Below are positions 1-64,000 of a DNA stretch of 64,000 bases, piece by piece. Each line of letters begins with the position of its first letter. The first letter of the stretch is position 1. Source of the stretch: Roseococcus sp. SDR (GTDB lineage: Bacteria; Pseudomonadota; Alphaproteobacteria; Acetobacterales; Acetobacteraceae); NCBI RefSeq assembly GCF_019083995.1, contig NZ_JAHRCU010000003.1, positions 62,001 through 126,000 on the forward strand, written 5' to 3'. The translations under genes and the position numbers were made by a program. The notes under the pieces are model-generated. The model had not been told where the DNA came from. It saw nothing but the letters and a program-made list of their open reading frames with translations, and did not search any database.

Positions 1-773
1 GCCACCTGCACACCCGGGCTCTCGCCCATGCGCTGCGCCGTCTCGCGCAGCAGCAAATCCGACCGCTCGCCGCGCAGCACAAGCACGGGGCGGCTCGCCA
101 CCGCGGGCCAGAGCGGCCAGAGGTCCACGTCGGTCAGTTCGCCCTGCATGGGCTCCATGATGGCGGGGTCATAGTGCAGCGCCACCTGCCCATCGGGCCG
201 CATGCGCGCGCTGTAATGCGCGAGATGCGCCCATTCGTCGTCGGAGAGCGGGCCGAAGGGCGCGTGCACCTGGCGCAGATAGGCCTCCAGCCCCGCGATA
301 TCGGCGAAGACGCGTGGCTCGCTCAGATAGGTGCGGATACGCTCCAGCGCGGCCACCGGCACGAAGGGACCGATGTCGTTGATGACGAAGCGCCGCATGT
401 TCAGCCCCGGCGTCGCGCAGACCCCCATGCCGATCAGCCCCCCCATCGAGGTGCCGACCCAGTCGAACTCACCGAGCGTCGTCAGCAGCGGCATCATCGC
501 CGCGATGTAGTTCGGCACGGCATAGAACCGTCCCTCGGGAAGCCAGCCCGAGAGCCCACGCCCCGGCACATCCAGGCAGATGACGCGCCGCCCCTGCCCT
601 GCCAGATGCCGCGCCAGCACGTCGAAGTCGCGCGCATTGCGCGTCAGCCCATGCACGCAGACCACGGGCCGGCCGGCGGCCGGGCCCCATTCCACCCAGC
701 GCAGCGGCACGGTGCGGCTCGCCGGCGTTCCCTCGAAGGGGCCGCTGACGGCACCGAAGCGGGGCCGCTCCAT
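1..773 (-). CDS. Alpha/beta hydrolase, C-terminus cut by window edge
   Basis: The N-terminal 257 codons of an alpha/beta hydrolase read leftward from an ATG at 773 (MERPRFGAV...) and run off the window. An oxyanion-type segment VCVHGLTRNARDF is followed by the nucleophile elbow GTSMGG, which supplies the expected Ser. The gene starts 2 bases after the stop of the CoA-transferase gene, so the two are almost certainly co-transcribed. The family hydrolyses esters, lactones or thioesters; the substrate cannot be read from the sequence. The catalytic Asp and His may lie in the missing part. Confidence 0.85.
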   Translation of the reverse strand, partial: MERPRFGAVSGPFEGTPASRTVPLRWVEWGPAAGRPVVCVHGLTRNARDFDVLARHLAGQGRRVICLDVPGRGLSGWLPEGRFYAVPNYIAAMMPLLTTLGEFDWVGTSMGGLIGMGVCATPGLNMRRFVINDIGPFVPVAALERIRTYLSEPRVFADIAGLEAYLRQVHAPFGPLSDDEWAHLAHYSARMRPDGQVALHYDPAIMEPMQGELTDVDLWPLWPAVASRPVLVLRGERSDLLLRETAQRMGESPGVQV

Positions 774-775
774 CC

Positions 776-1981
776 TCAGACGATCCCCTTCTCGCGCAGT
801 GCGGCGATCTCGGCGGCACTCATGCCGAGCAGCCCGCCGAGCACGCTCTCGCTGTGCTCGCCCAGCACCGGCGGCGGCGAACGATAATCGGGGGGCGTGG
901 CGGAGAGCTTCACGGGGTTGGCGATCACCTGGATCTCCTTCCCCGTCGCGTGCTGCATGGTTACAACCATGTCGCGCGCCTGCACATGCGGGTCGGCGAA
1001 GACATCCTTCAGCGTGTTGATCGGCCCGCAGCCGATCTTCAGCGCCTCCAGCGCCTCCACCCATTCGCTCGTCGTCTTGGACTTCATGACGGGCGTCAGG
1101 GTCTGGGTCACCAGGTCCCGGTTCGCGACGCGCTTCGGGTTGGTGGCGAAGCGCTCATCGGCCAGCAGGTGCTCGCAGCCGAAATTCCTGCAGAAGCGCT
1201 CGAAGGTCGGGTCATTGCCGACGGCGAGGATGAGGTAGCCATCCTTGGTCGGGAATTCCTGATAGGGGCTGATGTTCGGGTGCTGGTTGCCCAGGCGCGG
1301 CGGGTTCTCGCCCGTGGCCAGATAATTCATGCCCTGGTTGGCGAGCCAGGCCACATGCGTGTCCAGCATGCCGATGTCGATATGCTGCCCCTCGCCCGTG
1401 GCGTGGCGATGATTCACGGCCGCCAGGATGCCGATGCAGCCATAGAGGCCGGCAAACAGGTCAGCGACCGGCACGCCCGCCTTCTGCGGCGAGCCGCCGG
1501 GCTCGCCCGTCAGCGACATGATGCCGCCCATCGCCTGGATCAGCGCGTCATAGCCCGGGCGCGGCGCATAGGGGCCGGTCTGGCCGAAGCCGGTGATCGA
1601 GCAATAGATCAGGCGGGGGTACTTCGCCTTCAGCTGCTCATAACCCAGGCCATACTTGGCCAGCGCGCCGACCTTGAAGTTCTCGGCCAGGATGTCGCAA
1701 TGCTCCAGCAGCTTGTGCACCAGCGCCTGGCCCTCGGGCTTGGCGATGTCCACCGTGACGGACTGCTTGTTGCGGTTCACGCCGAGGAAATAGGCGCTCT
1801 CCTTCGTCTCGGGCCAGAAGGGCGGCGCGAAGCCGCGCGTGTCGTCGCCGCTGTCGGGCTTTTCAATCTTGATGATCTCGGCGCCGAGGTCGCCCAGCAT
1901 CTGCGTGCAGGTGGGCCCGGCAAGAACGCGGGTGAGGTCGAGAACGCGAAGGCCCTTCAGGGGCCCGGAAGGCTGGGACAT
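776..1981 (-). CDS. CaiB/BaiF family (class III) CoA-transferase
   Basis: A 401-residue class III CoA-transferase beginning MSQPSGPLKGLRVLDL. The family moves CoA between carboxylic acids (formyl-CoA:oxalate, carnitine, succinate types). Family signatures visible are LDLTRVLAGP near the N-terminus, the GYDALIQAMGG segment carrying the likely catalytic Asp, and VPVADLFAGLYG. The reading frame stays open upstream to 2098, but the ATG at 1981 has a GGAG site 6 bases before it and matches the family start. It heads an operon with the adjacent hydrolase. The substrate acid is unknown. Confidence 0.92.
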   Translation of the reverse strand: MSQPSGPLKGLRVLDLTRVLAGPTCTQMLGDLGAEIIKIEKPDSGDDTRGFAPPFWPETKESAYFLGVNRNKQSVTVDIAKPEGQALVHKLLEHCDILAENFKVGALAKYGLGYEQLKAKYPRLIYCSITGFGQTGPYAPRPGYDALIQAMGGIMSLTGEPGGSPQKAGVPVADLFAGLYGCIGILAAVNHRHATGEGQHIDIGMLDTHVAWLANQGMNYLATGENPPRLGNQHPNISPYQEFPTKDGYLILAVGNDPTFERFCRNFGCEHLLADERFATNPKRVANRDLVTQTLTPVMKSKTTSEWVEALEALKIGCGPINTLKDVFADPHVQARDMVVTMQHATGKEIQVIANPVKLSATPPDYRSPPPVLGEHSESVLGGLLGMSAAEIAALREKGIV

Positions 1982-2081
1982 GTGTTCGCTCCGTGCTCCG
2001 ATCGTGATTATGCGCCGCAGCGCGGCCGGGCAAGACGGGGCGCCTTGCGGCATGACGCGCGCGGCGTAGATTCCCCGGGCG

Positions 2082-2633
2082 ATGCTGGGACCGGTCATTC
2101 AACTCGATGGCGATTCATGCACCCCGGAGACGAGCATCGGGCATGCGCTGCGGCCGAGACTGGAAGCGCATGCCAGCGGCTGGACCAGCCAGCTGGAGCT
2201 TCTGCGCGCCGCGGGCGCCGAGCAGCTGAACCGCAACATCGCGCGCCGTGTCGCCATGCTGGAGCGCGCCGTCTCCACCGCGGAGGGAAGCATCGTCATC
2301 GCCCGCTCCTCCGGCGCGCGTGTCGCAACGCTGCTCGCCGCGCGCCGCCCGCTGCGGGCCGTCATCTGCCTGGGCTATCCCTTCCGCAAGCCCGGGCACC
2401 CGCCGGAGGCGGAGCGCACCGCCCACCTGGCCCAGCTGCCGACGCCGACGCTCATCCTGCAAGGCGTGCGGGACTCCTATGGCGGGCGGGACATTCTGCA
2501 GACCTACCCACTTTCACCCGCCATCAGGGTCGAGTTCGTGGAGGCCTGCCACAGGTTCCGCATCCCCGAAGAGCTCTGGGATGCGATCGCCGCGCGCATC
2601 CTGCGCTTCTGCGCCGCCCTGCCGCCTGCCTGA
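2082..2633 (+). CDS. Small alpha/beta hydrolase (KANL3/Tex30, dienelactone-hydrolase-like)
   Basis: An 183-residue protein resembling the short KANL3/Tex30-type alpha/beta hydrolases. It has a strand plus nucleophile-elbow-like segment (IVIARSSGARVA), then ICLGYPFRKPG, the strand-turn PTLILQGVRDSYGG, which would carry the acid, and a late His in EACHRF. The elbow reads ARSSGAR rather than a canonical GxSxG, as in other members of this group. The gene diverges from the CoA-transferase gene; their starts are about 100 bases apart and share the promoter region. No substrate can be assigned. Confidence 0.7.
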   Translation: MLGPVIQLDGDSCTPETSIGHALRPRLEAHASGWTSQLELLRAAGAEQLNRNIARRVAMLERAVSTAEGSIVIARSSGARVATLLAARRPLRAVICLGYPFRKPGHPPEAERTAHLAQLPTPTLILQGVRDSYGGRDILQTYPLSPAIRVEFVEACHRFRIPEELWDAIAARILRFCAALPPA

Positions 2634-2902
2634 GCCGCGGTCGTCCCCGGCGCGGCCCCTGCCAGGGCGTCGCGCGCTCGCCCCACCCCGCGCGGCGAGC
2701 TTCGCCCAGGGCTGTCGATCCTGCCGGATCAGGGCGCATCCCCAGCCGCCGCCTCGCGCGGCGTTTGCAGCTGGCCGGCACCCCTGCGGTTCAGCGCCGG
2801 CCCGATGACGCCCACAACCGGCCCGGGCTTGCTCCCTCCCCCCCATCCGGCGCATGGTCCGCCGCCAGTCGCCCAGCCGCCAGTCGCGAGAGGAACGCAC
2901 CG

Positions 2903-4414
2903 ATGCTCGACACGCCGCACCCCACCCCCGCCGCCCCCTGCCTGGACCAGCAGAAGCTGGCCACCGCCCTCTCCGGCCTGCACTTCATCGGCGGCCGCTA
3001 TGTACCGGCTGTCAGCGGCAAGACCTTCCCCGTGGTGAACCCGGCCACCGGCATCCAGGTGGCGACCGCCGCCGAGGGCGACGCGGCCGATGTGGACGCG
3101 GCCGTCCGTGATGCCGCCCGCGCCCAGAAGGAATGGGCCAAGGTTCCCGCCCGCAAGCGCGGCGCCCTCGTTCACCAGTGCGCCGCCCTGCTGAAGGAGC
3201 ACCAGGAGGAACTGGCGCGCCTCATCGCGCTCGAGACCGGCAAGGCGCTGCGCACCGAAAGCCGCGTCGAGGCCGGCGTGGTGGCCGATGTCTTCGAATT
3301 CTTCGGCGGCCTCGGCTCGGAGCTGAAGGGCGAGAGCGTGCCCTTCGCGCCCAACGTGCTGTCGGTCACGGTGCGCGAGCCGCTGGGCGTCGTCGGCGCG
3401 ATCATCCCGTGGAACGTGCCGATGCTGCTGATGGCGCTGAAGGTGGCGCCCGCACTGGTGGCCGGCAACACGGTCGTCGTGAAGTCGGCCGAGGAGGCGC
3501 CGCTCGCCGTGCTGCGCATCTGCGAGCTGATGAACCGCGTGCTGCCGCCCGGCTGCTTCAACATGGTGAGCGGCATGGGCCCGGAATGCGGCGCGCCGCT
3601 GGTCGAGCACCCGCTGGTGCGGAAAGTCACCTTCACCGGCTCGGTCGAGACCGGGAAGATCGTGGCCAAGGCCGCCTCGCAGAAGCTGGTGCCCGTGACG
3701 CTGGAGCTGGGCGGCAAGTCGCCCATGATCGTCTTCCAGGATTGCGACTTCGCAAAGACCGTCTCCGGCGCGCTGACCTCCATGCGCTTCACGCGCCAGG
3801 GCCAGTCCTGCACCGCCGCCAGCCGCATCTATGTCGAGCGCCCGATCTTCGACGCCTTCGTGGCCGAGATGAAGAAGGCGGTGGACGCCATGGTGATGGG
3901 CGATCCGCTGGATGAGAAGACCGATATCGGCACCATCATCAGCCAGGGCCAGTTCGAGAAGGTCCAGGCCTATATCGCCGAAGGCAAGGCGACGGCCGGC
4001 GCCACCGCGCATGAATGCAGCGCGATGCCGAGCGATCCCGCGCTGAAGAAGGGCCTCTTCCTGCGCCCGGTGATCTTCACCGGCCTCGATGGCAATTCCC
4101 GCCTGGTGAAGGAGGAGATCTTCGGCCCCGTCACCGTGATCCAGGCCTTCGACGACCCCGAGGCCGTGCTGGCCGAGGCGAATGACAGCGAATACGGCCT
4201 GGCCGCCTCGCTCTGGACCAACAACCTCAAGGTCGGCCTTGATCTGGCGCATCGCCTGGAGGCGGGCCTCGTGCAGATCAACCAGAACCTCGTGGTGCAG
4301 GCGAACCTCAGCTATGGCGGCGTGAAGTCGAGCGGCCTCGGCAAGGAGGCCTCGCTGGAGGCGATGCTCGAGCATTTCACCCACAAGAAGACCATCATGG
4401 TCAACATGGCATGA
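2903..4414 (+). CDS. NAD(P)-dependent aldehyde dehydrogenase
   Basis: A 503-residue member of the aldehyde dehydrogenase superfamily, which oxidises aldehydes to acids with NAD(P)+. The catalytic Glu sits in the VTLELGGKSP motif, the nucleophilic Cys in GQSCTAASR, and EEIFGPV lies near the C-terminus; all are intact. The frame is open far upstream, but the ATG at 2903 (MLDTPHPTP) fits the family length and follows a GAGAGGAAC ribosome site. Its stop overlaps the next start (ATGA at 4411). The last residues (YGGVKSSGLGKE) are of the betaine/benzaldehyde/gamma-aminobutyraldehyde type, but the substrate is not determinable. Confidence 0.95.
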   Translation: MLDTPHPTPAAPCLDQQKLATALSGLHFIGGRYVPAVSGKTFPVVNPATGIQVATAAEGDAADVDAAVRDAARAQKEWAKVPARKRGALVHQCAALLKEHQEELARLIALETGKALRTESRVEAGVVADVFEFFGGLGSELKGESVPFAPNVLSVTVREPLGVVGAIIPWNVPMLLMALKVAPALVAGNTVVVKSAEEAPLAVLRICELMNRVLPPGCFNMVSGMGPECGAPLVEHPLVRKVTFTGSVETGKIVAKAASQKLVPVTLELGGKSPMIVFQDCDFAKTVSGALTSMRFTRQGQSCTAASRIYVERPIFDAFVAEMKKAVDAMVMGDPLDEKTDIGTIISQGQFEKVQAYIAEGKATAGATAHECSAMPSDPALKKGLFLRPVIFTGLDGNSRLVKEEIFGPVTVIQAFDDPEAVLAEANDSEYGLAASLWTNNLKVGLDLAHRLEAGLVQINQNLVVQANLSYGGVKSSGLGKEASLEAMLEHFTHKKTIMVNMA

Positions 4415-4983
4415 GCCTCGACCTCAGCGCCAAGACCACGGCGGAGCTGAAGGCGCTGCTGTCCAATGCGGAAGCGGTGCTGGCCGGCGCCAATACCAAG
4501 CTGCATGCCCGCGCGGAGGAATTCCGCGCGGCGGCGGAGGCGGCGCTGGCTTCGCGGCGCGTGGCGCCCCCGGGCCAGCGTGCCGAGCCCGACCCGGCGC
4601 TCGACGCCGCCGTCGCCCGCATCAAGGCCGTGGCGGCCGAGGCGCTGAAGACGTTCGACCTGACGCCCGAGACGGCCAAGGCGCGCGGCATCACCACGCC
4701 GCATGCGCTGCTGGCCTCCAACGGCGCGCCCAAGACGGGCGGCGGGGTGCGCACCAAGAAGTTCCGCCGCTGCCCCTATATCTCCTACCGGGGGCCGGGC
4801 GGCATCGCGATGCTGCAATACGCCGTGCCGCCGGGCGAAGGGGCCGAGGGCTTCTGGTCGGGCGGCCTCGTCGCCGTCGGCAGCGCAGAGAGCAAGACCG
4901 GCTTTGATGCGGCGATGGAGCCGGACGCCGCCGTGGCCGCGTTCCTCAAGGCCCTCTCCGAACTGGCGCCCGCCCGTTCGTGA
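4411..4983 (+). CDS. Hypothetical protein coupled to aldehyde dehydrogenase
   Basis: A 190-residue protein I cannot assign to a characterised family. The first 100 residues are Ala/Glu/Lys-rich and probably helical (AELKALLSNAEAVLAGA). The C-terminal half has a compact segment (FRRCPYISYRGPGGIAMLQY) followed by a Gly-rich loop. There is no signal peptide or membrane segment. The start overlaps the aldehyde dehydrogenase stop by 4 bases and the stop overlaps the glycosyltransferase start, so it belongs to a three-gene operon. Codon use matches its neighbours, which supports a real gene. Confidence 0.75.
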   Translation: MSLDLSAKTTAELKALLSNAEAVLAGANTKLHARAEEFRAAAEAALASRRVAPPGQRAEPDPALDAAVARIKAVAAEALKTFDLTPETAKARGITTPHALLASNGAPKTGGGVRTKKFRRCPYISYRGPGGIAMLQYAVPPGEGAEGFWSGGLVAVGSAESKTGFDAAMEPDAAVAAFLKALSELAPARS

Positions 4984-5846
4984 CGGCGGAGGCGGCATGT
5001 TCCGTCGTGATCGTCGCCTACAACTCGGCGGCGCTGCTGCCGGGCTGCCTCGCCGCCATTCCGGCGGAATGCCCCGTCATCGTGGTGGACAATGCCTCGC
5101 CGGATGACAGCGCGGATGTCGCAGCCGCCGCGCGCCCCGCGGCGCGCGTGATCCGTGCGGGGCGCAACCTGGGCTTCGGGCCCGGCGCCAATCTCGGGTT
5201 CGCCGAGGTCACCACCGAATTCGGCCTTCTCCTCAACGCCGATGCGACGCTGGAGCCCGACACCATCGCGGGCCTCGTCGCCGCCGCGCGGCGCTACCCG
5301 GAGGCCGGGCTGCTCGCGCCCGAGGTGATCGCCGAGGAAGGCCATATGCAGTTCGGCCATGACCTGCCCTTCCGCCGCCTGCGGGGGCCGGTGGTGGAGC
5401 CGGTGGGCGATGCCTGCTGCTGGTATGTCGGCGGCTCCGCCATGTTCCTGCGCATGTCGGCCTTCCGGGCGATCGGCGGCTTCGACCCGGAGATCTTCCT
5501 CTATTTCGAAGATGACGACATCTGCCTGCGCATGCGCGCGGCCGGCCATGCGCTGGTGCATGTGGCGGGCGTGCGGGTGCGGCATCTGGGCGGCGCGAGT
5601 TCCGCCCCCGCGCCGCGCCTTTCGCATTGGAAGGCCTTCCACCAGGGCTGGTCCCGCCTGCATCTGGAGGCGAAACATCGCGGCCGCGCCGCCGCCTGGC
5701 GGCTGGCGCTCGCCGAATGGCCGGGCCTGGCACTCAAGGCCACGCTGCGCCGCGGCGATGCACGGCGGGAGAAATGGCAGGGCCGCGCGGCCGGGATCAT
5801 GGCCTGGATGCGCGGCCGGGCCGCCAGGGACATCCGGCTCGGCTGA
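4980..5846 (+). CDS. Family 2 glycosyltransferase (rhamnosyltransferase-like)
   Basis: A 288-residue GT-A fold family 2 glycosyltransferase. The N-terminal SVVIVAYNSAALL and VVDNASPDDSA segments form the nucleotide-sugar site. LLLNADATLEPD carries the DxD-like metal motif, and the acceptor region reads IFLYFEDDDICLR, typical of WbbL/RfbN-like rhamnosyltransferases. It should transfer a sugar from an NDP-sugar to a glycan or lipid acceptor at the cytoplasmic face. The start is GTG at 4980 overlapping the previous stop (GTGA); the nearby ATG at 4997 is out of frame. The sugar is unknown. Confidence 0.9.
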   Translation: MTAEAACSVVIVAYNSAALLPGCLAAIPAECPVIVVDNASPDDSADVAAAARPAARVIRAGRNLGFGPGANLGFAEVTTEFGLLLNADATLEPDTIAGLVAAARRYPEAGLLAPEVIAEEGHMQFGHDLPFRRLRGPVVEPVGDACCWYVGGSAMFLRMSAFRAIGGFDPEIFLYFEDDDICLRMRAAGHALVHVAGVRVRHLGGASSAPAPRLSHWKAFHQGWSRLHLEAKHRGRAAAWRLALAEWPGLALKATLRRGDARREKWQGRAAGIMAWMRGRAARDIRLG

Positions 5847-5855
5847 GGCTGCGCC

Positions 5856-6206
5856 TCACGCGTCCACGATCACCTCGAAGCCGCCGAAGATCATGCGGCT
5901 GCCATCAAAGGGCATCTGGTCCATGAAGCCCGAGGCGCGCCCTTCGGCGAAGACCTTCTGCATCCCTGCGTCGCGCGTCGCCTTGTCGGGCCAGGTGATC
6001 CAGGAGAACACCACCGTCTCCTCCGGCTTGCGCAGCACGGCCGTGTGCATGGAGTTCACCTTGCCCTCCGGCACGTCATCGCCCCAGGCCTCGACGAGCG
6101 AGAGCGCGCCATGCTTGCGGAACACCACCGCCGCCTCCTCGGCATGGCGGCGATAGGCCTCCTTGCCGTCGCTCGGCACCGCCAGCACGAAACCATCCAC
6201 ATACAT
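5856..6206 (-). CDS. DUF1428 family protein
   Basis: A 116-residue protein matching the DUF1428 (YbaA-like) family of small ferredoxin-like alpha/beta proteins of unknown function. It begins MYVDGFVLAVP and contains SWITWPDKATRDAGM and PFDGSRMIFGGFEVI, all family-typical. The ATG at 6206 is preceded by GGGGAGA and is preferred to the upstream in-frame start at 6221. It is the last of three leftward genes (VOC protein, AHSA1 protein, DUF1428) that diverge from a MarR regulator. Such genes often sit together as putative detoxification or stress units, an inference from context only. Confidence 0.88.
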   Translation of the reverse strand: MYVDGFVLAVPSDGKEAYRRHAEEAAVVFRKHGALSLVEAWGDDVPEGKVNSMHTAVLRKPEETVVFSWITWPDKATRDAGMQKVFAEGRASGFMDQMPFDGSRMIFGGFEVIVDA

Positions 6207-6244
6207 CGCTCGTCTCCCCACAGATGATGTTGCGGCCGCCGCCT

Positions 6245-6670
6245 TCAGCGCGCGGCCGGTTGCCCGACATGGGCCGCGAAATTGTCGAGGATCGCCTGCC
6301 AGCCCTCGCGCTGCATCTCGATGCTGTGCTGCGTCTCGGCGTCGAAGACCGTCGTGACGCGCGTGCCCTCGCCGCTTGGCGCGAAGGTGGTGCGCGCCCG
6401 GCGCCCATCGCCGAGAACGAGGGTCAGCGCGCGGCCGGGCTCCACCTCCTCATAGATGCCCTCGAAGTCGAAGCCGAAGCTGCCATCCTTCGCCTCCATG
6501 CGCGCCTTGTGGAGGCCGCCCACGCGCAAATCCACCTCGGCCGCGGGGCAGCACCAATCCGGGCTGGCGAAGTTCCAGCGCATGATGTCGGCGGGCGTGG
6601 TGAAGGCGGCCCAGGCGCGCTCGACGGGCGCGGCAACGACGGTCTCGACGGTGATCCGGGGTGCGGACAT
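6245..6670 (-). CDS. SRPBCC / AHSA1-like domain protein
   Basis: A 141-residue START-like (SRPBCC) protein of the Activator-of-Hsp90-ATPase-1-like group. It starts ITVETVVAAPVERAWAAFT, continues with MRWNFASPDWCCPAAEVDLRVGG split over two strands, and ends with an EGWQAILDNFAAHV helix, which matches the family from end to end. The fold makes a hydrophobic cavity for small ligands; no ligand is known here. The ATG at 6670 was chosen because upstream in-frame sequence overlaps the VOC gene. It lies in the three-gene leftward unit facing the MarR regulator. Confidence 0.88.
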   Translation of the reverse strand: MSAPRITVETVVAAPVERAWAAFTTPADIMRWNFASPDWCCPAAEVDLRVGGLHKARMEAKDGSFGFDFEGIYEEVEPGRALTLVLGDGRRARTTFAPSGEGTRVTTVFDAETQHSIEMQREGWQAILDNFAAHVGQPAAR

Positions 6671-6702
6671 GGGGCCTCCTGTGATGGGGTTTCGTGCCGG
6701 CC

Positions 6703-7188
6703 TCAGCCGCGCCGCGCGGCCTCGATGGCCGCGATGTCGATCTTGCGCATGGTCATCATCGCCTCGAAGACGCGCTTGGCCGCGGGGCCGCCGGCGGCGA
6801 TCGCCTCGGTGAGGACGCGCGGGGTGATCTGCCAGTTCACGCCCCAGCGGTCCTTGCACCAGCCGCAGGCGCTCTCCCTCCCGCCGTTTTCGAGGATGGC
6901 GTTCCAGTATCGGTCGGTCTCCGCCTGGTCCTCGGTCGCGATCTGGAAGGAGAAGGCCTCGCTCTGCGGGAAGACCGGGCCGCCATTGAGCCCGAGGCAG
7001 GGCAGGCCGGCCACGGTGAACTCCACCGTCAGCACGTCACCCGCTTGGCCGGAGGGATAATCGGCGGGGGCACGATGCACGGCGCCCACGCGGCTGTGGG
7101 GGAAGGTGGCGGCGTAGAAGCGCGCCGCCGCCTCTGCCTCGCGGTCGAACCACAGGCAGATGGTGTTCTTGGGGGTAGTGCCGCTCAT
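6703..7188 (-). CDS. VOC family (PhnB/3-demethylubiquinone methyltransferase-like) protein
   Basis: A 161-residue glyoxalase-fold (VOC) protein of the PhnB-like group. It begins with NTICLWFDREAEAAARFYAA and carries the family segments GLPCLGLNGGPVFPQSEAFS and CGWCKDRWGVNWQI. Members are often mis-annotated as ubiquinone methyltransferases; a metal-dependent or ligand-binding role is more likely. A GTG at 7194 gives two extra residues, and neither start has a strong ribosome site. It is the first gene of the leftward unit, so its promoter must lie in 7189-7334, shared with marR. Confidence 0.88.
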   Translation of the reverse strand: MSGTTPKNTICLWFDREAEAAARFYAATFPHSRVGAVHRAPADYPSGQAGDVLTVEFTVAGLPCLGLNGGPVFPQSEAFSFQIATEDQAETDRYWNAILENGGRESACGWCKDRWGVNWQITPRVLTEAIAAGGPAAKRVFEAMMTMRKIDIAAIEAARRG

Positions 7189-7311
7189 CGGCACGCCGCG
7201 CCCGGCAGCGGCGCCGGCTCATTCCTGGCGTGGGCCGATGGGTGGCTCATGCTGTCTCTCCCCAAAAATCTCGCCTGTCTGGCGGTTTGGCTCTGGCCTT
7301 GATCCATAAAT

Positions 7312-7323
7312 TTTGATATCAAA
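7312..7323. promoter_or_regulatory. Candidate MarR operator palindrome
   Basis: A perfect 12-base palindrome, TTTGATATCAAA, lies in an AT-rich island within otherwise about 70% GC DNA, 12 bases upstream of the MarR start codon. It sits in the only intergenic gap between marR and the divergent VOC gene. MarR dimers typically bind 16-20-base inverted repeats of this kind in shared promoters. Binding by the adjacent MarR protein is inferred. Confidence 0.6.
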
Positions 7324-7334
7324 TTACCTAGAAG

Positions 7335-7805
7335 ATGTCAAGCTTGGAAACTCTCCCCGCCGCCACGGTGCACCACATCCGTGACACCTGCCTGTGCCTT
7401 GCGGCGCAGCGGGCCGCGCGGGCACTCGCGCGGCGCTTCGACGAGGCGCTGCGGCCCTTCGGCCTCACCAACGGCCAATTCTCCCTCCTGGTTGCATTGA
7501 ACCAGGCCGAGCCGCCGCCGATCGGGCGGCTTGCGCCCTTCCTGGCGATGGATCCCTCGACGCTGACCGCCGCGGTCAAGCCGCTGGCGCGTCGGGGCTT
7601 GCTGCGCCTCATCCCCGATGCGACGGACCGGCGCTCCCGCCGCGTGCAGATCACGCCGGAGGGCGTGGCCCTGCTGCGCGAGGCGATCCCGGCCTGGCGC
7701 GCGGCGCATGCACGGCTGGATGCGGAACTTGGGCCCAGCACGGCGGAGGCGCTGCGGCGCGGCCTCGCCGAGATCCGCCCCCTCGCCGCCGATGGCGCGG
7801 CCTGA
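7335..7805 (+). CDS. MarR family transcriptional regulator
   Basis: A 156-residue winged-helix regulator. The MarR pattern is clear: an N-terminal dimerisation helix (RAARALARRFDEAL), the recognition-helix region (GRLAPFLAMDPSTLTAAVKPL), and the wing with the DxRxxR motif (DATDRRSRRVQITPEG). Early Cys residues (DTCLCLAA) might sense oxidants, as in OhrR-type members; this is speculation. It diverges from three small leftward genes and has a palindrome just before its start, so autorepression plus control of those genes is the simplest reading. Confidence 0.92.
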   Translation: MSSLETLPAATVHHIRDTCLCLAAQRAARALARRFDEALRPFGLTNGQFSLLVALNQAEPPPIGRLAPFLAMDPSTLTAAVKPLARRGLLRLIPDATDRRSRRVQITPEGVALLREAIPAWRAAHARLDAELGPSTAEALRRGLAEIRPLAADGAA

Positions 7806-7817
7806 GCCAGCCGGTGC

Positions 7818-8168
7818 TCAGCCCCGGGCCAGCACCCAGCCCAGCGCGAAGGCGGCGAGGCCGAGCCCCAGGCTCGCCAGCACATAGAGCGCGCCCTGCC
7901 ACGCCGCGCGCTCCCAGAGCAACGCCGCCTCCAGGCTGAAGGCCGAGAAGGTGGTGAAGCCGCCCAGCACGCCGGTGATCCAGAAGAGCCGCGCGGAGCC
8001 GCCAAGCCCCATCCCCGCCAGCACGCCGATCGCGCCGCTGCCCAGCACGTTCACGGCCAGCGTCCCCCAGGGGAAGGCATTGCCGAGCCAGGCCATGGCC
8101 AGCAGCGAGACGCCGTAGCGCCCCATCGAGCCGAGCGCGCCGCCCAGCGCCACCCAGAGGAAGTTCAT
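7818..8168 (-). CDS. crcB: Fluoride exporter CrcB/Fluc
   Basis: A 116-residue four-helix membrane protein of the Fluc family, which forms dual-topology dimeric fluoride channels in the inner membrane. Diagnostic segments are GGALGSMGRYG near the N-terminus, GTLAVNVLGSGAIG (the conserved Asn) and TGVLGGFTTFSAFS (the phenylalanine-box and Na+-site region). The ATG at 8168 overlaps the rarA stop by 4 bases, so it is translated from the rarA transcript. I see no room for a fluoride riboswitch directly upstream. A single crcB copy fits the homodimeric form. Confidence 0.95.
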   Translation of the reverse strand: MNFLWVALGGALGSMGRYGVSLLAMAWLGNAFPWGTLAVNVLGSGAIGVLAGMGLGGSARLFWITGVLGGFTTFSAFSLEAALLWERAAWQGALYVLASLGLGLAAFALGWVLARG

Positions 8169-9499
8169 CGCCGCCGCTTCGCCCAATGCGCGAGGCGCTC
8201 TGCGATCTCGGCCTCCGCCCCGCGCCCGGCCGGCTCATAGAAGCGGGGTCGCGCCATGCCGTCCGGGAAGTAGTTCTGGCCGGAGAAGCCTTCCTCCGCA
8301 TCGTGGTCGTATTGGTAGCCGGCGCCATAGCCCAGCTCGCGCATCATCTTCGTCGGCGCGTTCAGGATATGCGCGGGCGGCGCCAGGCTCCCGGTGTCGC
8401 GCGCCGCCGCCTGCGCCGCCTTCCAGCCGGCATAGACGGCGTTGGATTTCGGCGCGGTCGCCAGATGGACGACCAATTGCGCCAGCGCGAGTTCCCCCTC
8501 TGGGGAGCCCAGCCGCTCATAGCTCTCCCAGGCGGCGATGGCCGCCGGCAGCGCGGAGGGGTCGGCGAGGCCCACATCCTCGGCCGCGAAGCGCGCGAGG
8601 CGTCGCGCGATGTAGCGCGGGTCCTCGCCGCCCAGGATCATCCGCGCGAACCAATAGAGCCCCGCATCCGGGTCGCTCCCGCGCAGCGACTTATGGAGTG
8701 CCGAGATGAGGTTGTAGTGCTCCTCGCGGTCCTTGTCGTAGAGCGCCGCGCGCTTCGCCAGCAGTTGCGAGAGCCCCGCGGGGTCCAGCGGCGTGGGGTC
8801 CGGCAGCGCCAGCAATTGCTCGGCCAGGTTCAAAAGATAGCGCCCATCGCCATCGGCCATGGCGAGCAGCACCTCGCGCGCCGCGGCATCGAGCGGCAGC
8901 GCGCGCCCCGCCTCGGCCTCGGCACGCGCCAGCAGCGCCATGAGCCCGGCTGCCTCCAGCCGCTTCAGCACCATCACCTGGCAGCGCGAGAGCAGCGCGC
9001 CGTTCAGCGCGAAGCTCGGGTTCTCGGTGGTGGCGCCGATCAGCACCACCGTGCCGTCCTCCACCACCGGGAGGAATCCATCCTGCTGCGCGCGGTTGAA
9101 GCGGTGGATCTCATCCACGAAGAGCAGCGTCCGCCGCCCCATCCGCCGCCGCTGCCGCGCCTCGTCGAAGGCGCGCTTGAGGTCGGCCACCCCCGAAAAC
9201 ACCGCCGAGAGCGAGGCGAAGTGCAGTTCCGCCGCTTCCGCCAGCAGCCGCGCGATGGTGGTCTTCCCCACGCCCGGCGGACCCCAGAGGATCATGGAGG
9301 CGAGGCTGCCGCGCGCCAGCATCCGCGTGATGCTGCCCTGCGGCCCCAGCAGCTGGTCCTGCCCCACCACCTCGGCCAGCGTGCGCGGGCGCAGGCGCTC
9401 GGCCAGCGGGGCGCCCTCGGCGGGCGCGCTGGGCGCCACGGGCGGGGGCGCCTCAGGCGGGCCAAACAGGTCGTCAGTGGGTTCGCGGCGGGGGGCCAT
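8165..9499 (-). CDS. rarA: Replication-associated recombination protein A (RarA/MgsA)
   Basis: A 444-residue AAA+ ATPase of the RarA/WRNIP1 family, which acts at stalled replication forks and interacts with SSB and DNA ends. The Walker A motif GPPGVGKT, Walker B LLFVDEIHRF, sensor 1 IGATTENPSF and arginine-finger region ALLSRCQV are present, followed by the C-terminal tetramerisation domain (YDKDREEHYNLISALHKS). Length is normal for the family. It is followed by crcB with a 4-base overlap. Confidence 0.96.
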   Translation of the reverse strand: MAPRREPTDDLFGPPEAPPPVAPSAPAEGAPLAERLRPRTLAEVVGQDQLLGPQGSITRMLARGSLASMILWGPPGVGKTTIARLLAEAAELHFASLSAVFSGVADLKRAFDEARQRRRMGRRTLLFVDEIHRFNRAQQDGFLPVVEDGTVVLIGATTENPSFALNGALLSRCQVMVLKRLEAAGLMALLARAEAEAGRALPLDAAAREVLLAMADGDGRYLLNLAEQLLALPDPTPLDPAGLSQLLAKRAALYDKDREEHYNLISALHKSLRGSDPDAGLYWFARMILGGEDPRYIARRLARFAAEDVGLADPSALPAAIAAWESYERLGSPEGELALAQLVVHLATAPKSNAVYAGWKAAQAAARDTGSLAPPAHILNAPTKMMRELGYGAGYQYDHDAEEGFSGQNYFPDGMARPRFYEPAGRGAEAEIAERLAHWAKRRR

Positions 9500-9508
9500 G
9501 CGGCGAGA

Positions 9509-9865
9509 CTAGACCGGTTCGCGCGTGGCGACACGGGCCGCCAGCGCGCGCGGCGCGATCAGGCTGTAGCTGCGCCGCACCAGCGCTTCCACCTCCGCCC
9601 AGTCGGGCCGCCCGGAGAGGTTCACCCCCACCCAGCCCTTGTGGCCCAGATAGGGTGGGCGGAAGAAGCGCGCGGGCGCGGCCTCGATCAGCAATTCCTG
9701 GCTGCCGCGCGGCGCCTTCACCCAGATGGCGAGCGGCCCCGCCAGCCCCACCAGGCAAAAGATCTTTTCCCGCACGCGGAAGGTCGGCGTCTCCCAGGTC
9801 TCGCGCTCCTCCGCCTCGGGAAGTGCCAGGCAGATGCGCCGCAGCCGGGCGAGGGCCGCGCTCAT
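9509..9865 (-). CDS. MmcQ/YjbR family protein
   Basis: A 118-residue protein of the MmcQ/YjbR fold, a small double-wing-like domain sometimes called DNA-binding. Family signatures visible are CLALPEAEERETWETPTFRV, KIFCLV and the C-terminal ALVRRSYSLIAPR helix. The function of these proteins is poorly defined. Its start overlaps the mrp stop by 4 bases (9862-9865), so the two are translationally coupled. It ends 9 bases before the rarA start. Confidence 0.88.
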   Translation of the reverse strand: MSAALARLRRICLALPEAEERETWETPTFRVREKIFCLVGLAGPLAIWVKAPRGSQELLIEAAPARFFRPPYLGHKGWVGVNLSGRPDWAEVEALVRRSYSLIAPRALAARVATREPV

Positions 9866-10980
9866 TCCATCACGATGCGCGGGCCGGCGGCCGTGGCCGG
9901 GGCCGAGACCTTCTCCCAGATCCGCGCGGCGATCTGGCGATAGGTCGCGGCCTCATGCGTGTCGGGGGCGGCCAGCACGATGGGCGTGCCTGCATCCGCC
10001 ATCTCGCGGATGGCGAGCTTCAGCGGCAATTCGCCCAGGAACTCCGCGCCCAGCCGCTCAGCCTCGGCCCGCGCGCCGCCATGGCCGAAGATCTCGGTCC
10101 TGTGGCCGCATTCGGGGCAGCAGAAATAGGACATGTTCTCGATGAGGCCGAGCACCGGGACATTCACCTTCTCGAACATCTTGATGCCGCGCCGCGCGTC
10201 AATCAGCGCCACATCCTGCGGCGTGGAGACGATGACCGCGCCCGCCAGCGGCACCCGCTGGGACATGGTGAGCTGCGCATCGCCCGTGCCCGGCGGCATG
10301 TCCACCAGCATCACATCCAGCTCGCCCCATTCCACCTGGCCCATCATCTGTTCGAGGGCGCCCATCACCATGGGGCCGCGCCAGACCATCGCCGTCTCCT
10401 GCTCGACCAGGAAGCCGATGGACATGGCCTTCAGCCCCCAGCGCTGCAGCGGGATGATGCGCTGGCCGACGGCGCGCGGCTTCTCCTGCGTGCCCAGCAT
10501 CTGCGGGAGCGAGGGGCCATAGATGTCGGCATCCAGAAGCCCCACGCGCAGCCCCTGCGCGGCCAGCGCCACGGCCAGGTTCACCGAGGTGGTGGATTTG
10601 CCCACGCCGCCCTTGCCCGAGGCGACGGCGATGATGCGCTTCACCTCCGGCAGCAGCATCTGGCCCTGGCCGGGCGGCGTCGGCCCGGGGGCAGGCCGGG
10701 TGGAGCGCGCCCCCGGCGCCTCCGGCGCCTCGCGATGCGCCGTCAGCACCACGGTGGCCGAGATCACGCCCGGCACGGCGGCGGCCGCCTTCTCGCAGGC
10801 CTGGCGCACCGGCTCCATGGCGCGCGCCCGCTCGCGCGGGACGGCGAGCGTGAACTGCACCAGGCCATCGCGCGCCGAAATCCCCTCGACCATGCCGGAA
10901 CTGACCACATCCACGCCCGTCGCGGGGTCCGTCACCCGGGAGAGAGCGGCCCTGATGGCCGCGATGAGCGTGTCCGACAT
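9862..10980 (-). CDS. mrp: Mrp/ApbC family Fe-S cluster carrier ATPase
   Basis: A 372-residue Mrp/NBP35-type P-loop ATPase that holds and delivers Fe-S clusters in the cytoplasm. The N-terminal MIP18-like domain (VTDPATGVDVVSSGMV) is followed by a deviant Walker A (SGKGGVGKSTT), LLDADIYGPSLP, DMPPGTGDAQLT, and the cluster-binding Cys pair in YFCCPECGH. The ATG at 10980 was chosen because the family starts there, although the frame is open further upstream. It diverges from hflK across a 159-base gap that must hold both promoters. Confidence 0.95.
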   Translation of the reverse strand: MSDTLIAAIRAALSRVTDPATGVDVVSSGMVEGISARDGLVQFTLAVPRERARAMEPVRQACEKAAAAVPGVISATVVLTAHREAPEAPGARSTRPAPGPTPPGQGQMLLPEVKRIIAVASGKGGVGKSTTSVNLAVALAAQGLRVGLLDADIYGPSLPQMLGTQEKPRAVGQRIIPLQRWGLKAMSIGFLVEQETAMVWRGPMVMGALEQMMGQVEWGELDVMLVDMPPGTGDAQLTMSQRVPLAGAVIVSTPQDVALIDARRGIKMFEKVNVPVLGLIENMSYFCCPECGHRTEIFGHGGARAEAERLGAEFLGELPLKLAIREMADAGTPIVLAAPDTHEAATYRQIAARIWEKVSAPATAAGPRIVME

Positions 10981-11139
10981 GATTTCTACCTTTCCTTGAC
11001 CGGCGGGGCGGCACATATGCACATGCGAGAGCGAGAGCGCACCCCTCCCGGAGGGGCGTTCGAGCCTATATATGGAAGAGAATTCAGAAATGACCGTCCG
11101 GGGCGTTCCCCGGCGGCCAGAGTGGAGAGTCCGGTAGAG

Positions 11140-12360
11140 ATGTCTTGGAACAATGGCGGGCCGAGCCCCTGGGGCAATCCGCGTCCTCCCGGTGGTGGGG
11201 GAAATGGCGGCGGCCCCTGGGGTGGACCGCCTTCGGGGCCGCCCGGCGGAGGCAATCGCGGCCAAGGGCCGGACATCGAGGAGATGATCCGCAACGCGCA
11301 GAACACCGTGCGGCGCCTGCTGCCCCGTGGCGGCGCGGGCGGTGGAAAGGCGATCGGCCTGGCTGCGCTGGTGCTGGTCGGCGTCTGGGGTGCCTCGGGC
11401 TTCTACCGCGTCCAGCCGGACGAGCTCGGCGTCGTCATGCGCTTCGGCGCCTTCGAGCGCACGGCGCCGCCCGGTCTGAACTACCGCATCCCCTGGCCGG
11501 TCGAGACGGTGACCACGCCGCGCGTCACGCGCATCAACCGCGTGGATATCGGCTTCCGCGGCGCGCCCGATGTGGGCCCCGGCGGGCGCGTGATCTCGGC
11601 GCGCGACGTGCTGGCGGAATCGCTCATGCTGACGGGCGATGAGAACATCATCGATATCGACTTCGCCGTCTTCTGGCGCATCCGCGATGCGGCGGACTTC
11701 CTGTTCAACACCCGCAACCCGGAGGAGACGGTGAAATCCGCCGCCGAATCCGTGATGCGCGAGGTGATCGGCAAGACACCCATCCAGCCCGCGCTGACCG
11801 AGGCGCGCGCCCAGATCGAGCAGGAGGTGCGACGCGGCACCCAGGCCATCATGGACCAGTACCGCGCAGGCATCGAAATCACCCAGGTGCAGATGCAGAA
11901 GTCGGACCCGCCGGCGGCCGTGGTGGAATCCTTCCGCGACGTGCAGCGCGCCAATGCGGACCGCGAGCGCGTCCGCAACGAGGCGGAAAGCTTCCGCAAC
12001 GACATCATCCCCCGCGCCCGCGGCGAGGCAGAGCGCATGGTGCAGGAAGCCCAGGGCTTCCGCGACAGCCAGATCGCCCGCGCCCGAGGCGAGGCCGGCC
12101 GCTTCAACGCCGTGCTCAGCGCCTACAACCAGGCGCAGGACGTGACGGTGCGCCGCATGTATCTGGAAACCATGGAAGAGATCTTCCGCCGCAACGGCAT
12201 GATCCTGGTGGATGACCGCCTGCAGGGCCTCGTGCCCTTCCTGCCGCTCGACCAGCGCGGCAACGCGCCCGCGGCCCAGCCGCCCTCACGGCCCGCGGCA
12301 CCGCCGCCCACCGCGGTGGCGCCGATGATCCAGCAGCAGCGCGGAGGGGCCGGCCGATGA
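11140..12360 (+). CDS. hflK: FtsH modulator HflK (SPFH/band-7 protein)
   Basis: A 406-residue HflK. It has a Gly/Pro-rich cytoplasmic N-terminus (about residues 1-60), one membrane helix (about 68-85, IGLAALVLVGVWGASGFY), a periplasmic SPFH/band-7 domain (VQPDELGVVMRFGAF onward) and a long coiled coil rich in Arg/Glu/Ala. With HflC it forms the cage around the membrane protease FtsH and modulates its degradation activity. The ATG at 11140 gives the expected composition; upstream open frame is not coding-like. Its stop overlaps the hflC start (ATGA), as usual for this operon. Confidence 0.96.
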   Translation: MSWNNGGPSPWGNPRPPGGGGNGGGPWGGPPSGPPGGGNRGQGPDIEEMIRNAQNTVRRLLPRGGAGGGKAIGLAALVLVGVWGASGFYRVQPDELGVVMRFGAFERTAPPGLNYRIPWPVETVTTPRVTRINRVDIGFRGAPDVGPGGRVISARDVLAESLMLTGDENIIDIDFAVFWRIRDAADFLFNTRNPEETVKSAAESVMREVIGKTPIQPALTEARAQIEQEVRRGTQAIMDQYRAGIEITQVQMQKSDPPAAVVESFRDVQRANADRERVRNEAESFRNDIIPRARGEAERMVQEAQGFRDSQIARARGEAGRFNAVLSAYNQAQDVTVRRMYLETMEEIFRRNGMILVDDRLQGLVPFLPLDQRGNAPAAQPPSRPAAPPPTAVAPMIQQQRGGAGR

Positions 12361-13238
12361 ACAAGCTCGCCATCGCGGCCGGCATCGCCGTGGCCGCCCT
12401 CTTCGTCGCGGCCTCCAGCTTCTTTACCGTGCAGCAGACGCAGCAGGTGCTGATCACGCAGTTCGGCCAGCCCATCCGCGTCATCCAGACGCCCGGCCTG
12501 AACGTGAAGCTGCCCTTCATCCAGACCGTGATCGTCTTCGACCGCCGCCTGCTCGATTTCGAGGCGCCGGGCGAGGAGGTCATCCTGGGCGACCAGCGCC
12601 GCCTGATCGTGGACAGCTTCACCCGCTACTCGATCACCGACCCGCTGCTCTTCTTCCAGACGGTCGGCGCCACCGAGGCCGGTATCCGCGGGCGGCTGAA
12701 CTCCATCGTCACCTCCTCGCTCCGCCGCGTGCTGGCGGGCGAGACGCTGCTCGCCGTCCTCAGCGCCGATCGCGGCCGGATCATGGGCGAGATCCGCCGC
12801 CAGGTGAACGAGGAGGCGCGCCGCTTCGGCATCGACGTGACCGATGTGCGCATCCGCCGCGCCGACTTGCCCGACGAGAACACCCAGGCCATCCTGAGCC
12901 GCATGCAGTCCGAGCGTGAGCGCGTCGCCCGCGAGGCTCGCGCCGAGGGCGCCGAGGTCGCAGCCCGCATCCGCGCCCAGGCCGAGCGTGACCGTACGGT
13001 CATCCTCGCGACGGCCGAAGCGGATGCCGCGATCCTGCGCGGCACGGGCGAGCAGGAAGCGATCCGCATCTTTGCTGACGCCTTCCAGCGCGACCCCGAG
13101 TTCTTCCAGTTCTGGCGCACCATGCAGGCCTATCGCGATGTCTTCTCGACGGGCGAATCCCGCATGGTGCTGACCCCGGAGAGCGACTTCTTCCGTTACT
13201 TCCGGGACATGCCGGCGCGCACGGGCGCGCCGCGCTGA
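12357..13238 (+). CDS. hflC: FtsH modulator HflC (SPFH/band-7 protein)
   Basis: A 293-residue HflC, partner of HflK in the FtsH-modulating membrane complex. It has an N-terminal membrane anchor (about residues 4-22), a band-7 domain beginning VQQTQQVLITQFGQPIRV, and the IDVTDVRIRRADLP segment followed by a heptad-rich helical arm. A C-terminal FQFWRTMQAYRD segment is typical of HflC. It overlaps hflK by 4 bases and is followed 107 bases later by a DegP-like protease gene, an order common in alphaproteobacteria. Confidence 0.96.
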   Translation: MNKLAIAAGIAVAALFVAASSFFTVQQTQQVLITQFGQPIRVIQTPGLNVKLPFIQTVIVFDRRLLDFEAPGEEVILGDQRRLIVDSFTRYSITDPLLFFQTVGATEAGIRGRLNSIVTSSLRRVLAGETLLAVLSADRGRIMGEIRRQVNEEARRFGIDVTDVRIRRADLPDENTQAILSRMQSERERVAREARAEGAEVAARIRAQAERDRTVILATAEADAAILRGTGEQEAIRIFADAFQRDPEFFQFWRTMQAYRDVFSTGESRMVLTPESDFFRYFRDMPARTGAPR

Positions 13239-13345
13239 TGCGTCTTGGGACTGGCGCGCTGGACAGGCGCGCCCTAGCTTCCATTTGATGGGCTGGGGTG
13301 GTCCGCGCCGCCCCAGCCCTTTCTCCTTCCAGAGGTGCTTGCCCG

Positions 13346-14887
13346 ATGCGGCTTGTCGCGACCGCCCTTCTCCTGGCCATTTCCGCCCCCGCCTTTGCCC
13401 AGCAGGCCGCCCCCCCGCCCGCTGCCCCCACGCCTTTCGTGGCGCCCGAGAGCTTCGCGCCGCTCGTGCGCAACCTGCTGCCGGCGGTGGTGAACATCTC
13501 CACCTCGCAGAACGTTGCCCCGCGCCCCGGTCGCCCCGATGCGCCCGAGACGCCGCAGGCGCCGCCCGGCTCACCCTTCGAGGAGTTCTTCCGCGACTTC
13601 TTCAACCGCAACCGCCCGCCCGGCCAGCAGAACGAGGCGCAGCCCAATCAGCCGAACCAGCCCAACCGGCCGGCGCCGCGCCGCGCGCAGTCGCTGGGCT
13701 CGGGCTTCATCGTGGATGCCTCGGGCATCGTCATCACCAACAACCACGTGATCGACGGGGCGGATGAGATCAACGTCATCCTGCAGGACAACACGACGCT
13801 CCGCGCCACCCTGCTCGGCACCGATCCGCGCACCGACCTCGCGGTGCTGCGGGTGAGCCACACCGCGCCGCTCCCCTTCGTCCCCTGGGGCGATTCCGAT
13901 ACGGCGCTGGTGGGTGACTGGGTGGTGGCCATCGGCAACCCCTTCGGCCTGGGCGGCACGGTGACGGCCGGCATCATCTCGGCCCGCGGGCGAGACATCC
14001 GCCAGGGGCCCTTCGACGACTTCATCCAGACGGACGCCGCCATCAACCGCGGTAATTCCGGCGGCCCGCTCTTCAACATGCGGGGCGAGGTGGTGGGCAT
14101 CAACACCGCCATCTATTCGCCGACGGGTGGCTCCATCGGCATCGGCTTCTCCATTCCCTCCAACCTGGCGCGCGGCGTGGCCCGCCAGCTCGCCGAGGGC
14201 GGCCGGGTGCGACGCGGCTGGCTCGGCGTGAACATCCAGCAGGTGACGGATGAGATCGCCGAGAGCCTCGGCCTGCGCGGCGGCGCGCGCGGCGCGCTGA
14301 TCGCGCGCGCGCAGGAAGGCGCCCCCGCCGCCGCCGCCGGCATCCGCAACGGCGACGTGGTGCTGCGCTTCAACAACCAGGAGGTGCGCGAGATGCGCAC
14401 CCTGCCGCGCATCGTGGCCGAGACGGCGGTCGGCGCGCAGGTGCCCGTGGTCATCTGGCGCGACGGCCGCGAGGAGACGGTGACGGTCACGCTGGGCGAG
14501 CTGCCCACCGAGGCGACCCAGGCCTCCACCGCGCCGACGCAGACGCCGCGCCCCGATCGCCCGATCGAGCTCTCGGGCCTCGGCCTGCGCGTCACGGCGC
14601 TGACGGCGGAACTGCGTGAGCGCTTCCGCCTGCGCCCCGAGGCGCGCGGCGTGGTGGTGACGGAGGTCCTGCCCAATACGCCCGGCGCCGAGCGGGAGAT
14701 CCGCCCGGGCGACCTGATCCTGGAGGTCCAGCAGGAGCGCGTGACCACGCCGCAGGAGCTGCAGGAGCGGATCGAGCGGCTGCGCCGCCAGGGCCGCGCC
14801 ACGGCGCTCTTCCTGATCGAAAGCCAGCAGCAGGGTCAGCGCTTCGTGCCGCTGCGCCTCGCGCCACCCCGCGGCGCACCGGGCTGA
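13346..14887 (+). CDS. degP: Periplasmic serine protease DegP/HtrA (Do family)
   Basis: A 513-residue DegP/DegQ-type protease-chaperone. Signal peptide at residues 1-19 (cleavage after AFA-Q likely). The trypsin-like domain has the full triad: His134 (NNHVID), Asp164 (RTDLAVL) and Ser238 (GNSGGPL). Two PDZ domains follow, about 265-370 and 400-505. A long Asn/Pro/Gln-rich loop (about 85-115) corresponds to the LA loop. The start was placed at 13346 because the signal peptide begins there; 16 upstream in-frame codons lack signal character. It lies downstream of hflKC and ends at a strong terminator. Confidence 0.96.
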   Translation: MRLVATALLLAISAPAFAQQAAPPPAAPTPFVAPESFAPLVRNLLPAVVNISTSQNVAPRPGRPDAPETPQAPPGSPFEEFFRDFFNRNRPPGQQNEAQPNQPNQPNRPAPRRAQSLGSGFIVDASGIVITNNHVIDGADEINVILQDNTTLRATLLGTDPRTDLAVLRVSHTAPLPFVPWGDSDTALVGDWVVAIGNPFGLGGTVTAGIISARGRDIRQGPFDDFIQTDAAINRGNSGGPLFNMRGEVVGINTAIYSPTGGSIGIGFSIPSNLARGVARQLAEGGRVRRGWLGVNIQQVTDEIAESLGLRGGARGALIARAQEGAPAAAAGIRNGDVVLRFNNQEVREMRTLPRIVAETAVGAQVPVVIWRDGREETVTVTLGELPTEATQASTAPTQTPRPDRPIELSGLGLRVTALTAELRERFRLRPEARGVVVTEVLPNTPGAEREIRPGDLILEVQQERVTTPQELQERIERLRRQGRATALFLIESQQQGQRFVPLRLAPPRGAPG

Positions 14888-14896
14888 GGCCACAAA

Positions 14897-14920
14897 AAAG
14901 GGGGGCTCCGGCCCCCCTTT
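14897..14920. terminator. Bidirectional intrinsic terminator after degP
   Basis: A stem GGGGGGC / GCCCCCC (14900-14906 and 14911-14917) with a TCCG loop is flanked by an A run on the left and TTT on the right. It can therefore stop rightward transcription from degP and leftward transcription from the opposite side. It begins 9 bases after the degP stop. Confidence 0.85.
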
Positions 14921-14939
14921 CTCGTTCGCGCGGGCCGCC

Positions 14940-15899
14940 TCAGCTCTCGAGGCGGATGTTGTTGTCGCGGATCAGCGCGCCGATGCGCGCCCGCTGCTCG
15001 GTCAGGAAGCCCGCGAAATCCGCGGGGCCGAGCGCCTGGATGTCCATCCCCAAGTTGGCGTGCCGCTCGCGCACCACGGGGTCGGCCAGGCCCTGCTGCG
15101 CCGCTTCCGCGTGCCGCGCGATGGCCGCGGCCGGCGTGCCCGCCGGCGCGAAGAGCGCGATCCACTCGTTCAGCGAGAAGCCCTCATAGCCGAGTTCCAG
15201 CATGGTGGGCGTATCGGGCAGCGCCGGGATGCGCCGCGGCGTGGCAACCGCCAGCGCGCGCAGCCGGTTGTCGCGGATCAGCGGCACCACCAGCGGCGTG
15301 GTGTTGAAGGTGAAGACCGTCTCGCCCGCCAGGAGGCCCGGGATGGATTGCTGGCTGGCGCGATAGGGCACATGCGTCACCTCCAGCCGCTCGCGCTGGG
15401 TGAACATCACGGCCGCGAGATGCGAGGCGAGGCCGATGCCGGTGCTGGCATAGGGCTGGCCCGGATTGGCGCGCAGATAGGCGACCAGCTCCGGCACCGT
15501 GCGCACCGGCGTCTCGGCCCGCACCACCAGCACATTGGGCAGCAGCGCGAAGAGGCAGACGGGCGCGAAGGCGGTGAGGTAGTCGAAGGAGAGGCCGCGC
15601 ATCAGATAGGGGTTGCTCACCTGCCCGGCCGCGTCGAAGAGCAGCGTATGGCCATCGGGTGCGGCCTGCGCCACCACGCCCGCGCCGATGGAGCCCGAGG
15701 CGCCACCGCGATTCTCGATCACCACGCTCTGGCCCAGCGCCGTCTGCATGTGCGGCGCAACCAGCCGCAGCGAGGCATCGGCCGAACCGCCGGCGGGCCA
15801 TCCGGCCACGATGCGCACCGGGCGCGTGGGGGCCCAGGCTTGCGCATGCGCGATCGCGGGGGCGGCGAGAGGAAGGGCAAGAAGGGTGCGTCTGTTCAT
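14940..15899 (-). CDS. Bug/TctC family periplasmic binding protein (first of six)
   Basis: A 319-residue tripartite-tricarboxylate receptor of the Bug family, a periplasmic Venus-flytrap protein binding carboxylates or aromatic acids. Signal peptide about residues 1-19 (LALPLAAPAIAHAQ). Family marks are RPVRIVAGWPAGGSADA, VVIENRGGASGSIGA and PDGHTLLFDAAG. No TctA/TctB membrane genes are nearby, so it is either an orphan receptor or uses permease subunits elsewhere. It ends the leftward operon thyX-HD-kinase-Bug-Bug; a 24-base gap separates it from the upstream Bug gene. Confidence 0.93.
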   Translation of the reverse strand: MNRRTLLALPLAAPAIAHAQAWAPTRPVRIVAGWPAGGSADASLRLVAPHMQTALGQSVVIENRGGASGSIGAGVVAQAAPDGHTLLFDAAGQVSNPYLMRGLSFDYLTAFAPVCLFALLPNVLVVRAETPVRTVPELVAYLRANPGQPYASTGIGLASHLAAVMFTQRERLEVTHVPYRASQQSIPGLLAGETVFTFNTTPLVVPLIRDNRLRALAVATPRRIPALPDTPTMLELGYEGFSLNEWIALFAPAGTPAAAIARHAEAAQQGLADPVVRERHANLGMDIQALGPADFAGFLTEQRARIGALIRDNNIRLES

Positions 15900-15923
15900 C
15901 TCTCCTAAATGCCGCGCCCCACG

Positions 15924-16856
15924 CTATCCGTCGAGACGAATCCCCTCGGCCGCGATCAAGGCCCCCATGGCAGCGCGCTCGGCCGCGAGGAAGCGGGCCA
16001 GCGGCTCCGGCCCCTCGGCCGCCGGCTCCAGCCCGAGTTCGGCGAGGCGCGGGCGGAGCGCAGGCTGCATCACCGCCTCCCGCGCGGCATCGGCGAGGCG
16101 GGCGATGGTGGCGGGCGGCGTGCCGGCCGGCGCCAGCAGCGCCAGCCAGTCGCCCATGGAAAAGCCGGGGAAGCCTTGTTCCGCGATGCTGGGCGCGCGG
16201 CCAGGGAGGGAGTAGCCGAGTGCCACCAGCCGCCCCTCCCGCAGCAAGGGGGCGGCCAGCGCCACCGAGGTGAAGCCCAGCGCCACATCGCCGCGCAGCA
16301 GACCCGCGATCTGATCGGCGCCGCCGCGATAGGGAATATGCTCGCCGGCCAATCCCGCGCGCCGCAACAGTGCGGCCATGGCCAGATGCGTCCGCGCACC
16401 GATGCCGACGCTGCCATAGGCGACGGGCCGCCCCTCTGCCCGCAGCCGCGCCAGCAGGGCGCCCAGCGAGGCCACGCCCGCATCCGCGCGCACCACCAGC
16501 ACCAGCGGCAAGGTGGCCAGCAGCGTGACCGGCGCGAAACCGGTCGTGTAGTCGAAGCCGAGGCCACGCATCAGGTGCGGATTCACCGCCTGGCCGCCGG
16601 AATCGAGCAGCAGCGTCGTCCCATCCGGTGCGGCCTGCGCCACCAGCCCCGCGCCCACCGCGCCCGAGGCACCGCTGCGATTCTCGGGTGTCACCACCGT
16701 GGCCAGGATTTCCCCCATGCGGGGCGCGATGAGCCGGCCGAGAATGTCCGTGCTGCCGCCGGGCGGAAAGGCGATGACGAGGCGGATCGGCCTTTCCTGC
16801 GCGAGGGCGGGCCCGGCCAGCGGCAGCGCCAGCAGGGCGCGGCGGCCGGCGCGCAC
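15924..16856 (-). CDS. Bug/TctC family periplasmic binding protein (second of six)
   Basis: A 310-residue Bug receptor with an N-terminal signal (RRALLALPLAGPALA-Q) and the family motifs RPIRLVIAFPPGGSTDI, ENRSGASGAVGAGL and PDGTTLLLDSGG. The start is GTG at 16856, immediately after the kinase stop codon, so translation is probably coupled. It resembles the adjacent first Bug protein (both have NPHLMRGLGFDY- or NPYLMRGLSFDY-like segments), suggesting a local duplication followed by divergence. Its ligand is unknown; linkage to a sugar-kinase-like gene hints at a polyol or sugar-acid substrate, which is only inference. Confidence 0.92.
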   Translation of the reverse strand: MRAGRRALLALPLAGPALAQERPIRLVIAFPPGGSTDILGRLIAPRMGEILATVVTPENRSGASGAVGAGLVAQAAPDGTTLLLDSGGQAVNPHLMRGLGFDYTTGFAPVTLLATLPLVLVVRADAGVASLGALLARLRAEGRPVAYGSVGIGARTHLAMAALLRRAGLAGEHIPYRGGADQIAGLLRGDVALGFTSVALAAPLLREGRLVALGYSLPGRAPSIAEQGFPGFSMGDWLALLAPAGTPPATIARLADAAREAVMQPALRPRLAELGLEPAAEGPEPLARFLAAERAAMGALIAAEGIRLDG

Positions 16857-17741
16857 CTAGTCGAGCCCCATCAGCGCATCAATGGCCGCACTGTCCGGCA
16901 TGGCGGGCGCAGCACCCGGCTTGGTGCAGGCCAGCGCACCCGCCGCATTGGCCCGCCGCACGGCCAGCTCCAGCGGCATGCCGAGATGCAGCGCCGCCGC
17001 CAGCACGCCGCACCAGGCATCGCCCGCGCCCGTGCTGTCCACCACCTCGACCGTGAAGGCCGGCACCTCGAAGCTGCCGGCCGCCGTCGCGACCGAGGCC
17101 CCCTCGCCGCCCCGCGTCACCGCCACCCCGATGCCCAGCGCGGCGTGCAGCGCCGCCGCCTCGCCGGCCCGGCCGAGCTGCTGGCCGAGCCAGGCCGCCT
17201 CGCTCTCGTTCACGATCAGCAGTTCCACGCCCCCCAGCGCCGCGCGATCCATCGCGGCCGCGGGGGCCAGGTTCAGCAGCACGCGCGCGCCGGCCTGCCT
17301 GGCGCGGGTGATGGCGCGGGCATTCTCCTCGGGCGGCACCTCCATCTGCATCAACAGGATGGTGTCGTCCCGCAGCTCCGGCAGTTGCGCCGCGCGCGCC
17401 AGCAGGTTGGCGCCGGGCGAGACGGCGATCTGGTTCTGCCCCGTTGCATCCACGCAGACGCAGGCGAGGCCGCTTGGCGCATCCTCCCCCCGCAGGCCGG
17501 TCACATTCACCCCGGCCCCGATCAGCGCCATGCGCAACAGGTCGCCATGCTCATCCCGGCCGACGCAGCCCACGAAGCGCACATCCGCGCCATCGCGCGC
17601 GGCGGCGATGGCCTGGTTCAACCCCTTCCCGCCCGCCAGCGGCGCGCCGGCGGTTCCCAACAGCGTCTCGCCGGGGCGCGGCAGGCGCTCCAGGCGGAAT
17701 ACAAGATCGGCAATGGCCGAGCCGAAGATGGTGACCGTCAC
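16857..17741 (-). CDS. Ribokinase-like PfkB family sugar kinase
   Basis: A 294-residue PfkB-family kinase that phosphorylates a sugar or nucleoside with ATP. The first family signature is GGKGLNQAIAAARDGADV with GCVGRDEHG. The second, near the C-terminus, is VEVVDSTGAGDAWCGVL with the catalytic Asp of the GAGD anion hole. The order of motifs and length match ribokinase, but substrate choice within the family cannot be read with confidence. The start is GTG at 17741 overlapping the HD-gene stop (GTGA). Co-transcription with two Bug receptors suggests an uptake-plus-phosphorylation unit. Confidence 0.9.
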   Translation of the reverse strand: MTVTIFGSAIADLVFRLERLPRPGETLLGTAGAPLAGGKGLNQAIAAARDGADVRFVGCVGRDEHGDLLRMALIGAGVNVTGLRGEDAPSGLACVCVDATGQNQIAVSPGANLLARAAQLPELRDDTILLMQMEVPPEENARAITRARQAGARVLLNLAPAAAMDRAALGGVELLIVNESEAAWLGQQLGRAGEAAALHAALGIGVAVTRGGEGASVATAAGSFEVPAFTVEVVDSTGAGDAWCGVLAAALHLGMPLELAVRRANAAGALACTKPGAAPAMPDSAAIDALMGLD

Positions 17742-18319
17742 GGCAGCAGCAGCCCCTCCCGCATGGCGCGCTCATAAAGTGACTCGATCATGGGGGCGAA
17801 GGGTGGGCCGAGGTCAATTGCCGGTTGCATCCGCTTGAGGCTGCGCGCGCGGGTGAGGCCCACCTCGGCCCAGGCCGGCGCGCCGCATTCCACCTGCTGG
17901 GCGAAGCCCTGCAGCCGGTCGCAGCCCATGGCGAAGCGCGCCTCCGGCGTCTCCTGCGCCTCGAACTCGCGCCAGAGGGCATGCAGGCGCTGGCCGAGAT
18001 CCTCCGGCAGCATGCCGAAGATGCGCTGGGCCGCCGCCTCTTCGCGCGCCGCCTGGGTCAGCAACCCGGCCTCGTCGAAGGCGAAGGTGTCGCCCGCCTC
18101 GATCTCGATCACGTCATGGATCGCGATCATCGAGAGCACACGCGCCATGTCCGGCCGCGGCTCCACTTCCTCGGCCAGCAGCACCGCGATCAGGGCCACA
18201 TGCCACGCGTGCTCGCCCGCATTCTCGCGCCGCTCGCCGGTGCGTGAGGCGCGGAGCACATGCTTCAGCCGGTCGGCCAGCGCGATGAAATCAAGCAGCG
18301 CCGCCTGACGCGTGCTCAC
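17738..18319 (-). CDS. HD domain phosphohydrolase (YfbR/HDDC2-like)
   Basis: A 193-residue HD-superfamily hydrolase. Metal ligands are visible in [14 protein letters not shown] (His) and [14 protein letters not shown] (the HD pair), with a downstream Asp in MGCDRLQGF. The family includes 5'-deoxynucleotidases such as YfbR and human HDDC2. Its position directly after thyX, encoding thymidylate synthase, supports a role in deoxynucleotide balance. The start is GTG at 18319, overlapping the thyX stop by 4 bases. Confidence 0.9.
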
Positions 18320-19254
18320 GCCGCGCGCCCCAGGACCTCCATCAGCTCACGCCATTCGCGCTTGGAAAGCCCGCTGGTCGCCTGCGTCACCTCCTCGCCG
18401 CCCAGCATGCGCCGCACGATGGCGAGCATCTGGGACGACATCATCACCGCGCCCATGCGGTAATCCGCGAAGGCCTCGTAGCTCAACGGCACCCAGGCCT
18501 TCACCGTCTCCAGCATCGCCTCGGCATAGACGCGGATCTCGTATTGCGCGTGCGAATCCGCGCGCAGGCTGAGGAAGTGCAGCAGGTTGTGCAGGTCGGT
18601 CTTCCAGTACCACTGGGTATAGGTGTTGAGCGTCAGGTTCATCCGCGCCAATTCGCGCGCGAGGCCGGAGCGCCCCTCATCCACCACCTGGCCGGCGTCA
18701 TCCTCGTTCAGCATCCAGGCGTAGTGATCATAGTTGCGGCTGGCGTCATCGCGCAGCAGGCGCAGCACCTCGGCCGCCTCCTCGCCCTCCAGCACATCAC
18801 CGCGGCCCTGGCGGTTGCTGCTGGACTGGGCGGCCAGCTGCGCTGGCTCGGGGATGTAGAACTCCCGGTCCATCACCGAATACCGCGCGGAATATTCGTT
18901 CACGTTCGCCGTGCGGTGCCGGATCCATTGCCGCGCCACGAAGATCGGCAGCTTCACATGGTACTTGATCTCGCACATCTCGAAGGGCGTGGAGTGGCGG
19001 TGCCGCATGAGGTAGCGGATCAGGCCGCGATCCTCATTGGCGGCCTTGGTCCCGCGCCCGTAGGAGACGCGTGCGGACTGCACGACCGCGCCGTCATCGC
19101 CCATATAGTCCACCACGCGGATGAAGCCGTGATCGAGCACGGGCATCACCTGGTAGAGCATGGCCTCGAGCGCGGGCACGGTGGCGCGCCGCGTCTCGGC
19201 CCGCGCCGCGCGCGCCTGTTCCAGTTCTGCCCGCTGGGCGTCCGTCAATGCCAT
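18316..19254 (-). CDS. thyX: FAD-dependent thymidylate synthase ThyX
   Basis: A 312-residue ThyX, which makes dTMP from dUMP using FAD, NADPH and methylene-tetrahydrofolate. The diagnostic RHRx7S motif is present as [11 protein letters not shown], followed by [11 protein letters not shown]. Other family segments are [19 protein letters not shown] and [17 protein letters not shown]. The ATG at 19254 ([10 protein letters not shown]) has an AGAGGA site 9 bases upstream and is preferred over the longer frame to 19335. It is the first gene of the leftward five-gene operon and diverges from the tmRNA gene. Confidence 0.95.
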
Positions 19255-19349
19255 TGTCGTGATCCTCTGGTGGGCTGCATGTAGCGCAGGGCCACCGGGC
19301 GGGAAACGGGGCCCAGTTACGCTGGCAATCGGCAACGCGGGACCCTATG

Positions 19350-19660
19350 TTGGCGGGGTCAGAGGCGGCTCGCCGCCCCCGACTATGGCGATAAACGCAG
19401 CGTGGCATAAACGTGACGGACCCGGGGGCAGTGCCCGGCGTCTCCACCACTCCAACCTTCCTTGTCGGGAAGCGTGGCACGGGGACGAAACAGGCTCGAC
19501 GTGCGTGGTAAAGACGCTGCTTTTGCCCGGCATGGTACCGGCGTTATCGGACCAAATCACAAGTGCCAACGACAATGTCCGCGAGGACATGGCGCTCGCT
19601 GCCTAATAGGTAAGCGCGGTTCGGGGGGCACCGGGCAACAGAAGCCCCCCACTTTTTTGC
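19350..19660 (+). ncRNA. ssrA: Permuted two-piece tmRNA (ssrA); 5' and 3' limits approximate
   Basis: tmRNA rescues stalled ribosomes and tags the nascent chain for proteolysis. The gene is circularly permuted, as in alphaproteobacteria: the acceptor piece comes first and ends in CCA at 19447-19449, and the coding piece starts at 19481. The acceptor stem pairs GGGGACG (19481-19487) with CGTCTCC (19439-19445), giving 7 pairs with the third being G-U, the alanine identity element. The T arm has a CCGGG/CCCGG stem (19422-19426, 19434-19438) with a 7-base loop. A 31-base spacer (19450-19480) separates the pieces. The tag frame is at 19565. A GGGGGGC/GCCCCCC stem (19623-19650) closes the coding piece. 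Confidence 0.93.
19565..19606 (+). other. tmRNA proteolysis-tag reading frame
   Basis: Resume codon GCC at 19565 opens a frame encoding ANDNVREDMALAA, then TAA, with TAG directly after it. The 13-residue length, the ANDN start and the hydrophobic ALAA end match alphaproteobacterial SsrA tags (Caulobacter encodes ANDNFAEEFAVAA). The terminal Ala-Ala is the ClpXP recognition end. It is not an independent gene. Confidence 0.93.
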
Positions 19661-19673
19661 TTCGCAAAAAAGT
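19651..19673. terminator. Perfect A/T-rich hairpin after ssrA, likely terminator
   Basis: ACTTTTTTGC (19651-19660) and GCAAAAAAGT (19664-19673) form a perfect 10-pair inverted repeat with a TTC loop. It directly follows the G/C stem ending at 19650, so G/C stem plus T run reads as an intrinsic terminator for ssrA. Confidence 0.65.
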
Positions 19674-19683
19674 TGATTTTTCC

Positions 19684-20055
19684 GCCCTCAGACGCCGGGC
19701 GCGGCCTCCGGCCGCTTGGCTTCGGATCGCTGAAGCGATCCGGCTCGCCTATTCGGCTCGCATACGTCGTTGCCATGCCCTCAGACGCCGGGCGCGCGCT
19801 CCGCGCGCTTGGCTTCGGATCGCTAAAGCGATCCGGCTCGCCTATTCGGCTCGCATACGTCGTTGCCGTGCCCTCAGACGCCGGGCGCGCGCTCCGCGCG
19901 CTTGGCTTCGGATCGCTAAAGCGATCCGGCTCGCCTATTCGGCTCGCATACTTCGTTGCCGTGCCCTCAGACGCCGGGCGGCGACTCCGCCGCCTTGGCT
20001 TCGCAAAGCTGAAGCCTTGCGCCGGGCCTATTCGGCCCGCATCCTCGAAGCGCGC
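19684..20055. repeat. Four 93-bp tandem repeats carrying two hairpins each
   Basis: Copies start at 19684, 19777, 19870 and 19963, each opening GCCCTCAGACGCCGGGCG. Copies 2 and 3 differ at only one position; copy 1 differs mainly in one stem; copy 4 is diverged. Each copy has hairpin A (repeat positions about 17-33) and hairpin B (about 40-59). Stems change sequence between copies but keep pairing. Because 93 is a multiple of 3, frames stay open across the array, giving spurious 31-residue protein repeats. It fills the gap between ssrA and the dehydrogenase gene. Confidence 0.92.
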
Positions 20056-20075
20056 GCCAGGCTCGGGCTGTCCAG

Positions 20076-21131
20076 CTAGACCAGCGCCGCGCGGATCTCG
20101 CTCTCACTGATCCCGAGCCGCGTGGCGCAGGCCGAGAGGTCCCCCCAGGTCACGTCATCCAGCGGGATTCCCTGGGCCATCCGCTCCGCCTTGGCCCGCC
20201 GCTCCGGGTCACCCGGCAGCAGCACCCGGCCCGGCGCGCTCGCCTGCACATGGTCGCAGATCGCCTGCACCTCGTCCCCGAAGCCCGGATTCTCCTTCAG
20301 ACGCTCCGGGTCCAGCACGAAGCCCAGCATCCCGTTCACGATGCCCCGGTTGTTCGGGTTCTTCGGCTCATTCGTCCCGCCGCCGGTCAAGGCGCCCGCC
20401 AGGATCTCGCAGACCAGCGCGAGCCCATAGCCCTTATGCCCGCCGAAGGAGAGCAAGGCACCGCGCGGCCCCTGGCCATACATCACCGCCGCATCCGTGC
20501 TGGGCTCGCCCTCATGCGTCACCAGCGCGCCGGCCGGCACCGGCTTGCCCGCATTGAAGGCCACCTTCACCTTGCCGACCGCGATGGCACTGGTCGCGAA
20601 GTCCAGGATGATCGGCGCGGGCGTCTTCGGAATGCCGATGCAGATCGGGTTCGTCCCCATCCGCCCATCCGCGCCCCCGAAGGGCGAGACCACCGGCGCC
20701 CCGCTCACCGCATTCACGAAGAACAGGCCGATCATGCCCTCGGCCACCGCCATCTCCGCATAGGCGCCGATGCGCCCCAGATGATGCGTGTTGCGCAGCC
20801 CGAAGCAGGCCAGCCCATGCTCGCGCGCCACGGCGATGCCCGCGGCCGTCACCTGCCGCCCGGTCCATTGGCCATAGCCCATATGCCCGTCCCAGACGGC
20901 GAGCGAGCCGGCGCCGCCCACCTGCTCGGCCACCGCATTGGGCGTGATCAGCCCCTTCTCGGTGTTCTCCACATAGCGTGGCACGAGTTGCATCCCGTGG
21001 CTGTCATGCCCCTGGAGATTGGCCTCCACCAGATCCGCCGCCACCTGGCGCGCCACCTCGGGCGCGGCCCCCACGCGGGAGAGCATCCCCGCCACGAGAT
21101 CGGTCAGCTTGTCATGGGCAAGGCGGGGCAT
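20076..21131 (-). CDS. Malate/L-lactate dehydrogenase family (Ldh2/AllD) oxidoreductase
   Basis: A 351-residue member of the NAD(P)-dependent Ldh2/YlbC/AllD family, which oxidises 2-hydroxyacids such as malate, L-sulfolactate or ureidoglycolate. Family marks are GHDSHGMQLVPRYVE, HLGRIGAYAEMAVAEGMIG, FGGADGRMGTNP and LSFGGHKGYGLALVCEIL. This family is unrelated to classical LDH. The ATG at 21131 follows an AGGAGG site. The substrate is undetermined; the neighbouring sulfatase and Bug genes suggest organic acid or sulfonate use, which is weak inference. Confidence 0.93.
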   Translation of the reverse strand: MPRLAHDKLTDLVAGMLSRVGAAPEVARQVAADLVEANLQGHDSHGMQLVPRYVENTEKGLITPNAVAEQVGGAGSLAVWDGHMGYGQWTGRQVTAAGIAVAREHGLACFGLRNTHHLGRIGAYAEMAVAEGMIGLFFVNAVSGAPVVSPFGGADGRMGTNPICIGIPKTPAPIILDFATSAIAVGKVKVAFNAGKPVPAGALVTHEGEPSTDAAVMYGQGPRGALLSFGGHKGYGLALVCEILAGALTGGGTNEPKNPNNRGIVNGMLGFVLDPERLKENPGFGDEVQAICDHVQASAPGRVLLPGDPERRAKAERMAQGIPLDDVTWGDLSACATRLGISESEIRAALV

Positions 21132-21198
21132 GCGGCGTGGTTCCTCCTGAGATCCGGCGCGGATCGAACCACGCAAGCGCGGGTTCCGCCACCCAGGC

Positions 21199-21717
21199 TC
21201 AACTCACCTCGAAGCGGCACTCCGGCGCGCCCTCGGCGAAGCAGGCGACCTCCCGGCAGGAAGGGTCGCCTGAGCTGCCCAACGCCTCCAGCACATAGGC
21301 CATGCCGCCCGCGAAGCTGCCCTCGAAGACGTAGCAGACGCGCCGCCCCGCCCCCGCCCCATAGCCCAGCGCATAGGCCGAGTTCCGCACCACGATCTCG
21401 GCGCGCCCGGCGGCCGCGTCGAGCGAGGCGATCTCCACCTGCCCATGTCCACGCTGCGACATGCGCCTCAGATAGTGCCGAAAGGTGTCCTCTGGCCCCA
21501 GGCCATGCGTCTTTGCCTCGGCCCGGCACCATTGCAGCGCCGAGAGATGGCAGGATTTGTAGAGGATGGCGCGATAGGCCGGCACACCCATCGCCGCCTC
21601 GATGGTCTGCTGCATGTTCACCATGAAATGGCGCGGCAGATACATCATGGGCAGGCCGTTGGTGGTCCAGATCCCCGTCGCGGGGTCCACCTCGATCGGC
21701 ACTTCGGGGGCGGCCAT
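21199..21717 (-). CDS. V4R-domain-like (4-vinyl reductase type) protein
   Basis: A 172-residue protein whose C-terminal half resembles the V4R ligand-binding domain: a Gly-rich YALGYGAGAGRRVCYVFEGSFAGG turn split over two strands, then CREVACFAEGAPECRFEVS, the Cys-containing V4R signature. The N-terminal part (GLPMMYLPRHFMVNMQQTIE) resembles the DUF5943-type lead-in. V4R domains bind small hydrophobic molecules and can be regulatory. The gene ends the sulfatase transcription unit with only a 15-base gap, implying linked expression. Family assignment is moderate. Confidence 0.7.
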   Translation of the reverse strand: MAAPEVPIEVDPATGIWTTNGLPMMYLPRHFMVNMQQTIEAAMGVPAYRAILYKSCHLSALQWCRAEAKTHGLGPEDTFRHYLRRMSQRGHGQVEIASLDAAAGRAEIVVRNSAYALGYGAGAGRRVCYVFEGSFAGGMAYVLEALGSSGDPSCREVACFAEGAPECRFEVS

Positions 21718-21732
21718 GCTTCGCTCTCCTCG

Positions 21733-24000
21733 CTACTGGCGCGCCATCAGCGCCGCGCCGACGCCATCGCCATCCAGCTCCTGGTCATCATCCATCGTGA
21801 CGACGACCTTGGCGAGCTTGCCGGTGAACAGGAAGGGCGGCTCGTAGTCGGAGACGGGCGAGCCGCGGTCGCAGCCCACATCCAGCCCCGCCCAGGAGAC
21901 AAAGTTGAAGAAGCCGAGCCGGGTCTCGATCCGCCCCGCCGGCATGCCATCAATCAGCAGCGTGAATTCGCTGAGGCCCGGCCCGGTCGCGATGGTCGGC
22001 TTCGCCTCGCGCGTCAGCCGCCGCACGCGCAGCCCGACGATGTGATCGCCCGCCGGCACGGGCCGCTCCGAGGTCACCACCACATGCTCGCCGCCGATAT
22101 TCATGTCGTGCACCAGCCGCCCGCCGCGCAGATAGAGCGCATAGCCCGTGGTCGCATCGCCATGCGCGATCAGCACGCCCTCATCCCCGCCCTGGAAGCG
22201 CGCATGGGCGTCAATGCGGTAGCTGCGGCTGCGGATATCGGGCGCCACCTCCGTCGGCACATGGCCGACGCCCGCGTGGAAGACGTAGCGCTTGCGCGCG
22301 CCATGCACGCGCGCCGCGTTCTCGGCGAAGCGCTGGCGGAAGCGGTCATCCAGCGGCAGCACCTGGTGCTTGCGCGCCTCCTCCCACCAGAGCGCCACCA
22401 GCTCGCGCAGCTTCTCGGGATGCTGCGCGGCCAAGTCATGGCTCTCGGAGAAGTCGGTCTCGAGGTGGAACAGCTCCCAGCGATCTTCCTCGAAGGGCGT
22501 CTCCGGCGTGTGGTAGGCCACGGCCTTCCAGCCCTGATGGACCAGGCCGCGATGGCCGAACATCTCGAAATACTGCGGCACGGGCTTGGAGGGCGCCGCG
22601 GCGTCAAACAGGCTGGGCCTGAAGCTCACCCCCTCCAGCGGCATCTGGGCCACGCCATTGACGGTGGCGGGTGGCGTCACACCCACGATCTCCAGCAGCG
22701 TCGGCGTCAGGTCGCAGGCATGGACGAATTGGTGCCGCAGCTCGCCGCGCGCTGGAATGCCCTTGGGCCAGGAGATCACCAGCGGGTCGCGGATGCCGCC
22801 GCCATGGGTGTTCTGCTTGTAGCGGCGCAGCGGCGTGTTCGACGCCATGGCCCAGCCCAGCGGATAATTCGCGTAAGTGCCCGGCGCACCGATCTGATCG
22901 AGCCGCGCCATCTTCTCCGCCATCGTCTCCTCGCGCAGGTTGCGTGGCCCCAGCAGGTTCACGCCGCCGGTGGGCCCGCCCTCCTGGCTCGCGCCATTGT
23001 CGGAGAGCACCAGCACCAGCGTGTCCTCGCGCATGCCCGCCGCATCGAGGAAGGCGAGCAGACGGCCGATTTGCTGGTCCGCATGATCCAGCATGCCGGC
23101 AAAGGCCGATTGCAGCCTTGTGTAGAAGCGCCGCTGATCCGCATCGCATTCCGCCCAGGCGCCGACATCGGCATTGCGTGGCGGCAGCCGCGTGTCCGGC
23201 GGGACGATGCCCATCGCCTTCTGCCGGGCGAAGCGCGCCTCGCGCTCGGCATCCCAGCCCTGCTCGAACATCGGATCATAGCCGCGGATGAGATCGGCCG
23301 GCGCCTGGTGCGGCGCATGCACGGCGCCGAGCGCCACCCAAAGCAGCCAGGGCGTCTCCGGCAGTTCCGCCGCGTGGCCGGCGAGGAACTGGATGGCTTG
23401 GTCCACCAGATCCTCGGTCAGGTGGTAGCCCTGCTCGGGTGTGCGCGGCGGCGCGATCGTCGAATTGTCGCGCACCAGTTCGGGCGTGTACTGGTCCGTC
23501 GCCGCATCCATGAAGCCGTAGTAGCGGTCGAAGCCGCGCGCCAGGGGCCAGCCGTCGAAGGGGCCGGTGCTGCCGCTCTCGGTCAACGGCGTCACATGCC
23601 ACTTGCCCAGCATGTAGTTGCGATAGCCATGCGGGCGCAGCATCTCGGCGAGTGTCCCCGCCTCCTTCGCGATCTTGCCGCGATAGCCCGGATAGCCGCT
23701 GTCGAAATTGGCGAGACTGCCGACACCGGCCGAGTGATGGTTGCGACCGGTCAGCAGCGCGGTGCGCGTCGTCGAGCACATGGCGGTCGTATGGAAGCCC
23801 GTGTAGCGCAACCCCTGCGCCGCCAGGCCATCAATGTTCGGCGTGCGGATGGGCGAGCCGTAGCAGCCGAAATCCGAAAAGCCCGCATCATCGAAGAGGA
23901 TCAGCAGGATGTTCGGCGCCCCCTTGGGCGGCCGCGGGGCCGCGGGCCAGGCGGGCGTGGAATCCTTCACGCTGAGACCGATCTTGGGCGTCCCGCTCAT
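21733..24000 (-). CDS. Arylsulfatase (type I sulfatase) with CxTxR active-site motif
   Basis: A 755-residue alkaline-phosphatase-superfamily sulfatase. Metal ligands are at Asp37-Asp38 (LFDDAGFSDFGCYG). The formylglycine motif is C75-S-T-T-R79, followed by TALLTGRNHHSAG; the usual third position Pro/Ala is Thr. The central domain has SDNGASQEGG, typical of sulfatases. No signal peptide is evident, so a cytoplasmic enzyme is likely. The C-terminal 200 residues (YALYLRGGRLVHD, LLIDGMPAG) look like a beta-sandwich. The ATG at 24000 was preferred to upstream in-frame ATGs. A formylglycine-generating enzyme is not in the window. Confidence 0.93.
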   Translation of the reverse strand: MSGTPKIGLSVKDSTPAWPAAPRPPKGAPNILLILFDDAGFSDFGCYGSPIRTPNIDGLAAQGLRYTGFHTTAMCSTTRTALLTGRNHHSAGVGSLANFDSGYPGYRGKIAKEAGTLAEMLRPHGYRNYMLGKWHVTPLTESGSTGPFDGWPLARGFDRYYGFMDAATDQYTPELVRDNSTIAPPRTPEQGYHLTEDLVDQAIQFLAGHAAELPETPWLLWVALGAVHAPHQAPADLIRGYDPMFEQGWDAEREARFARQKAMGIVPPDTRLPPRNADVGAWAECDADQRRFYTRLQSAFAGMLDHADQQIGRLLAFLDAAGMREDTLVLVLSDNGASQEGGPTGGVNLLGPRNLREETMAEKMARLDQIGAPGTYANYPLGWAMASNTPLRRYKQNTHGGGIRDPLVISWPKGIPARGELRHQFVHACDLTPTLLEIVGVTPPATVNGVAQMPLEGVSFRPSLFDAAAPSKPVPQYFEMFGHRGLVHQGWKAVAYHTPETPFEEDRWELFHLETDFSESHDLAAQHPEKLRELVALWWEEARKHQVLPLDDRFRQRFAENAARVHGARKRYVFHAGVGHVPTEVAPDIRSRSYRIDAHARFQGGDEGVLIAHGDATTGYALYLRGGRLVHDMNIGGEHVVVTSERPVPAGDHIVGLRVRRLTREAKPTIATGPGLSEFTLLIDGMPAGRIETRLGFFNFVSWAGLDVGCDRGSPVSDYEPPFLFTGKLAKVVVTMDDDQELDGDGVGAALMARQ

Positions 24001-24129
24001 GTGGCCTTGTCCTTCCCTCTCCGTTGCCGTGAGATTGGCGGCGCCGCGCGCGGCATGCAACGCCATGCGGAAATGCTGGCTTTCGCGCGCGATCACGGCA
24101 CAATCGGAGAAAATACCCGGAGGAATCCC

Positions 24130-25089
24130 ATGACACCCATCATGCGGCGCGCGCTACTCGGCGGCTTGCTGGCCACGCCTGCCCTGGCGCAATCCGGCTG
24201 GCCCGAACGACCGGTGCGCGTGGTCGTTCCCTTCGCCCAGGGCGGGCCCATGGATCTCATCGCGCGGCTTTCCGGCGAACATTTGCGCGGCGCGCTGGGC
24301 CAGCCCTTCGTGCCGGATTTCCGCACGGGCGCTGGCGGCAATCTCGGCGCGCAGGCCGTGGCCCAGGCCACGCCAGACGGCCAGACGCTGCTCGCCACCA
24401 TCGACACGGTGATGACGGTGAACGCCACCCTCTATCCCCGTGCCGGCTTCGACCCGGTGCGGGATTTCACGCCGATCGGCCTGCTGGCCCGCATGGCGAG
24501 CGTCGTAACGGTGAACGCCGCCTTGCCGGTAACGGATCTCGCGGGGCTGGTGGCCCTCGGCAAGCAACGCCCCCTCACCTATGGTTCGGCAGGCGTCGGC
24601 GTGCCCGCGCATCTCTATGGCGAGTATCTCCGCCTCATCACTGGCGCGCAGCTGGAGCACGTGCCCTTCCGCGGCCTCGGCCCCGCCGTGACCGAGCTGG
24701 TTGCGGGCCGCATCGACATCGTCGTCGCCCTCATGCCCGGCGTCGCGGCGCATGCGGCCGAAGGGCGTCTGCGCGCGCTGGCGGTGACGGGCGGCCGGCG
24801 CTCGCCCTTCATGCCGGAGGTGCCCACCCTGTCCGAGACCATCGCCCCGGGCTTCGACACCGGCACCTGGTTCGGCCTCTATGGCCCGCGCGGGCTGCCG
24901 CCCGAGATCACCCTGCGCCTGAACCAGGAACTCGCCCGCTTCGCCGGCAGCGCCCCGGTGCGCGAGCGACTGGCGCAGCTCACCTTCGAGCCCGCGACGG
25001 CCACGCCCGAGGAATTGACGCAGCTCCAGGCGCGCGATGCGGCGAGCTGGGCGCGCATCATTCGCGAGGCGGGGGTTCGGGTGGAATAG
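24130..25089 (+). CDS. Bug/TctC family periplasmic binding protein (third of six)
   Basis: A 319-residue Bug receptor with signal peptide MRRALLGGLLATPALA-Q inside the first 20 residues. Family motifs: RPVRVVVPFAQGGPMDL, GAGGNLGAQAVAQATPDG and LTYGSAGVGVPAHLYGEYL. A GGAGGAA ribosome site precedes the ATG at 24130; an in-frame ATG at 24142 is an alternative. It diverges from the sulfatase gene across a 129-base gap, so one regulator may control both, and the receptor may import the sulfatase product. That link is inference. Confidence 0.93.
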   Translation: MTPIMRRALLGGLLATPALAQSGWPERPVRVVVPFAQGGPMDLIARLSGEHLRGALGQPFVPDFRTGAGGNLGAQAVAQATPDGQTLLATIDTVMTVNATLYPRAGFDPVRDFTPIGLLARMASVVTVNAALPVTDLAGLVALGKQRPLTYGSAGVGVPAHLYGEYLRLITGAQLEHVPFRGLGPAVTELVAGRIDIVVALMPGVAAHAAEGRLRALAVTGGRRSPFMPEVPTLSETIAPGFDTGTWFGLYGPRGLPPEITLRLNQELARFAGSAPVRERLAQLTFEPATATPEELTQLQARDAASWARIIREAGVRVE

Positions 25090-25098
25090 GCGGGGCGG

Positions 25099-25431
25099 TC
25101 AGTCGCTGCTGCTGCCGCCTTCCCCGCCATTGTCCCCGCTTTCGCTGGCCGGCGTCGCCTCGCCCGTGCCGGGCGGGTCGGACCAATCCACCCGGACCCG
25201 CTCGCGCGGCGTGCCATCGCGCAGCGGGTCCCATGGCGTGCCGGGATCGGTGGGCGGGGGTGCGGCAGGGTCATCCGGGCGCAGCCAGGTCACGATGCCA
25301 TAGGCCATCGCTGCGACAGCCGCGCCGGTTACGCCCATCGGCAGCCATTCCCCCGCGAGGAGGGACAGCACGAAAAGCCCGAGGAAAACGGCGCCGAAGC
25401 TCCCGAGGATCAGCACCCCGAGGAGGCGCAT
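25099..25431 (-). CDS. Small membrane protein with Pro/Ser/Gly tail, unknown function
   Basis: A 110-residue protein with two predicted membrane helices (about residues 2-24 and 30-50: LLGVLILGSFGAVFLGLFVL and GVTGAAVAAMAYGIVTW), then a hydrophilic tail rich in Pro, Asp and Ser ending GEGGSSSD. I recognise no family. Its start is 4 bases after the kdsA stop, so it probably ends the secG-pyrG-kdsA transcription unit. Position suggests an envelope role, not more. Confidence 0.65.
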   Translation of the reverse strand: MRLLGVLILGSFGAVFLGLFVLSLLAGEWLPMGVTGAAVAAMAYGIVTWLRPDDPAAPPPTDPGTPWDPLRDGTPRERVRVDWSDPPGTGEATPASESGDNGGEGGSSSD

Positions 25432-25434
25432 GCC

Positions 25435-26249
25435 TCAGCCCTTGCTGAGCTGGTCGAAGGCCTTGAGGCGCGCGATCAGCGCCGGCATCTCCCGCAGCGG
25501 GATCATGTTCGGGCCATCGCTCGGCGCCGCATCCGGGTTCTCGTGGCACTCGATGAAGACGGCGGCGACACCCACGGCGACGGCGGCGCGTGCCAGCACG
25601 GGCGCGAATTCGCGCTGCCCGCCGGAGGAACCGCCCTGCCCGCCCGGCTGCTGCACGCTATGCGTCGCATCATAGACCACGGGGTAGCCCGTCTCGGCCA
25701 TGATCGGCAGGCTGCGCATGTCCGATACCAGCGTGTTGTAGCCGAAGCTCGCCCCCCGCTCGCAGAGCAGGATGCGCTGGTTGCCGGTGGACGCGATCTT
25801 GGCGGCCACGTTCTTCATGTCCCAGGGCGCCAGGAACTGGCCCTTCTTCACATTCACCGCGGCCCCCGTCTCGCCGGCGGCGAGCAGCAGGTCGGTCTGG
25901 CGGGAGAGGAAGGCCGGGATCTGCAGCACATCCACCGCCTCGGCGGCGGGGGCGCATTGCTCGGCGGTGTGGACATCGGTCAGCACCGGCAGCCCCGTGC
26001 GCTCCCGCACCTCGGCCAGGATGGCGAGGCCTTCGGTGAGGCCGATGCCGCGCGCCGCGTTCACGCTGGTGCGGTTCGCCTTGTCGAAGGAGGATTTGTA
26101 GATCATCGGCACGCCCGCCTCGCGCGCCATGGCGGCGATGGCGTCGGCCATCTCCAGCGCATGCGCCCGGCTCTCGATCTGGCAGGGGCCGCAGATGAAG
26201 GCGAGCGGGCGCGTCTGCCCGATCACCAGGTCCCGGATGGTCACATCCA

Positions 26250-26250
<1 letters not shown>
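25435..26250 (-). CDS. kdsA: 3-deoxy-D-manno-octulosonate 8-phosphate synthase
   Basis: A 271-residue KdsA, condensing PEP with D-arabinose 5-phosphate to form KDO-8-phosphate for the lipopolysaccharide core. Typical segments are [67 protein letters not shown] and [15 protein letters not shown]. The Cys in GPC aligns with metal-dependent forms, although metal dependence also needs other residues. Its ATG overlaps the pyrG stop by one base (TGATG), so it is translationally coupled. Confidence 0.96.
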
Positions 26251-27893
<1,643 letters not shown>

Positions 27894-27943
27894 TCATAGC
27901 CACTTCCGTGGCCGTGTCACACCCCCCTAAATCGCAGGGCTGA

Positions 27944-28255
27944 TCAGTTCGTCGGAACCGCGGGCAGCGCAGGCGCGGTCGGCGCGATCACGGGGGCCGG
28001 CGCGTCGAGGATGGAGCGGTTCACCGCAGTGCCGCGGTCCAGCAGGGCCAGGATCAGCGCCAGGACGAAGAAGATGGTGCCCAGGATGGCCGTGGTGCGC
28101 GTCAGCAGGTTGGCCGTGCCGCGCCCGCCCATGAAGGAGCCCATGCCCTGCGAGGAGCCGATGCCAAGCCCGCCGCCCTCGCTGCGCTGCACGAGGATGA
28201 CCCCGATCAGCGCCAGGGTGACCAGCAGGAAGATGATGGTGAGGATGGTGGACAT
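27944..28255 (-). CDS. secG: Preprotein translocase subunit SecG
   Basis: A 103-residue SecG, the small two-helix subunit of the SecYEG inner-membrane translocon. Helix 1 is TILTIIFLLVTLALIGVIL; the conserved cytoplasmic loop is QRSEGGGLGIGSSQGMGSFM; helix 2 is ATLG-like (ILGTIFFVLALILALL). A Pro/Ala-rich tail follows. The ATG at 28255 is preferred over 28270 since family members begin just before helix 1. It is the first gene of the leftward secG-pyrG-kdsA set and diverges from a LysR gene. Confidence 0.95.
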   Translation of the reverse strand: MSTILTIIFLLVTLALIGVILVQRSEGGGLGIGSSQGMGSFMGGRGTANLLTRTTAILGTIFFVLALILALLDRGTAVNRSILDAPAPVIAPTAPALPAVPTN

Positions 28256-28348
28256 GATGGCGCCCCGCATAGCCCGGCGCGCGCCGGATGGCTAGCGCGG
28301 AAGCGCGCCACCCTGGCTGGCCATGCGGATTCTTGATAGCTTTCCGCC

Positions 28349-29338
28349 ATGCGCCGCCATCTCGACCGCCGCCTGAAGCTGCAATGGCTGCGCGTCATCG
28401 ACGCGGTCGAGGCGCAGGGCAGCCTGCTGCGCGCCGCCACGCGCCTCGGCCTCGGCCAGCCGGCGCTGACCCGCAGCCTGCAGGAGGCCGAGCAGGTGAT
28501 CGGCGCCCGCCTCTTCATCCGCCACGCCCGCGGCGTGCGCCCCACCGAGGCCGGCCTCGTCATCACCCGCCTGGCCCGCCGTGTCCTGGCCGAGCTGCAT
28601 CGCGCGGAGGAGGCGCTGGACCACCTGGCCGGTGCCCAGTTGGCCGTCGGCGTCCTGCCGGTGGCCGCCGTCGGCGTGCTGCCCGGCGCCCTGATCCGCC
28701 TGAAGCAGAGCCGGCCCGACATCCAGCTTCGCCTCCAGCAGGGCCGCATGGAGGAGCTGCTGCCCCTGCTGGCGGCCGGCGAAATCGATCTGATCCTCGG
28801 CCGCCTCTACCCGCCCCCCACCCCGGACGGCTTCCTGCGCGAGGCGCTGTGGGAGGAGCCCATTTCCTTCCTCGCCCGCCAGGGCCACCCGCTCTTCGGC
28901 CGGCCCGTGACGCGCGAGGCGCTCTCCGGCTGCGAGCTGATCCTGCCCACGGTCAGCCAGCGCGTCGGCCTCGAGATCGACGAACGCCTGGCGGCGCTGG
29001 GCCTCACCACCGAGGCGCCCCTGCGCTCCAGCAGCTACGGCTTCATCCGCGAGATGCTGCTGGCGAGCGACATGGTCGCCGTCATGCCGCGGCTGATGAT
29101 GGTGGGGGATCTGCTGCGGGGCGCGCTCGGCGTGCTGCCGCTGGCCGAGGAAGCCCCGCCCCGCCCCGCCGGCCTGATCCTGCCCGCCGACCGCCCTCTG
29201 CCGGAAGCCGGCCAGGCCTTCGTGGCGGCACTGCGCGCCCATCTCGCCGAGATCGCGGCGCAGGGCCTCGCCCCTATTCCCGATGCGAATAGCTCACGCC
29301 GCAAAATCCATAGGACAGCGCGCCCGCGCCCCGGCTAG
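28349..29338 (+). CDS. LysR-type transcriptional regulator
   Basis: A 329-residue LysR regulator. The N-terminal winged helix spans residues 8-65 (LQWLRVIDAVEAQGSLLRAA, QPALTRSLQEAEQVIG, LFIRHARGVRPTEAG) and a periplasmic-binding-like effector domain follows (about 90-300). It sits 26 bases upstream of and in the same direction as the ring-cleavage operon at 29365-32867, so it is likely its regulator. The effector is predicted to be an aromatic acid or pathway intermediate, by family analogy with GalR/PcaQ-type regulators. Confidence 0.93.
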   Translation: MRRHLDRRLKLQWLRVIDAVEAQGSLLRAATRLGLGQPALTRSLQEAEQVIGARLFIRHARGVRPTEAGLVITRLARRVLAELHRAEEALDHLAGAQLAVGVLPVAAVGVLPGALIRLKQSRPDIQLRLQQGRMEELLPLLAAGEIDLILGRLYPPPTPDGFLREALWEEPISFLARQGHPLFGRPVTREALSGCELILPTVSQRVGLEIDERLAALGLTTEAPLRSSSYGFIREMLLASDMVAVMPRLMMVGDLLRGALGVLPLAEEAPPRPAGLILPADRPLPEAGQAFVAALRAHLAEIAAQGLAPIPDANSSRRKIHRTARPRPG

Positions 29339-29364
29339 AAGCAAGGCGTCAAGGGAGAGAAACA

Positions 29365-30339
29365 GTGGAACCGGCCGAACCCATCATGGATGTGGCGCAT
29401 CTCGGCCATATCGAGCTGCTGACGCCCAAGCCTCAGGAAAGCCTGGCCTTTTTCCGTGACATCCTGGGCATGACGGTCAGCGGGACCCAGGGTGACAGCG
29501 TCTTCCTGCGCGGCTGGGATGATTACGAGACCTATTCCCTGCAACTCACCGCGGCGAAGACCTCCGGCCTCGGCCACGCCGGCTGGCGCACCCGCAGCCC
29601 CCAGGCGCTCGCCCGCCGCCTCGCGGCACTGCGCGCCGATGGGGTGGAGGTGACGACCTTGGAGGGCAGCAGCTTCGGCCATGGCGCCGCCCACCGCTTC
29701 CGCGACCCGGACGGGCATATGGTGGAGCTCTACCACGACACGACCTGGTACGAGGCCCCGCCCGAACGCCGCCCCGCGCTGCGCAACCAGGCCGAGCGCT
29801 ACCCCGCTCGTGGCGTGAATGTCCGCCGGCTTGACCACTATAATTGCCTCGCCGTGGATGTCGCCGCCTGCCGCGAATTCTTCCAGCGCAACCTGGGTCT
29901 GCGCTGCACCGAGCGGATCGTGTTCGACAATGGCGTCGAGATGGGGATGTGGCTTACCGCCACCAACAAATCCTACGACGTGGCCTATGGCCGCGAGGCG
30001 AACGGCGTGCATGGCCGCCTCCACCACATCACCTTCGCACTGGACAGCCGCGAGGCCATCCTCCAGGCCGCCGACACGTTCCTGGATGCCGGCATCCCCA
30101 TCGAGAACGGCCCGCACAAGCACGCCATCCAGCAGACCTTCTTCCTCTATGTGGTCGAGCCCGGCGGCAACCGCATCGAATTCGCCCATTCCGGCGCCCG
30201 GCTTGTTCTGGCGCCCGATTGGAAGACCATCACCTGGAGCCAGGCCGAGCGGAACAAGGGCCAGGCCTGGGGACTGCAACTCTCCGACAGCTTCCGCACC
30301 TACGCCACGCCACCTTTGCCTGAGAAGAACAAGTCATGA
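29365..30339 (+). CDS. VOC family extradiol (catechol 2,3-) dioxygenase
   Basis: A 324-residue two-domain VOC protein of the type I extradiol dioxygenase group, which cleaves catecholic rings next to the hydroxyl pair using Fe(II). The metal ligands are visible in the C-terminal domain: His in RRLDHYNCLAV, His in GRLHHITFAL and Glu in GGNRIEFAH. Each half shows the beta-alpha-beta-beta-beta repeat (HLGHIELLT... and RLDHYNCLAV...). A GTG start at 29365 has an AGGGAGAG site 6 bases upstream; ATG at 29386 is the alternative. It overlaps the next gene by 4 bases. The exact catechol substrate is unknown. Confidence 0.88.
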   Translation: MEPAEPIMDVAHLGHIELLTPKPQESLAFFRDILGMTVSGTQGDSVFLRGWDDYETYSLQLTAAKTSGLGHAGWRTRSPQALARRLAALRADGVEVTTLEGSSFGHGAAHRFRDPDGHMVELYHDTTWYEAPPERRPALRNQAERYPARGVNVRRLDHYNCLAVDVAACREFFQRNLGLRCTERIVFDNGVEMGMWLTATNKSYDVAYGREANGVHGRLHHITFALDSREAILQAADTFLDAGIPIENGPHKHAIQQTFFLYVVEPGGNRIEFAHSGARLVLAPDWKTITWSQAERNKGQAWGLQLSDSFRTYATPPLPEKNKS

Positions 30340-31055
30340 GCAAGCCCACCGCACTCGTCATCTCCGCCCATTCGGCCGATTTCGTCTGGCGCGCCGGCGG
30401 CGCCATCGCGCTGCACGCCGCCGCCGGCTTCGAGGTGACCGTGGTCTGCCTGAGCTATGGCGAGCGCGGCGAAAGCGCCAAGCTGTGGCGCCAGCCCGGC
30501 ATGACGCTGGAGCGCGTGAAGGCCGAACGCCAGAAGGAGGCGGAGGCCGCGGCCAAGGTGCTCGGCGTCCATGACCTGCAATTCTGGGATTTGGGCGACT
30601 ACCCCATCACGCTGGAGCGCGAGAGCCTGTTCCGCATGGTAGATGTGATGCGCGCCATCCATCCCAAATTCATCCTGACGCACAGCAAGGAGGATCTCTA
30701 CAATTGGGATCACCCGGCCGTGACGGATTTCGCGCAGCACGCCCGCATCACGGCCCAGGCGCATGGCCATAATCCGGGCCAGAAGGTCCTGGGCGCCCCG
30801 CCCGTCTTCCTCTTCGAGCCGCACCAGCCCGAGCAGTGCAACTGGAAGCCCGATGTGCTGCTCGATATCGGCCCCGTCTGGGCCCAGAAGCGCGCCGCCA
30901 TCGAATGCATGGCGGGCCAGGAACACCTCTGGGAGTACTACACCCGTGTCGCCCAGCAGCGCGGCGCCCAGGCCGCCCGCAACAGTGACAAGAGCATCAC
31001 CTGGGGCGAGGGCTATGCCAGCGTCTTTCCCCACGTCGTCGAACGGCTGGTGTAA
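30336..31055 (+). CDS. galB: PIG-L family protein, probable 4-oxalomesaconate hydratase (GalB-like)
   Basis: A 239-residue PIG-L/LmbE-fold Zn-dependent protein. The metal motif reads AHSADF in place of the AHPDD of deacetylases, as in the hydratase GalB of Pseudomonas putida gallate degradation. Further GalB-like segments are FVWRAGGAIALHA, CLSYGERGESAKLW and LTHSKEDLYNWDHPAV. GalB hydrates 4-oxalomesaconate to 4-carboxy-4-hydroxy-2-oxoadipate. Operon partners (ring-cleavage dioxygenase before, decarboxylase-like protein after) support an aromatic-acid role. The symbol is by similarity recalled from the family, not by search. Confidence 0.8.
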   Translation: MSKPTALVISAHSADFVWRAGGAIALHAAAGFEVTVVCLSYGERGESAKLWRQPGMTLERVKAERQKEAEAAAKVLGVHDLQFWDLGDYPITLERESLFRMVDVMRAIHPKFILTHSKEDLYNWDHPAVTDFAQHARITAQAHGHNPGQKVLGAPPVFLFEPHQPEQCNWKPDVLLDIGPVWAQKRAAIECMAGQEHLWEYYTRVAQQRGAQAARNSDKSITWGEGYASVFPHVVERLV

Positions 31056-31888
31056 TGCGCCTCTCGGCCGCGATCGGCACCTATCCGCACACCGCGGCGC
31101 TGCTCGACGGCACCGTGACGGACCCGGAGGTGGCGCTCGACTGCGCCCCCTTCCCCAATATCAGCCGCGCCTTCGCGCCCATGGTACGGGAGGGGCGCTT
31201 CGAGGTGAGCGAGATGGCCATCGCCACCTGGCTCCAGGCCTGGGCGCATGGCAAGCCGATCCTCCTCCTGCCACGCGTGCTGGCGGCTCGCCTCCAGGAG
31301 GGCTCGCTCTTCTGCCGCGCCGATTCCGGCATCCGTGGCCCCGAAGATCTCGCCGGCAAGCGCGTCGGCGTGCGCGCCTATAGCCAGACCACCGGCCTCT
31401 GGCTCCGCGGCATCCTGCAGGATGCGCATGGCGTGGAGCCCGAGAGCGTGCATTGGGTCACCTTCGAGGACCCGCATGTCGCCGAATGCCAGGACCCGCC
31501 CTTCGCCACACGCGCCTCCGCCGGCAGCGACATGGTGAAGATGCTGGAAGCTGGCGAGCTCGACGCCATCATCTCCGGCGCCGATGCGCCGACAGGCGAT
31601 TGGCTGCGCCCCGTCTTCCCCGATGCGGCGGCAGCCGGGGCCGAGTTCATCCGCCGCCACGGCTTCACCCCCATCAATCACCTGCTGGTCATCCGAGCCG
31701 ACCGCGCGGCCCATGCCGCCGCCGTGCTGCGCCTGATGGATGCAGCCGGCGAGGCCCCGCAGCGCGGGCGCGTCGCCATGATGCCGGCCATCGCCTTCGC
31801 CGCCTGCCACGCCGTCCGCCAGGGCCTCATCCCCCGGGCACCGACTCCTGAAGAAATCTGGGCGGGCCTGCCGCCGGACATCGCCTGA
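31055..31888 (+). CDS. 4,5-dihydroxyphthalate decarboxylase-like / NMT1-type protein
   Basis: A 277-residue protein of the periplasmic-binding-fold group that includes 4,5-dihydroxyphthalate decarboxylase (Pht5). It has no signal peptide, consistent with a cytoplasmic enzyme. Segments include NISRAFAPMVREGRFEVSEM, GPEDLAGKRVGVRAYSQTTG and HWVTFEDPHVAE. The start overlaps the previous stop by one base (TAATG). In an operon with an extradiol dioxygenase and a GalB-like hydratase, decarboxylation of an aromatic dicarboxylate would fit, but a binding-only role cannot be excluded. Confidence 0.8.
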   Translation: MRLSAAIGTYPHTAALLDGTVTDPEVALDCAPFPNISRAFAPMVREGRFEVSEMAIATWLQAWAHGKPILLLPRVLAARLQEGSLFCRADSGIRGPEDLAGKRVGVRAYSQTTGLWLRGILQDAHGVEPESVHWVTFEDPHVAECQDPPFATRASAGSDMVKMLEAGELDAIISGADAPTGDWLRPVFPDAAAAGAEFIRRHGFTPINHLLVIRADRAAHAAAVLRLMDAAGEAPQRGRVAMMPAIAFAACHAVRQGLIPRAPTPEEIWAGLPPDIA

Positions 31889-31901
31889 AGGAAACGAACC
31901 C

Positions 31902-32867
31902 ATGCACCTGCCCCGCCGCGGCCTGATCGCCGCCTCCCTGGGCCTCGCCGCGCCGGCCCTGGCTCAGGAGGCCTATCCCTCACGCCCGGTGACCGTCATC
32001 GTCCCCTGGGGTCCGGGCGGGCCGACCGATGCCTTCGCCCGGGTGCTGAGCCAGCGCCTGTCGGCTGACCTCGGCCAGCCCTTCCCGGTGGACAACCGCG
32101 TGGGGGCCAATGGAACGATCGGCATGGCCGTCGCCGCCCGCGCCCGGCCCGACGGCTACACCGTGGTGATCGCGCCCAACAGCACCTACGCCGTGGCGCC
32201 ACACCTCTACCAGCTGCCCTACAACACCGAGCGCGACTTCGTGGGCGTGGGCCTGCTGGTCTCCATGCCCATCTTCATGTTGGTGCATCGCAGTTCGCCG
32301 GCCACCACGGTCGCGGAATACGTCGCCCTGGCCCGGCGCCCAAATGCCCGGCTGACCTATGCCAATGCGAGCGTGGGCGCCACGTCTCACCTCGCGACCG
32401 AGATGCTGCTGCAATCGGCCGGCATCGAGGTGCTGGAAGTCGGCTACCGGGGCGGCGGCCCGGCCGTGCAGGCGGTCGTGGCGGGCGAGGCCGGGATGGT
32501 CTTCATGCCCGCCGCGGCGGTGATGGGCTTCATCAACTCCGGCGAGTTGCGGGCGCTGGGCGTCGCTTCGGCCACGCGCAGCCCTCTCGCGCCCAACGTC
32601 CCCACCTTCCGGGAGCAGGGCTTCCCGGATGTCGAGATCGTCGAGCATGTCGCGATGCTGGCGCCAGCGGGCACGCCGCCCGCCATCCTGGAACGGCTGA
32701 ACGCCGCCAGCCGCGCCGCGCTCCGCGCCCCCGACATCCAGCCCCGCCTGGATGCGCTGGCGGTGACGGCCGAGACCCGGCCGCTGGCCGAATGGGGCGC
32801 CTATGCTTCGGCCGAGAGCGCCAAATGGGGCGCGGTGGTCCGCAGCCGGAACATCCGCATCCAGTAA
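31902..32867 (+). CDS. Bug/TctC family periplasmic binding protein (fourth of six)
   Basis: A 321-residue Bug receptor with signal peptide (GLIAASLGLAAPALA-Q) and family motifs RPVTVIVPWGPGGPTDA, NRVGANGTIGMAV and PDGYTVVIAPNSTY. It is the last gene of the LysR-linked ring-cleavage operon, 13 bases after the decarboxylase-like gene, so its ligand is probably the aromatic acid that the operon degrades. No membrane permease subunits accompany it. Confidence 0.93.
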   Translation: MHLPRRGLIAASLGLAAPALAQEAYPSRPVTVIVPWGPGGPTDAFARVLSQRLSADLGQPFPVDNRVGANGTIGMAVAARARPDGYTVVIAPNSTYAVAPHLYQLPYNTERDFVGVGLLVSMPIFMLVHRSSPATTVAEYVALARRPNARLTYANASVGATSHLATEMLLQSAGIEVLEVGYRGGGPAVQAVVAGEAGMVFMPAAAVMGFINSGELRALGVASATRSPLAPNVPTFREQGFPDVEIVEHVAMLAPAGTPPAILERLNAASRAALRAPDIQPRLDALAVTAETRPLAEWGAYASAESAKWGAVVRSRNIRIQ

Positions 32868-32877
32868 GGGCGGATGG

Positions 32878-33792
32878 CTACCAGGCGGCCTCCGGCGGCA
32901 GGCTCATGAGGATGGCTTCGACATTGCCGCCGGTCTTGAGGCCGAAGATCGTGCCGCGGTCGTGCAGGAGGTTGAACTCCACATAGCGGCCGCGGCGCAG
33001 CAGTTGGTGCTGCCGCTCCTCCGGCGTCCAGGCCTCGTGCATGCGGCGCCGGACGATCTCGGGATAGGATTCAAGGAAGGCGCGCCCGACATCCTGGGTG
33101 AAGGCGAAGTCCAGCTCCGCCCCCCGCCCCGGCGTCCGGTCGCCCAGCCAGTCATAGAAGATTCCGCCCAGGCCGCGCGTCTCGCCCCGGTGCGGCAGGA
33201 AGAAATACTCCTCGCACCATTGCTTGAAGCGCGGGTAGTAGCTCGGGTCGTGCTTGTCGCAGGCGCGCTGATAGGCCGCGTGGAAGAAGGCCGCATCCTC
33301 CAGGCTCTCGGGCGAGGTCAGGTTCATCGGCGTGATGTCGCCCCCGCCGCCGAACCAGGCGCGGGTGGTCAGGATGAAGCGGGTGTTCATATGCGCTGTC
33401 GCCGCGCGGGGCGAGCGCGGGTGCGCGACCAGGGAGATGCCAGTGGCGAGGAATCGGGGGTCTTCCTCCGCGCCGGGGATCTGTTTGCGAAATTCGGGGC
33501 TGAACTCCCCATGGACGGTCGAGATGTTCACGCCGACCTTCTCGAAGACGCGGCCGCGCATCAGGCCCATGGTGCCGCCGCCGCCCTCGGGGCGCTGCCA
33601 GGGCGTATAGGTGAACCGCCCGGCCGGGAGCTCAGCATGGGGGCCGCTCTCGAGCGCGTCTTCCAGGGATTCGAAGGCGGCGCAGATCCGATCGCGCAAT
33701 TCCGCGAACCAAGCCTCGGCGGGCTTCGCCAGCGGATGGGCCAGGGGAGGACGATTCGGGGCGGGGTTGGGGGCGGTTTGGGCTTCGTTCAT
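32878..33792 (-). CDS. hemF: Oxygen-dependent coproporphyrinogen III oxidase
   Basis: A 304-residue HemF, which converts coproporphyrinogen III to protoporphyrinogen IX using O2, in heme synthesis. Recognisable segments are [27 protein letters not shown]-like [34 protein letters not shown] and [20 protein letters not shown]. The gene converges with the aromatic operon (10-base gap) and diverges from petA, fitting the link between heme supply and the cytochrome bc1 operon. Confidence 0.97.
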
Positions 33793-34000
33793 GAAGGGAG
33801 CCTATCACCAAGTCCCGCGGCGGCCAGCGGGGGGAATTTCCCCTGGCGATTGCGCCTTCTTAAGGCCGGGCGTGGTTGCCAGTTTCCGGAAGCATCCCTA
33901 ATAGGCAGCAAGCTGAAGGTGGAGCGCAGGCAGAGGCTTGCGCGCCGCCTGTCATGGTGGGTTTCAGCCGGATGATCCGGCGGGGCAAAAGGTGGGCTGG

Positions 34001-34561
34001 ATGGCGGACTCGATGGCATCGCAGGCGACGGGCGGGGGTACGGCCCCGGAGGTCACCAAACGCGATTTTCTCTCCCTGACGACGGCGGCCTTCGCCGCAG
34101 TGGGTGTCGGCGCAATCGCCTGGCCCTTCATCGGCTCGCTGGCTCCTTCGAAAGACGTTCTGGCTTTGGCCAGCACGGAGGTGGATCTCTCACCCATCGC
34201 CGTCGGCCAGAGCGTCACCGTGATGTGGCGCGGCAAGCCGGTCTTCGTGCGCAACCGGACGGCCGAGGAAATCCAGGCGGCCCGCGCCACCCCAATGAGC
34301 GAGCTGAAGGACCCCGCGACCGACCAGTCGCGCGTGCGCCGCGACCCCTGGCTGGTCGTGGTCGGCGTCTGCACCCATCTGGGCTGCGTGCCGCTCGGCC
34401 AGAAGTCCACGGATGCCAAGGGTGACTACAATGGCTGGTTCTGCCCCTGCCATGGCAGCCACTACGACACCTCGGCCCGCATCCGCAAAGGACCCGCGCC
34501 GACCAACCTCGTGGTCCCCGACTACACCTTCACCTCGGACCGGGCGATCCGCATCGGCTGA
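34001..34561 (+). CDS. petA: Ubiquinol-cytochrome c reductase Rieske iron-sulfur subunit
   Basis: A 186-residue Rieske protein of the bc1 complex. A twin-arginine-like/transmembrane N-terminus ([20 protein letters not shown]) anchors it in the inner membrane. The 2Fe-2S ligands are in CTHLGC and CPCHGSHYD. It passes electrons from ubiquinol to cytochrome c1. The ATG at 34001 (MADSMASQ) was chosen; an open frame upstream adds 21 residues without family character. It starts the petABC operon. Confidence 0.96.
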
Positions 34562-34637
34562 GCATCATCGGGCGCGGGGTATGGTCCCACGCTGCCTCAC
34601 TTCCCCACCCGGGGCTTTCAATTAGAGGACGAGCACC

Positions 34638-35924
34638 ATGGCCAGCGGCCTGCACGACTCTCAGGTTACCAACCCGGTCCTGCGCTGGATCGACCAGCGC
34701 CTTCCGGTCGTCACCATGATCCAGAAAGAGTACGGGGTGTTTCCGACGCCCCGGAACTTCAATTATTTCTGGAACTTCGGCGCCCTCGCTATGATCAACC
34801 TGATGATCATGATCGCGACCGGCATCTTCCTCGCCATGAACTACACGCCGCACACCGCCTACGCCTTCGACAGCGTGGAGCGCATCATGCGCGACGTGAA
34901 CTTTGGCTGGCTGATCCGCTACGTTCACATGAACGGCGCCTCGATGTTCTTCATCGTGGTCTATGTGCACATCTGGCGCGGCCTATACTACGGCTCCTAC
35001 AAGGCGCCGCGCGAGCTGCTCTGGATGCTGGGCGTGGTGATCTTCCTGCTGATGATGGCGACCGCCTTCATGGGCTACGTGCTGCCCTGGGGCCAGATGT
35101 CCTTCTGGGGCGCCACCGTCATCACCAACCTGTTCAGCGCCATCCCCGTGGTCGGCCCGACCATCGTGACCTATCTCTGGGGCGGCTTCTCGGTGGACAA
35201 CCCGACGCTGAACCGCTTCTTCTCGCTGCACTACCTCCTGCCCTTCGTGATTGTGGGCGTGGTGTTCCTCCACGTGGCCGCCCTGCACATCACGGGCTCC
35301 AACAACCCGCTGGGCATCGAGCCCAAGGGCCCGCAGGACACGCTGCCCTTCCACCCCTACTACACGATCAAGGACAGCGTCGGCATCGTGGTCTACCTGG
35401 CGGTTTTCGCGGCGCTGGTCTTCTTCGCGCCGAACTATCTGGGCCATCCGGACAACTACATCCCGGCCAACCCGCTCGTGACGCCCGCCCACATCGTGCC
35501 CGAATGGTACTTCCTGCCCTTCTACGCGATCCTGCGCGCGGTGCCGGACAAGCTGGGCGGCGTGCTGCTGATGGGCGGCGCCATCGTGGTGCTGTTCTTC
35601 CTGCCCTGGCTCGACACGTCGAAGGTGCGCTCGCTGCGCTTCCGTCCGATCACCCGCATCATCTTCATGCTGTGGACAATCAACTTCTTCGTCCTGATGT
35701 GGGTGGGCGCCAAGCCGGCCGAGCAGCCCTACGTGCTGATCAGCCAGATCTGCACCATGTTCTACTTCCTCTACTTCCTGGTGGTGCTCCCTGCGATGGG
35801 CCGCTTCGAAGTCGTGATGAAGCTGCCCGAGAGCATCTCCCGTGCCGTGCTTGGCGCCAAGGCTGACCTTGGTGGCGGGCCGCTCCCCGGTGGCGCAGCC
35901 GCCAAGCCGATGGAAAAGGCCTGA
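34638..35924 (+). CDS. petB: Cytochrome b subunit of bc1 complex
   Basis: A 428-residue cytochrome b with eight membrane helices and two b hemes. The Qo-site motif appears as PEWYF ([16 protein letters not shown]). Heme-ligand helices are [19 protein letters not shown] with HIWRG, and [23 protein letters not shown]. It catalyses the Q cycle in the inner membrane. An AGAGGACG site precedes the ATG. Length suits the undivided alphaproteobacterial form. Confidence 0.97.
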
Positions 35925-35927
35925 ACC

Positions 35928-38029
<2,102 letters not shown>

Positions 38030-38092
38030 GGCAGGCCCCCGGCCCCGCGTCCGGCGCAAGCCGGCCCCGCAGGGCAGCGCTTGCAAATTCCC

Positions 38093-38113
38093 GCGGGAGA
38101 GGGCATCTCCCGC
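38093..38113 (+). promoter_or_regulatory. Perfect hairpin in fusA leader
   Basis: GCGGGAGA (38093-38100) and TCTCCCGC (38106-38113) form an 8-pair stem with a GGGCA loop, 85 bases before the fusA start. No T run follows, so it does not look like an intrinsic terminator. Role unknown; an RNA-structure element in the leader or the 3' end of the aminotransferase message are both possible. Confidence 0.4.
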
Positions 38114-38197
38114 TGCACTGATTTATCCCGATCGCAAGACCTAGGGGCAGGCGGCGCCAAATGGGCGCTGACCTGCCTTGCCGCATGGAGGCCTGAC

Positions 38198-40279
38198 GTG
38201 GCTCATTCACCGCTCGAGAAGATTCGCAATATCGGCATCACCGCGCATATCGACGCGGGCAAGACGACGACGACCGAGCGAATCCTCTACTACACCGGCA
38301 AGAGCCACAAGATCGGCGAGGTGCATGACGGCAACACCACGACCGACTACATGGAGCAGGAGCGCGAGCGCGGGATCACCATCACCTCCGCCGCCGTGAC
38401 CGCGATGTGGAATGACAACCGCATCAACATCATCGACACGCCCGGCCACATCGACTTCAACATCGAGGTGAACCGCTCGCTGCGCGTGCTCGACGGCGCG
38501 GTCTTCATCATCGAGGGCGTGGCCGGCGTGCAGCCGCAGTCCGAGACCAACTGGCGCCTCGCGGATCGCTACAACGTGCCGCGCATCATCTTCATCAACA
38601 AGCTCGACCGCACCGGCGCCGATTTCTACAAGGCCGCGGCGACGCTCACCGAGAAGCTCGGCATCAACTGGGTGGCGCTGCAGCTGCCGATCGGCATCGA
38701 GGACCAGCTCAAGGGCGTCGTGGACCTCGTCGAGATGCGCGGCATCACCTGGCAGGGCGATGAGCTGGGCGCCAAGTTCGAATACGGCCCGATCCCGGCC
38801 GACCTGGCCGACAAGGCCGCGGAATACCGCCAGAAGCTGCTCGACACCGTCGTTGGCGTCGATGAGGCGGCGATGGAAGAGTATTTCGAGAAGGGCGACG
38901 TCTCGGTCGAGACGCTGAAGAAGTGCATCAAGAAGGGCACCATCTCGGGCGAGTTCCGCCCGGTGCTCTGCGGCTCCGCCTTCAAGAACAAGGGCGTGCA
39001 GCCGCTGCTCGACGCCGTGATCGACTATCTGCCGAGCCCGGTGGACGTGGAAGGCATCAAGGTCGCCCCGGAGGAAGGCCAGGATGAGAATTCCGAGCGC
39101 CGCATCATCCCGGTGAAGACGGACGGCCCCTTCGCCGGCCTCGCCTTCAAGATCATCAACGACAAGTACGGCAACCTCACCTTCGTGCGCGTCTACTCGG
39201 GCGTGCTGCGCCAGGGCGACATGGTCATGAACACGACCAAGGGCCACAAGGAGCGCATCGGCCGCATGTTCCAGATGCACGCCGACAAGCGCGAGGAGAT
39301 CAAGGAAGTCGTCGCCGGCGACATCGCGGCCTTCGTGGGCCTGAAGGACACCGGCACGGGTGACACGCTGGCCTCCGCCGAGGACCCGGTGGTGCTCGAG
39401 CGCATGGCCTTCCCCGTGCCCGTGATCGACATCTCGGTCGAGCCCAAGACCAAGGACGCGGTGGAGAAGATGTCCATCGGCCTCGGCAAGCTGGCGGGCG
39501 AGGACCCCTCGCTGCGCGTGAAGACCGACCAGGAGACCGGCCAGACCATCCTCTCCGGCATGGGCGAGCTGCACCTCGAGATCATCGTCGATCGCCTGCG
39601 CCGCGAATACAACGTGGACTGCAACATCGGCGCCCCGCAGGTGGCCTATCGCGAGACCATCACCAAGGCGCACACCGAGACCTACACCCACAAGAAGCAG
39701 TCGGGCGGTTCGGGCCAGTTCGCCGAGGTGAAGGTCACCTTCGAGCCGCTGGAGCGCAACACGGGCATCGAGTTCGTGAACGCGGTCGTCGGCGGTGCGG
39801 TGCCGAAGGAATACATCCCGGCGGTGGACAAGGGCATCCGCGTCCAGGCCGACACCGGCGTGCTCGCCGGCTTCCCGACGGTGGACTTCAAGTTCACCCT
39901 CTCGGACGGCAAGTACCACGACGTCGATTCGTCGGCCCTGGCCTTCGAAATCGCCGCCAAGGCCTGCTTCCGCGAAGGCATGAAGAAGGCCGGCCCGGTC
40001 ATCCTCGAGCCAATCATGGACGTGGAGGTGACCACGCCGCAGGACCACGTCGGTGACGTGGTGGGCGACCTCAACCGCCGCCGCGGCGTGATCCAGAACC
40101 AGGACATGGCCGGCACCTCGGTCATCGTTCGCGCGCATGTGCCGCTGAAGGAGATGTTCGGCTACATCTCCAACCTGCGTGGCATGACGAAGGGCCGTGC
40201 GTCCTTCTCCATGCAGTTCCACCATTACGACCCCGTCCCCCGCAACGTGGCGGACGAGATCATGAAGGCGGCGGGCTAA
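38198..40279 (+). CDS. fusA: Elongation factor G
   Basis: A 693-residue EF-G, the GTPase that drives ribosome translocation. G1 is [12 protein letters not shown], switch II G3 is DTPGHIDF, G4 is NKLD. Domains II-V follow, with YRETI and the C-terminal [21 protein letters not shown]. The start is GTG at 38198, preceded by GGAGG; this gives the conserved beginning ([19 protein letters not shown]). It stands alone here rather than in an rpsL-rpsG-fusA-tuf string, so either that operon is split in this genome or this is a second copy. Confidence 0.97.
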
Positions 40280-40300
40280 GCCCTTCCCCTTCTCCGGAAC

Positions 40301-40332
40301 AGGCCGGCCAGGGAAACCTGGCCGGCCTTTTT
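40301..40332 (+). terminator. Intrinsic terminator of fusA
   Basis: AGGCCGGCCAGG (40301-40312) and CCTGGCCGGCCT (40317-40328) form a 12-pair stem with a GAAA tetraloop, followed by TTTT. It lies 21 bases after the fusA stop. Confidence 0.95.
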
Positions 40333-40563
40333 CATGCCGAGCCTCAGGCTCGATCGGCCGCACCGATCCCGCGCAACGCCTGAACCGAATGGCTGCCCGG
40401 GCCGCGTCTCCATAGCGTGTCCGTCATGGCGAGGGGATGCGCCCGGCCAGGAGTTCCCACCGCAACAAAGCGGCGCGCTCTTTGCCGGTCGTCAACCCAA
40501 GCCCGCCCAGGATGATCCCACAGGCCCGCCCCTGATCGAGGGGCCATGACGGAGTTCGGTATC

Positions 40564-40692
40564 ATGTCCAGCAGCAGCCACAGCCATGGCGGCGGTCTCG
40601 CCCTCACCCTCCTGCGCTTCGGCGTGCTGGCCACGGCCGGCATCTTCGTCGGCGTGGTCGCCCATGTGATGTGGCGGCTGGTCTCGGGCTGA
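40564..40692 (+). CDS. Small single-span membrane protein, 42 residues
   Basis: A short frame encoding MSSSSHSHGGGLALTLLRFG at its start and a single predicted membrane helix (about residues 14-36) with a basic/aromatic end (VMWRLVSG). A GGAG site lies 9 bases before the ATG at 40564; an in-frame ATG at 40546 would add six residues. Third-position GC is very high, as in neighbouring genes. It lies in the gap between the fusA terminator and a convergent binding-protein gene. No family recognised; the rest of this gap (40333-40545) shows nothing convincing. Confidence 0.5.
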   Translation: MSSSSHSHGGGLALTLLRFGVLATAGIFVGVVAHVMWRLVSG

Positions 40693-40697
40693 GAGCC

Positions 40698-42260
40698 TCA
40701 ATCTCCCCAGCGCGCCAGCCAGAAGCGCATGCGCCCATCGGCCGAAGCGGGCATGTCGAGCTGCCGGCGCATCGCGACCACCATCGGCTCGCGATAGAGC
40801 GGCATCGTCCAGAAGGCGCGCCGCTCCATCATGAAGGCCTCGGTCATGAGCGCGGTGCGGCGCACGGGGTCCATCTCGGTCGAGGTGCGCAGGATCAAGG
40901 CGTCGAAGGCCGCGTCCGAGACGCGGCCCGCATTCCAGCTTCCACTGCGCTGGTTCTTGGTGTGCAGCACGTTATTCAGGATGGAGAAGCCGTCCAGCTG
41001 CGGGGTATTGGCCCAACCCAGCAGGAAGATATCGCTCTGATGGTTCAGGAAGCGCGCCATATAGGCCGGGTAGCGATAGACATTGAGGTTCGCACGCACG
41101 CCGATCCGCGCCCACATGGAGGCGATGGCACGGCAGACGCGCTCGCCATTCACGAAGCGGTCATTGGGGCATTCGAAGCCGATGGCGAACCCGTCCGGAT
41201 ATCCCGCCTCGGCCAGCAGGCGCCGCGCCGCGGCCGGGTCGTAGGTGACGCGCGGCGTGGCCAGCGCCGCGTCATAGCCGCCGATCTCGGGCGCGATCAG
41301 CGTATGGATGGGCTGGGTCAGGCCGCGCATCACGCTGCCGGTGATGGCTGGCACATCCACCGCCCGCGTCAGCGCCTCGCGCACCCGCACATCAGCCAGC
41401 GGGTTGCGCGGCTGCCCATCGACCTGATGGTCGGGTGCGACATTGAAGCCCAGGAACATCACGCGCAGATCCTGCGCCTCCACCACACGGATCGTCCCCG
41501 TCGCGCGAAAGCGGTCGAGATCCTGCAGCGGCGTCGGCGTGATCACGTCAAGCTGCCCACCGAGCAGGCCCGCGACGCGCGTCGCATCATTGGCGACAGG
41601 CGTGAAGATCACGCGCTGGAGGTTGTGCGTCGGCCGGTCCCACCATTCGGGGAAGCGCTCCAGCACCGTTTCGGCATCGGGCGTGCGCGAGACCAGGCGG
41701 AAAGGGCCGGTGCCGTTGGTATTCTGGCTCGTGTAGGCGGTGCGGCCGCGCGCCGGGTCGGCCGGCAGCAGCGCGTCATGGCGCGTCATCCAGGCTTCGG
41801 AGAGGATGGAAATGCCGGCCAGGTCGTTGATCAGCACGGGATAAGGCCCGCGCAGCAGCACATCCACCGTCCAGGGACCGGATTGCACCACCTCGCGGAT
41901 CATGTGCGTGACCGAGGCATAGGGCGAATTGGGCACCGAGGCGCGCTTGAGCGAGGCCACGACATCGGCTGGCGTCATCGCGCTGCCATCGTGGAAGCGC
42001 ACGCCCTGGCGGATGGTGAAGCGGTAATGGTCGGGCGCGACCACCTGCCAGGCGGTGGCCAGCGCCGGCTCGAATTGCAGGTTGCGGTCATGCCGCACCA
42101 GGCTTTCGTAGATGTTACCGAGCAGCGCGGCATTGGCCGTGCTGAAGGCGCCATGCGGGTCCATGGTTGAGATCTCGCCATTATTGCCCCAGCGCACGGT
42201 CTGCGCGGACGCAACGATCGGCGCCGCCAGCAAGGCGAGCGCGGTGAGGAAGCGGATCAT
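40698..42260 (-). CDS. ABC transporter substrate-binding protein, family 5 (peptide/nickel type)
   Basis: A 520-residue extracellular solute-binding protein of family 5 (DppA/OppA type), with signal peptide (FLTALALLAAPIVASA-Q). Family marks: WGNNGEISTMDPHGAF, NIYESLVRHDRNLQFEPALA, TIRQGVRFHDGSAMTPADV and AYTSQNTNGTGPF. It binds peptides or other solutes in the periplasm for an ABC importer whose permease genes are not in the window. Its ATG at 42260 overlaps the MlrC-family gene stop by 4 bases, so import of a substrate for that hydrolase is plausible. Confidence 0.93.
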   Translation of the reverse strand: MIRFLTALALLAAPIVASAQTVRWGNNGEISTMDPHGAFSTANAALLGNIYESLVRHDRNLQFEPALATAWQVVAPDHYRFTIRQGVRFHDGSAMTPADVVASLKRASVPNSPYASVTHMIREVVQSGPWTVDVLLRGPYPVLINDLAGISILSEAWMTRHDALLPADPARGRTAYTSQNTNGTGPFRLVSRTPDAETVLERFPEWWDRPTHNLQRVIFTPVANDATRVAGLLGGQLDVITPTPLQDLDRFRATGTIRVVEAQDLRVMFLGFNVAPDHQVDGQPRNPLADVRVREALTRAVDVPAITGSVMRGLTQPIHTLIAPEIGGYDAALATPRVTYDPAAARRLLAEAGYPDGFAIGFECPNDRFVNGERVCRAIASMWARIGVRANLNVYRYPAYMARFLNHQSDIFLLGWANTPQLDGFSILNNVLHTKNQRSGSWNAGRVSDAAFDALILRTSTEMDPVRRTALMTEAFMMERRAFWTMPLYREPMVVAMRRQLDMPASADGRMRFWLARWGD

Positions 42261-43723
42261 GCGTTGCTCCTGTCCAGCGGGAAGATCGGGCGGCGCACGC
42301 GGCGCCAATCGAACTGCGCGAAATCGAGGCTCGCCACCCCGGGGCCATGGCAGGCGATATCCGCCACGGCGAGCGGCCCGAAGGCCGGGATATGGTTGGT
42401 CTTGGCCTTGAGGATGACGTAGCGGAAGCGCGTCGGCTCCAACCCGAAATGCCGGTATTGCAGCGGGTCCAGCCCCTCGACGCGGCCCTCGCTGACCAGC
42501 AGCGTCAGCCGCGGCGTCTCCAGCACCGCGCAGCGGCCCAAATCCACGGGCATGCCGGTGAAGACCGGCCCCTCCACGGTGAAGCGCCCGATGGCGAGGC
42601 TCTTGACCACGCCGGTCAGGCTGAGCGGTCGCAGCGGTTCCTTGAGCGCCGGCGAAGGCATCTTCCCGCCGATCTCAAGCGTGACCGTCGCACCGATGCC
42701 GGCCGCGATCATCGCCGCCACCGCCTCGGGGTCACGGATCGGGCCGGCCAGGATGCGATCGAGCCCCTGGTGCAGCGCCTCCTCGATCACGGCCATGCTG
42801 TCCATGGGCCCGCCCGAATGGCAGTTATCCGCCGTGTCGGCGAGGATGACGGTGCCCTCGGTGATGGCCGCGGCGCGCGCGATGGCGCTGGGCAGCGGTT
42901 CCAGCACCTGGGTGAATTCCTCCCGCAATGACCAGGCGAGGTCGCCCACGCGCGCCGCCGCGGCCTCGGCCTCCGCGCGGTTCTTGTGGGCGGTGGCGAC
43001 GACGGTCAGCGCGGTGTCTGCCGTATCGGCCAGCGGAAAGCCGGTGAAGACGGTGCAGCAGGGCAGGCCCGCCGCCTCCTCGGCCCTGGCGGCCGCGATC
43101 AGGTGGGACATGGGCGGCTTTCTGGAAAGGCCACGCACCATGTCCGGCAGCATCGGCACGCGGTGCAGCACCGTCACGGGATCAAGCCGCCCTTCCAGCA
43201 CGTCCCGTAAAAGGCGGCCGGCGAGGCGCCCCGTCTCGGGCATGTCGAGATGCGGATATGTGCGATAGCCCGGCATCACCGTGCAGTTCTCGACGAAGCG
43301 GGCGGTGATGTTGCCATGGCTGTCCAGCGCCGCGCCGATCGGCAGGCCAGGGCGCACATGGCGAATGCGGGCCAGCATCTCGCCCTCGCCATCCTCGTGC
43401 TCCTCCGCAACCATGGCGCCATGCAGGTCCAGCAGCATGGCGTCGCACTCAAGTGCTGCGGCGCAGAGGATCTCGCTGATCCGCTCGAAGGCATCGCGCG
43501 ATACAGGGGCACTCGGCAGAGCGCGAGCGGCGATGGGGATGGTGACATGCGCGCCCATCGCCTCCGCCTCCTCGAGCAGGCCGGCCATGGCGTAACCCGA
43601 GTGCCGATAGGTGCGGTGCGCCGCCTCGCCCACCATGGGGCTGAAATCCTCCCAGCGCGTCGGCACGGGCGAGAAGGTATTGGTCTCGTGCTTGAACATA
43701 CCGACAGCGAGGCGAAGACTCAT
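42257..43723 (-). CDS. MlrC family metallopeptidase-like protein (M81)
   Basis: A 488-residue protein of the MlrC family, named for the third enzyme of microcystin breakdown, a putative Zn-dependent peptidase/amidohydrolase. Family segments: GMFKHETNTFSPVPT, DLHGAMVAEEHEDGEGEML, ALDSHGNIT, GYRTYPHLDMPETG and DTADNCHSGGPMDS. The ATG at 43723 has a GGGAG site; 43738 is an alternative start. It is transcribed with a peptide-type binding protein, suggesting scavenging of a peptide or amide-like compound. The true substrate is unknown. Confidence 0.92.
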   Translation of the reverse strand: MSLRLAVGMFKHETNTFSPVPTRWEDFSPMVGEAAHRTYRHSGYAMAGLLEEAEAMGAHVTIPIAARALPSAPVSRDAFERISEILCAAALECDAMLLDLHGAMVAEEHEDGEGEMLARIRHVRPGLPIGAALDSHGNITARFVENCTVMPGYRTYPHLDMPETGRLAGRLLRDVLEGRLDPVTVLHRVPMLPDMVRGLSRKPPMSHLIAAARAEEAAGLPCCTVFTGFPLADTADTALTVVATAHKNRAEAEAAAARVGDLAWSLREEFTQVLEPLPSAIARAAAITEGTVILADTADNCHSGGPMDSMAVIEEALHQGLDRILAGPIRDPEAVAAMIAAGIGATVTLEIGGKMPSPALKEPLRPLSLTGVVKSLAIGRFTVEGPVFTGMPVDLGRCAVLETPRLTLLVSEGRVEGLDPLQYRHFGLEPTRFRYVILKAKTNHIPAFGPLAVADIACHGPGVASLDFAQFDWRRVRRPIFPLDRSNA

Positions 43724-43846
43724 CCGGCGGACTCCCATCTCAATGGACCGGACAAATATCGAAGCCCCTCCCCTCACCGGATGCAAGGGCGAAGCGTGGA
43801 CAAATGCCCCGCTTTGGTGACATTCGGCAGCCGGAGGAAACGAACC

Positions 43847-44800
43847 ATGAAGCGCCGCGCCGCCCTTGCCCTGCTTGCGACCCCTGCCGTGGCGCAGGCC
43901 CAAGGCGCCTGGCCGCTGCGCCCCGTGCGCATCATCGTCCCCTTCCCGCCCGGCGGCTCGAACGATGTGATCGCGCGGCCCCTGGCCGAGAAGCTGCAGC
44001 AGCGTCTCGGCCAGCCCGTGGTGATCGAGAACCGCCCCGGCGCGGGCGGCGCCATCGGCGCGGCACAGGTGGCGCAGGCGGCGGCCGACGGGCACACGCT
44101 CATGGTCACCAGCAGCAGCTTCGCCGCCTCGGCCGTCGTGCAGCGCACGCCTTATGATGCGATCACAAGCTTCGAGCCGGTTGCGCGCCTCGCCGTTGCC
44201 CCCTTCCTGGTGCTGACCAACCTGAACTTCCCCCCGCGCGACATCGCGGGCCTGATCGCCTATGCGCGCGCCAACCCCGGGCGCGTGGATTTCGGCAGTT
44301 CCGGCCCCGGCGGCATCAACCATTTCGTGACGGAATACTTCGCGCTCCGCGCCGGGATCAGGCTGAACCACGTGCCTTATCGCGGCATGCCGCCCGCGGT
44401 GACGGACCTCGTTGCCGGCCATATCCAGATGCTGATCACGACCATGGCCAGCGCCTCAGCGCCGATCCGGGACCAGCGGGTCCGGCTTCTCGCCTATGCC
44501 GGGCCGGGCGCACCGGCCGGCAGCCCTGCCGCGCCGACCGTGCGGCAGGCCACCGGCCTCGACTACGAGGCGACCATCTGGTGGGCCCTCTTCGGCCCCC
44601 GCGGCCTACCGCCTGATGTGACGCGCATCCTCAACGCCGCTGCGGCCGCAAGCCTGGCCGAACCTGACGTCGCCCGCGTCTACGAGGCTGAGGGCGCAAC
44701 CCCCGCCCCCTCCACACCCGCCGAGTTCGCGGAGATCCTGCGCGCCGACATCGCCCGCTTCCGCGAGGTGGCGCAGGCAGCGAACATCCGCGCGGAGTGA
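43847..44800 (+). CDS. Bug/TctC family periplasmic binding protein (fifth of six)
   Basis: A 317-residue Bug receptor with signal peptide (RRAALALLATPAVAQA) and family motifs RPVRIIVPFPPGGSNDV, VVIENRPGAGGAIGAAQV and INHFVTEYFALRAG. A GGAGGAAACG site precedes the ATG at 43847. It diverges from the MlrC gene across 123 bases. Its end overlaps the region of the next Bug gene, making a tandem Bug pair. Confidence 0.93.
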   Translation: MKRRAALALLATPAVAQAQGAWPLRPVRIIVPFPPGGSNDVIARPLAEKLQQRLGQPVVIENRPGAGGAIGAAQVAQAAADGHTLMVTSSSFAASAVVQRTPYDAITSFEPVARLAVAPFLVLTNLNFPPRDIAGLIAYARANPGRVDFGSSGPGGINHFVTEYFALRAGIRLNHVPYRGMPPAVTDLVAGHIQMLITTMASASAPIRDQRVRLLAYAGPGAPAGSPAAPTVRQATGLDYEATIWWALFGPRGLPPDVTRILNAAAAASLAEPDVARVYEAEGATPAPSTPAEFAEILRADIARFREVAQAANIRAE

Positions 44801-44805
44801 TCATC

Positions 44806-45741
44806 ATGCGCCGCCGCACCCTACTCGCCGCCAGCCCCCTGCTGGCTAGCCCTGCCCTCGCCCAGCCGCGCACGCTGCGCCTCGTCGTCCCCTATCCGCC
44901 AGCCGGCAGCGCGGATGTGCTGGCCCGCGCCATCGCCGAGCAGATCACGGCGCTCGGCGGCCGCAGCGCCATCGTCGAGAACCGCGCCGGCGCATCGGGC
45001 ACGGTGGGCGCGCTGGCGGTGGCTCGGGCGGCGCCCGATGGCACGACCATCCTGCAGGCCGATGGCTCGCCCATGTCCATCCTGCTGGAGGCGGGCCGCA
45101 CCCAGTATCGGGCCGAGGATTTCGCGCCGCTGATGCGTCTTGCCACCTCGCCCTTCGTGCTGGCAACGCGGCCTGGCGGGCCGCTGGCAACGCTCCCTGA
45201 GATCATCGCCGCCGCCAGCGCCGCCCCTGGCCGCATCACCTACGCGACGCCCGGCGTGATGAGCTTCGCCCATGTCGTAGCCGAACGCTTCGCCGCCGCT
45301 GCTGGGATCGAGCTGCTGCACGTCCCCTTCCAAGGCACCGGCCCGGCGACCAGTGCCGTGCTTGGCGGCCAGGTGGACCTCATCCCCGTGCCGCCCGGCC
45401 AAGTGCTGGACCAGGGCGGCGGCGCCATCTTCCGCCCCATCGCCATCACCACTGAAGCGCGGCACCCGAGCATGCCCAATACCCCCACCTTCCGCGAGGC
45501 AGGAACTGACCTTGTCTTCCTCGGCTGGCGCGGGATTTTCCTGCCGGCTGCGACCCCGCGGGAGGCGCTGGTGGCGCTGGAGCAGATGCTTTGGCAGGCC
45601 ATGGAAGGCCCGATCGTGACGGCCGCCATGCAGCGCCTGGGCGAAGCGCCGGCCCTGCTCGGCCCGCGCGACTTCGCGCTGTTCTGGGCCGAGGACCGCG
45701 CGGCGATCCGCGCCATCCTGCCGCGTCTGCCAAGGGAATAG
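44806..45741 (+). CDS. Bug/TctC family periplasmic binding protein (sixth of six)
   Basis: A 311-residue Bug receptor with signal peptide (RRRTLLAASPLLASPALA-Q) and the motifs RTLRLVVPYPPAGSADV, ENRAGASGTVGALAVARA and ITYATPGVMSFAHVVAERF. The ATG at 44806 has a GGAG site at 44794-44797; the in-frame GTG at 44797 is part of that site and less likely. It follows the previous Bug gene directly, probably on one transcript. Confidence 0.92.
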   Translation: MRRRTLLAASPLLASPALAQPRTLRLVVPYPPAGSADVLARAIAEQITALGGRSAIVENRAGASGTVGALAVARAAPDGTTILQADGSPMSILLEAGRTQYRAEDFAPLMRLATSPFVLATRPGGPLATLPEIIAAASAAPGRITYATPGVMSFAHVVAERFAAAAGIELLHVPFQGTGPATSAVLGGQVDLIPVPPGQVLDQGGGAIFRPIAITTEARHPSMPNTPTFREAGTDLVFLGWRGIFLPAATPREALVALEQMLWQAMEGPIVTAAMQRLGEAPALLGPRDFALFWAEDRAAIRAILPRLPRE

Positions 45742-45802
45742 CCCTCAACGCCGGAAGCGGCCTATCATGCACCGCACTTGGCCTGTTCAGGATCATCGCC
45801 GC

Positions 45803-46126
45803 ATGTCGCTCATCAAAACCTCGGCCCGCATCTTTCAGCCGCCACGTTCGGCCATGCAGTCGGGCCGCGCGAATACCCATGAGTGGGTGCTGCTCTTCAC
45901 GCCCCCCGTCCGCCCGCGCCTCGACCCGCTCACCGGTTGGATCGGCTCAGCCGACACGACGAAGCAGCTCCGCCTCACCTTCCCGACCCGGGAGGCGGCG
46001 GTCGCCTACGCGCAAGGCCAGGGCATCACCTATGAGCTGGAGGAGCCGGCGCGCGCGCGGGCCATCAAACCCAAGGTCTATGCCGATAATTTCCGCACCA
46101 ACCGACCCGACAATTGGACGCATTAG
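45803..46126 (+). CDS. NADH-ubiquinone oxidoreductase NDUFS4-like subunit (ETC complex I conserved region)
   Basis: A 107-residue protein of the bacterial NDUFS4/18-kDa complex I subunit family, an accessory subunit of alphaproteobacterial respiratory complex I. Typical segments: ARIFQPPRSAMQSGRA, HEWVLLFTP, TGWIGSADTTKQLRLTFPTR and the C-terminal YADNFRTNRPDNWTH. The ATG at 45803 begins MSLIKTSARIF, the usual family start. The gene stands alone, 72 bases before tRNA-Arg, as is common for this accessory subunit. Confidence 0.92.
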   Translation: MSLIKTSARIFQPPRSAMQSGRANTHEWVLLFTPPVRPRLDPLTGWIGSADTTKQLRLTFPTREAAVAYAQGQGITYELEEPARARAIKPKVYADNFRTNRPDNWTH

Positions 46127-46198
46127 CTCTGCCCGGAGGGTGGTTCAGCGTTTCGGCGATATCGCCTCAACGCAGCACGCTCCAGCCTCCGCGTTTCA

Positions 46199-46275
46199 GC
46201 GCCCTTAGCTCAGTTGGATAGAGCAGGAGCCTTCTAAGCTTCAGGCCGGTGGTTCGAATCCACCAGGGCGCGCCA
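46199..46275 (+). tRNA. tRNA-Arg (anticodon UCU)
   Basis: A 77-base cloverleaf with encoded CCA. The acceptor stem pairs GCGCCCT with AGGGCGC (46199-46205, 46265-46271), discriminator G, CCA at 46273-46275. The anticodon stem GGAGC/GCTTC has one G-T pair and loop CTTCTAA, giving anticodon TCT (Arg, AGA). The T arm GGTGGTTCGAATCCACC is canonical. The phage-type integrase begins 51 bases after it, so it is the likely integration target and is kept intact. Confidence 0.97.
46251..46275. other. Candidate attachment-site core in the tRNA 3' end
   Basis: The T arm and acceptor end of tRNA-Arg are the usual crossover site for tyrosine integrases encoded immediately downstream. The element would duplicate this segment at its far end, which lies beyond the window, so the core limits cannot be fixed here. 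Between it and int there are two GGTTTGCA direct repeats (46306-46313, 46317-46324), possible integrase arm sites. Confidence 0.45.
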
Positions 46276-46326
46276 TCCATCTGCTAAATCAACGCCTTGC
46301 GAGGCGGTTTGCAGAAGGTTTGCAAG

Positions 46327-47394
46327 TCATCCAGTGCCGGAGCCCTTACGGGCAAGGCGTTCGGCGGCGATCTTGGCCACCTTCTGCATCCCGCTCTCGG
46401 CCATCCGGCGTCGGTCGGCCTCGACGGTGTACTTCTGCGCCTCGGCCAGGGTGCGGTGGCCGAGGATGGCCATGATTTCGTGCGCGGTGCAGCCGGCCTC
46501 GGCGAGCATCACGCCGCAGGCCTTGCGCAGGCCGTGCGGGCTGCGAGCCTCGGCGATGCCGGCGTCGTCACACCAGCGGCGAAAGGCGTTGTAGAAGCCG
46601 CGCGGGCTGCGCGCGGTGCCGTCCTGCGTCGCCAGCCAGGTCAGGTGGCGGTGGGGCAGTGCGGCCAGCTCGGCCGCGAGCTCGGGCAGGATGGGGATGG
46701 CGACGGCCTGGCCGGTCTTCACCTGGCGCAGGTGGATGGCGCCGCCCTTGACGTGCTGGGGGCCCATCCGCACCACATCGCTGCGCCGCTGGCCGGTGCA
46801 GAGCAGCAGCTCGAGCGCTAGGCGGGCCGTACTGCCGGTCGGGTGCTTGGCGCGGTAGGCGGCGATCTCGGCGTCGCTCCAGGTGGCGTAGCCGTCGGTG
46901 CGGTAGGCCACGGGCTCGATGCCCGCCGTCGGGTCGCTGGCCAGCCAGCCGAGGGCCATGGCGTGGCGGGAGAGCAGGCGCAGCATGCGCAGGCGGTGGT
47001 TGCCCGCGGTGGGGCTGCCGGCGCGCTCGGCCACTAGGCGGCGGATGGCGATGGCGTCCAGCATGCGGATGGGCTTGGTGCCGTGCTTGGCGCGCAGCCC
47101 CTCGATGATGCGCGTGTAGGCCGCCTGGGTGCTGGTGCGGAGGCCGCGGAAGAGGTCGCTGCCGTAGAAGCTGACGGCCAGGGCATCCAGGCTGCCCTCG
47201 GTGGTGCGGGACTGGCCGAGGGGCGCGCGCTGGGCGGCGGCGATGGCGGCCTGGTAGGCCAGCATAAATTCGGGCGAGCCGGCCGGCGTGGGCAGCGCCA
47301 CCGCCTTGCAGCCAGGCATGCGCAGGTAGATCCGCTCGCGGCCGTGCCGGTCCCGGAAGGTGTGGATGTGGCGCAGCCGGATGCTGGGGCTCAT
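46327..47394 (-). CDS. int: Tyrosine recombinase integrase
   Basis: A 355-residue phage-type tyrosine recombinase that integrates and excises the element. Catalytic residues visible are Arg203 or Arg204 (CTGQRRSDV), Lys226 (VKTGQAV), His287-Arg290 (SPHGLRKACG), His313 (ILGHRT) and the nucleophile Tyr322 (QKYTVEA). An N-terminal arm-binding/SAM-like region precedes (GSLDALAVSFYGSDLF). It is the last gene of the leftward operon, its start overlapping the AlpA-like gene stop by 4 bases, and it ends 51 bases from tRNA-Arg. Confidence 0.95.
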   Translation of the reverse strand: MSPSIRLRHIHTFRDRHGRERIYLRMPGCKAVALPTPAGSPEFMLAYQAAIAAAQRAPLGQSRTTEGSLDALAVSFYGSDLFRGLRTSTQAAYTRIIEGLRAKHGTKPIRMLDAIAIRRLVAERAGSPTAGNHRLRMLRLLSRHAMALGWLASDPTAGIEPVAYRTDGYATWSDAEIAAYRAKHPTGSTARLALELLLCTGQRRSDVVRMGPQHVKGGAIHLRQVKTGQAVAIPILPELAAELAALPHRHLTWLATQDGTARSPRGFYNAFRRWCDDAGIAEARSPHGLRKACGVMLAEAGCTAHEIMAILGHRTLAEAQKYTVEADRRRMAESGMQKVAKIAAERLARKGSGTG

Positions 47395-47624
47395 TGGTGC
47401 CAGGGGTTTGCCTCGGGCTGGGATTGTGCCGCCCTCCCTGCCCTCGCGTCCAGCCAGCCGTCCAGATCCTCGCGCAGCCAGCCGACGATGCCGCCGATCC
47501 GCACTTCCCGCAGCTCGGGCGCGACGGTGGCACGGAAGCAGCTCTCGCTCATGCCGAGGTAGTGCGCAGCCGCGGAGGCGCGCATGAGGCGCGGCGGGAA
47601 GGCGAAGCGGCTGCCGTCAGGCAT
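47391..47624 (-). CDS. AlpA/excisionase-like helix-turn-helix protein
   Basis: A 77-residue protein with a MerR/AlpA-type winged helix: LMRASAAAHYLGMSESCFRA, then VREVRIGG-like strand and WLREDLDGWLDARAG. Proteins of this size and place next to int are usually directionality factors or AlpA-like activators of int. The ATG at 47624 (MPDGSRFAF) overlaps the preceding gene by 8 bases; a longer frame to 47687 is less likely. Notably the C5 methyltransferase begins with the same MPDGS residues, probably chance. Confidence 0.85.
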   Translation of the reverse strand: MPDGSRFAFPPRLMRASAAAHYLGMSESCFRATVAPELREVRIGGIVGWLREDLDGWLDARAGRAAQSQPEANPWHQ

Positions 47625-47802
47625 CCTTGCCCTCCTCCGGCGGATCAAGCCGGGCCAGCTCGGCAATGGCTTCGATGCCGAGCGCAAGCCCCTCCAGGCG
47701 CCCGCGCGTCAGCGACGTCGGGGTCGGGTGCTCGCCCAGCTCGCGCGCCCATTCGCGCAGCGTCTTGGCAATGCCGCGCATCATGGTTTCCTGGGCGGTC
47801 AT
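47617..47802 (-). CDS. Small phage protein, 61 residues, unknown function
   Basis: A 61-residue, mostly helical, charged protein (GIAKTLREWARELGEHP, LEGLALGIEAIAELARL). No family recognised. The ATG at 47802 overlaps the upstream gene stop (47799) by 4 bases and its stop overlaps the AlpA-like gene by 8 bases, which supports translation. A longer in-frame start at 47844 would run further into the upstream gene. Confidence 0.65.
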   Translation of the reverse strand: MTAQETMMRGIAKTLREWARELGEHPTPTSLTRGRLEGLALGIEAIAELARLDPPEEGKDA

Positions 47803-48077
47803 GGAAGCCTCCCGGCCTTGTGCTCGGCTTCCAGCCACTCGCAATAGAGGCGGGTGTTCTTTGCGTCTTTGCGGGCGCAGGCGGTGCAGTAGTGATCGTA
47901 CTCATCGCCTGATCCGCGCCAGTAGATGACCGCGCCTCTCGGCATGACGCGGTCGCATGTGGCGCACTGATCCTCTCCGTCAAAAACCGCGATCTCTCCC
48001 TTCGACGCGTCGCCAAGGACGAACCCGCCATAGCTCATCTCTTCCGAGGTTAGCGGCTGATCCGGGCTTTCCGTCAT
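47799..48077 (-). CDS. Phage zinc-ribbon-like small protein, 92 residues
   Basis: A 92-residue protein with a likely treble-clef/zinc ribbon made of CATCDRVM and YCTACARKDAKN, plus LYCEWLEAEH near the end. An AGGAGG site lies before the ATG at 48077. It overlaps both neighbours by 4 bases. Function unknown; small Zn-ribbon proteins of phages often bind nucleic acid or other proteins. Confidence 0.7.
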   Translation of the reverse strand: MTESPDQPLTSEEMSYGGFVLGDASKGEIAVFDGEDQCATCDRVMPRGAVIYWRGSGDEYDHYCTACARKDAKNTRLYCEWLEAEHKAGRLP

Positions 48078-48241
48078 CGCGCCTTCCTCCTGGTGATCTT
48101 GCGGGCCTTCCTCTGCGCGCGCTGGGCCGCGCGCTTCGGGTTTCCCTTGTTCAGCGGAAGGAAGGATGGCCACATCAGCGGCGGCGGCGGACTGGCCAGA
48201 GCGGCGAGGAGCACCTCCCCGGGGGTGTAGACCAGTGCCAT
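48074..48241 (-). CDS. Tiny basic phage protein, 55 residues
   Basis: A 55-residue frame from an ATG at 48241 to a TGA at 48074, beginning MALVYTPGEVLLAALASP. Its first half is hydrophobic/Pro-rich (LAALASPPPPLMWPSFLPL); its second half is strongly basic (KRAAQRAQRKARKITRRKAR). The start overlaps the C5-methyltransferase stop by one base and the stop overlaps the next ATG (ATGA), filling the gap exactly, which is the main evidence that it is real. No family recognised. Confidence 0.65.
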   Translation of the reverse strand: MALVYTPGEVLLAALASPPPPLMWPSFLPLNKGNPKRAAQRAQRKARKITRRKAR

Positions 48242-50016
48242 CACGCCGCCCTCCTCTCCCGCCGGTCCAGCGCGTGCTGGATGTTCGCCTCGGCCAGGAG
48301 TTTCGCCATGCGCTTGGGGACACTGTTGCCGATCAGGCGCATTGCCTGGCTCTTCGTCAGCGGGCGGGTCTGGCCGTTGATGGTGATGGTCTTGGGCAGC
48401 GTCAGCTCATGGGCCGCCGCCGCCTCCTCCGGGCTCAGCATGCGCATGCCGATGTCGGTGACGACGTAGGGCTCGCCCTCGATCGTCACGGTCACCAGGC
48501 CGAAGCGGGCCAGGGTGGTGAGGGTGTCCATCGGCAGGTCGCAATCCTGCGCGGTGCCGCCCTCGCCGTAGTACTTGGTGAAGAAGGCGGCGACGGCGGC
48601 GACGTGGTTGCCCCCGGCGGTGAGCGTGGGCAGCGCGCCCTCGGCCGGCAGTGCCGTGCCGGTGCCGCGCAGATGGGCCAGATAGGCCGCGCCCACCTGC
48701 TGCTGGCTTACGCCCGTGGTCATGGTCGAGACCGGCGCCGGCACCGGGTGGCCGATCACGCCGCCGTTGTGCTGCACCATCCAGGCCGCCACCAGGGCGA
48801 ACTTGTTGGCGCCCACCTGCGTGCCGATCGGCGCCTCGATGTCCAGCACGCGGGGCGCCTGGCCCTCGCGCTCGCCATAGCCGGCCTGCACCAGCGTGGC
48901 GCAGGCCACCACCCGGTCCGCCTTCGCGGTGGTGGTGCCGAGCGGTTCTTCCGGGCTGCTGGGCGGCACCTGGCCGGCGCGCCCGCCGCACCCCGTCAGC
49001 ACGGGCGCGATCACCGCCATCTCGCCCCGGTGGGCGGTGGTGATGGTGCGCAGCGGCTCCTCGGCCGGGTGGATGCGCGCGGGGCCGGTGTGCGTCAGCG
49101 GAATCAGGAAGGGGCTCGGATTGTCCAGCACGAAGCGGCGCAGGCCCTCGGCGATGCGGCGCATCGTTGCCTCCGCCAGCGGGCGCGGCCGGTCGAAGAT
49201 GCTGGGGATGGGCAGCGACCAGTCGAGGATGCTGGCCGCCGCCACCCAGGGCTGGAGGCCAAGCTCGGCCGCCTGCTTGCGGGGCGCGTGGGTGCGCTCG
49301 GGCCAGGCGATGGGCCGGCCGTCGCGCCGCGCCACGGCGAAGAAGCGCCGGCGGCTGGTGGGCACGCCGTAATCGGCGCAGCAGAGATCCCGGTCCTGAT
49401 AGGCGTAGCCGAGGCACTGCAGGTGCCGCACCCAGGCGCGGAAGATGCGGCCCAGGTGGCGCTTGTCCCGCACCAGCTGCTGCTCGCGCACGGGCACGTG
49501 CTCGCCCTTCGCGGCCACGGTGCCGTCGAGCTTCAGGACTCGGCCGGTGGTGCGGCAGCGCTTGGCCACCAGCGGGCCCCATCCCCTGATCTCGCGCACG
49601 TTCTCGAGGAAGATGACCTCGGGCGCGGTGAGCCCGGCCCAGCGGCACACCTGCCACGCCAGCGAGCGGACGCGGGGTGAGCGCGGGGCGCCGCCCTTGG
49701 CCACGGAGTGATCGCGGCAGTCGGGGCTGGCCCAGAGGATCTTCACCGGGCGGCCGCCGGTGGCGGCGATGGGGTCCACGTCGAAGATATCGCCGCGAAC
49801 GTGCCGGGTGTGCGGGTGGCGCGCGGCATGGGCGGCTAGCGCCACGTCATCGTGGTTGTTGGCGACGGCGACGGGGCAGCCCGCCTCCTCCAGCCCATCG
49901 CAGGCCCCGCCGAGGCCGGCGAAGAGGACGACGGTGATGGCCGTGTCGAGCGGCCACTGCCCCTGCGGGATGGTGACGCGCTGGCGGCGCCGGCGGAAGG
50001 TGGAGCCGTCAGGCAT
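48241..50016 (-). CDS. DNA C5-cytosine methyltransferase with tandem-repeat target region
   Basis: A 591-residue C5-cytosine methyltransferase. Motif I is LFAGLGGACDG; the catalytic loop is SPDC with Cys100 (not the classical PCQ), as in a phage-associated subgroup; motif VI is ENV (138-140); motif X includes GNSVPKRM (563-570). Between about 319 and 515 the region normally used for target recognition is built from six related units of 32-38 residues starting near EEPLRT, EEPLGT, EAPIGT, PAPVST, EGALPT and DLPMDT. It may protect the phage from restriction. The target sequence is unknown. No cognate nuclease is adjacent. Confidence 0.9.
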   Translation of the reverse strand: MPDGSTFRRRRQRVTIPQGQWPLDTAITVVLFAGLGGACDGLEEAGCPVAVANNHDDVALAAHAARHPHTRHVRGDIFDVDPIAATGGRPVKILWASPDCRDHSVAKGGAPRSPRVRSLAWQVCRWAGLTAPEVIFLENVREIRGWGPLVAKRCRTTGRVLKLDGTVAAKGEHVPVREQQLVRDKRHLGRIFRAWVRHLQCLGYAYQDRDLCCADYGVPTSRRRFFAVARRDGRPIAWPERTHAPRKQAAELGLQPWVAAASILDWSLPIPSIFDRPRPLAEATMRRIAEGLRRFVLDNPSPFLIPLTHTGPARIHPAEEPLRTITTAHRGEMAVIAPVLTGCGGRAGQVPPSSPEEPLGTTTAKADRVVACATLVQAGYGEREGQAPRVLDIEAPIGTQVGANKFALVAAWMVQHNGGVIGHPVPAPVSTMTTGVSQQQVGAAYLAHLRGTGTALPAEGALPTLTAGGNHVAAVAAFFTKYYGEGGTAQDCDLPMDTLTTLARFGLVTVTIEGEPYVVTDIGMRMLSPEEAAAAHELTLPKTITINGQTRPLTKSQAMRLIGNSVPKRMAKLLAEANIQHALDRRERRAA

Positions 50017-50224
50017 GCGCGCCGCTCCTCCGGGTCAGGATCTGGCCGCTGCCGGTGCAGGCGGGGCAGGTGATGCCCCTCCCGTCCGGGCCCTTGGTGT
50101 GGCCCTTGCCGGTGCAGACATCGCAGCGGGTGCGGATGTGCTGGTCGGTCTCGATCGTCGTCGGCCGGCGCGCCTCGGGCATGGCGTCGAAGAGCGCGGG
50201 CGGTGGGGCGGGCTTGCGCTTCAT
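50009..50224 (-). CDS. DnaJ-type zinc-finger small protein, 71 residues
   Basis: A 71-residue protein with two CxxCxGxG repeats (CDVCTGKGHT and CPACTGSGQI), the DnaJ cysteine-rich zinc centre, without a J domain. Such stand-alone modules are frequent in phages. It overlaps the preceding gene by 4 bases and the methyltransferase gene by 8. Role unknown; a zinc-dependent binding protein is likely. Confidence 0.8.
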   Translation of the reverse strand: MKRKPAPPPALFDAMPEARRPTTIETDQHIRTRCDVCTGKGHTKGPDGRGITCPACTGSGQILTRRSGAHA

Positions 50225-50739
50225 GGCGCGTCACCGAAGAGCGGGAGCGGCGCCGCGGGCTCCTCCGGCAGGGGCGCCAGGCTGGCGGGGTCCTCGGGCT
50301 CCAGCGTGCCGGTCTCGGCCCGGTAGCGGAAGCGATGCTCGGTCCAGCGGAGGTAGCGGATGGATGTCTCGCCCGGCTCATGGTCAAGCTCATCCACGAG
50401 CTCCGCGACGGATGGCGCCGTCCAATCCTCGCCGACAATCCAGACCTCGGTGGCCAGCGCAGGCATCTCGCGGGAGACGGTAAAGACCGGGTCATCTTCG
50501 ACCAGGATGGAATCGTGGATGGTCAGGGTGGCGTCGCCGAACCTGTCCAGGCGCTGCATGAGCACCAGCTCGCCATCCGCCAACAAGTCGTGCGGCGCGT
50601 CAGCCTCCGGCACTTCGCCATCATAGGTCCGCAGCACATGGCCGCCTGCCACGGCGGCAAGCCAGGCGCTCGGCTGATCCGTCAGGTGGGATACGAACTC
50701 GTCGGCGTAATCCAACGGAACCCACTTCGGCGCGCTCAC
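50221..50739 (-). CDS. Phage hypothetical protein, 172 residues
   Basis: An acidic 172-residue protein (DYADEFVSHLTDQPSAWLAA, EVWIVGEDWTAPSVAELVDE) with a Pro/Glu/Ala-rich tail ending PLFGDAP. No family recognised and no signal or membrane segment. Its start overlaps the upstream methyltransferase stop and its stop overlaps the zinc-finger gene start, each by 4 bases. The acidic, Trp-containing make-up is seen in DNA-mimic or inhibitor proteins, but that is speculation. Confidence 0.75.
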   Translation of the reverse strand: MSAPKWVPLDYADEFVSHLTDQPSAWLAAVAGGHVLRTYDGEVPEADAPHDLLADGELVLMQRLDRFGDATLTIHDSILVEDDPVFTVSREMPALATEVWIVGEDWTAPSVAELVDELDHEPGETSIRYLRWTEHRFRYRAETGTLEPEDPASLAPLPEEPAAPLPLFGDAP

Positions 50740-51638
50740 GCCGCATCTCCCATCAGCTGGTCGAAGAGCGTCGGCGCGTTCTGTTCGGCGCTGGTCAGGT
50801 GGCGCGTCGCCTGGCGCCAGTATTCCTCCTTCAGTTCGGTCCCGATGAAGCGGCGGCCGGCCTTCAGTGCGCCGTAGCCCTCGCTGCCGATGCCCATGAA
50901 GGGGCTCAGCACCACGTCATTCGGGTTGCTGTAGAGCTTGATGGAGCGCTCGATGAGATCGAGCGGCAGGGGGCAGATGTGCTTCTCATCCCCCGGCGCG
51001 CGGATGGCGTTCAGCACGTTCGTCTCGCGCGTGTCCATCCAGACGGGCGAGGCGTATTTCTGCCACTGCTCGAGCGGGAAATCCTCGGCCGTGTGGGTCA
51101 CGGGCTCGATCGCGTCTTCCTCGCGCGCCCACTTGCGGAAGACCATCATGTATTCCGGCAGGCCCTGGCGGGAGAAGGTGCTGTCGGTGCGCAGCTGCTT
51201 GTAGAGCAGGCCGTGCGCCTTGGTCTTCGTCATCTCCCGCACCGGGCAGCGCCAGACGGTGATGCGCGAATGGAAGGTCCAGCCGGCCTCCTTGTGCGCC
51301 GCCACCAGCATGCCCGGGAAGTCCCGCAGGCCGGCGTCGAAGCCCGTCTGCGTCTTGTAGAGCACCAGGTCCTTGCAATGGACGACGCAGAGGCGCCCGG
51401 GCTTCGTCACGCGGTAGAGCTGCCGCGCGAGGAAGCTGTAGTGCTTGAAGAATTCCTCATCATCGGCCGAGTTGCCCATGTCCGCGATGCTGTCGGAATA
51501 GACGTAGAGGCCGCTGAAGGGTGGGCTGAACACGCTCAGATGCACGCTGGCATCCGGCAGTTGCGAGATCACTTCGACGCAGTCGCCATGGTAGGCGGCG
51601 AAGCGATCGCCATAGCTGGCGTTCAAGCAGTCAACCAT
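50736..51638 (-). CDS. DNA amino-methyltransferase (N6-adenine/N4-cytosine, SPPF type)
   Basis: A 300-residue methyltransferase of the beta/alpha N4/N6 group. The catalytic motif IV is SPPF (residues 38-41, HLSVFSPPFSGLYVYS) and the AdoMet motif I comes later (DVVLSPFMGIGSEGYGAL), so motif order is beta-like. A GGGAGG site supports the ATG at 51638. It overlaps the helicase gene by 16 bases. The target base (adenine N6 or cytosine N4) cannot be decided from SPPF alone. Role: self-protection or control of phage DNA functions. Confidence 0.9.
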   Translation of the reverse strand: MVDCLNASYGDRFAAYHGDCVEVISQLPDASVHLSVFSPPFSGLYVYSDSIADMGNSADDEEFFKHYSFLARQLYRVTKPGRLCVVHCKDLVLYKTQTGFDAGLRDFPGMLVAAHKEAGWTFHSRITVWRCPVREMTKTKAHGLLYKQLRTDSTFSRQGLPEYMMVFRKWAREEDAIEPVTHTAEDFPLEQWQKYASPVWMDTRETNVLNAIRAPGDEKHICPLPLDLIERSIKLYSNPNDVVLSPFMGIGSEGYGALKAGRRFIGTELKEEYWRQATRHLTSAEQNAPTLFDQLMGDAA

Positions 51639-52996
51639 GCGGGCAGCCTCCCTTTGTGGCCTGGGGTGTAGTCGCGGAGCTGGACAGAGCGGCCGAGGGC
51701 GCGGCGCATCGCCGCCGCCATCGCGGCCTTCATGCGGGCGTGGTCCTGGGCCTTGCGGTCGATGACGCGGCCGATCTGATCCTCGCCCTCGGCGACGATC
51801 ACATGCGCGTGCACGTCGCGCTGCTGCCCGAAGCGCCAGCAACGGCGCACGGCCTGGTACCAGGCCTCATAGCTGAAGCTGCGGCCGACGAAGCCCATGC
51901 GCGCGCAGTGCTGCCAGTTCAGGCCATAGCCGCAGATGCGGGGCTTCGTGATCAGGTGCAGCGCCTGGCCGTGGGCGAAGGCGGCCAGCGCCTCCTCCTT
52001 CGCCTCGATGGACATGCTGCCCCGCACCTCGATCGCGCCGGGCACCGCAGCGCGCACGGCGTCCGCCTCGTAATCCGTATCCACCCAGAGCACCCAGGGC
52101 TCGGCCGGCTCGGCCGCCACCAGCGCGCCTGCCACATCGGCCCGCGCCGTGATGGTCTGGCGCTTCACGTCATGCATGGTGGTGGCCGAGATGTCGGGCG
52201 CGAAGAGGCCGTCCTTCATCGGCTTCACGTCGCCATGCGTCTTGTGGCGATGCGAGACGAGTTGCGGCAGGACGTAGCGGCCGCCATCGAAGCCGAGATC
52301 CTCCGGCGTCTGCGCCATGCGCGCCCAGCTCGCCATCCAGTCCCAGAAGTCGCTCTCGCCGTGGTTCTTCAGGCGGTACTTGCCCATGCTGGTCTGGTCG
52401 GTGACGAACCAGCGCATGAGCATCTCGTTCGAGGGCATGACGCCCAGGAACTCGGCGTGCTGGCCGAGCTCCATGTGGTCATTCGGGGCCGGCGTGGCGG
52501 TGGCGGCCAGGCGGTAGCGGTGGCCCTGGAAGGCGTTGATCAGCGCGCGGCTGGTGGCGCCCGTGAAGTTCTTGAGGATGCTGCTCTCATCCAGCACCAC
52601 CACGCCGAAGGCGCTCGGGTCCAGGTCCGGCAGGCGGTCATAGTTGCAGATGGAGATGCCGGGGCGCACATCCTCCGGCCCCCGGATCACGCGGGCGTCG
52701 TAGCCCAGGCGCTGGGCCTCCTCCTCGATCTGCCGCGCGACGGCGAGCGGCGTGAGGATGAGGGCGCGGCCGTTGGTGCGCTCCAGCGCCACATCGGCGA
52801 ATTCCAGCTCGCAGCGCGTCTTGCCGAGGCCGGTGTCGAGGAAGAGGCCGGCGCGGCCCTGGGTGAGGCAGAAGGCCGTGCTGGCGGCCTGAAAGTCCGC
52901 GAGGCAGGCGGCCAGCCGCTCGGGATCGGTGGGCGCGCCGAGGGCGGCCGCGCGCGGCGCCTTGCTGGCCAGGAACTGGGCGTAGGTGTCCAGCAT
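51623..52996 (-). CDS. SNF2-type DEAD/DEAH helicase of phage
   Basis: A 457-residue superfamily 2 ATPase of the SNF2/Rad54 type common in phages. Motif I is LDTGLGKT (residues 53-60), motif II VLDESSILKN, motif III ATATPAPND, and helicase C-terminal motifs appear in GSMSIEAKEEAL and YEAWYQAVRRCWRFGQ (motif VI, Q..R..R). No nuclease domain is visible. It is 3 bases after the clamp gene and overlaps the methyltransferase gene, so clamp, translocase and methylase are made together. Confidence 0.9.
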   Translation of the reverse strand: MLDTYAQFLASKAPRAAALGAPTDPERLAACLADFQAASTAFCLTQGRAGLFLDTGLGKTRCELEFADVALERTNGRALILTPLAVARQIEEEAQRLGYDARVIRGPEDVRPGISICNYDRLPDLDPSAFGVVVLDESSILKNFTGATSRALINAFQGHRYRLAATATPAPNDHMELGQHAEFLGVMPSNEMLMRWFVTDQTSMGKYRLKNHGESDFWDWMASWARMAQTPEDLGFDGGRYVLPQLVSHRHKTHGDVKPMKDGLFAPDISATTMHDVKRQTITARADVAGALVAAEPAEPWVLWVDTDYEADAVRAAVPGAIEVRGSMSIEAKEEALAAFAHGQALHLITKPRICGYGLNWQHCARMGFVGRSFSYEAWYQAVRRCWRFGQQRDVHAHVIVAEGEDQIGRVIDRKAQDHARMKAAMAAAMRRALGRSVQLRDYTPGHKGRLPAWLTA

Positions 52997-52999
52997 GGC

Positions 53000-54145
53000 T
53001 CAGTCCGCCAGCTTCATCGGCATGAGGACGGCAAGCGCGGCCGGGCCAGCGGCGCGGCAGGGCGCCTGGCTGTCGATGACGTGCATCGTGAAGCCCTCCG
53101 GCACGGCGCGGCAGAGATCGGCGAGGTAGCGGGCCTGGAAGGCCACCTCAATGTCCCAGCCGGCGACCAGCTCCGCCACGTCGGGCGGGACCGTGACGGC
53201 CACCTCGCCCGCCTCGGCCTGGCGGGCGGAGATGGTGAAGGGATGGTCCGCGCTGGCGCGGAAGGTGACGGGCTGCGATGGCTCGCGGCCGATGGCGCGC
53301 GCCTGCTGAATGAGCGCGGCGAAGGCGGCGGGATCGTGCACCCGCAACAGGCCGCGCGCATCGTCCTTCGGGATCACGCGCGCGTAATCGGGGAAGTCGC
53401 CGTCGATCGCCTTGCTGTCATGCGTCCAGCCGGGATGTTCGACGCGCAGGCTGAGCTCGCCCTGCTTGATGATCAGCGTCGCGTCGGCGGGTGTATCCGC
53501 CAGCAGCTTCAGCAGCTGCCGGATCGCGGTCCTGGCCACGATCATGGGCAGGGGCGTGTCGCCCTCCGGTAGCGGCGCGCTGGCGTGGATGAGGCGGTGG
53601 CCGTCCGTCGCGCAGCTGCGCAGTGCGGGCAACTCCACATCGTCCCGCACATGGAGGAAGGCGCCGTTGAGGTAGTAGCGCGTCTCCTCCTGGCTCATCG
53701 CGTGCTCGACGCGGCCGAAGAGGTGGCGGAAGGTGCCGGCGGTGATCTGCCATTGGGCCTGCGCCTTGATGTTGCGCGGCTTGGGGAAATCCTCGGCCGG
53801 CAGTGTTTCCAGGCGCGCCGTCATCGTCGCCGTGGTGAGGATGCAGGCGTCACCTTGCGGGGGCATGGGCCACAGCGCGACCTCCACATCGGCCGGCAGT
53901 GCATCGAGGATGGCCGTGATGCGGCGCGCGTTCACCGTGATCGGCGCCAGCACGCCCCGGCAGGGGGCATGGGCCGTCACGCGCTCATCGAGATCCGTGC
54001 CGATGGCGGTGAGCATCCCGCCCTCGGCGCTGATCAGCAGGTGCGTCAGGATGGGGATGGTGTTGCGATGCTCGGTGGCGCTGGCGGCGATGGCCAGGAC
54101 CTGGCGCAGCGCGCCGGCCTGGATGTGGAGGGTGTTATCGGACAC
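53000..54145 (-). CDS. Phage-encoded DNA polymerase III beta-clamp homologue
   Basis: A 381-residue sliding-clamp (DnaN-like) protein. The three-domain layout shows in ALRQVLAIAASATEHRNTIP with THLLI, then FRHLFGRVEHAMSQEETRYY with LNGAFLHV, ATDGHRLI, and DGDFPDYARVIP. The C-terminal MPMKL matches the usual beta-clamp ending MPMRL. It would ring DNA and recruit polymerases or other partners to the element. It begins 10 bases inside the upstream zinc-finger gene. The host must have its own dnaN elsewhere. Confidence 0.92.
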   Translation of the reverse strand: MSDNTLHIQAGALRQVLAIAASATEHRNTIPILTHLLISAEGGMLTAIGTDLDERVTAHAPCRGVLAPITVNARRITAILDALPADVEVALWPMPPQGDACILTTATMTARLETLPAEDFPKPRNIKAQAQWQITAGTFRHLFGRVEHAMSQEETRYYLNGAFLHVRDDVELPALRSCATDGHRLIHASAPLPEGDTPLPMIVARTAIRQLLKLLADTPADATLIIKQGELSLRVEHPGWTHDSKAIDGDFPDYARVIPKDDARGLLRVHDPAAFAALIQQARAIGREPSQPVTFRASADHPFTISARQAEAGEVAVTVPPDVAELVAGWDIEVAFQARYLADLCRAVPEGFTMHVIDSQAPCRAAGPAALAVLMPMKLAD

Positions 54146-54344
54146 GGGACTTCTCCATGGCTTCCTGGCAAGGCGCGCAGCGGATGGCGCTGGGCATGGC
54201 GGTGTGGCGGGCTTTGGGGATGGGTTCCTCGCAATCCACGCAGATGAGGGCGCCGGGCTGGCTCAAGCGGCTGGTGACGGCGGCGATGCTTTGCGCGTGG
54301 TGCGCGTCGCGGCGTTCGACGGCACGGTCCATCTCGTCCGGCAT
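54135..54344 (-). CDS. TraR/DksA-type zinc-finger protein, 69 residues
   Basis: A 69-residue TraR/DksA C4-type zinc finger: CVDCEEPIPKARHTAMPSA split over the finger, and CAPCQEAMEK. The N-terminal helix (MDRAVERRDAHHAQSIAAV) fits TraR, which binds RNA polymerase and alters promoter response. In phages such proteins may shift host transcription. It overlaps the clamp gene by 11 bases and its start shares one base with the previous stop. Confidence 0.88.
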   Translation of the reverse strand: MPDEMDRAVERRDAHHAQSIAAVTSRLSQPGALICVDCEEPIPKARHTAMPSAIRCAPCQEAMEKSRVR

Positions 54345-54604
54345 CAGGCGCCGCCCTGGGTGGTGACGGGCGCGGGCAGGGCGAGGAAGGCCTTGATGCG
54401 ATCGGCCAGGGCGGCATGGGCCTGCGCCACCAGCGGGTGTTGCTGCGCGAAGGGTGTCTGCTCAATCGATCGATGCTCGGCCGCCACTTGGCGCAGCAGC
54501 TCGCGCGCCGCGGCCAGTTCCTTCGTGAGGCGCGCGTTGGTGGACTGCTCAAGCCGCAAGCTGCTGAGCGTGGTGCGCTCCAGGATGTCGTGCGGGACGG
54601 TCAT
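54344..54604 (-). CDS. Small helical phage protein, 86 residues
   Basis: An 86-residue protein with a long heptad-like helix (RLTKELAAARELLRQVAAEH) and a second helix (HAALADRIKAFLAL). No family recognised. It starts 4 bases inside the upstream gene and ends sharing one base with the TraR-like start. Confidence 0.7.
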   Translation of the reverse strand: MTVPHDILERTTLSSLRLEQSTNARLTKELAAARELLRQVAAEHRSIEQTPFAQQHPLVAQAHAALADRIKAFLALPAPVTTQGGA

Positions 54605-55599
54605 GCGGCCCTCCGCGTCGCGGCCTCGGCGCGCAACTGGGTGATGACCTCCTGCGCGCGGGCCTCAGAGAGGTTCCAGTCCTCGGTCAGGTGCTTCGTG
54701 CCGAATTCCTTGGTGCGGAACTTCTCGCGCAGCTCGGCCCAATCTTGCGGCGAAAGGTCCATCGGCTCCGCCGTGACGATGGGCTTGCTGGCCGGCGCCT
54801 CGGCGTTCTGTGGTTTCATGGTGCGGCTGGTGGGGGCGTTCGCGTACTCCGGCGGCACCGGCTCGCCGCGGCGGTGGAGATTGAGCTTGCGGGCCTTCAC
54901 GCCGATCGCGTTGGCGCTGGGGATAGGCAGGCCGGGCAGTGCGTTCAGCACGGCCAGCATGCGGTCCTGGTGCATGATGGTGGGGAAGAGGCGGCGCAGC
55001 AGGGCCAGGCGCTCATCGGTCCAGGGGCTGTCGCTGCGCTGGGCGCGCTGGCGGGAGGGATCGACCGGCGGCGGCTCGGCCTCGGCGGCCTCGGCGGTGG
55101 CGGTCTCCTCCTCGGTGGGTCGATGCTGCGCCAGGTCATCGGCCACGGCGTCGGCGAGGCTGGTTTGGGCTTGCTCTTCTTTGGTGGTGCCGAGTTCCTG
55201 CTTGCGCGTGACGGCGCCAAAGAGGGTGCCCCACTCCCCCGACGCTAACATGAAGCGCCTGCCCAGCTCGGCCGAGGGCTCCGGCCTGCGCCACGCCGGC
55301 AGCATGCTCTCCGGCTCGGCCATATCCTCCGGGGAAATGCGGAATTCTTCGTGCAGGTCGCGCTGCGCTTCGGCCAGCGCCGTCTCGACCGCCTCCAGCC
55401 GCGCGGCGAAGCCCTCGACCAGGTCGGCCTCGCGCCGCCAGGCGATGCGCTTGAGGTCAACCGTCAACGACTGTCCATCGCCATCGGCCAGCTGCAAAAG
55501 CTCCCAGGCATCGCCAAGGTCAGTTGCCGCGTGCCGCAGCCCGCGGGCGTAGCCGCGCAGCTCGGCGGGCGGGAGGGTGGGGATGGGGTTCTGGGTCAC
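54601..55599 (-). CDS. Phage protein with Myb/GcrA-like DNA-binding segment
   Basis: A 332-residue protein of unknown function. The N-terminal third is helical and acidic. The middle (about residues 190-260) holds WTDERLALLRRLFPTIMHQD followed by IPSANAIGVKARKLNLHR, resembling a Myb/SANT or GcrA-type helix-turn-helix. The C-terminus (WNLSEARAQEVITQLRAE) may be another helical motif. GTG at 55599 is preferred: a GGAG site precedes it and it overlaps the tiny gene stop (GTGA); an upstream GTG at 55629 is possible. DNA binding is inferred. Confidence 0.7.
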   Translation of the reverse strand: MTQNPIPTLPPAELRGYARGLRHAATDLGDAWELLQLADGDGQSLTVDLKRIAWRREADLVEGFAARLEAVETALAEAQRDLHEEFRISPEDMAEPESMLPAWRRPEPSAELGRRFMLASGEWGTLFGAVTRKQELGTTKEEQAQTSLADAVADDLAQHRPTEEETATAEAAEAEPPPVDPSRQRAQRSDSPWTDERLALLRRLFPTIMHQDRMLAVLNALPGLPIPSANAIGVKARKLNLHRRGEPVPPEYANAPTSRTMKPQNAEAPASKPIVTAEPMDLSPQDWAELREKFRTKEFGTKHLTEDWNLSEARAQEVITQLRAEAATRRAA

Positions 55600-55697
55600 G
55601 GCAGGATCTCCAGGGCGGTGATCAGCCACGCGCAGGCGAGGCCGAGGGCGGCGGCGGCGGCGTGCGCGCGCCAGGTGGGGAGCGGGCGCCGGCGCAT
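55596..55697 (-). CDS. Tiny single-span membrane peptide, 33 residues
   Basis: A 33-codon frame from ATG 55697 to TGA 55596: a basic start (MRRRPLPTWRAH) then one hydrophobic helix (AAAAALGLACAWLITALEIL). The start shares one base with the HD-gene stop (TGATG) and the stop overlaps the next GTG (GTGA), exactly filling the gap. That packing is the main evidence. Positive-inside topology is predicted. Function unknown. Confidence 0.55.
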   Translation of the reverse strand: MRRRPLPTWRAHAAAAALGLACAWLITALEILP

Positions 55698-56314
55698 CAG
55701 CGCAGCCCTAGATGCGCGGCGCGGCAGATCCAGTGTGCGTGCGCCTGCGCTTCCGGCCACGGCTCGATCTGCAGGTGCGGGATGGGCATGCCGTGCGCCT
55801 CGGGCCAGGGCCAGGCGGGCTTGGCCATGAGGTCCCGGCGCTCGGTGGCCAGCAGGTCCTCATCCGCCACGCGGATTTCCCAGGCCGTCCAGATCATCGG
55901 GCCCAGGCGGAAGCGGCGGGCGAGCGCGGCCTGCAGGCGCGCCTCCAGCTCATGCACCACGTGCCGGCCGAGGGCGATCTTCACGGGCGTCGGGATGTCA
56001 CCCATCAACGCCTCGTGCGCGTCATGCAGAAGGCCGGCCGCGCAGACGTGGGTGTTGTGCCGGCGCTCATTCATCACGTCGAAGACGTGGCAGAGGTGCT
56101 GGGCCACGCTGTAGGGCCGCGCGGCCCGCGTGGCGCCGATGAAGCGCGGGATGCGGGAGAGGCTGGTGGCGAGATCCGTCAGGCGCAGGCCCGTCAGGTC
56201 CGGCATCATGAGGTCCACGCAGAAGCCGCTGTGGAGCTGGATGACGGCCGCGCTGCGCGGCGGCGCGATGCGGGCGGCAAGCGTGCTGTCGGCGTGGCGG
56301 GGGATGGCGTTCAT
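55697..56314 (-). CDS. Phage HD-domain phosphohydrolase
   Basis: A 205-residue HD hydrolase of the YfbR-like group. Metal ligands are in SVAQHLCHVFDV (His), GLLHDAHEALMGDIPTPVK (HD pair) and VADEDLLATE (Asp). Related phage enzymes dephosphorylate deoxynucleotides. It precedes the tiny membrane gene, with the stop shared by one base, and overlaps the upstream gene by 4 bases. It is not closely similar to the host HD protein at 17738-18319. Confidence 0.88.
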   Translation of the reverse strand: MNAIPRHADSTLAARIAPPRSAAVIQLHSGFCVDLMMPDLTGLRLTDLATSLSRIPRFIGATRAARPYSVAQHLCHVFDVMNERRHNTHVCAAGLLHDAHEALMGDIPTPVKIALGRHVVHELEARLQAALARRFRLGPMIWTAWEIRVADEDLLATERRDLMAKPAWPWPEAHGMPIPHLQIEPWPEAQAHAHWICRAAHLGLR

Positions 56315-56550
56315 GCTGCGCGCCCCCGGATCGTGGGCGTGGGCTCGGCCAGCATGGGTGCGAGGGTGTTCCGCAGCTCGGCCGCGCGGCGAGTGAGGAT
56401 AATGATCTCGGCGCCGCTGTTGGTGGCCTCCGCGGCCTCATCCATCCAGTCGGCCAGGATCAGCAGGTGCTCGCTGGTGGTGCCGGGGGTGGTGAGGATG
56501 CGCTTGATGAGGCGGTGCAGGCGCGCATCCAGCGTGTGGGTGAGATTCAT
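56311..56550 (-). CDS. Small helical phage protein, 79 residues
   Basis: A 79-residue, mostly helical protein (LDARLHRLIKRILTTPGTTS, ADWMDEAAEATNSGAEIIIL). No family recognised. ATG at 56550 overlaps the preceding stop (ATGA), and its stop overlaps the HD-gene start by 4 bases. Confidence 0.7.
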   Translation of the reverse strand: MNLTHTLDARLHRLIKRILTTPGTTSEHLLILADWMDEAAEATNSGAEIIILTRRAAELRNTLAPMLAEPTPTIRGRAA

Positions 56551-56771
56551 CGGGCGCCCTCCCAGCCCGGGCACCAATGGGGGCGGCGGTCGTGGGGCTG
56601 CCACTCCCAGCCGATGAGGCGCGGGCCGACGCCGGGCGCGCGGCAGCGGGCGCTGGTGCCGTGCGGGCCGGCGGTGCCAGCGGGGTGCGTGCGGGTGGAA
56701 AGGTGCTGGCACCCGGTGCAGGCCAGCGGGGCGGGCACCGCGTTCGCCATCATTTCGGGAACTGAGAGCAT
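56547..56771 (-). CDS. First gene of leftward operon: small Cys/His/Trp-rich protein
   Basis: A 74-residue protein with a possible zinc site (CTGCQHL...H, C, WCPGW). It is the first gene after the predicted leftward promoter; GGAGG stands 6 bases before the ATG at 56771. No family recognised. Being first in the early operon, it could be regulatory, but nothing in the sequence shows this. Confidence 0.65.
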   Translation of the reverse strand: MLSVPEMMANAVPAPLACTGCQHLSTRTHPAGTAGPHGTSARCRAPGVGPRLIGWEWQPHDRRPHWCPGWEGAR

Positions 56772-56807
56772 CAGGGCCTCCAGCGCGGCGGGGTGCCGCG
56801 ATGCGAG

Positions 56808-56846
56808 AACCTATGCTTTATGCATATGCTCAGTCAAGGCATATGC
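56808..56846 (-). promoter_or_regulatory. Leftward early promoter (PL-like) with two operator palindromes
   Basis: On the minus strand TTGACT (56837-56832) and TAGGTT (56813-56808) form a sigma-70-like promoter with an 18-base spacer. One GCATATGC palindrome (56822-56829) lies inside the spacer and another (56839-56846) just upstream of the -35. This arrangement would let the CI-like repressor shut off the 18-gene leftward operon. Repressor binding is inferred. Confidence 0.65.
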
Positions 56847-56870
56847 TTTGATAACTCGGCTTTCCTTTTT

Positions 56871-57593
56871 TTAGGGTACCAGTTCGGACCACTCGAGCAC
56901 GCGAAAGCGGGCCAGAACTTTCCATCTGTTCATGTTGATCGGGGTTCGTGGCGCGTATTGCCGCCAGCCTTGCGCCGTATTCAGGGCAATGAAGGCGAGC
57001 GGTTCGTTGTTGGGTGCGAGCACGTCCGCGACCTCGACCAGGGCGTGATCGCCAGTGCGGATGGGGCGCGTCGGGTCCAGATAGATGCGCTCGCCCATGA
57101 CGCGCCATGGTGCCATGGAATCATCGGGCATGTACATGCAGGCGAGGGCCCGGACCCCCTGCGCGCCTGGTGGGCGCGTGGCGTAGGAGAGGGGCGTCCT
57201 GTTCAGGTGGAACAGATGATCCCATGCGCTCATCACCGCTCCCCATAGCGGAACGTCCGCTTCGCCAACCGGAGTGCGGGGCGGCAGGGCGGCAAGGGCC
57301 TTCACCGTTCGCTTGATCCCGGAGCGATCGCGCCCGAGCGGGAGACGCCGCAGGATCTGATCGGGTGCGGGGACATGCCAGGCGGTCGCCAGCGCCTGCA
57401 GCGTGTTCTGGGTCAATGGCTTGCCATTCTCCCACTTCATCGCCCGCGTCACGGCCGAGGGTGCGAGGCCGGCATGCGCGGCCAACTTGCTGGCGTTCGT
57501 CCCCTTTGTCCTTGCCAGGGTCTCGATCCACTCGCGCGCTGCGGCGTGCGCGAGCTGGTCCATGGCCGGGGTCTGGGCGGGCTTCAGCGTCAT
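56871..57593 (-). CDS. CI-like repressor (helix-turn-helix plus S24/LexA-like C-terminus)
   Basis: A 240-residue repressor. The N-terminal XRE-type helix-turn-helix lies at about residues 30-75 (NASKLAAHAGLAPSAVTRAM). The C-terminal half has the S24 peptidase-like motif MPDDSMAPW with Ser159. The position expected for the catalytic Lys (around AFIALNTAQG) has no Lys, so self-cleavage may be lost. ATG at 57593 is the likeliest start; 57563 or 57623 are alternatives. It diverges from a Cro-like gene and is flanked on both sides by GCATATGC operators. Confidence 0.88.
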   Translation of the reverse strand: MTLKPAQTPAMDQLAHAAAREWIETLARTKGTNASKLAAHAGLAPSAVTRAMKWENGKPLTQNTLQALATAWHVPAPDQILRRLPLGRDRSGIKRTVKALAALPPRTPVGEADVPLWGAVMSAWDHLFHLNRTPLSYATRPPGAQGVRALACMYMPDDSMAPWRVMGERIYLDPTRPIRTGDHALVEVADVLAPNNEPLAFIALNTAQGWRQYAPRTPINMNRWKVLARFRVLEWSELVP

Positions 57594-57613
57594 GCTGAGG
57601 GTGTGCGCCGTCA

Positions 57614-57621
57614 GCATATGC
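57614..57621. promoter_or_regulatory. Operator candidate at the repressor start
   Basis: GCATATGC palindrome 21 bases upstream of the chosen repressor ATG. Read on the minus strand its extended form TTTATGCATATGCT is identical to the site at 56822-56829, so two of the four sites share a 14-base extension. Position suits autoregulation. Confidence 0.6.
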
Positions 57622-57639
57622 ATAAAAAGCCCAAAGCTC

Positions 57640-57669
57640 TTGCGCTTAAGATTGATCTAGGCATATGCT
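57640..57669 (+). promoter_or_regulatory. Rightward promoter (PR-like) overlapping an operator
   Basis: TTGCGC (57640-57645) and TATGCT (57664-57669) form a sigma-70-like pair with 18-base spacing. The -10 lies within the palindrome GCATATGC (57661-57668). The expected transcription start, about 7 bases downstream, falls on the cro start codon at 57676. Confidence 0.55.
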
Positions 57670-57675
57670 TATTGC

Positions 57676-57882
57676 ATGAGCCAGGAAGATCAAATCGCCG
57701 CGGTTGAGGCCAAGCTGCAATCGGCTGGCGTTTCCGTCTCGGAGGTGTGCCGCCGCGCGGGCATTGACCGCGCCACCTGGCACCGATGGAAGCGGGAGGG
57801 CGACAAGCCCCGCGCGGCTACATGGGCGCGCGTCGAGGCCGTGCTGGCCGAAGTTCTGCCCGCCGAGAAGGTGGCCGCGTGA
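57676..57882 (+). CDS. Cro-like helix-turn-helix regulator
   Basis: A 68-residue DNA-binding protein (AAVEAKLQSAGVSVSEVCRR, then AGIDRATWHRWKREG), a compact helix-turn-helix covering most of the chain. It diverges from the CI-like repressor, the classical Cro position. No Shine-Dalgarno sequence is visible, and the predicted transcript starts at the ATG, suggesting a leaderless message. It converges with the WYL gene (8-base gap). Confidence 0.85.
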   Translation: MSQEDQIAAVEAKLQSAGVSVSEVCRRAGIDRATWHRWKREGDKPRAATWARVEAVLAEVLPAEKVAA

Positions 57883-57890
57883 TGCGGCCC

Positions 57891-58499
57891 TTAGAGATCC
57901 AGGTCGCGGGGGCGGCGCCTCGATGGTTGAGCGCGCAGCCATGCCTCGACGTCGAGGATCTCGGTTCCGTCCGTCAGGTCGAACGCATGCTGGACGCGCC
58001 GAATGAGGAACGACCGGTTGGCCTCGCGCACGTGGCAGCGGCCCCGAAAGGCGACGGGCGGCCCGTCTGGCCCCTCTTCCACCTTGAAGCTGCGCACGTC
58101 GACGTCGCGCTCGGTCAACTCGCCGTCGGCTGCGATGTACCTGATGCGGATCGGGGCTTCGCGCCGAAGGTCGAAGAAATCCGACGTCGCGCGCTTCTGC
58201 TTGGCGGCCTCGGCTTCGACCTCGGCCCAGTTCGTGTTGGGGTCGAGCAGCAGGCGCTCCAGCTTGGTGAATTCGCTTTCCGGACTGGGCGCGGCCTGCC
58301 CCCGCAAGCCGACCTGTGCTGCCTCGATCGCGGTCAGAGGCCGTGGCGCGATCGCTGGCGCTGCCGGCGGGTTCCGGCGCGGCGGCGGCTCTTCGACCGG
58401 CGGTCGCTCGGGCTCGCGGGAGATCGTCTGGCGCACGACGAACACCGCGAAGGCGATCATTCCAATCAGCGCGCCAACCAGCGCGACCTCCAGCGGCAT
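57891..58499 (-). CDS. Membrane-anchored WYL-domain protein
   Basis: A 202-residue protein. N-terminal membrane helix at about residues 5-23 (VALVGALIGMIAFAVFVV), then a Pro/Arg-rich linker and a helical segment (FTKLERLLLDPNTNW). The C-terminal 85 residues match the WYL fold: IRIRYIAADGELTERDV, VAFRGRCHVREANRSFLI and RRVQHAFDLTDG. WYL domains sense nucleotides or nucleic acids, normally in cytoplasmic regulators. A GAGGAG site supports ATG 58499. It lies antisense to the rightward early operon, so it is probably expressed in the lysogen. A GCATATGC overlaps its start codon. Confidence 0.75.
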   Translation of the reverse strand: MPLEVALVGALIGMIAFAVFVVRQTISREPERPPVEEPPPRRNPPAAPAIAPRPLTAIEAAQVGLRGQAAPSPESEFTKLERLLLDPNTNWAEVEAEAAKQKRATSDFFDLRREAPIRIRYIAADGELTERDVDVRSFKVEEGPDGPPVAFRGRCHVREANRSFLIRRVQHAFDLTDGTEILDVEAWLRAQPSRRRPRDLDL

Positions 58500-58578
58500 A
58501 TGCGCGGCTCCTCTTATGCCCACGCATGGTGCCAGTGCGGCGGCGTGAAATCCACAACATCGCGCGAGGCTGCCTGAC

Positions 58579-58740
58579 ATGGGCGGCCCGGTCTCCCTCG
58601 CCGAGCTGGTGGCGCGCGTCGTGGCGCATGTCGCAGCGCAGCGAGCGGGGCGGGGTGGTCTCCATGCGCCCATCGTTCCGCGTCAGCCGCGATCCGTCAG
58701 CCGGAAACGTTCCACCCGCAAGCGGAGTGAGGCGCGATGA
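58579..58740 (+). CDS. Small basic phage protein, 53 residues
   Basis: A 53-residue frame starting MGGPVSLAELVARVVAHVAA with a highly basic tail (SVSRKRSTRKRSEAR). The stop overlaps the next gene's ATG (ATGA at 58737), which supports translation. No family recognised. No good ribosome site is visible. Confidence 0.5.
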   Translation: MGGPVSLAELVARVVAHVAAQRAGRGGLHAPIVPRQPRSVSRKRSTRKRSEAR

Positions 58741-59198
58741 GCCCGTACCGTGACTTTCCTGATCGTCATCGCAGCCTGAAGGCGCTCACGCGGGCGTTGG
58801 TCGAGGGGTGTGGAGGCCTTTACGCCGCGGAGAAGTGCGTGCGGGTCAAGCATTCGCAGCTGGCCAACTACTACGACATGAAATGCGACCAGTTCGTGCC
58901 TGTGGATGTGGTGGCGGATCTGGAGGCCGTGTTGGGTGAACCGCTGGTGACGGCGGACCTCGCGCGACGGGCGGGGTGCATCCTGCTGCCCGTGCCCAGC
59001 GAGGGGGATGGCCTGCTGGCGCGGCATATCGCGCGCCTGGCGGACGAGGCCAGCCACGTTTTCTCCGCTTATGGCCACGCGATCGCGAATGACGGCAAGG
59101 TTGACCCCTCCGAGGCTGAGAAGCTCGAGCGAGAGTTGGCCGATGTGGTGCGCGTGGGCACGGCCGCGCTGGCGCATCTGCGGGCGGCGCGGCGGTGA
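58737..59198 (+). CDS. Phage CII-like regulatory protein
   Basis: A 153-residue protein resembling the phage regulatory CII family. The helix-turn-helix area reads GGLYAAEKCVRVKHSQLANY with FVPVDVVADLEAVLGEPLVT after it, followed by an Ala-rich helical C-terminus (SEAEKLERELADVVRVGTAA). In P2-like and lambdoid phages CII-type proteins influence the lysis-lysogeny choice. It overlaps the previous and next genes by 4 bases each. Confidence 0.8.
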   Translation: MSPYRDFPDRHRSLKALTRALVEGCGGLYAAEKCVRVKHSQLANYYDMKCDQFVPVDVVADLEAVLGEPLVTADLARRAGCILLPVPSEGDGLLARHIARLADEASHVFSAYGHAIANDGKVDPSEAEKLERELADVVRVGTAALAHLRAARR

Positions 59199-59599
59199 CG
59201 CTGGTGGGCGCCCTGCAATCGCTGATCTTCGCCGGCAGCTGCGTGCTGGCCCTGGCGCTGCTGACGCTCGCGCCGCGCTGGATGCAGATCGTCTTCGCTG
59301 GGCTTGGATTCTGTTTGGCCGCAGCGGTGATGGCGGAGGCGCTGCATCTCAAGGATGCGGGCCTGCTGCTCGGCGGCCTCATGCTGGTGGCCTTGTTCGC
59401 CGGCCTCGACCGCCTGCTGGTCCAGCTGCGGCGTCCTGTGAATTCCCCTTCCGCCCGGGCCCCCGGTGGCGCTGATGCGCCTGGCCCTGGCGGTGAGCGC
59501 GCGGAGGGGCGGTCTCCCTCCGGGCTTGGCGTTTCCTCGCTTCAAGCACCTGCGGGCCGTGCCGGGCGGCCCTGCGCATTTTCGGGGCGGCGCGAATGA
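59195..59599 (+). CDS. Phage membrane protein, 134 residues
   Basis: A 134-residue protein with three predicted membrane helices in the first 80 residues (LQSLIFAGSCVLALALLTLA, IVFAGLGFCLAAAVMAEAL, GLLLGGLMLVALFAGL), then a Gly/Pro/Ser-rich tail. Start is GTG at 59195 overlapping the CII-like stop (GTGA). Family unknown; superinfection exclusion or lysis functions are possible but not indicated. Confidence 0.65.
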   Translation: MTLVGALQSLIFAGSCVLALALLTLAPRWMQIVFAGLGFCLAAAVMAEALHLKDAGLLLGGLMLVALFAGLDRLLVQLRRPVNSPSARAPGGADAPGPGGERAEGRSPSGLGVSSLQAPAGRAGRPCAFSGRRE

Positions 59600-59817
59600 G
59601 CGCGCCGCTGCTCGACGGCATGGATGTGTTCAAGCGCCTGCGCGCGGCCTGTGAGGCGGCGGGTGGGCAGGGCGCCTGGGCGGAGCGGCATGGCATGTCG
59701 GCCGCCTATGTCTCCGAGGTGCTGAACGCGAAGCGCGAGCCGGGGCCGGCCGTGCTGAATGCGCTTGGGCTGAAGCGCGTCGTTAAGTTCGCGGAAGTGC
59801 GAAGGGTGAATGGATGA
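59596..59817 (+). CDS. Helix-turn-helix phage protein, 73 residues
   Basis: A 73-residue DNA-binding-type protein: AACEAAGGQGAWAERHGMSA followed by AYVSEVLNAKREPGPAVLNA forms a Cro/CI-type helix-turn-helix. The end (VVKFAEVRRVNG) may be a beta strand for dimerisation. Overlaps both neighbours by 4 bases. Possibly a second Cro-like or replication regulator. Confidence 0.8.
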   Translation: MSAPLLDGMDVFKRLRAACEAAGGQGAWAERHGMSAAYVSEVLNAKREPGPAVLNALGLKRVVKFAEVRRVNG

Positions 59818-60005
59818 GCGCGGCGCTCCCCTCCCCGCCGCCCGCGCTTTCGCCCGCCGCCCAGCGCGAGTTGGCGCAGGACATGCTGCTGGGTCAGCAT
59901 TCGGTGAGCTACACGGCGGATTACACCCGCCTCTCCGAAGCGCGCGTCGCCGCCCTCGCGGAGGCGCTGCGCAAGGACCGGCGCATTCCGCGGGTGCGGG
60001 CATGA
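59814..60005 (+). CDS. Small phage protein, 63 residues
   Basis: A 63-residue protein with a Pro-rich start and two helices (AAQRELAQDMLLGQHSVSYT, EARVAALAEALRKDRRI). No family recognised. Its stop overlaps the primase ATG by 4 bases, and its start overlaps the previous stop. Confidence 0.65.
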   Translation: MSAALPSPPPALSPAAQRELAQDMLLGQHSVSYTADYTRLSEARVAALAEALRKDRRIPRVRA

Positions 60006-61057
60006 ATCGCCTGCCGGAGGCCCTGATGGACCGGCTGCGCGCGGCGTTGCCCATCTCGACCGTCGTGGCGCGGCGGGTGCCGCTGAAGCGGGTGGGGAAG
60101 CAACTCTCCGGCCTCTGCCCCTTCCACAACGAGCGCTCGGCCTCGTTCACCGTCAGTGACCAGCGCGGCACCTTCAAGTGCTTCGGGTGCGGCGCCGGCG
60201 GCGATGTCTTTGGCTGGTTCATGCGGACGGAGGGGGTGAGCTTCCCGGTCGCCGTGGAGCGTGTGGCGGCCGAGGCGGGGATTGATCTGCCGGACCGCCC
60301 GCGCCACGCGCCGCGGCCCGTGCCGGTGAACCTTGCCCCACCGCCGCCGCGCGAGCCCACCCAGCGGGAGATCGAGGCCGAGGAGCGGCGCGCCTGGTTC
60401 ATGGCGGCCGCGGCGCGCATCTGGAAGGCCGCCGGCCCGCTAGATGGCATCGCCCGGGCCTATCTGACGCGCCGGCATCTCTGGCCGCTGCCCGAGGGGG
60501 CGGACCAGGTGCTGCGCTCCGCCCATCTGAAGCATCCGGCGACGGAGCTGCTGCACCCCGTCCTGCTGGCGCGTGTGGATGGGCCGGACGGGCAGATGCG
60601 CGCCATCCATCGGACCTATCTGACGCCCGAGGGGGAGAAGCTTTCGGGCCAGGACAGGCATGGGCACGCGCTCAACGCAAAGCTGGCGCTGGGGCCGATC
60701 GATGGCTGCGCCATCCGCCTCTCGCCGCCGGTTGCGCATCTGGGCTTCGCGGAGGGGATCGAGACGGCGCTGGCCGCCTGGCGGCTCACGGGCGTGCCGT
60801 GCTGGGCCTGCATTTCGGCGACCGAGCTGCAGCGGCAGGCGCCGCCCTTCGATGTGCAGCGCGCGACGATCTTCGCCGATCGGGACGATCCCAAGGGCAA
60901 GCCGGAGGGGACCGGGCTACGCGCGGCGCGCGTGCTGCATGCCGAGCTGCGCCGCCAGGGCGTGCCGGCAGAGATCTGCCTGCCGAGCGAGCCGTGGGGG
61001 GATTACGCGGACGTGCTGGCCGATCTGGTGCAACGAGAAGAAGGGGAACGCGCGTGA
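60002..61057 (+). CDS. Phage primase: CHC2 zinc finger plus Toprim
   Basis: A 351-residue primase. The CHC2 zinc-binding domain has Cys39, His42, Cys60 and Cys63 (CPFH...CFGC), as in DnaG. A linker (about 100-180) leads to a Toprim domain with Glu251 (GFAEGIETALAA) and Asp293/Asp295 (FADRDDP). It would make RNA primers for element replication or belong to the related replicative-protein group of phages. ATG at 60002 overlaps the previous stop. The DnaG helicase-binding tail is absent. Confidence 0.92.
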   Translation: MNRLPEALMDRLRAALPISTVVARRVPLKRVGKQLSGLCPFHNERSASFTVSDQRGTFKCFGCGAGGDVFGWFMRTEGVSFPVAVERVAAEAGIDLPDRPRHAPRPVPVNLAPPPPREPTQREIEAEERRAWFMAAAARIWKAAGPLDGIARAYLTRRHLWPLPEGADQVLRSAHLKHPATELLHPVLLARVDGPDGQMRAIHRTYLTPEGEKLSGQDRHGHALNAKLALGPIDGCAIRLSPPVAHLGFAEGIETALAAWRLTGVPCWACISATELQRQAPPFDVQRATIFADRDDPKGKPEGTGLRAARVLHAELRRQGVPAEICLPSEPWGDYADVLADLVQREEGERA

Positions 61058-61335
61058 GTGAGAAGCAGGATGGTGGTCCGGCATTTCCCGCAGGTGAGCA
61101 TTTCAATGCGGATCGCAAGCTCATTTACCCCAGCGGTGGCATGACCCTGCGTGATTGGTTTGCTGGTCAGGCCTTGATCGGCATCGTGGGCGGCCTCTGC
61201 ACCGATTCCGAGAGCCCGGCAGGTGAGCCGTGCCGCGCCCGCGCGATGGGGCGTTTGGTATTTGCCCATGCCGCGCAGGACGCCTACCACTTGGCCGACG
61301 CCATGCTGGCCGCCCGCGCCGGGACCAAGGCATGA
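61054..61335 (+). CDS. Phage hypothetical protein, 93 residues
   Basis: A 93-residue protein of a common phage type: QDGGPAFPAGEHF, SGGMTLRDWFAGQALIG and a C-terminal DAYHLADAMLAARAG helix. Members occur beside phage replication genes and have no assigned function. Start is GTG at 61054 overlapping the primase stop (GTGA). Stop overlaps the next ATG by 4 bases. Confidence 0.8.
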   Translation: MSEKQDGGPAFPAGEHFNADRKLIYPSGGMTLRDWFAGQALIGIVGGLCTDSESPAGEPCRARAMGRLVFAHAAQDAYHLADAMLAARAGTKA

Positions 61336-63104
61336 GCGCCGTGGTGAAGTTCCCCACGGGCTTCGACGGCCCCCCGCCCCCGCCGCCGCCTGATGAGCCG
61401 CCGCCGGAGCGGGAGGAGGATGGCTGCACCGTGGGCTTCCTCGGCCAGCTCGGCGATTGCTTCTGGTTCTTCGACTATCTGGGCCAGATCCGCGAGCTGA
61501 CGGCGCGCAAGATCGGCCAGTCGGGCGAGATCGCGGCGCTCTTCGGCGCCAAGGGCTGCGAATGGCTGGCGCGGGAGTTTCCGGCGCGGGACAAGGAAGG
61601 CGAGATCATCCCGGACCAGTTCGCGGTGCGGCGGGTGAATTACTGGATCATCCGGCGCTCCGGCGCGCTTGGCCTGTTCAACAAGGATATGCCGCGGCGG
61701 GGCATCGGCGTCTGGCGCGTCGGCCCGCGGGTGGTGCTGCATGTGGGCAACCGCATCCTCTGGGGGCGGCGCAAGCCGGGCGAGGACGACGTCTGGCGTG
61801 ATCCGGGCTTTCGCGAGGATGACGCGCTCTGGCCCGCGCTGCCGCCCGTGCCATGCCCGGATCGTGCGGCGACGCCGGGGCAGCTTGCCCGACTGCAGGA
61901 GATGCTGCGCCGCTGGAACTGGCGGGACCGAATGGGCGCGGAGGTGGTCTTCGGCCTCTGGGCGGCGGCGCAGATGGGTGCCGCCATCCCGTGGCGGCCG
62001 CATGGCTTCATCGTCGCTGAGCCCGGCTCGGGCAAGAGCACGCTTTTTTTCGTGCTGCGCGCGGCAAGCCCGCTTTCCACGCTGATAGACGACTACACCG
62101 AGGCGGGCATCCGGCAGCTCATCACCGGCTCGGCCTGCGGTGTGATGCTGGATGAGGCGGACCCGGATGATCATCTCGCGGCGGAGAAGCTGCAGCGCGT
62201 CATCGGCTTTATCCGCCGCACCTCGGGCGGCAAGGGGGCGACGGCCGTGCGCGGCGGCGCGGGCGGGCAATCGCAGGCCTTCCAGGCGGTGGCGAGCTTC
62301 CTGATGTGCGGGACGCTCTCGCCCAATCTGCTGCCGGCCGATGCGTCGCGCATCACATCCATCGGGCTGCTTTCGCTGGATCGCGAGGCGCGGGCGCCCA
62401 CTGAGGCGGAGGTCGCGGACATCGAGGCGCTGGGGCCGGCGCTGCTGGGGCGGGTGATGCAGGCGCTGCCGCGCTTCCCGGCCGCCTTCCAGGCGGCGCG
62501 GGAGCAGATCATGGCGCGCGACGGCGGGAGCCAGCGCGTGGCGGACCAGATCGGCACCATCCTCGCCGCGCGCTGGGTCGTGCTGCATGACGATCCCTTT
62601 CCCTCGCATGCCGATGAGCTGGATGACCTGGCCTGGGCGATGCCGGGCGATGAGGAGCGCGAGCTGGATGGCGCGCCGCGGACATGTTGGCATCACCTGC
62701 TGCATTCGGGCCTCGAGAGCTACCGCAAGGGGGACCGGCCCACCGTGCGCAGCATGATCATTGAGGCCATGCGGAGCGAGGGAGTGCCGGAACAGGCGCG
62801 GCGCGACCTGTTCGACCACGGGCTGCGCGTCGGGCCCTATCCGCTGAGCGGAAGCGGGCCGCCTGGCCTTTACGTGATGAACAAGCACCCGCGCCTCGCG
62901 GCCATCTTCAAGGACACGCGCTGGGAGGGTGGGAAGTGGGGCGAGGAGCTTTCCCGATTGCGGCAGGGCGAGGCGGAGGCGGTGAGACCGCCGCTCCCTG
63001 TGACCCTCGCAAGGGGCGAGAAGCATCGCTGCGTCTGGGTTCCTGGCGTTTTCCTGCCCGTCGCGACCGATTGGAGGGACGGAAGGGACGATCCGGGTGA
63101 GTGA
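61332..63104 (+). CDS. Phage replication ATPase (primase-associated P-loop protein)
   Basis: A 590-residue P-loop ATPase. Walker A is EPGSGKST (residues 230-237), Walker B VMLDEAD (271-277). The N-terminal 170 residues are a separate domain (DCFWFFDYLGQIRELTARKI) with an acidic Pro-rich start. The C-terminus contains HRCVWVPGVF. Such proteins follow phage Toprim primases and act as helicase/loader-like enzymes; the exact activity is not proven. The final codons run into the GGGAC repeat array. Confidence 0.8.
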   Translation: MSAVVKFPTGFDGPPPPPPPDEPPPEREEDGCTVGFLGQLGDCFWFFDYLGQIRELTARKIGQSGEIAALFGAKGCEWLAREFPARDKEGEIIPDQFAVRRVNYWIIRRSGALGLFNKDMPRRGIGVWRVGPRVVLHVGNRILWGRRKPGEDDVWRDPGFREDDALWPALPPVPCPDRAATPGQLARLQEMLRRWNWRDRMGAEVVFGLWAAAQMGAAIPWRPHGFIVAEPGSGKSTLFFVLRAASPLSTLIDDYTEAGIRQLITGSACGVMLDEADPDDHLAAEKLQRVIGFIRRTSGGKGATAVRGGAGGQSQAFQAVASFLMCGTLSPNLLPADASRITSIGLLSLDREARAPTEAEVADIEALGPALLGRVMQALPRFPAAFQAAREQIMARDGGSQRVADQIGTILAARWVVLHDDPFPSHADELDDLAWAMPGDEERELDGAPRTCWHHLLHSGLESYRKGDRPTVRSMIIEAMRSEGVPEQARRDLFDHGLRVGPYPLSGSGPPGLYVMNKHPRLAAIFKDTRWEGGKWGEELSRLRQGEAEAVRPPLPVTLARGEKHRCVWVPGVFLPVATDWRDGRDDPGE

Positions 63105-63285
63105 GCGTCCCTTCCGAAGCCCTTGATTTCGCAAGGAAGGGACGAAGGGACGCGAGGGACGGGCGCTTCCTCACATGTGTGTGCGGGCGCGCGTATTGCG
63201 CAAATGGTGCGTCCCTCACGTCCCTTCTGTCCCTTTCCTTTGTTTTGAATGGGTTGGGGAGGGACAAGGAAGGGACGCGAGGGAC
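63076..63285. repeat. GGGAC iteron-like array, candidate replication origin
   Basis: Twelve GGGAC/GTCCC words lie within 210 bases: eight direct (63076, 63085, 63139, 63147, 63156, 63261, 63272, 63281) and four inverted (63107, 63211, 63220, 63229), most spaced 8-11 bases. Extended forms read AAGGGACG and CGAGGGACG. An AT-rich stretch (about 63230-63250) and palindromes CACATGTG (63172-63179) and TTGCGCAA (63196-63203) lie between clusters. The array spans the end of the ATPase gene and the 213-base gap after it. Origin function is inferred. Confidence 0.6.
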
Positions 63286-63317
63286 GTTGCGGTGGTCAGG
63301 CAATCAGGAGGGGTTTG

Positions 63318-63956
63318 ATGGACATGGTGGTGGCACAATCGGCCCGGGCTTCGGCGTTGCAGCGCCAGCCCATCGACATCGAGGATCTGCTGGTCTGGAC
63401 CTATCGGGACCAGCGGGCGGATGTGGTGATCGAGCGCGGCATCGGGCTTTTCGACCAGGAAGGCGAGGCGGATGGGTTGGTGCGGCAACGCAGCTCAGCC
63501 TGCGGCGTGCTGGCAGTAGCGCGCAATGCGTTGCTCGGCTGGCGTGTGGATGGCGGTGGGCGCTCGGCTGGCGGGCTGCACGAGGATGCCGAGCTGGTGC
63601 ATCGGGCCGTGATGCAGCTGACGGGTCGCGTTCAGGGGCTGCCGCACTGGCGCCTGGTCATCCAGAACGCGGCGCGGGCGGAGCGGCCAGATGCGATGGT
63701 GCGGGAAGTGCCGCGGCCGGTGCCGCGCATGCATCGGGATGGGCGCGTGCTGGTGGAGTGGAGCGACAAGGGCAAGCGCTATGGCACTTGCCCGGTCGAG
63801 TACGCGCCCTCGGCTGCGCTGATCCTGGCCGCGCAGGCGGAATATACGGCTTGGCACTCGGCGCTGATGCTGCTGGCCCTGGCGTTGCAGGTGGAGCGGA
63901 AGCTGACGCGCTGGTTTCCCCTGCGCCCGGCGGCGCCGGCCACGCCCTGGCTGTGA
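63318..63956 (+). CDS. Phage hypothetical protein, 212 residues
   Basis: A 212-residue protein of unknown family, beginning MDMVVAQSARASALQ. AGGAGGGG precedes the ATG at 63318. It contains IDIEDLLVWTYRDQRADVVI and WSDKGKRYGTCPVEYAPSAA, with a helical Leu-rich segment near the end (HSALMLLALALQVERKL). In replication modules this place is often taken by small replication or endonuclease-associated proteins; nothing in the sequence decides. Confidence 0.75.
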   Translation: MDMVVAQSARASALQRQPIDIEDLLVWTYRDQRADVVIERGIGLFDQEGEADGLVRQRSSACGVLAVARNALLGWRVDGGGRSAGGLHEDAELVHRAVMQLTGRVQGLPHWRLVIQNAARAERPDAMVREVPRPVPRMHRDGRVLVEWSDKGKRYGTCPVEYAPSAALILAAQAEYTAWHSALMLLALALQVERKLTRWFPLRPAAPATPWL

Positions 63957-64000
63957 TCTTGCTGGATGATGGGCGCGCGCATCGGGCAGGCTGGAGGCAT
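63953..64000 (+). CDS. Possible next phage gene, first 16 codons only
   Basis: A GTG at 63953 overlaps the previous stop (GTGA), the pattern used throughout this operon, and stays open to the window edge (starting MILLDDGRAHRAG). ATG codons at 63966 and 63969 in another frame are alternatives. Too short to identify. Confidence 0.3.
   Translation, partial: MILLDDGRAHRAGWRH

What the first reader, a model, noticed from the sequence alone, without database searches (positions are those of the whole stretch)
57891..58499. Membrane-anchored WYL-domain protein encoded antisense within the phage early region
WYL domains are typically fused to DNA-binding domains in cytoplasmic regulators. Here a single N-terminal membrane helix replaces the DNA-binding part. 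The gene is antisense to the cro-cII transcript and has its own ribosome site and a GCATATGC over its start codon. This is the layout of a lysogen-expressed accessory gene, so a membrane-located sensor for nucleotides or phage DNA, such as an exclusion or defence factor, is a reasonable hypothesis.
Basis: partly seen in the sequence, partly recalled or inferred. Interest (0 to 1): 0.75.

Follow-up and report, generated by a model that had tools for sequence, protein, structure and literature searches.

The report
Membrane-anchored WYL protein beside phage cro
A dormant virus in a bacterial genome carries, on the strand opposite its early genes, a gene for a membrane protein whose inner part is built like known single-stranded-DNA sensors; related viruses carry such genes at the same spot, so it may be a built-in detector or blocker of other viruses, though this has not been tested.

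Summary
Minus-strand gene 57891-58499 encodes one N-terminal membrane helix, a proline-rich linker and, judged by charges, a cytoplasmic WYL (Sm-like) domain. The protein itself scores below Pfam's WYL cut-off. Membership rests on relatives that pass (own-genome paralogue included), a family profile that finds PafBC, CapW and BrxR among solved structures, and an AlphaFold model nearest to these. The Tyr/Arg/Arg/Phe/Arg pocket is kept; W and Y of the W-Y-L motif mostly are not. Of 26 fetched loci of this WYL type (window included), 17 have membrane helices and 21 lie tail-to-tail with a small, mostly HTH-like (cro-like) gene that diverges from a CI-like repressor. Loci with a related CI can lack the WYL gene, and one has another gene there, so it looks accessory. 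GCATATGC over the start codon is real, but its flanks do not match the four strong operator candidates nearby; expression in the lysogen is unknown. Best reading: a membrane-tethered nucleic-acid-binding exclusion or defence factor (inferred, untested). By-finding: in relatives a covarying double-hairpin element abuts the start codons of such antisense genes; it was not found at this gene.

The parts
57891..58499 (-). TM-WYL gene, 202 aa (P0001)
58422..58496 (-). codons of the membrane helix, residues 2-26; no K/R before it and 3 K/R in the 15 residues after the best 19-residue segment, so N-out with the WYL domain in the cytoplasm (inferred)
57978..58184 (-). codons of the WYL (Sm-like) barrel strands, residues 106-174; pocket residues Y121, R131, R158, R162, F164, R168
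58508..58512 (-). Shine-Dalgarno AGGAG, 8 nt before the ATG
   Evidence: sequence
58496..58503 (.). GCATATGC over the start codon: operator core only, flanks do not match
57676..57882 (+). cro-like small HTH gene, convergent with TM-WYL (8 nt between the two genes)
56871..57623 (-). CI-like repressor candidate, divergent from cro (likely start 57593); 45% identical to the CI candidate of L045
57614..57621 (.). operator candidate GCATATGC in the CI-cro gap
57661..57668 (.). operator candidate GCATATGC in the CI-cro gap
56822..56829 (.). OL-like operator candidate beyond the CI stop
56839..56846 (.). OL-like operator candidate, 17 bp from the previous one
58737..59198 (+). CII-like activator gene
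   Evidence: phrog_101 4.8e-16

Best explanation
An accessory gene at the tail of cro, on the repressor strand of a temperate phage's immunity region. It makes an inner-membrane protein (N-out, one helix, proline-rich tether) that holds a WYL barrel at the cytoplasmic face (helix and barrel shown by sequence and model; topology inferred from charges). The barrel keeps most of the arginine pocket with which PafBC binds ssDNA, so it most likely binds single-stranded DNA or another nucleic acid (inferred). Most likely use: in cells carrying the phage it captures or senses incoming or replicating foreign phage DNA at the membrane and blocks that infection, a superinfection-exclusion factor (inferred, untested).
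For: WYL fold. Pocket residues in 19 family rows: R131 19, R162 19, F164 19, Y121 18, R158 17, R168 16; R162-F164-R168 has the spacing of CapW Arg183/Phe185/Arg189, and R158/R162/R168 that of PafB R204/R208/R214. No K/R before and 2-6 after the helix in 9 of 9 single-helix proteins checked. Anchors of one to four segments in 17 of 26 loci. Same cro-tail position in 21 of 26 loci, which were picked by profile score or open-frame length, not by neighbourhood. Not obligatory: 10 of 13 loci with a related CI show no WYL gene within the 1.5 kb held, and L124 has a DUF4145 protein 5 nt from the cro stop instead. Present in phiAP1 and phiKM1, sequenced from mitomycin-induced particles.
Against: No expression, binding or phage-challenge data. 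Five loci with the same layout have no membrane helix (L060, L062, L063, L065, L069). W of the W-Y-L motif is present in 0 of 19 rows and Y in 2 of 19, and PafB Y196 and R211/R214 were needed for ssDNA binding; the R211 place is L165 here. No effector domain found. Outside this family, 3 of 8 class loci looked at have a helix and WYL but no CI/cro pair was seen, so the anchor is not tied to phages. The fixed cro-tail position fits a regulatory role too.
Confidence: 0.38

Rival explanations
1. Part of the lysis-lysogeny switch: transcription of the gene runs antisense through cro towards CI (as lambda PRE transcription does, recalled), while the protein senses ssDNA or RNA and feeds back on the decision.
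For: [quoted passage not shown] kept with dissimilar CI and cro types.
Against: 10 of 13 loci with a related CI show no WYL gene; no promoter-like site found by a sigma-70 consensus scan; membrane anchor unexplained.
Confidence: 0.29
2. Membrane tether for the phage's own DNA (replication, segregation or packaging site), using the WYL barrel as ssDNA grip.
For: ssDNA-type pocket; encoded in the early region.
Against: Opposite strand to the early genes; not seen in 10 of 13 loci with a related CI.
Confidence: 0.1
3. The gene is under direct CI/Cro control through GCATATGC at its start codon and is off in lysogens.
For: All five GCATATGC of the window lie in the immunity region.
Against: This copy lacks the operator flanks (0.8 bits); L045, with the same operators and a 45% identical CI candidate, has none at its WYL start.
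Confidence: 0.1
4. Not a WYL protein; chance similarity.
For: P0001 alone is under the Pfam cut-off; no PDB Foldseek match reaches E 0.001; structural Z values stay under 8.
Against: Paralogue and other relatives pass Pfam; five of seven PDB profile hits are named WYL regulators.
Confidence: 0.02

Closest known systems
WYL transcription factors PafBC, CapW, BrxR, DriD
   Same: WYL barrel with the R-x-F-x3-R pocket (CapW numbering); ssDNA activates PafBC, and ssDNA-bound structures of CapW and DriD are listed
   Different: No wHTH or WCX domain found; membrane helix instead; W and Y of the W-Y-L motif mostly lost; encoded in a phage immunity region
phiAP1_190 'WYL domain protein' and phiKM1_140 'DNA-binding transcriptional regulator YafY' (GenBank)
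   Same: Members of the same family at the same locus, both with two N-terminal hydrophobic segments
   Different: phiKM1_140 is annotated from a later start codon, which drops the membrane part, and under a transcription-factor name
Prophage exclusion genes in immunity regions such as P22 sieB and lambda rexAB (recalled, not looked up)
   Same: Small membrane-associated products encoded near the repressor
   Different: No WYL domain recalled; no sequence relation tested
AAA ATPases 8bnv and 8bns (recalled to be Pif1-type helicases with a C-terminal WYL domain)
   Same: Best sequence matches of the family profile in the PDB (1e-7, 3.5e-6)
   Different: Domain of a helicase, no membrane part

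Membership tests
WYL domain (PF13280) | Pfam gathering score 21.8 bits | tested here: inconclusive
   P0001 12.2 bits, not met by itself; paralogue 26.1 bits and in all 7 of 10 relatives scanned pass
WYL domain (PF13280) | Sm/SH3-like barrel: helix plus five strands | tested here: met
   Model helix 91-102 plus five strands 106-174; CapW-ssDNA 9c5g Z 7.0, 62 aligned, rmsd 2.3, with YaeO and Hfq/Sm proteins close behind (Z under 8 is not decisive alone)
WYL domain (PF13280) | W-Y-L motif | tested here: not met
   W 0 of 19, Y 2 of 19; third position I/L/F/M/V in 19 of 19. The six HTH-type WYL loci of the same search have no W there either
WYL domain (PF13280) | Conserved Tyr and Arg/Phe/Arg ligand site | tested here: met
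   Y121 18, R162 19, F164 19, R168 16 of 19; CapW residues from PMC9122588 section 17
HTH-WYL(-WCX) transcription factors (CapW/BrxR/PafBC/YafY) | DNA-binding HTH domain N-terminal to the WYL domain | tested here: not met
   Membrane helix and low-confidence linker instead; no HTH family match
Superinfection-exclusion factor | Blocks superinfecting phage from a lysogen | not testable with these tools
   needs phage challenge
Superinfection-exclusion factor | Expression in the lysogen | not testable with these tools
   no RNA data at hand

The most novel reading that the evidence does not exclude
A new class of one-piece membrane nucleic-acid sensors: temperate phages of this bacterial family keep an antisense accessory slot at the tail of cro whose recurrent cargo is a membrane-tethered ssDNA-binding WYL protein guarding the lysogen, in many relatives behind a dedicated covarying double-hairpin leader that sits on the start codon and controls such antisense genes.
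Probability: 0.32. Interest if true: 0.8.

Novelty: new variant of a known kind. Interest (0 to 1): 0.6.

Why it matters
The WYL proteins met in the papers read here are cytoplasmic regulators or enzyme modules. A phage-borne family that drops the DNA-binding part and tethers the ssDNA-type pocket to the membrane would mean that nucleic-acid sensing can be turned into a lysogen-protection or decision device in one small protein. Two members lie in phages sequenced from mitomycin-induced particles, one of them with a prophage-cured host strain, so it can be tested directly.

Tried and rejected
Close-homologue scans with P0001 or the two-row alignment A3 found nothing in genome contigs, viral contigs or plasmids. 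The phage collection gave phiKM1 at E 1e-2 and two Streptomyces phages at 2e-2 and 8e-2, not followed; the single protein found 7 of 294 genomes, own included, of which G027 and G235 looked like chance when read. The profile then gave 99 of 397. A class search with A2 gave 89 of 337 genomes; the matches mostly end before the C-terminal extension, as in HTH-type WYL regulators; 8 loci were looked at: helix in L077, L078, L097; none in L076, L079, L080, L100; L092 HTH-type. Of the viral-contig loci, L107 is no relative when read, and L114 matches only residues 1-46 of its query, not followed.

Rejected: GCATATGC at the start codon as a proven operator. Rejected: loss of W as a mark of losing the HTH; six HTH-type relatives lack W there too. 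Rejected: a partner that every phage with such a CI needs. Rfam found nothing in the window stretch and two microRNA hits far below gathering score, away from the element, in relatives. Promoter and terminator scan empty. Leader element R1 not found at the window gene (best match in L003 5.9 bits, E 1.3); in L012, the paralogue locus, a hairpin-1 match about 200 nt upstream reached 15.3 bits on the other strand, E 0.0055. No synteny control was run on the HTH-type loci. Literature searches: WYL domain + transmembrane, acetic acid bacteria phages, WYL domain + prophage, CapW + ssDNA, WYL + superinfection exclusion + temperate phage (0 papers), immunity-region terms, WYL + phage + membrane-anchored, leader terms: no listed paper was seen to describe a membrane-anchored phage WYL protein, judged from titles, abstract starts and the passages read of PMC4012209, PMC9122588, PMC9122601, PMC9503650, PMC9879122, PMC8566455 and PMC11804915. 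The lists were capped and the library lacks most subscription journals.

Full report
What is there. The minus-strand ORF 57891-58499 (202 aa) has AGGAG 8 nt before its ATG. It is under purifying selection in its own frame: over the last 96 codons against a second copy in the same genome (C20, 61% identical over residues 102-202), differences by codon position are 26/19/49 and pN/pS is 0.41; the stop-free antisense frame gives 1.41, the other two antisense frames 0.46 and 1.75, both with stops in both copies. Around it lie a CI-like protein (minus; only weak HTH matches, best E 0.016), a small HTH protein (plus; HTH_Tnp_1 7.4e-7) and a CII-like activator (plus; phrog_101, 4.8e-16). Repressor and cro are named from position and HTH similarity, not from tests.

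WYL or not. P0001 itself scores 12.2 bits against Pfam's cut-off of 21.8, so the call could not be settled on this protein alone. The C20 paralogue passes (26.7 bits, 26.1), as do 7 of 10 relatives scanned, the paralogue included. A profile of 19 family rows finds seven PDB sequences at E up to 1: two AAA ATPases at their C-terminal end (1e-7, 3.5e-6; recalled to be Pif1-type with a WYL domain), PafBC (6.6e-6), CapW of P. aeruginosa (0.0029), PafC (0.0052), CapW of S. maltophilia (0.26) and BrxR (0.34). AlphaFold2 on P0001 with eight viral-contig relatives gives mean pLDDT 77.8, pTM 0.48, a helix 2-26, and a helix plus five strands at 91-174; the linker is poorly predicted. Foldseek's first 18 PDB chains are PafBC, CapW, BrxR and DriD, but none reaches E 0.001. 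VIA-align puts CapW bound to ssDNA first (9c5g, Z 7.0, 62 residues, 2.3 A); ranks 1-6 are WYL proteins, rank 7 is YaeO (6.4), and Hfq/Sm proteins follow among further WYL proteins. Z values under 8 are not decisive alone; sequence and structure together are.

Pocket. In 19 rows R131, C155, R162 and F164 are invariant, Y121 is kept in 18, R158 in 17, R168 in 16. CapW's proposed ligand site has Tyr145 and Arg183/Phe185/Arg189 (PMC9122588, section 17 read): the R-x-F-x3-R spacing is the same. PafB R181, Y196, R204/R208 and R211/R214 were mutated with loss of ssDNA binding (PMC11804915, passages read): R158, R162 and R168 stand at the spacing of R204, R208 and R214; R131 may be R181; the places of R211 (L165; R or K in 7 of 19) and Y196 (A150; Y in 2 of 19) are mostly not kept. 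This mapping is by spacing and is an inference. W is found in 0 of 19 rows, but the six HTH-type loci of the same search lack it too.

Membrane. Hydropathy (19 residues, 1.6 or more) finds segments in 17 of 26 loci of this WYL type (L048 duplicates L047; L059 is cut at a contig start), one to four of them. Most have one WYL domain; profile matches show two in L047 and three in L044. In 9 of 9 single-helix proteins checked (L077 was not checked; L078 and L097 come from the class search) there is no K or R before the helix and 2-6 in the 15 residues after it, so the WYL domain should face the cytoplasm. phiAP1's copy has two segments (2.62 and 1.97). The anchor is not universal: L060, L062, L063, L065 and L069 have the same layout without one.

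Place. The profile search of 397 genomes of the same family gave 99 with a match at E 0.001. Of its places I fetched 32, most by score and four (L069-L072) for their short open frame: 6 are HTH-type, 26 of the present type, the window included. In 21 of the 26 the gene is convergent with a small gene that diverges from a CI-like gene (L051 has another gene in between); 5 lack this (L046, L054, L056, L059, L064). [quoted passage not shown] Of 10 cro candidates scanned, 8 have an HTH, YdaS or Cro match at E 0.01; L052 and L053 have none. Two phages sequenced from mitomycin-induced particles show the same order, phiAP1 by its annotation, phiKM1 with an unannotated cro ORF; PMC8566455 (passages read) names them as the two of its six phages predicted active.

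Is the slot dedicated? I searched 397 genomes with a CI profile made from five WYL-bearing loci and looked at 13 of its 16 best places. Three have the WYL gene; ten show none by a sequence pattern within the 1.5 kb held (a 60-aa pattern match in L128 was judged spurious; L126 and L128 are short; in L119 cro was not recognised). The three places not looked at are two WYL-bearing loci known from before (L048, L069) and a second CI in the L121 locus. A clear replacement is L124: a DUF4145 protein (1.7e-9) whose stop lies 5 nt from that of cro. L122 has an 83-aa ORF 87 nt from the cro end, with an overlapping ORF on the other strand. In L121, L123, L125 and L127 an early-strand gene follows cro and CI-strand ORFs lie further out. 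This favours an accessory gene over an obligatory switch component, less strongly than many replacements would.

The start-codon palindrome. All five GCATATGC of the window lie at 56822-58503: two beyond the CI stop, 17 bp apart, two in the CI-cro gap, one over the TM-WYL start. L045, whose CI candidate is 45% identical, has two and two with the same 17-bp spacing, but none at its WYL gene. A matrix from these eight sites scores the four other window sites at 21-26 bits (they are in the training set) and the start-codon site at 0.8. So the four are good CI/Cro operator candidates and the fifth probably is not. In several other loci a palindrome of the CI-cro gap recurs beyond CI, and in the rows shown none recurs at the WYL start.

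By-finding. Upstream of many relatives lies a ~79-nt double hairpin. From 7 copies a model was built. On 28 distinct aligned copies, the seven training sequences among them in part, 17 of 21 pairs show changes on both sides, covariation 0.345 against 0.102 in shuffles and at most 0.059 when slid (the alignment was fitted to the model and includes a few matches on the strand opposite another match). In phiAP1 and the first 49,999 bases of phiKM1 there are four strong copies, each within 16 nt of the start of one of the four minus-strand genes that follow cro in the early region, TM-WYL included; three weaker matches (E 0.04-0.62) lie elsewhere. In 11 of 200 genomes there are 16 copies; at 13 of the 16 an ORF of 40 aa or more begins between 30 nt before and 8 nt after the element's end (ORFs are common, so this is weak alone). 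The window gene lacks it.

Function. Nothing here shows function. The membrane, the pocket, the strand, the accessory look and the temperate-phage context fit a superinfection-exclusion or defence factor best (0.38), then a co-regulator of the decision (0.29).

Noticed in passing
L145 7242-7320 and 8009-8083 (phiAP1, minus); L146 7938-8016 and 9492-9570 (phiKM1, minus); also L061, L104-L106, L109-L112, L150-L155, L158-L162: Conserved, covarying ~79-nt double-hairpin element before the start codons of antisense genes in phage early regions, TM-WYL relatives included; no plausible Rfam match in the six loci scanned. Role unknown.
   Followed up: partly
window 56822-56846 and 57614-57668: Four strong operator candidates (GCATATGC with AT-rich flanks) in an OL/OR-like arrangement around CI; the same arrangement and 17-bp spacing in L045.
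   Followed up: partly
L124 385-1194; L121 250-531; L122 860-1111; L127 48-332 and 657-968: Other CI-strand ORFs near cro in loci with a related CI: DUF4145 protein (L124), phrog_3983-like protein (L121), 83-aa orphan (L122), DUF3892 (L127).
   Followed up: partly
L076, L079, L080, L100: Proteins of other families of the class with this WYL type and a further C-terminal region that looks TerB-like by eye (not scanned).
   Followed up: no
L046; L077, L078, L097: TM-WYL proteins around which no CI/cro pair was seen.
   Followed up: no
L146 7431-7796: phiKM1_140 is annotated as YafY from an internal start; an upstream ATG (record 7940) adds two hydrophobic segments.
   Followed up: yes
L114 2685-2825: Viral contig encoding a relative of only the first 46 residues (membrane part) of the L111 protein: the anchor may occur with another C-terminal part.
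   Followed up: no
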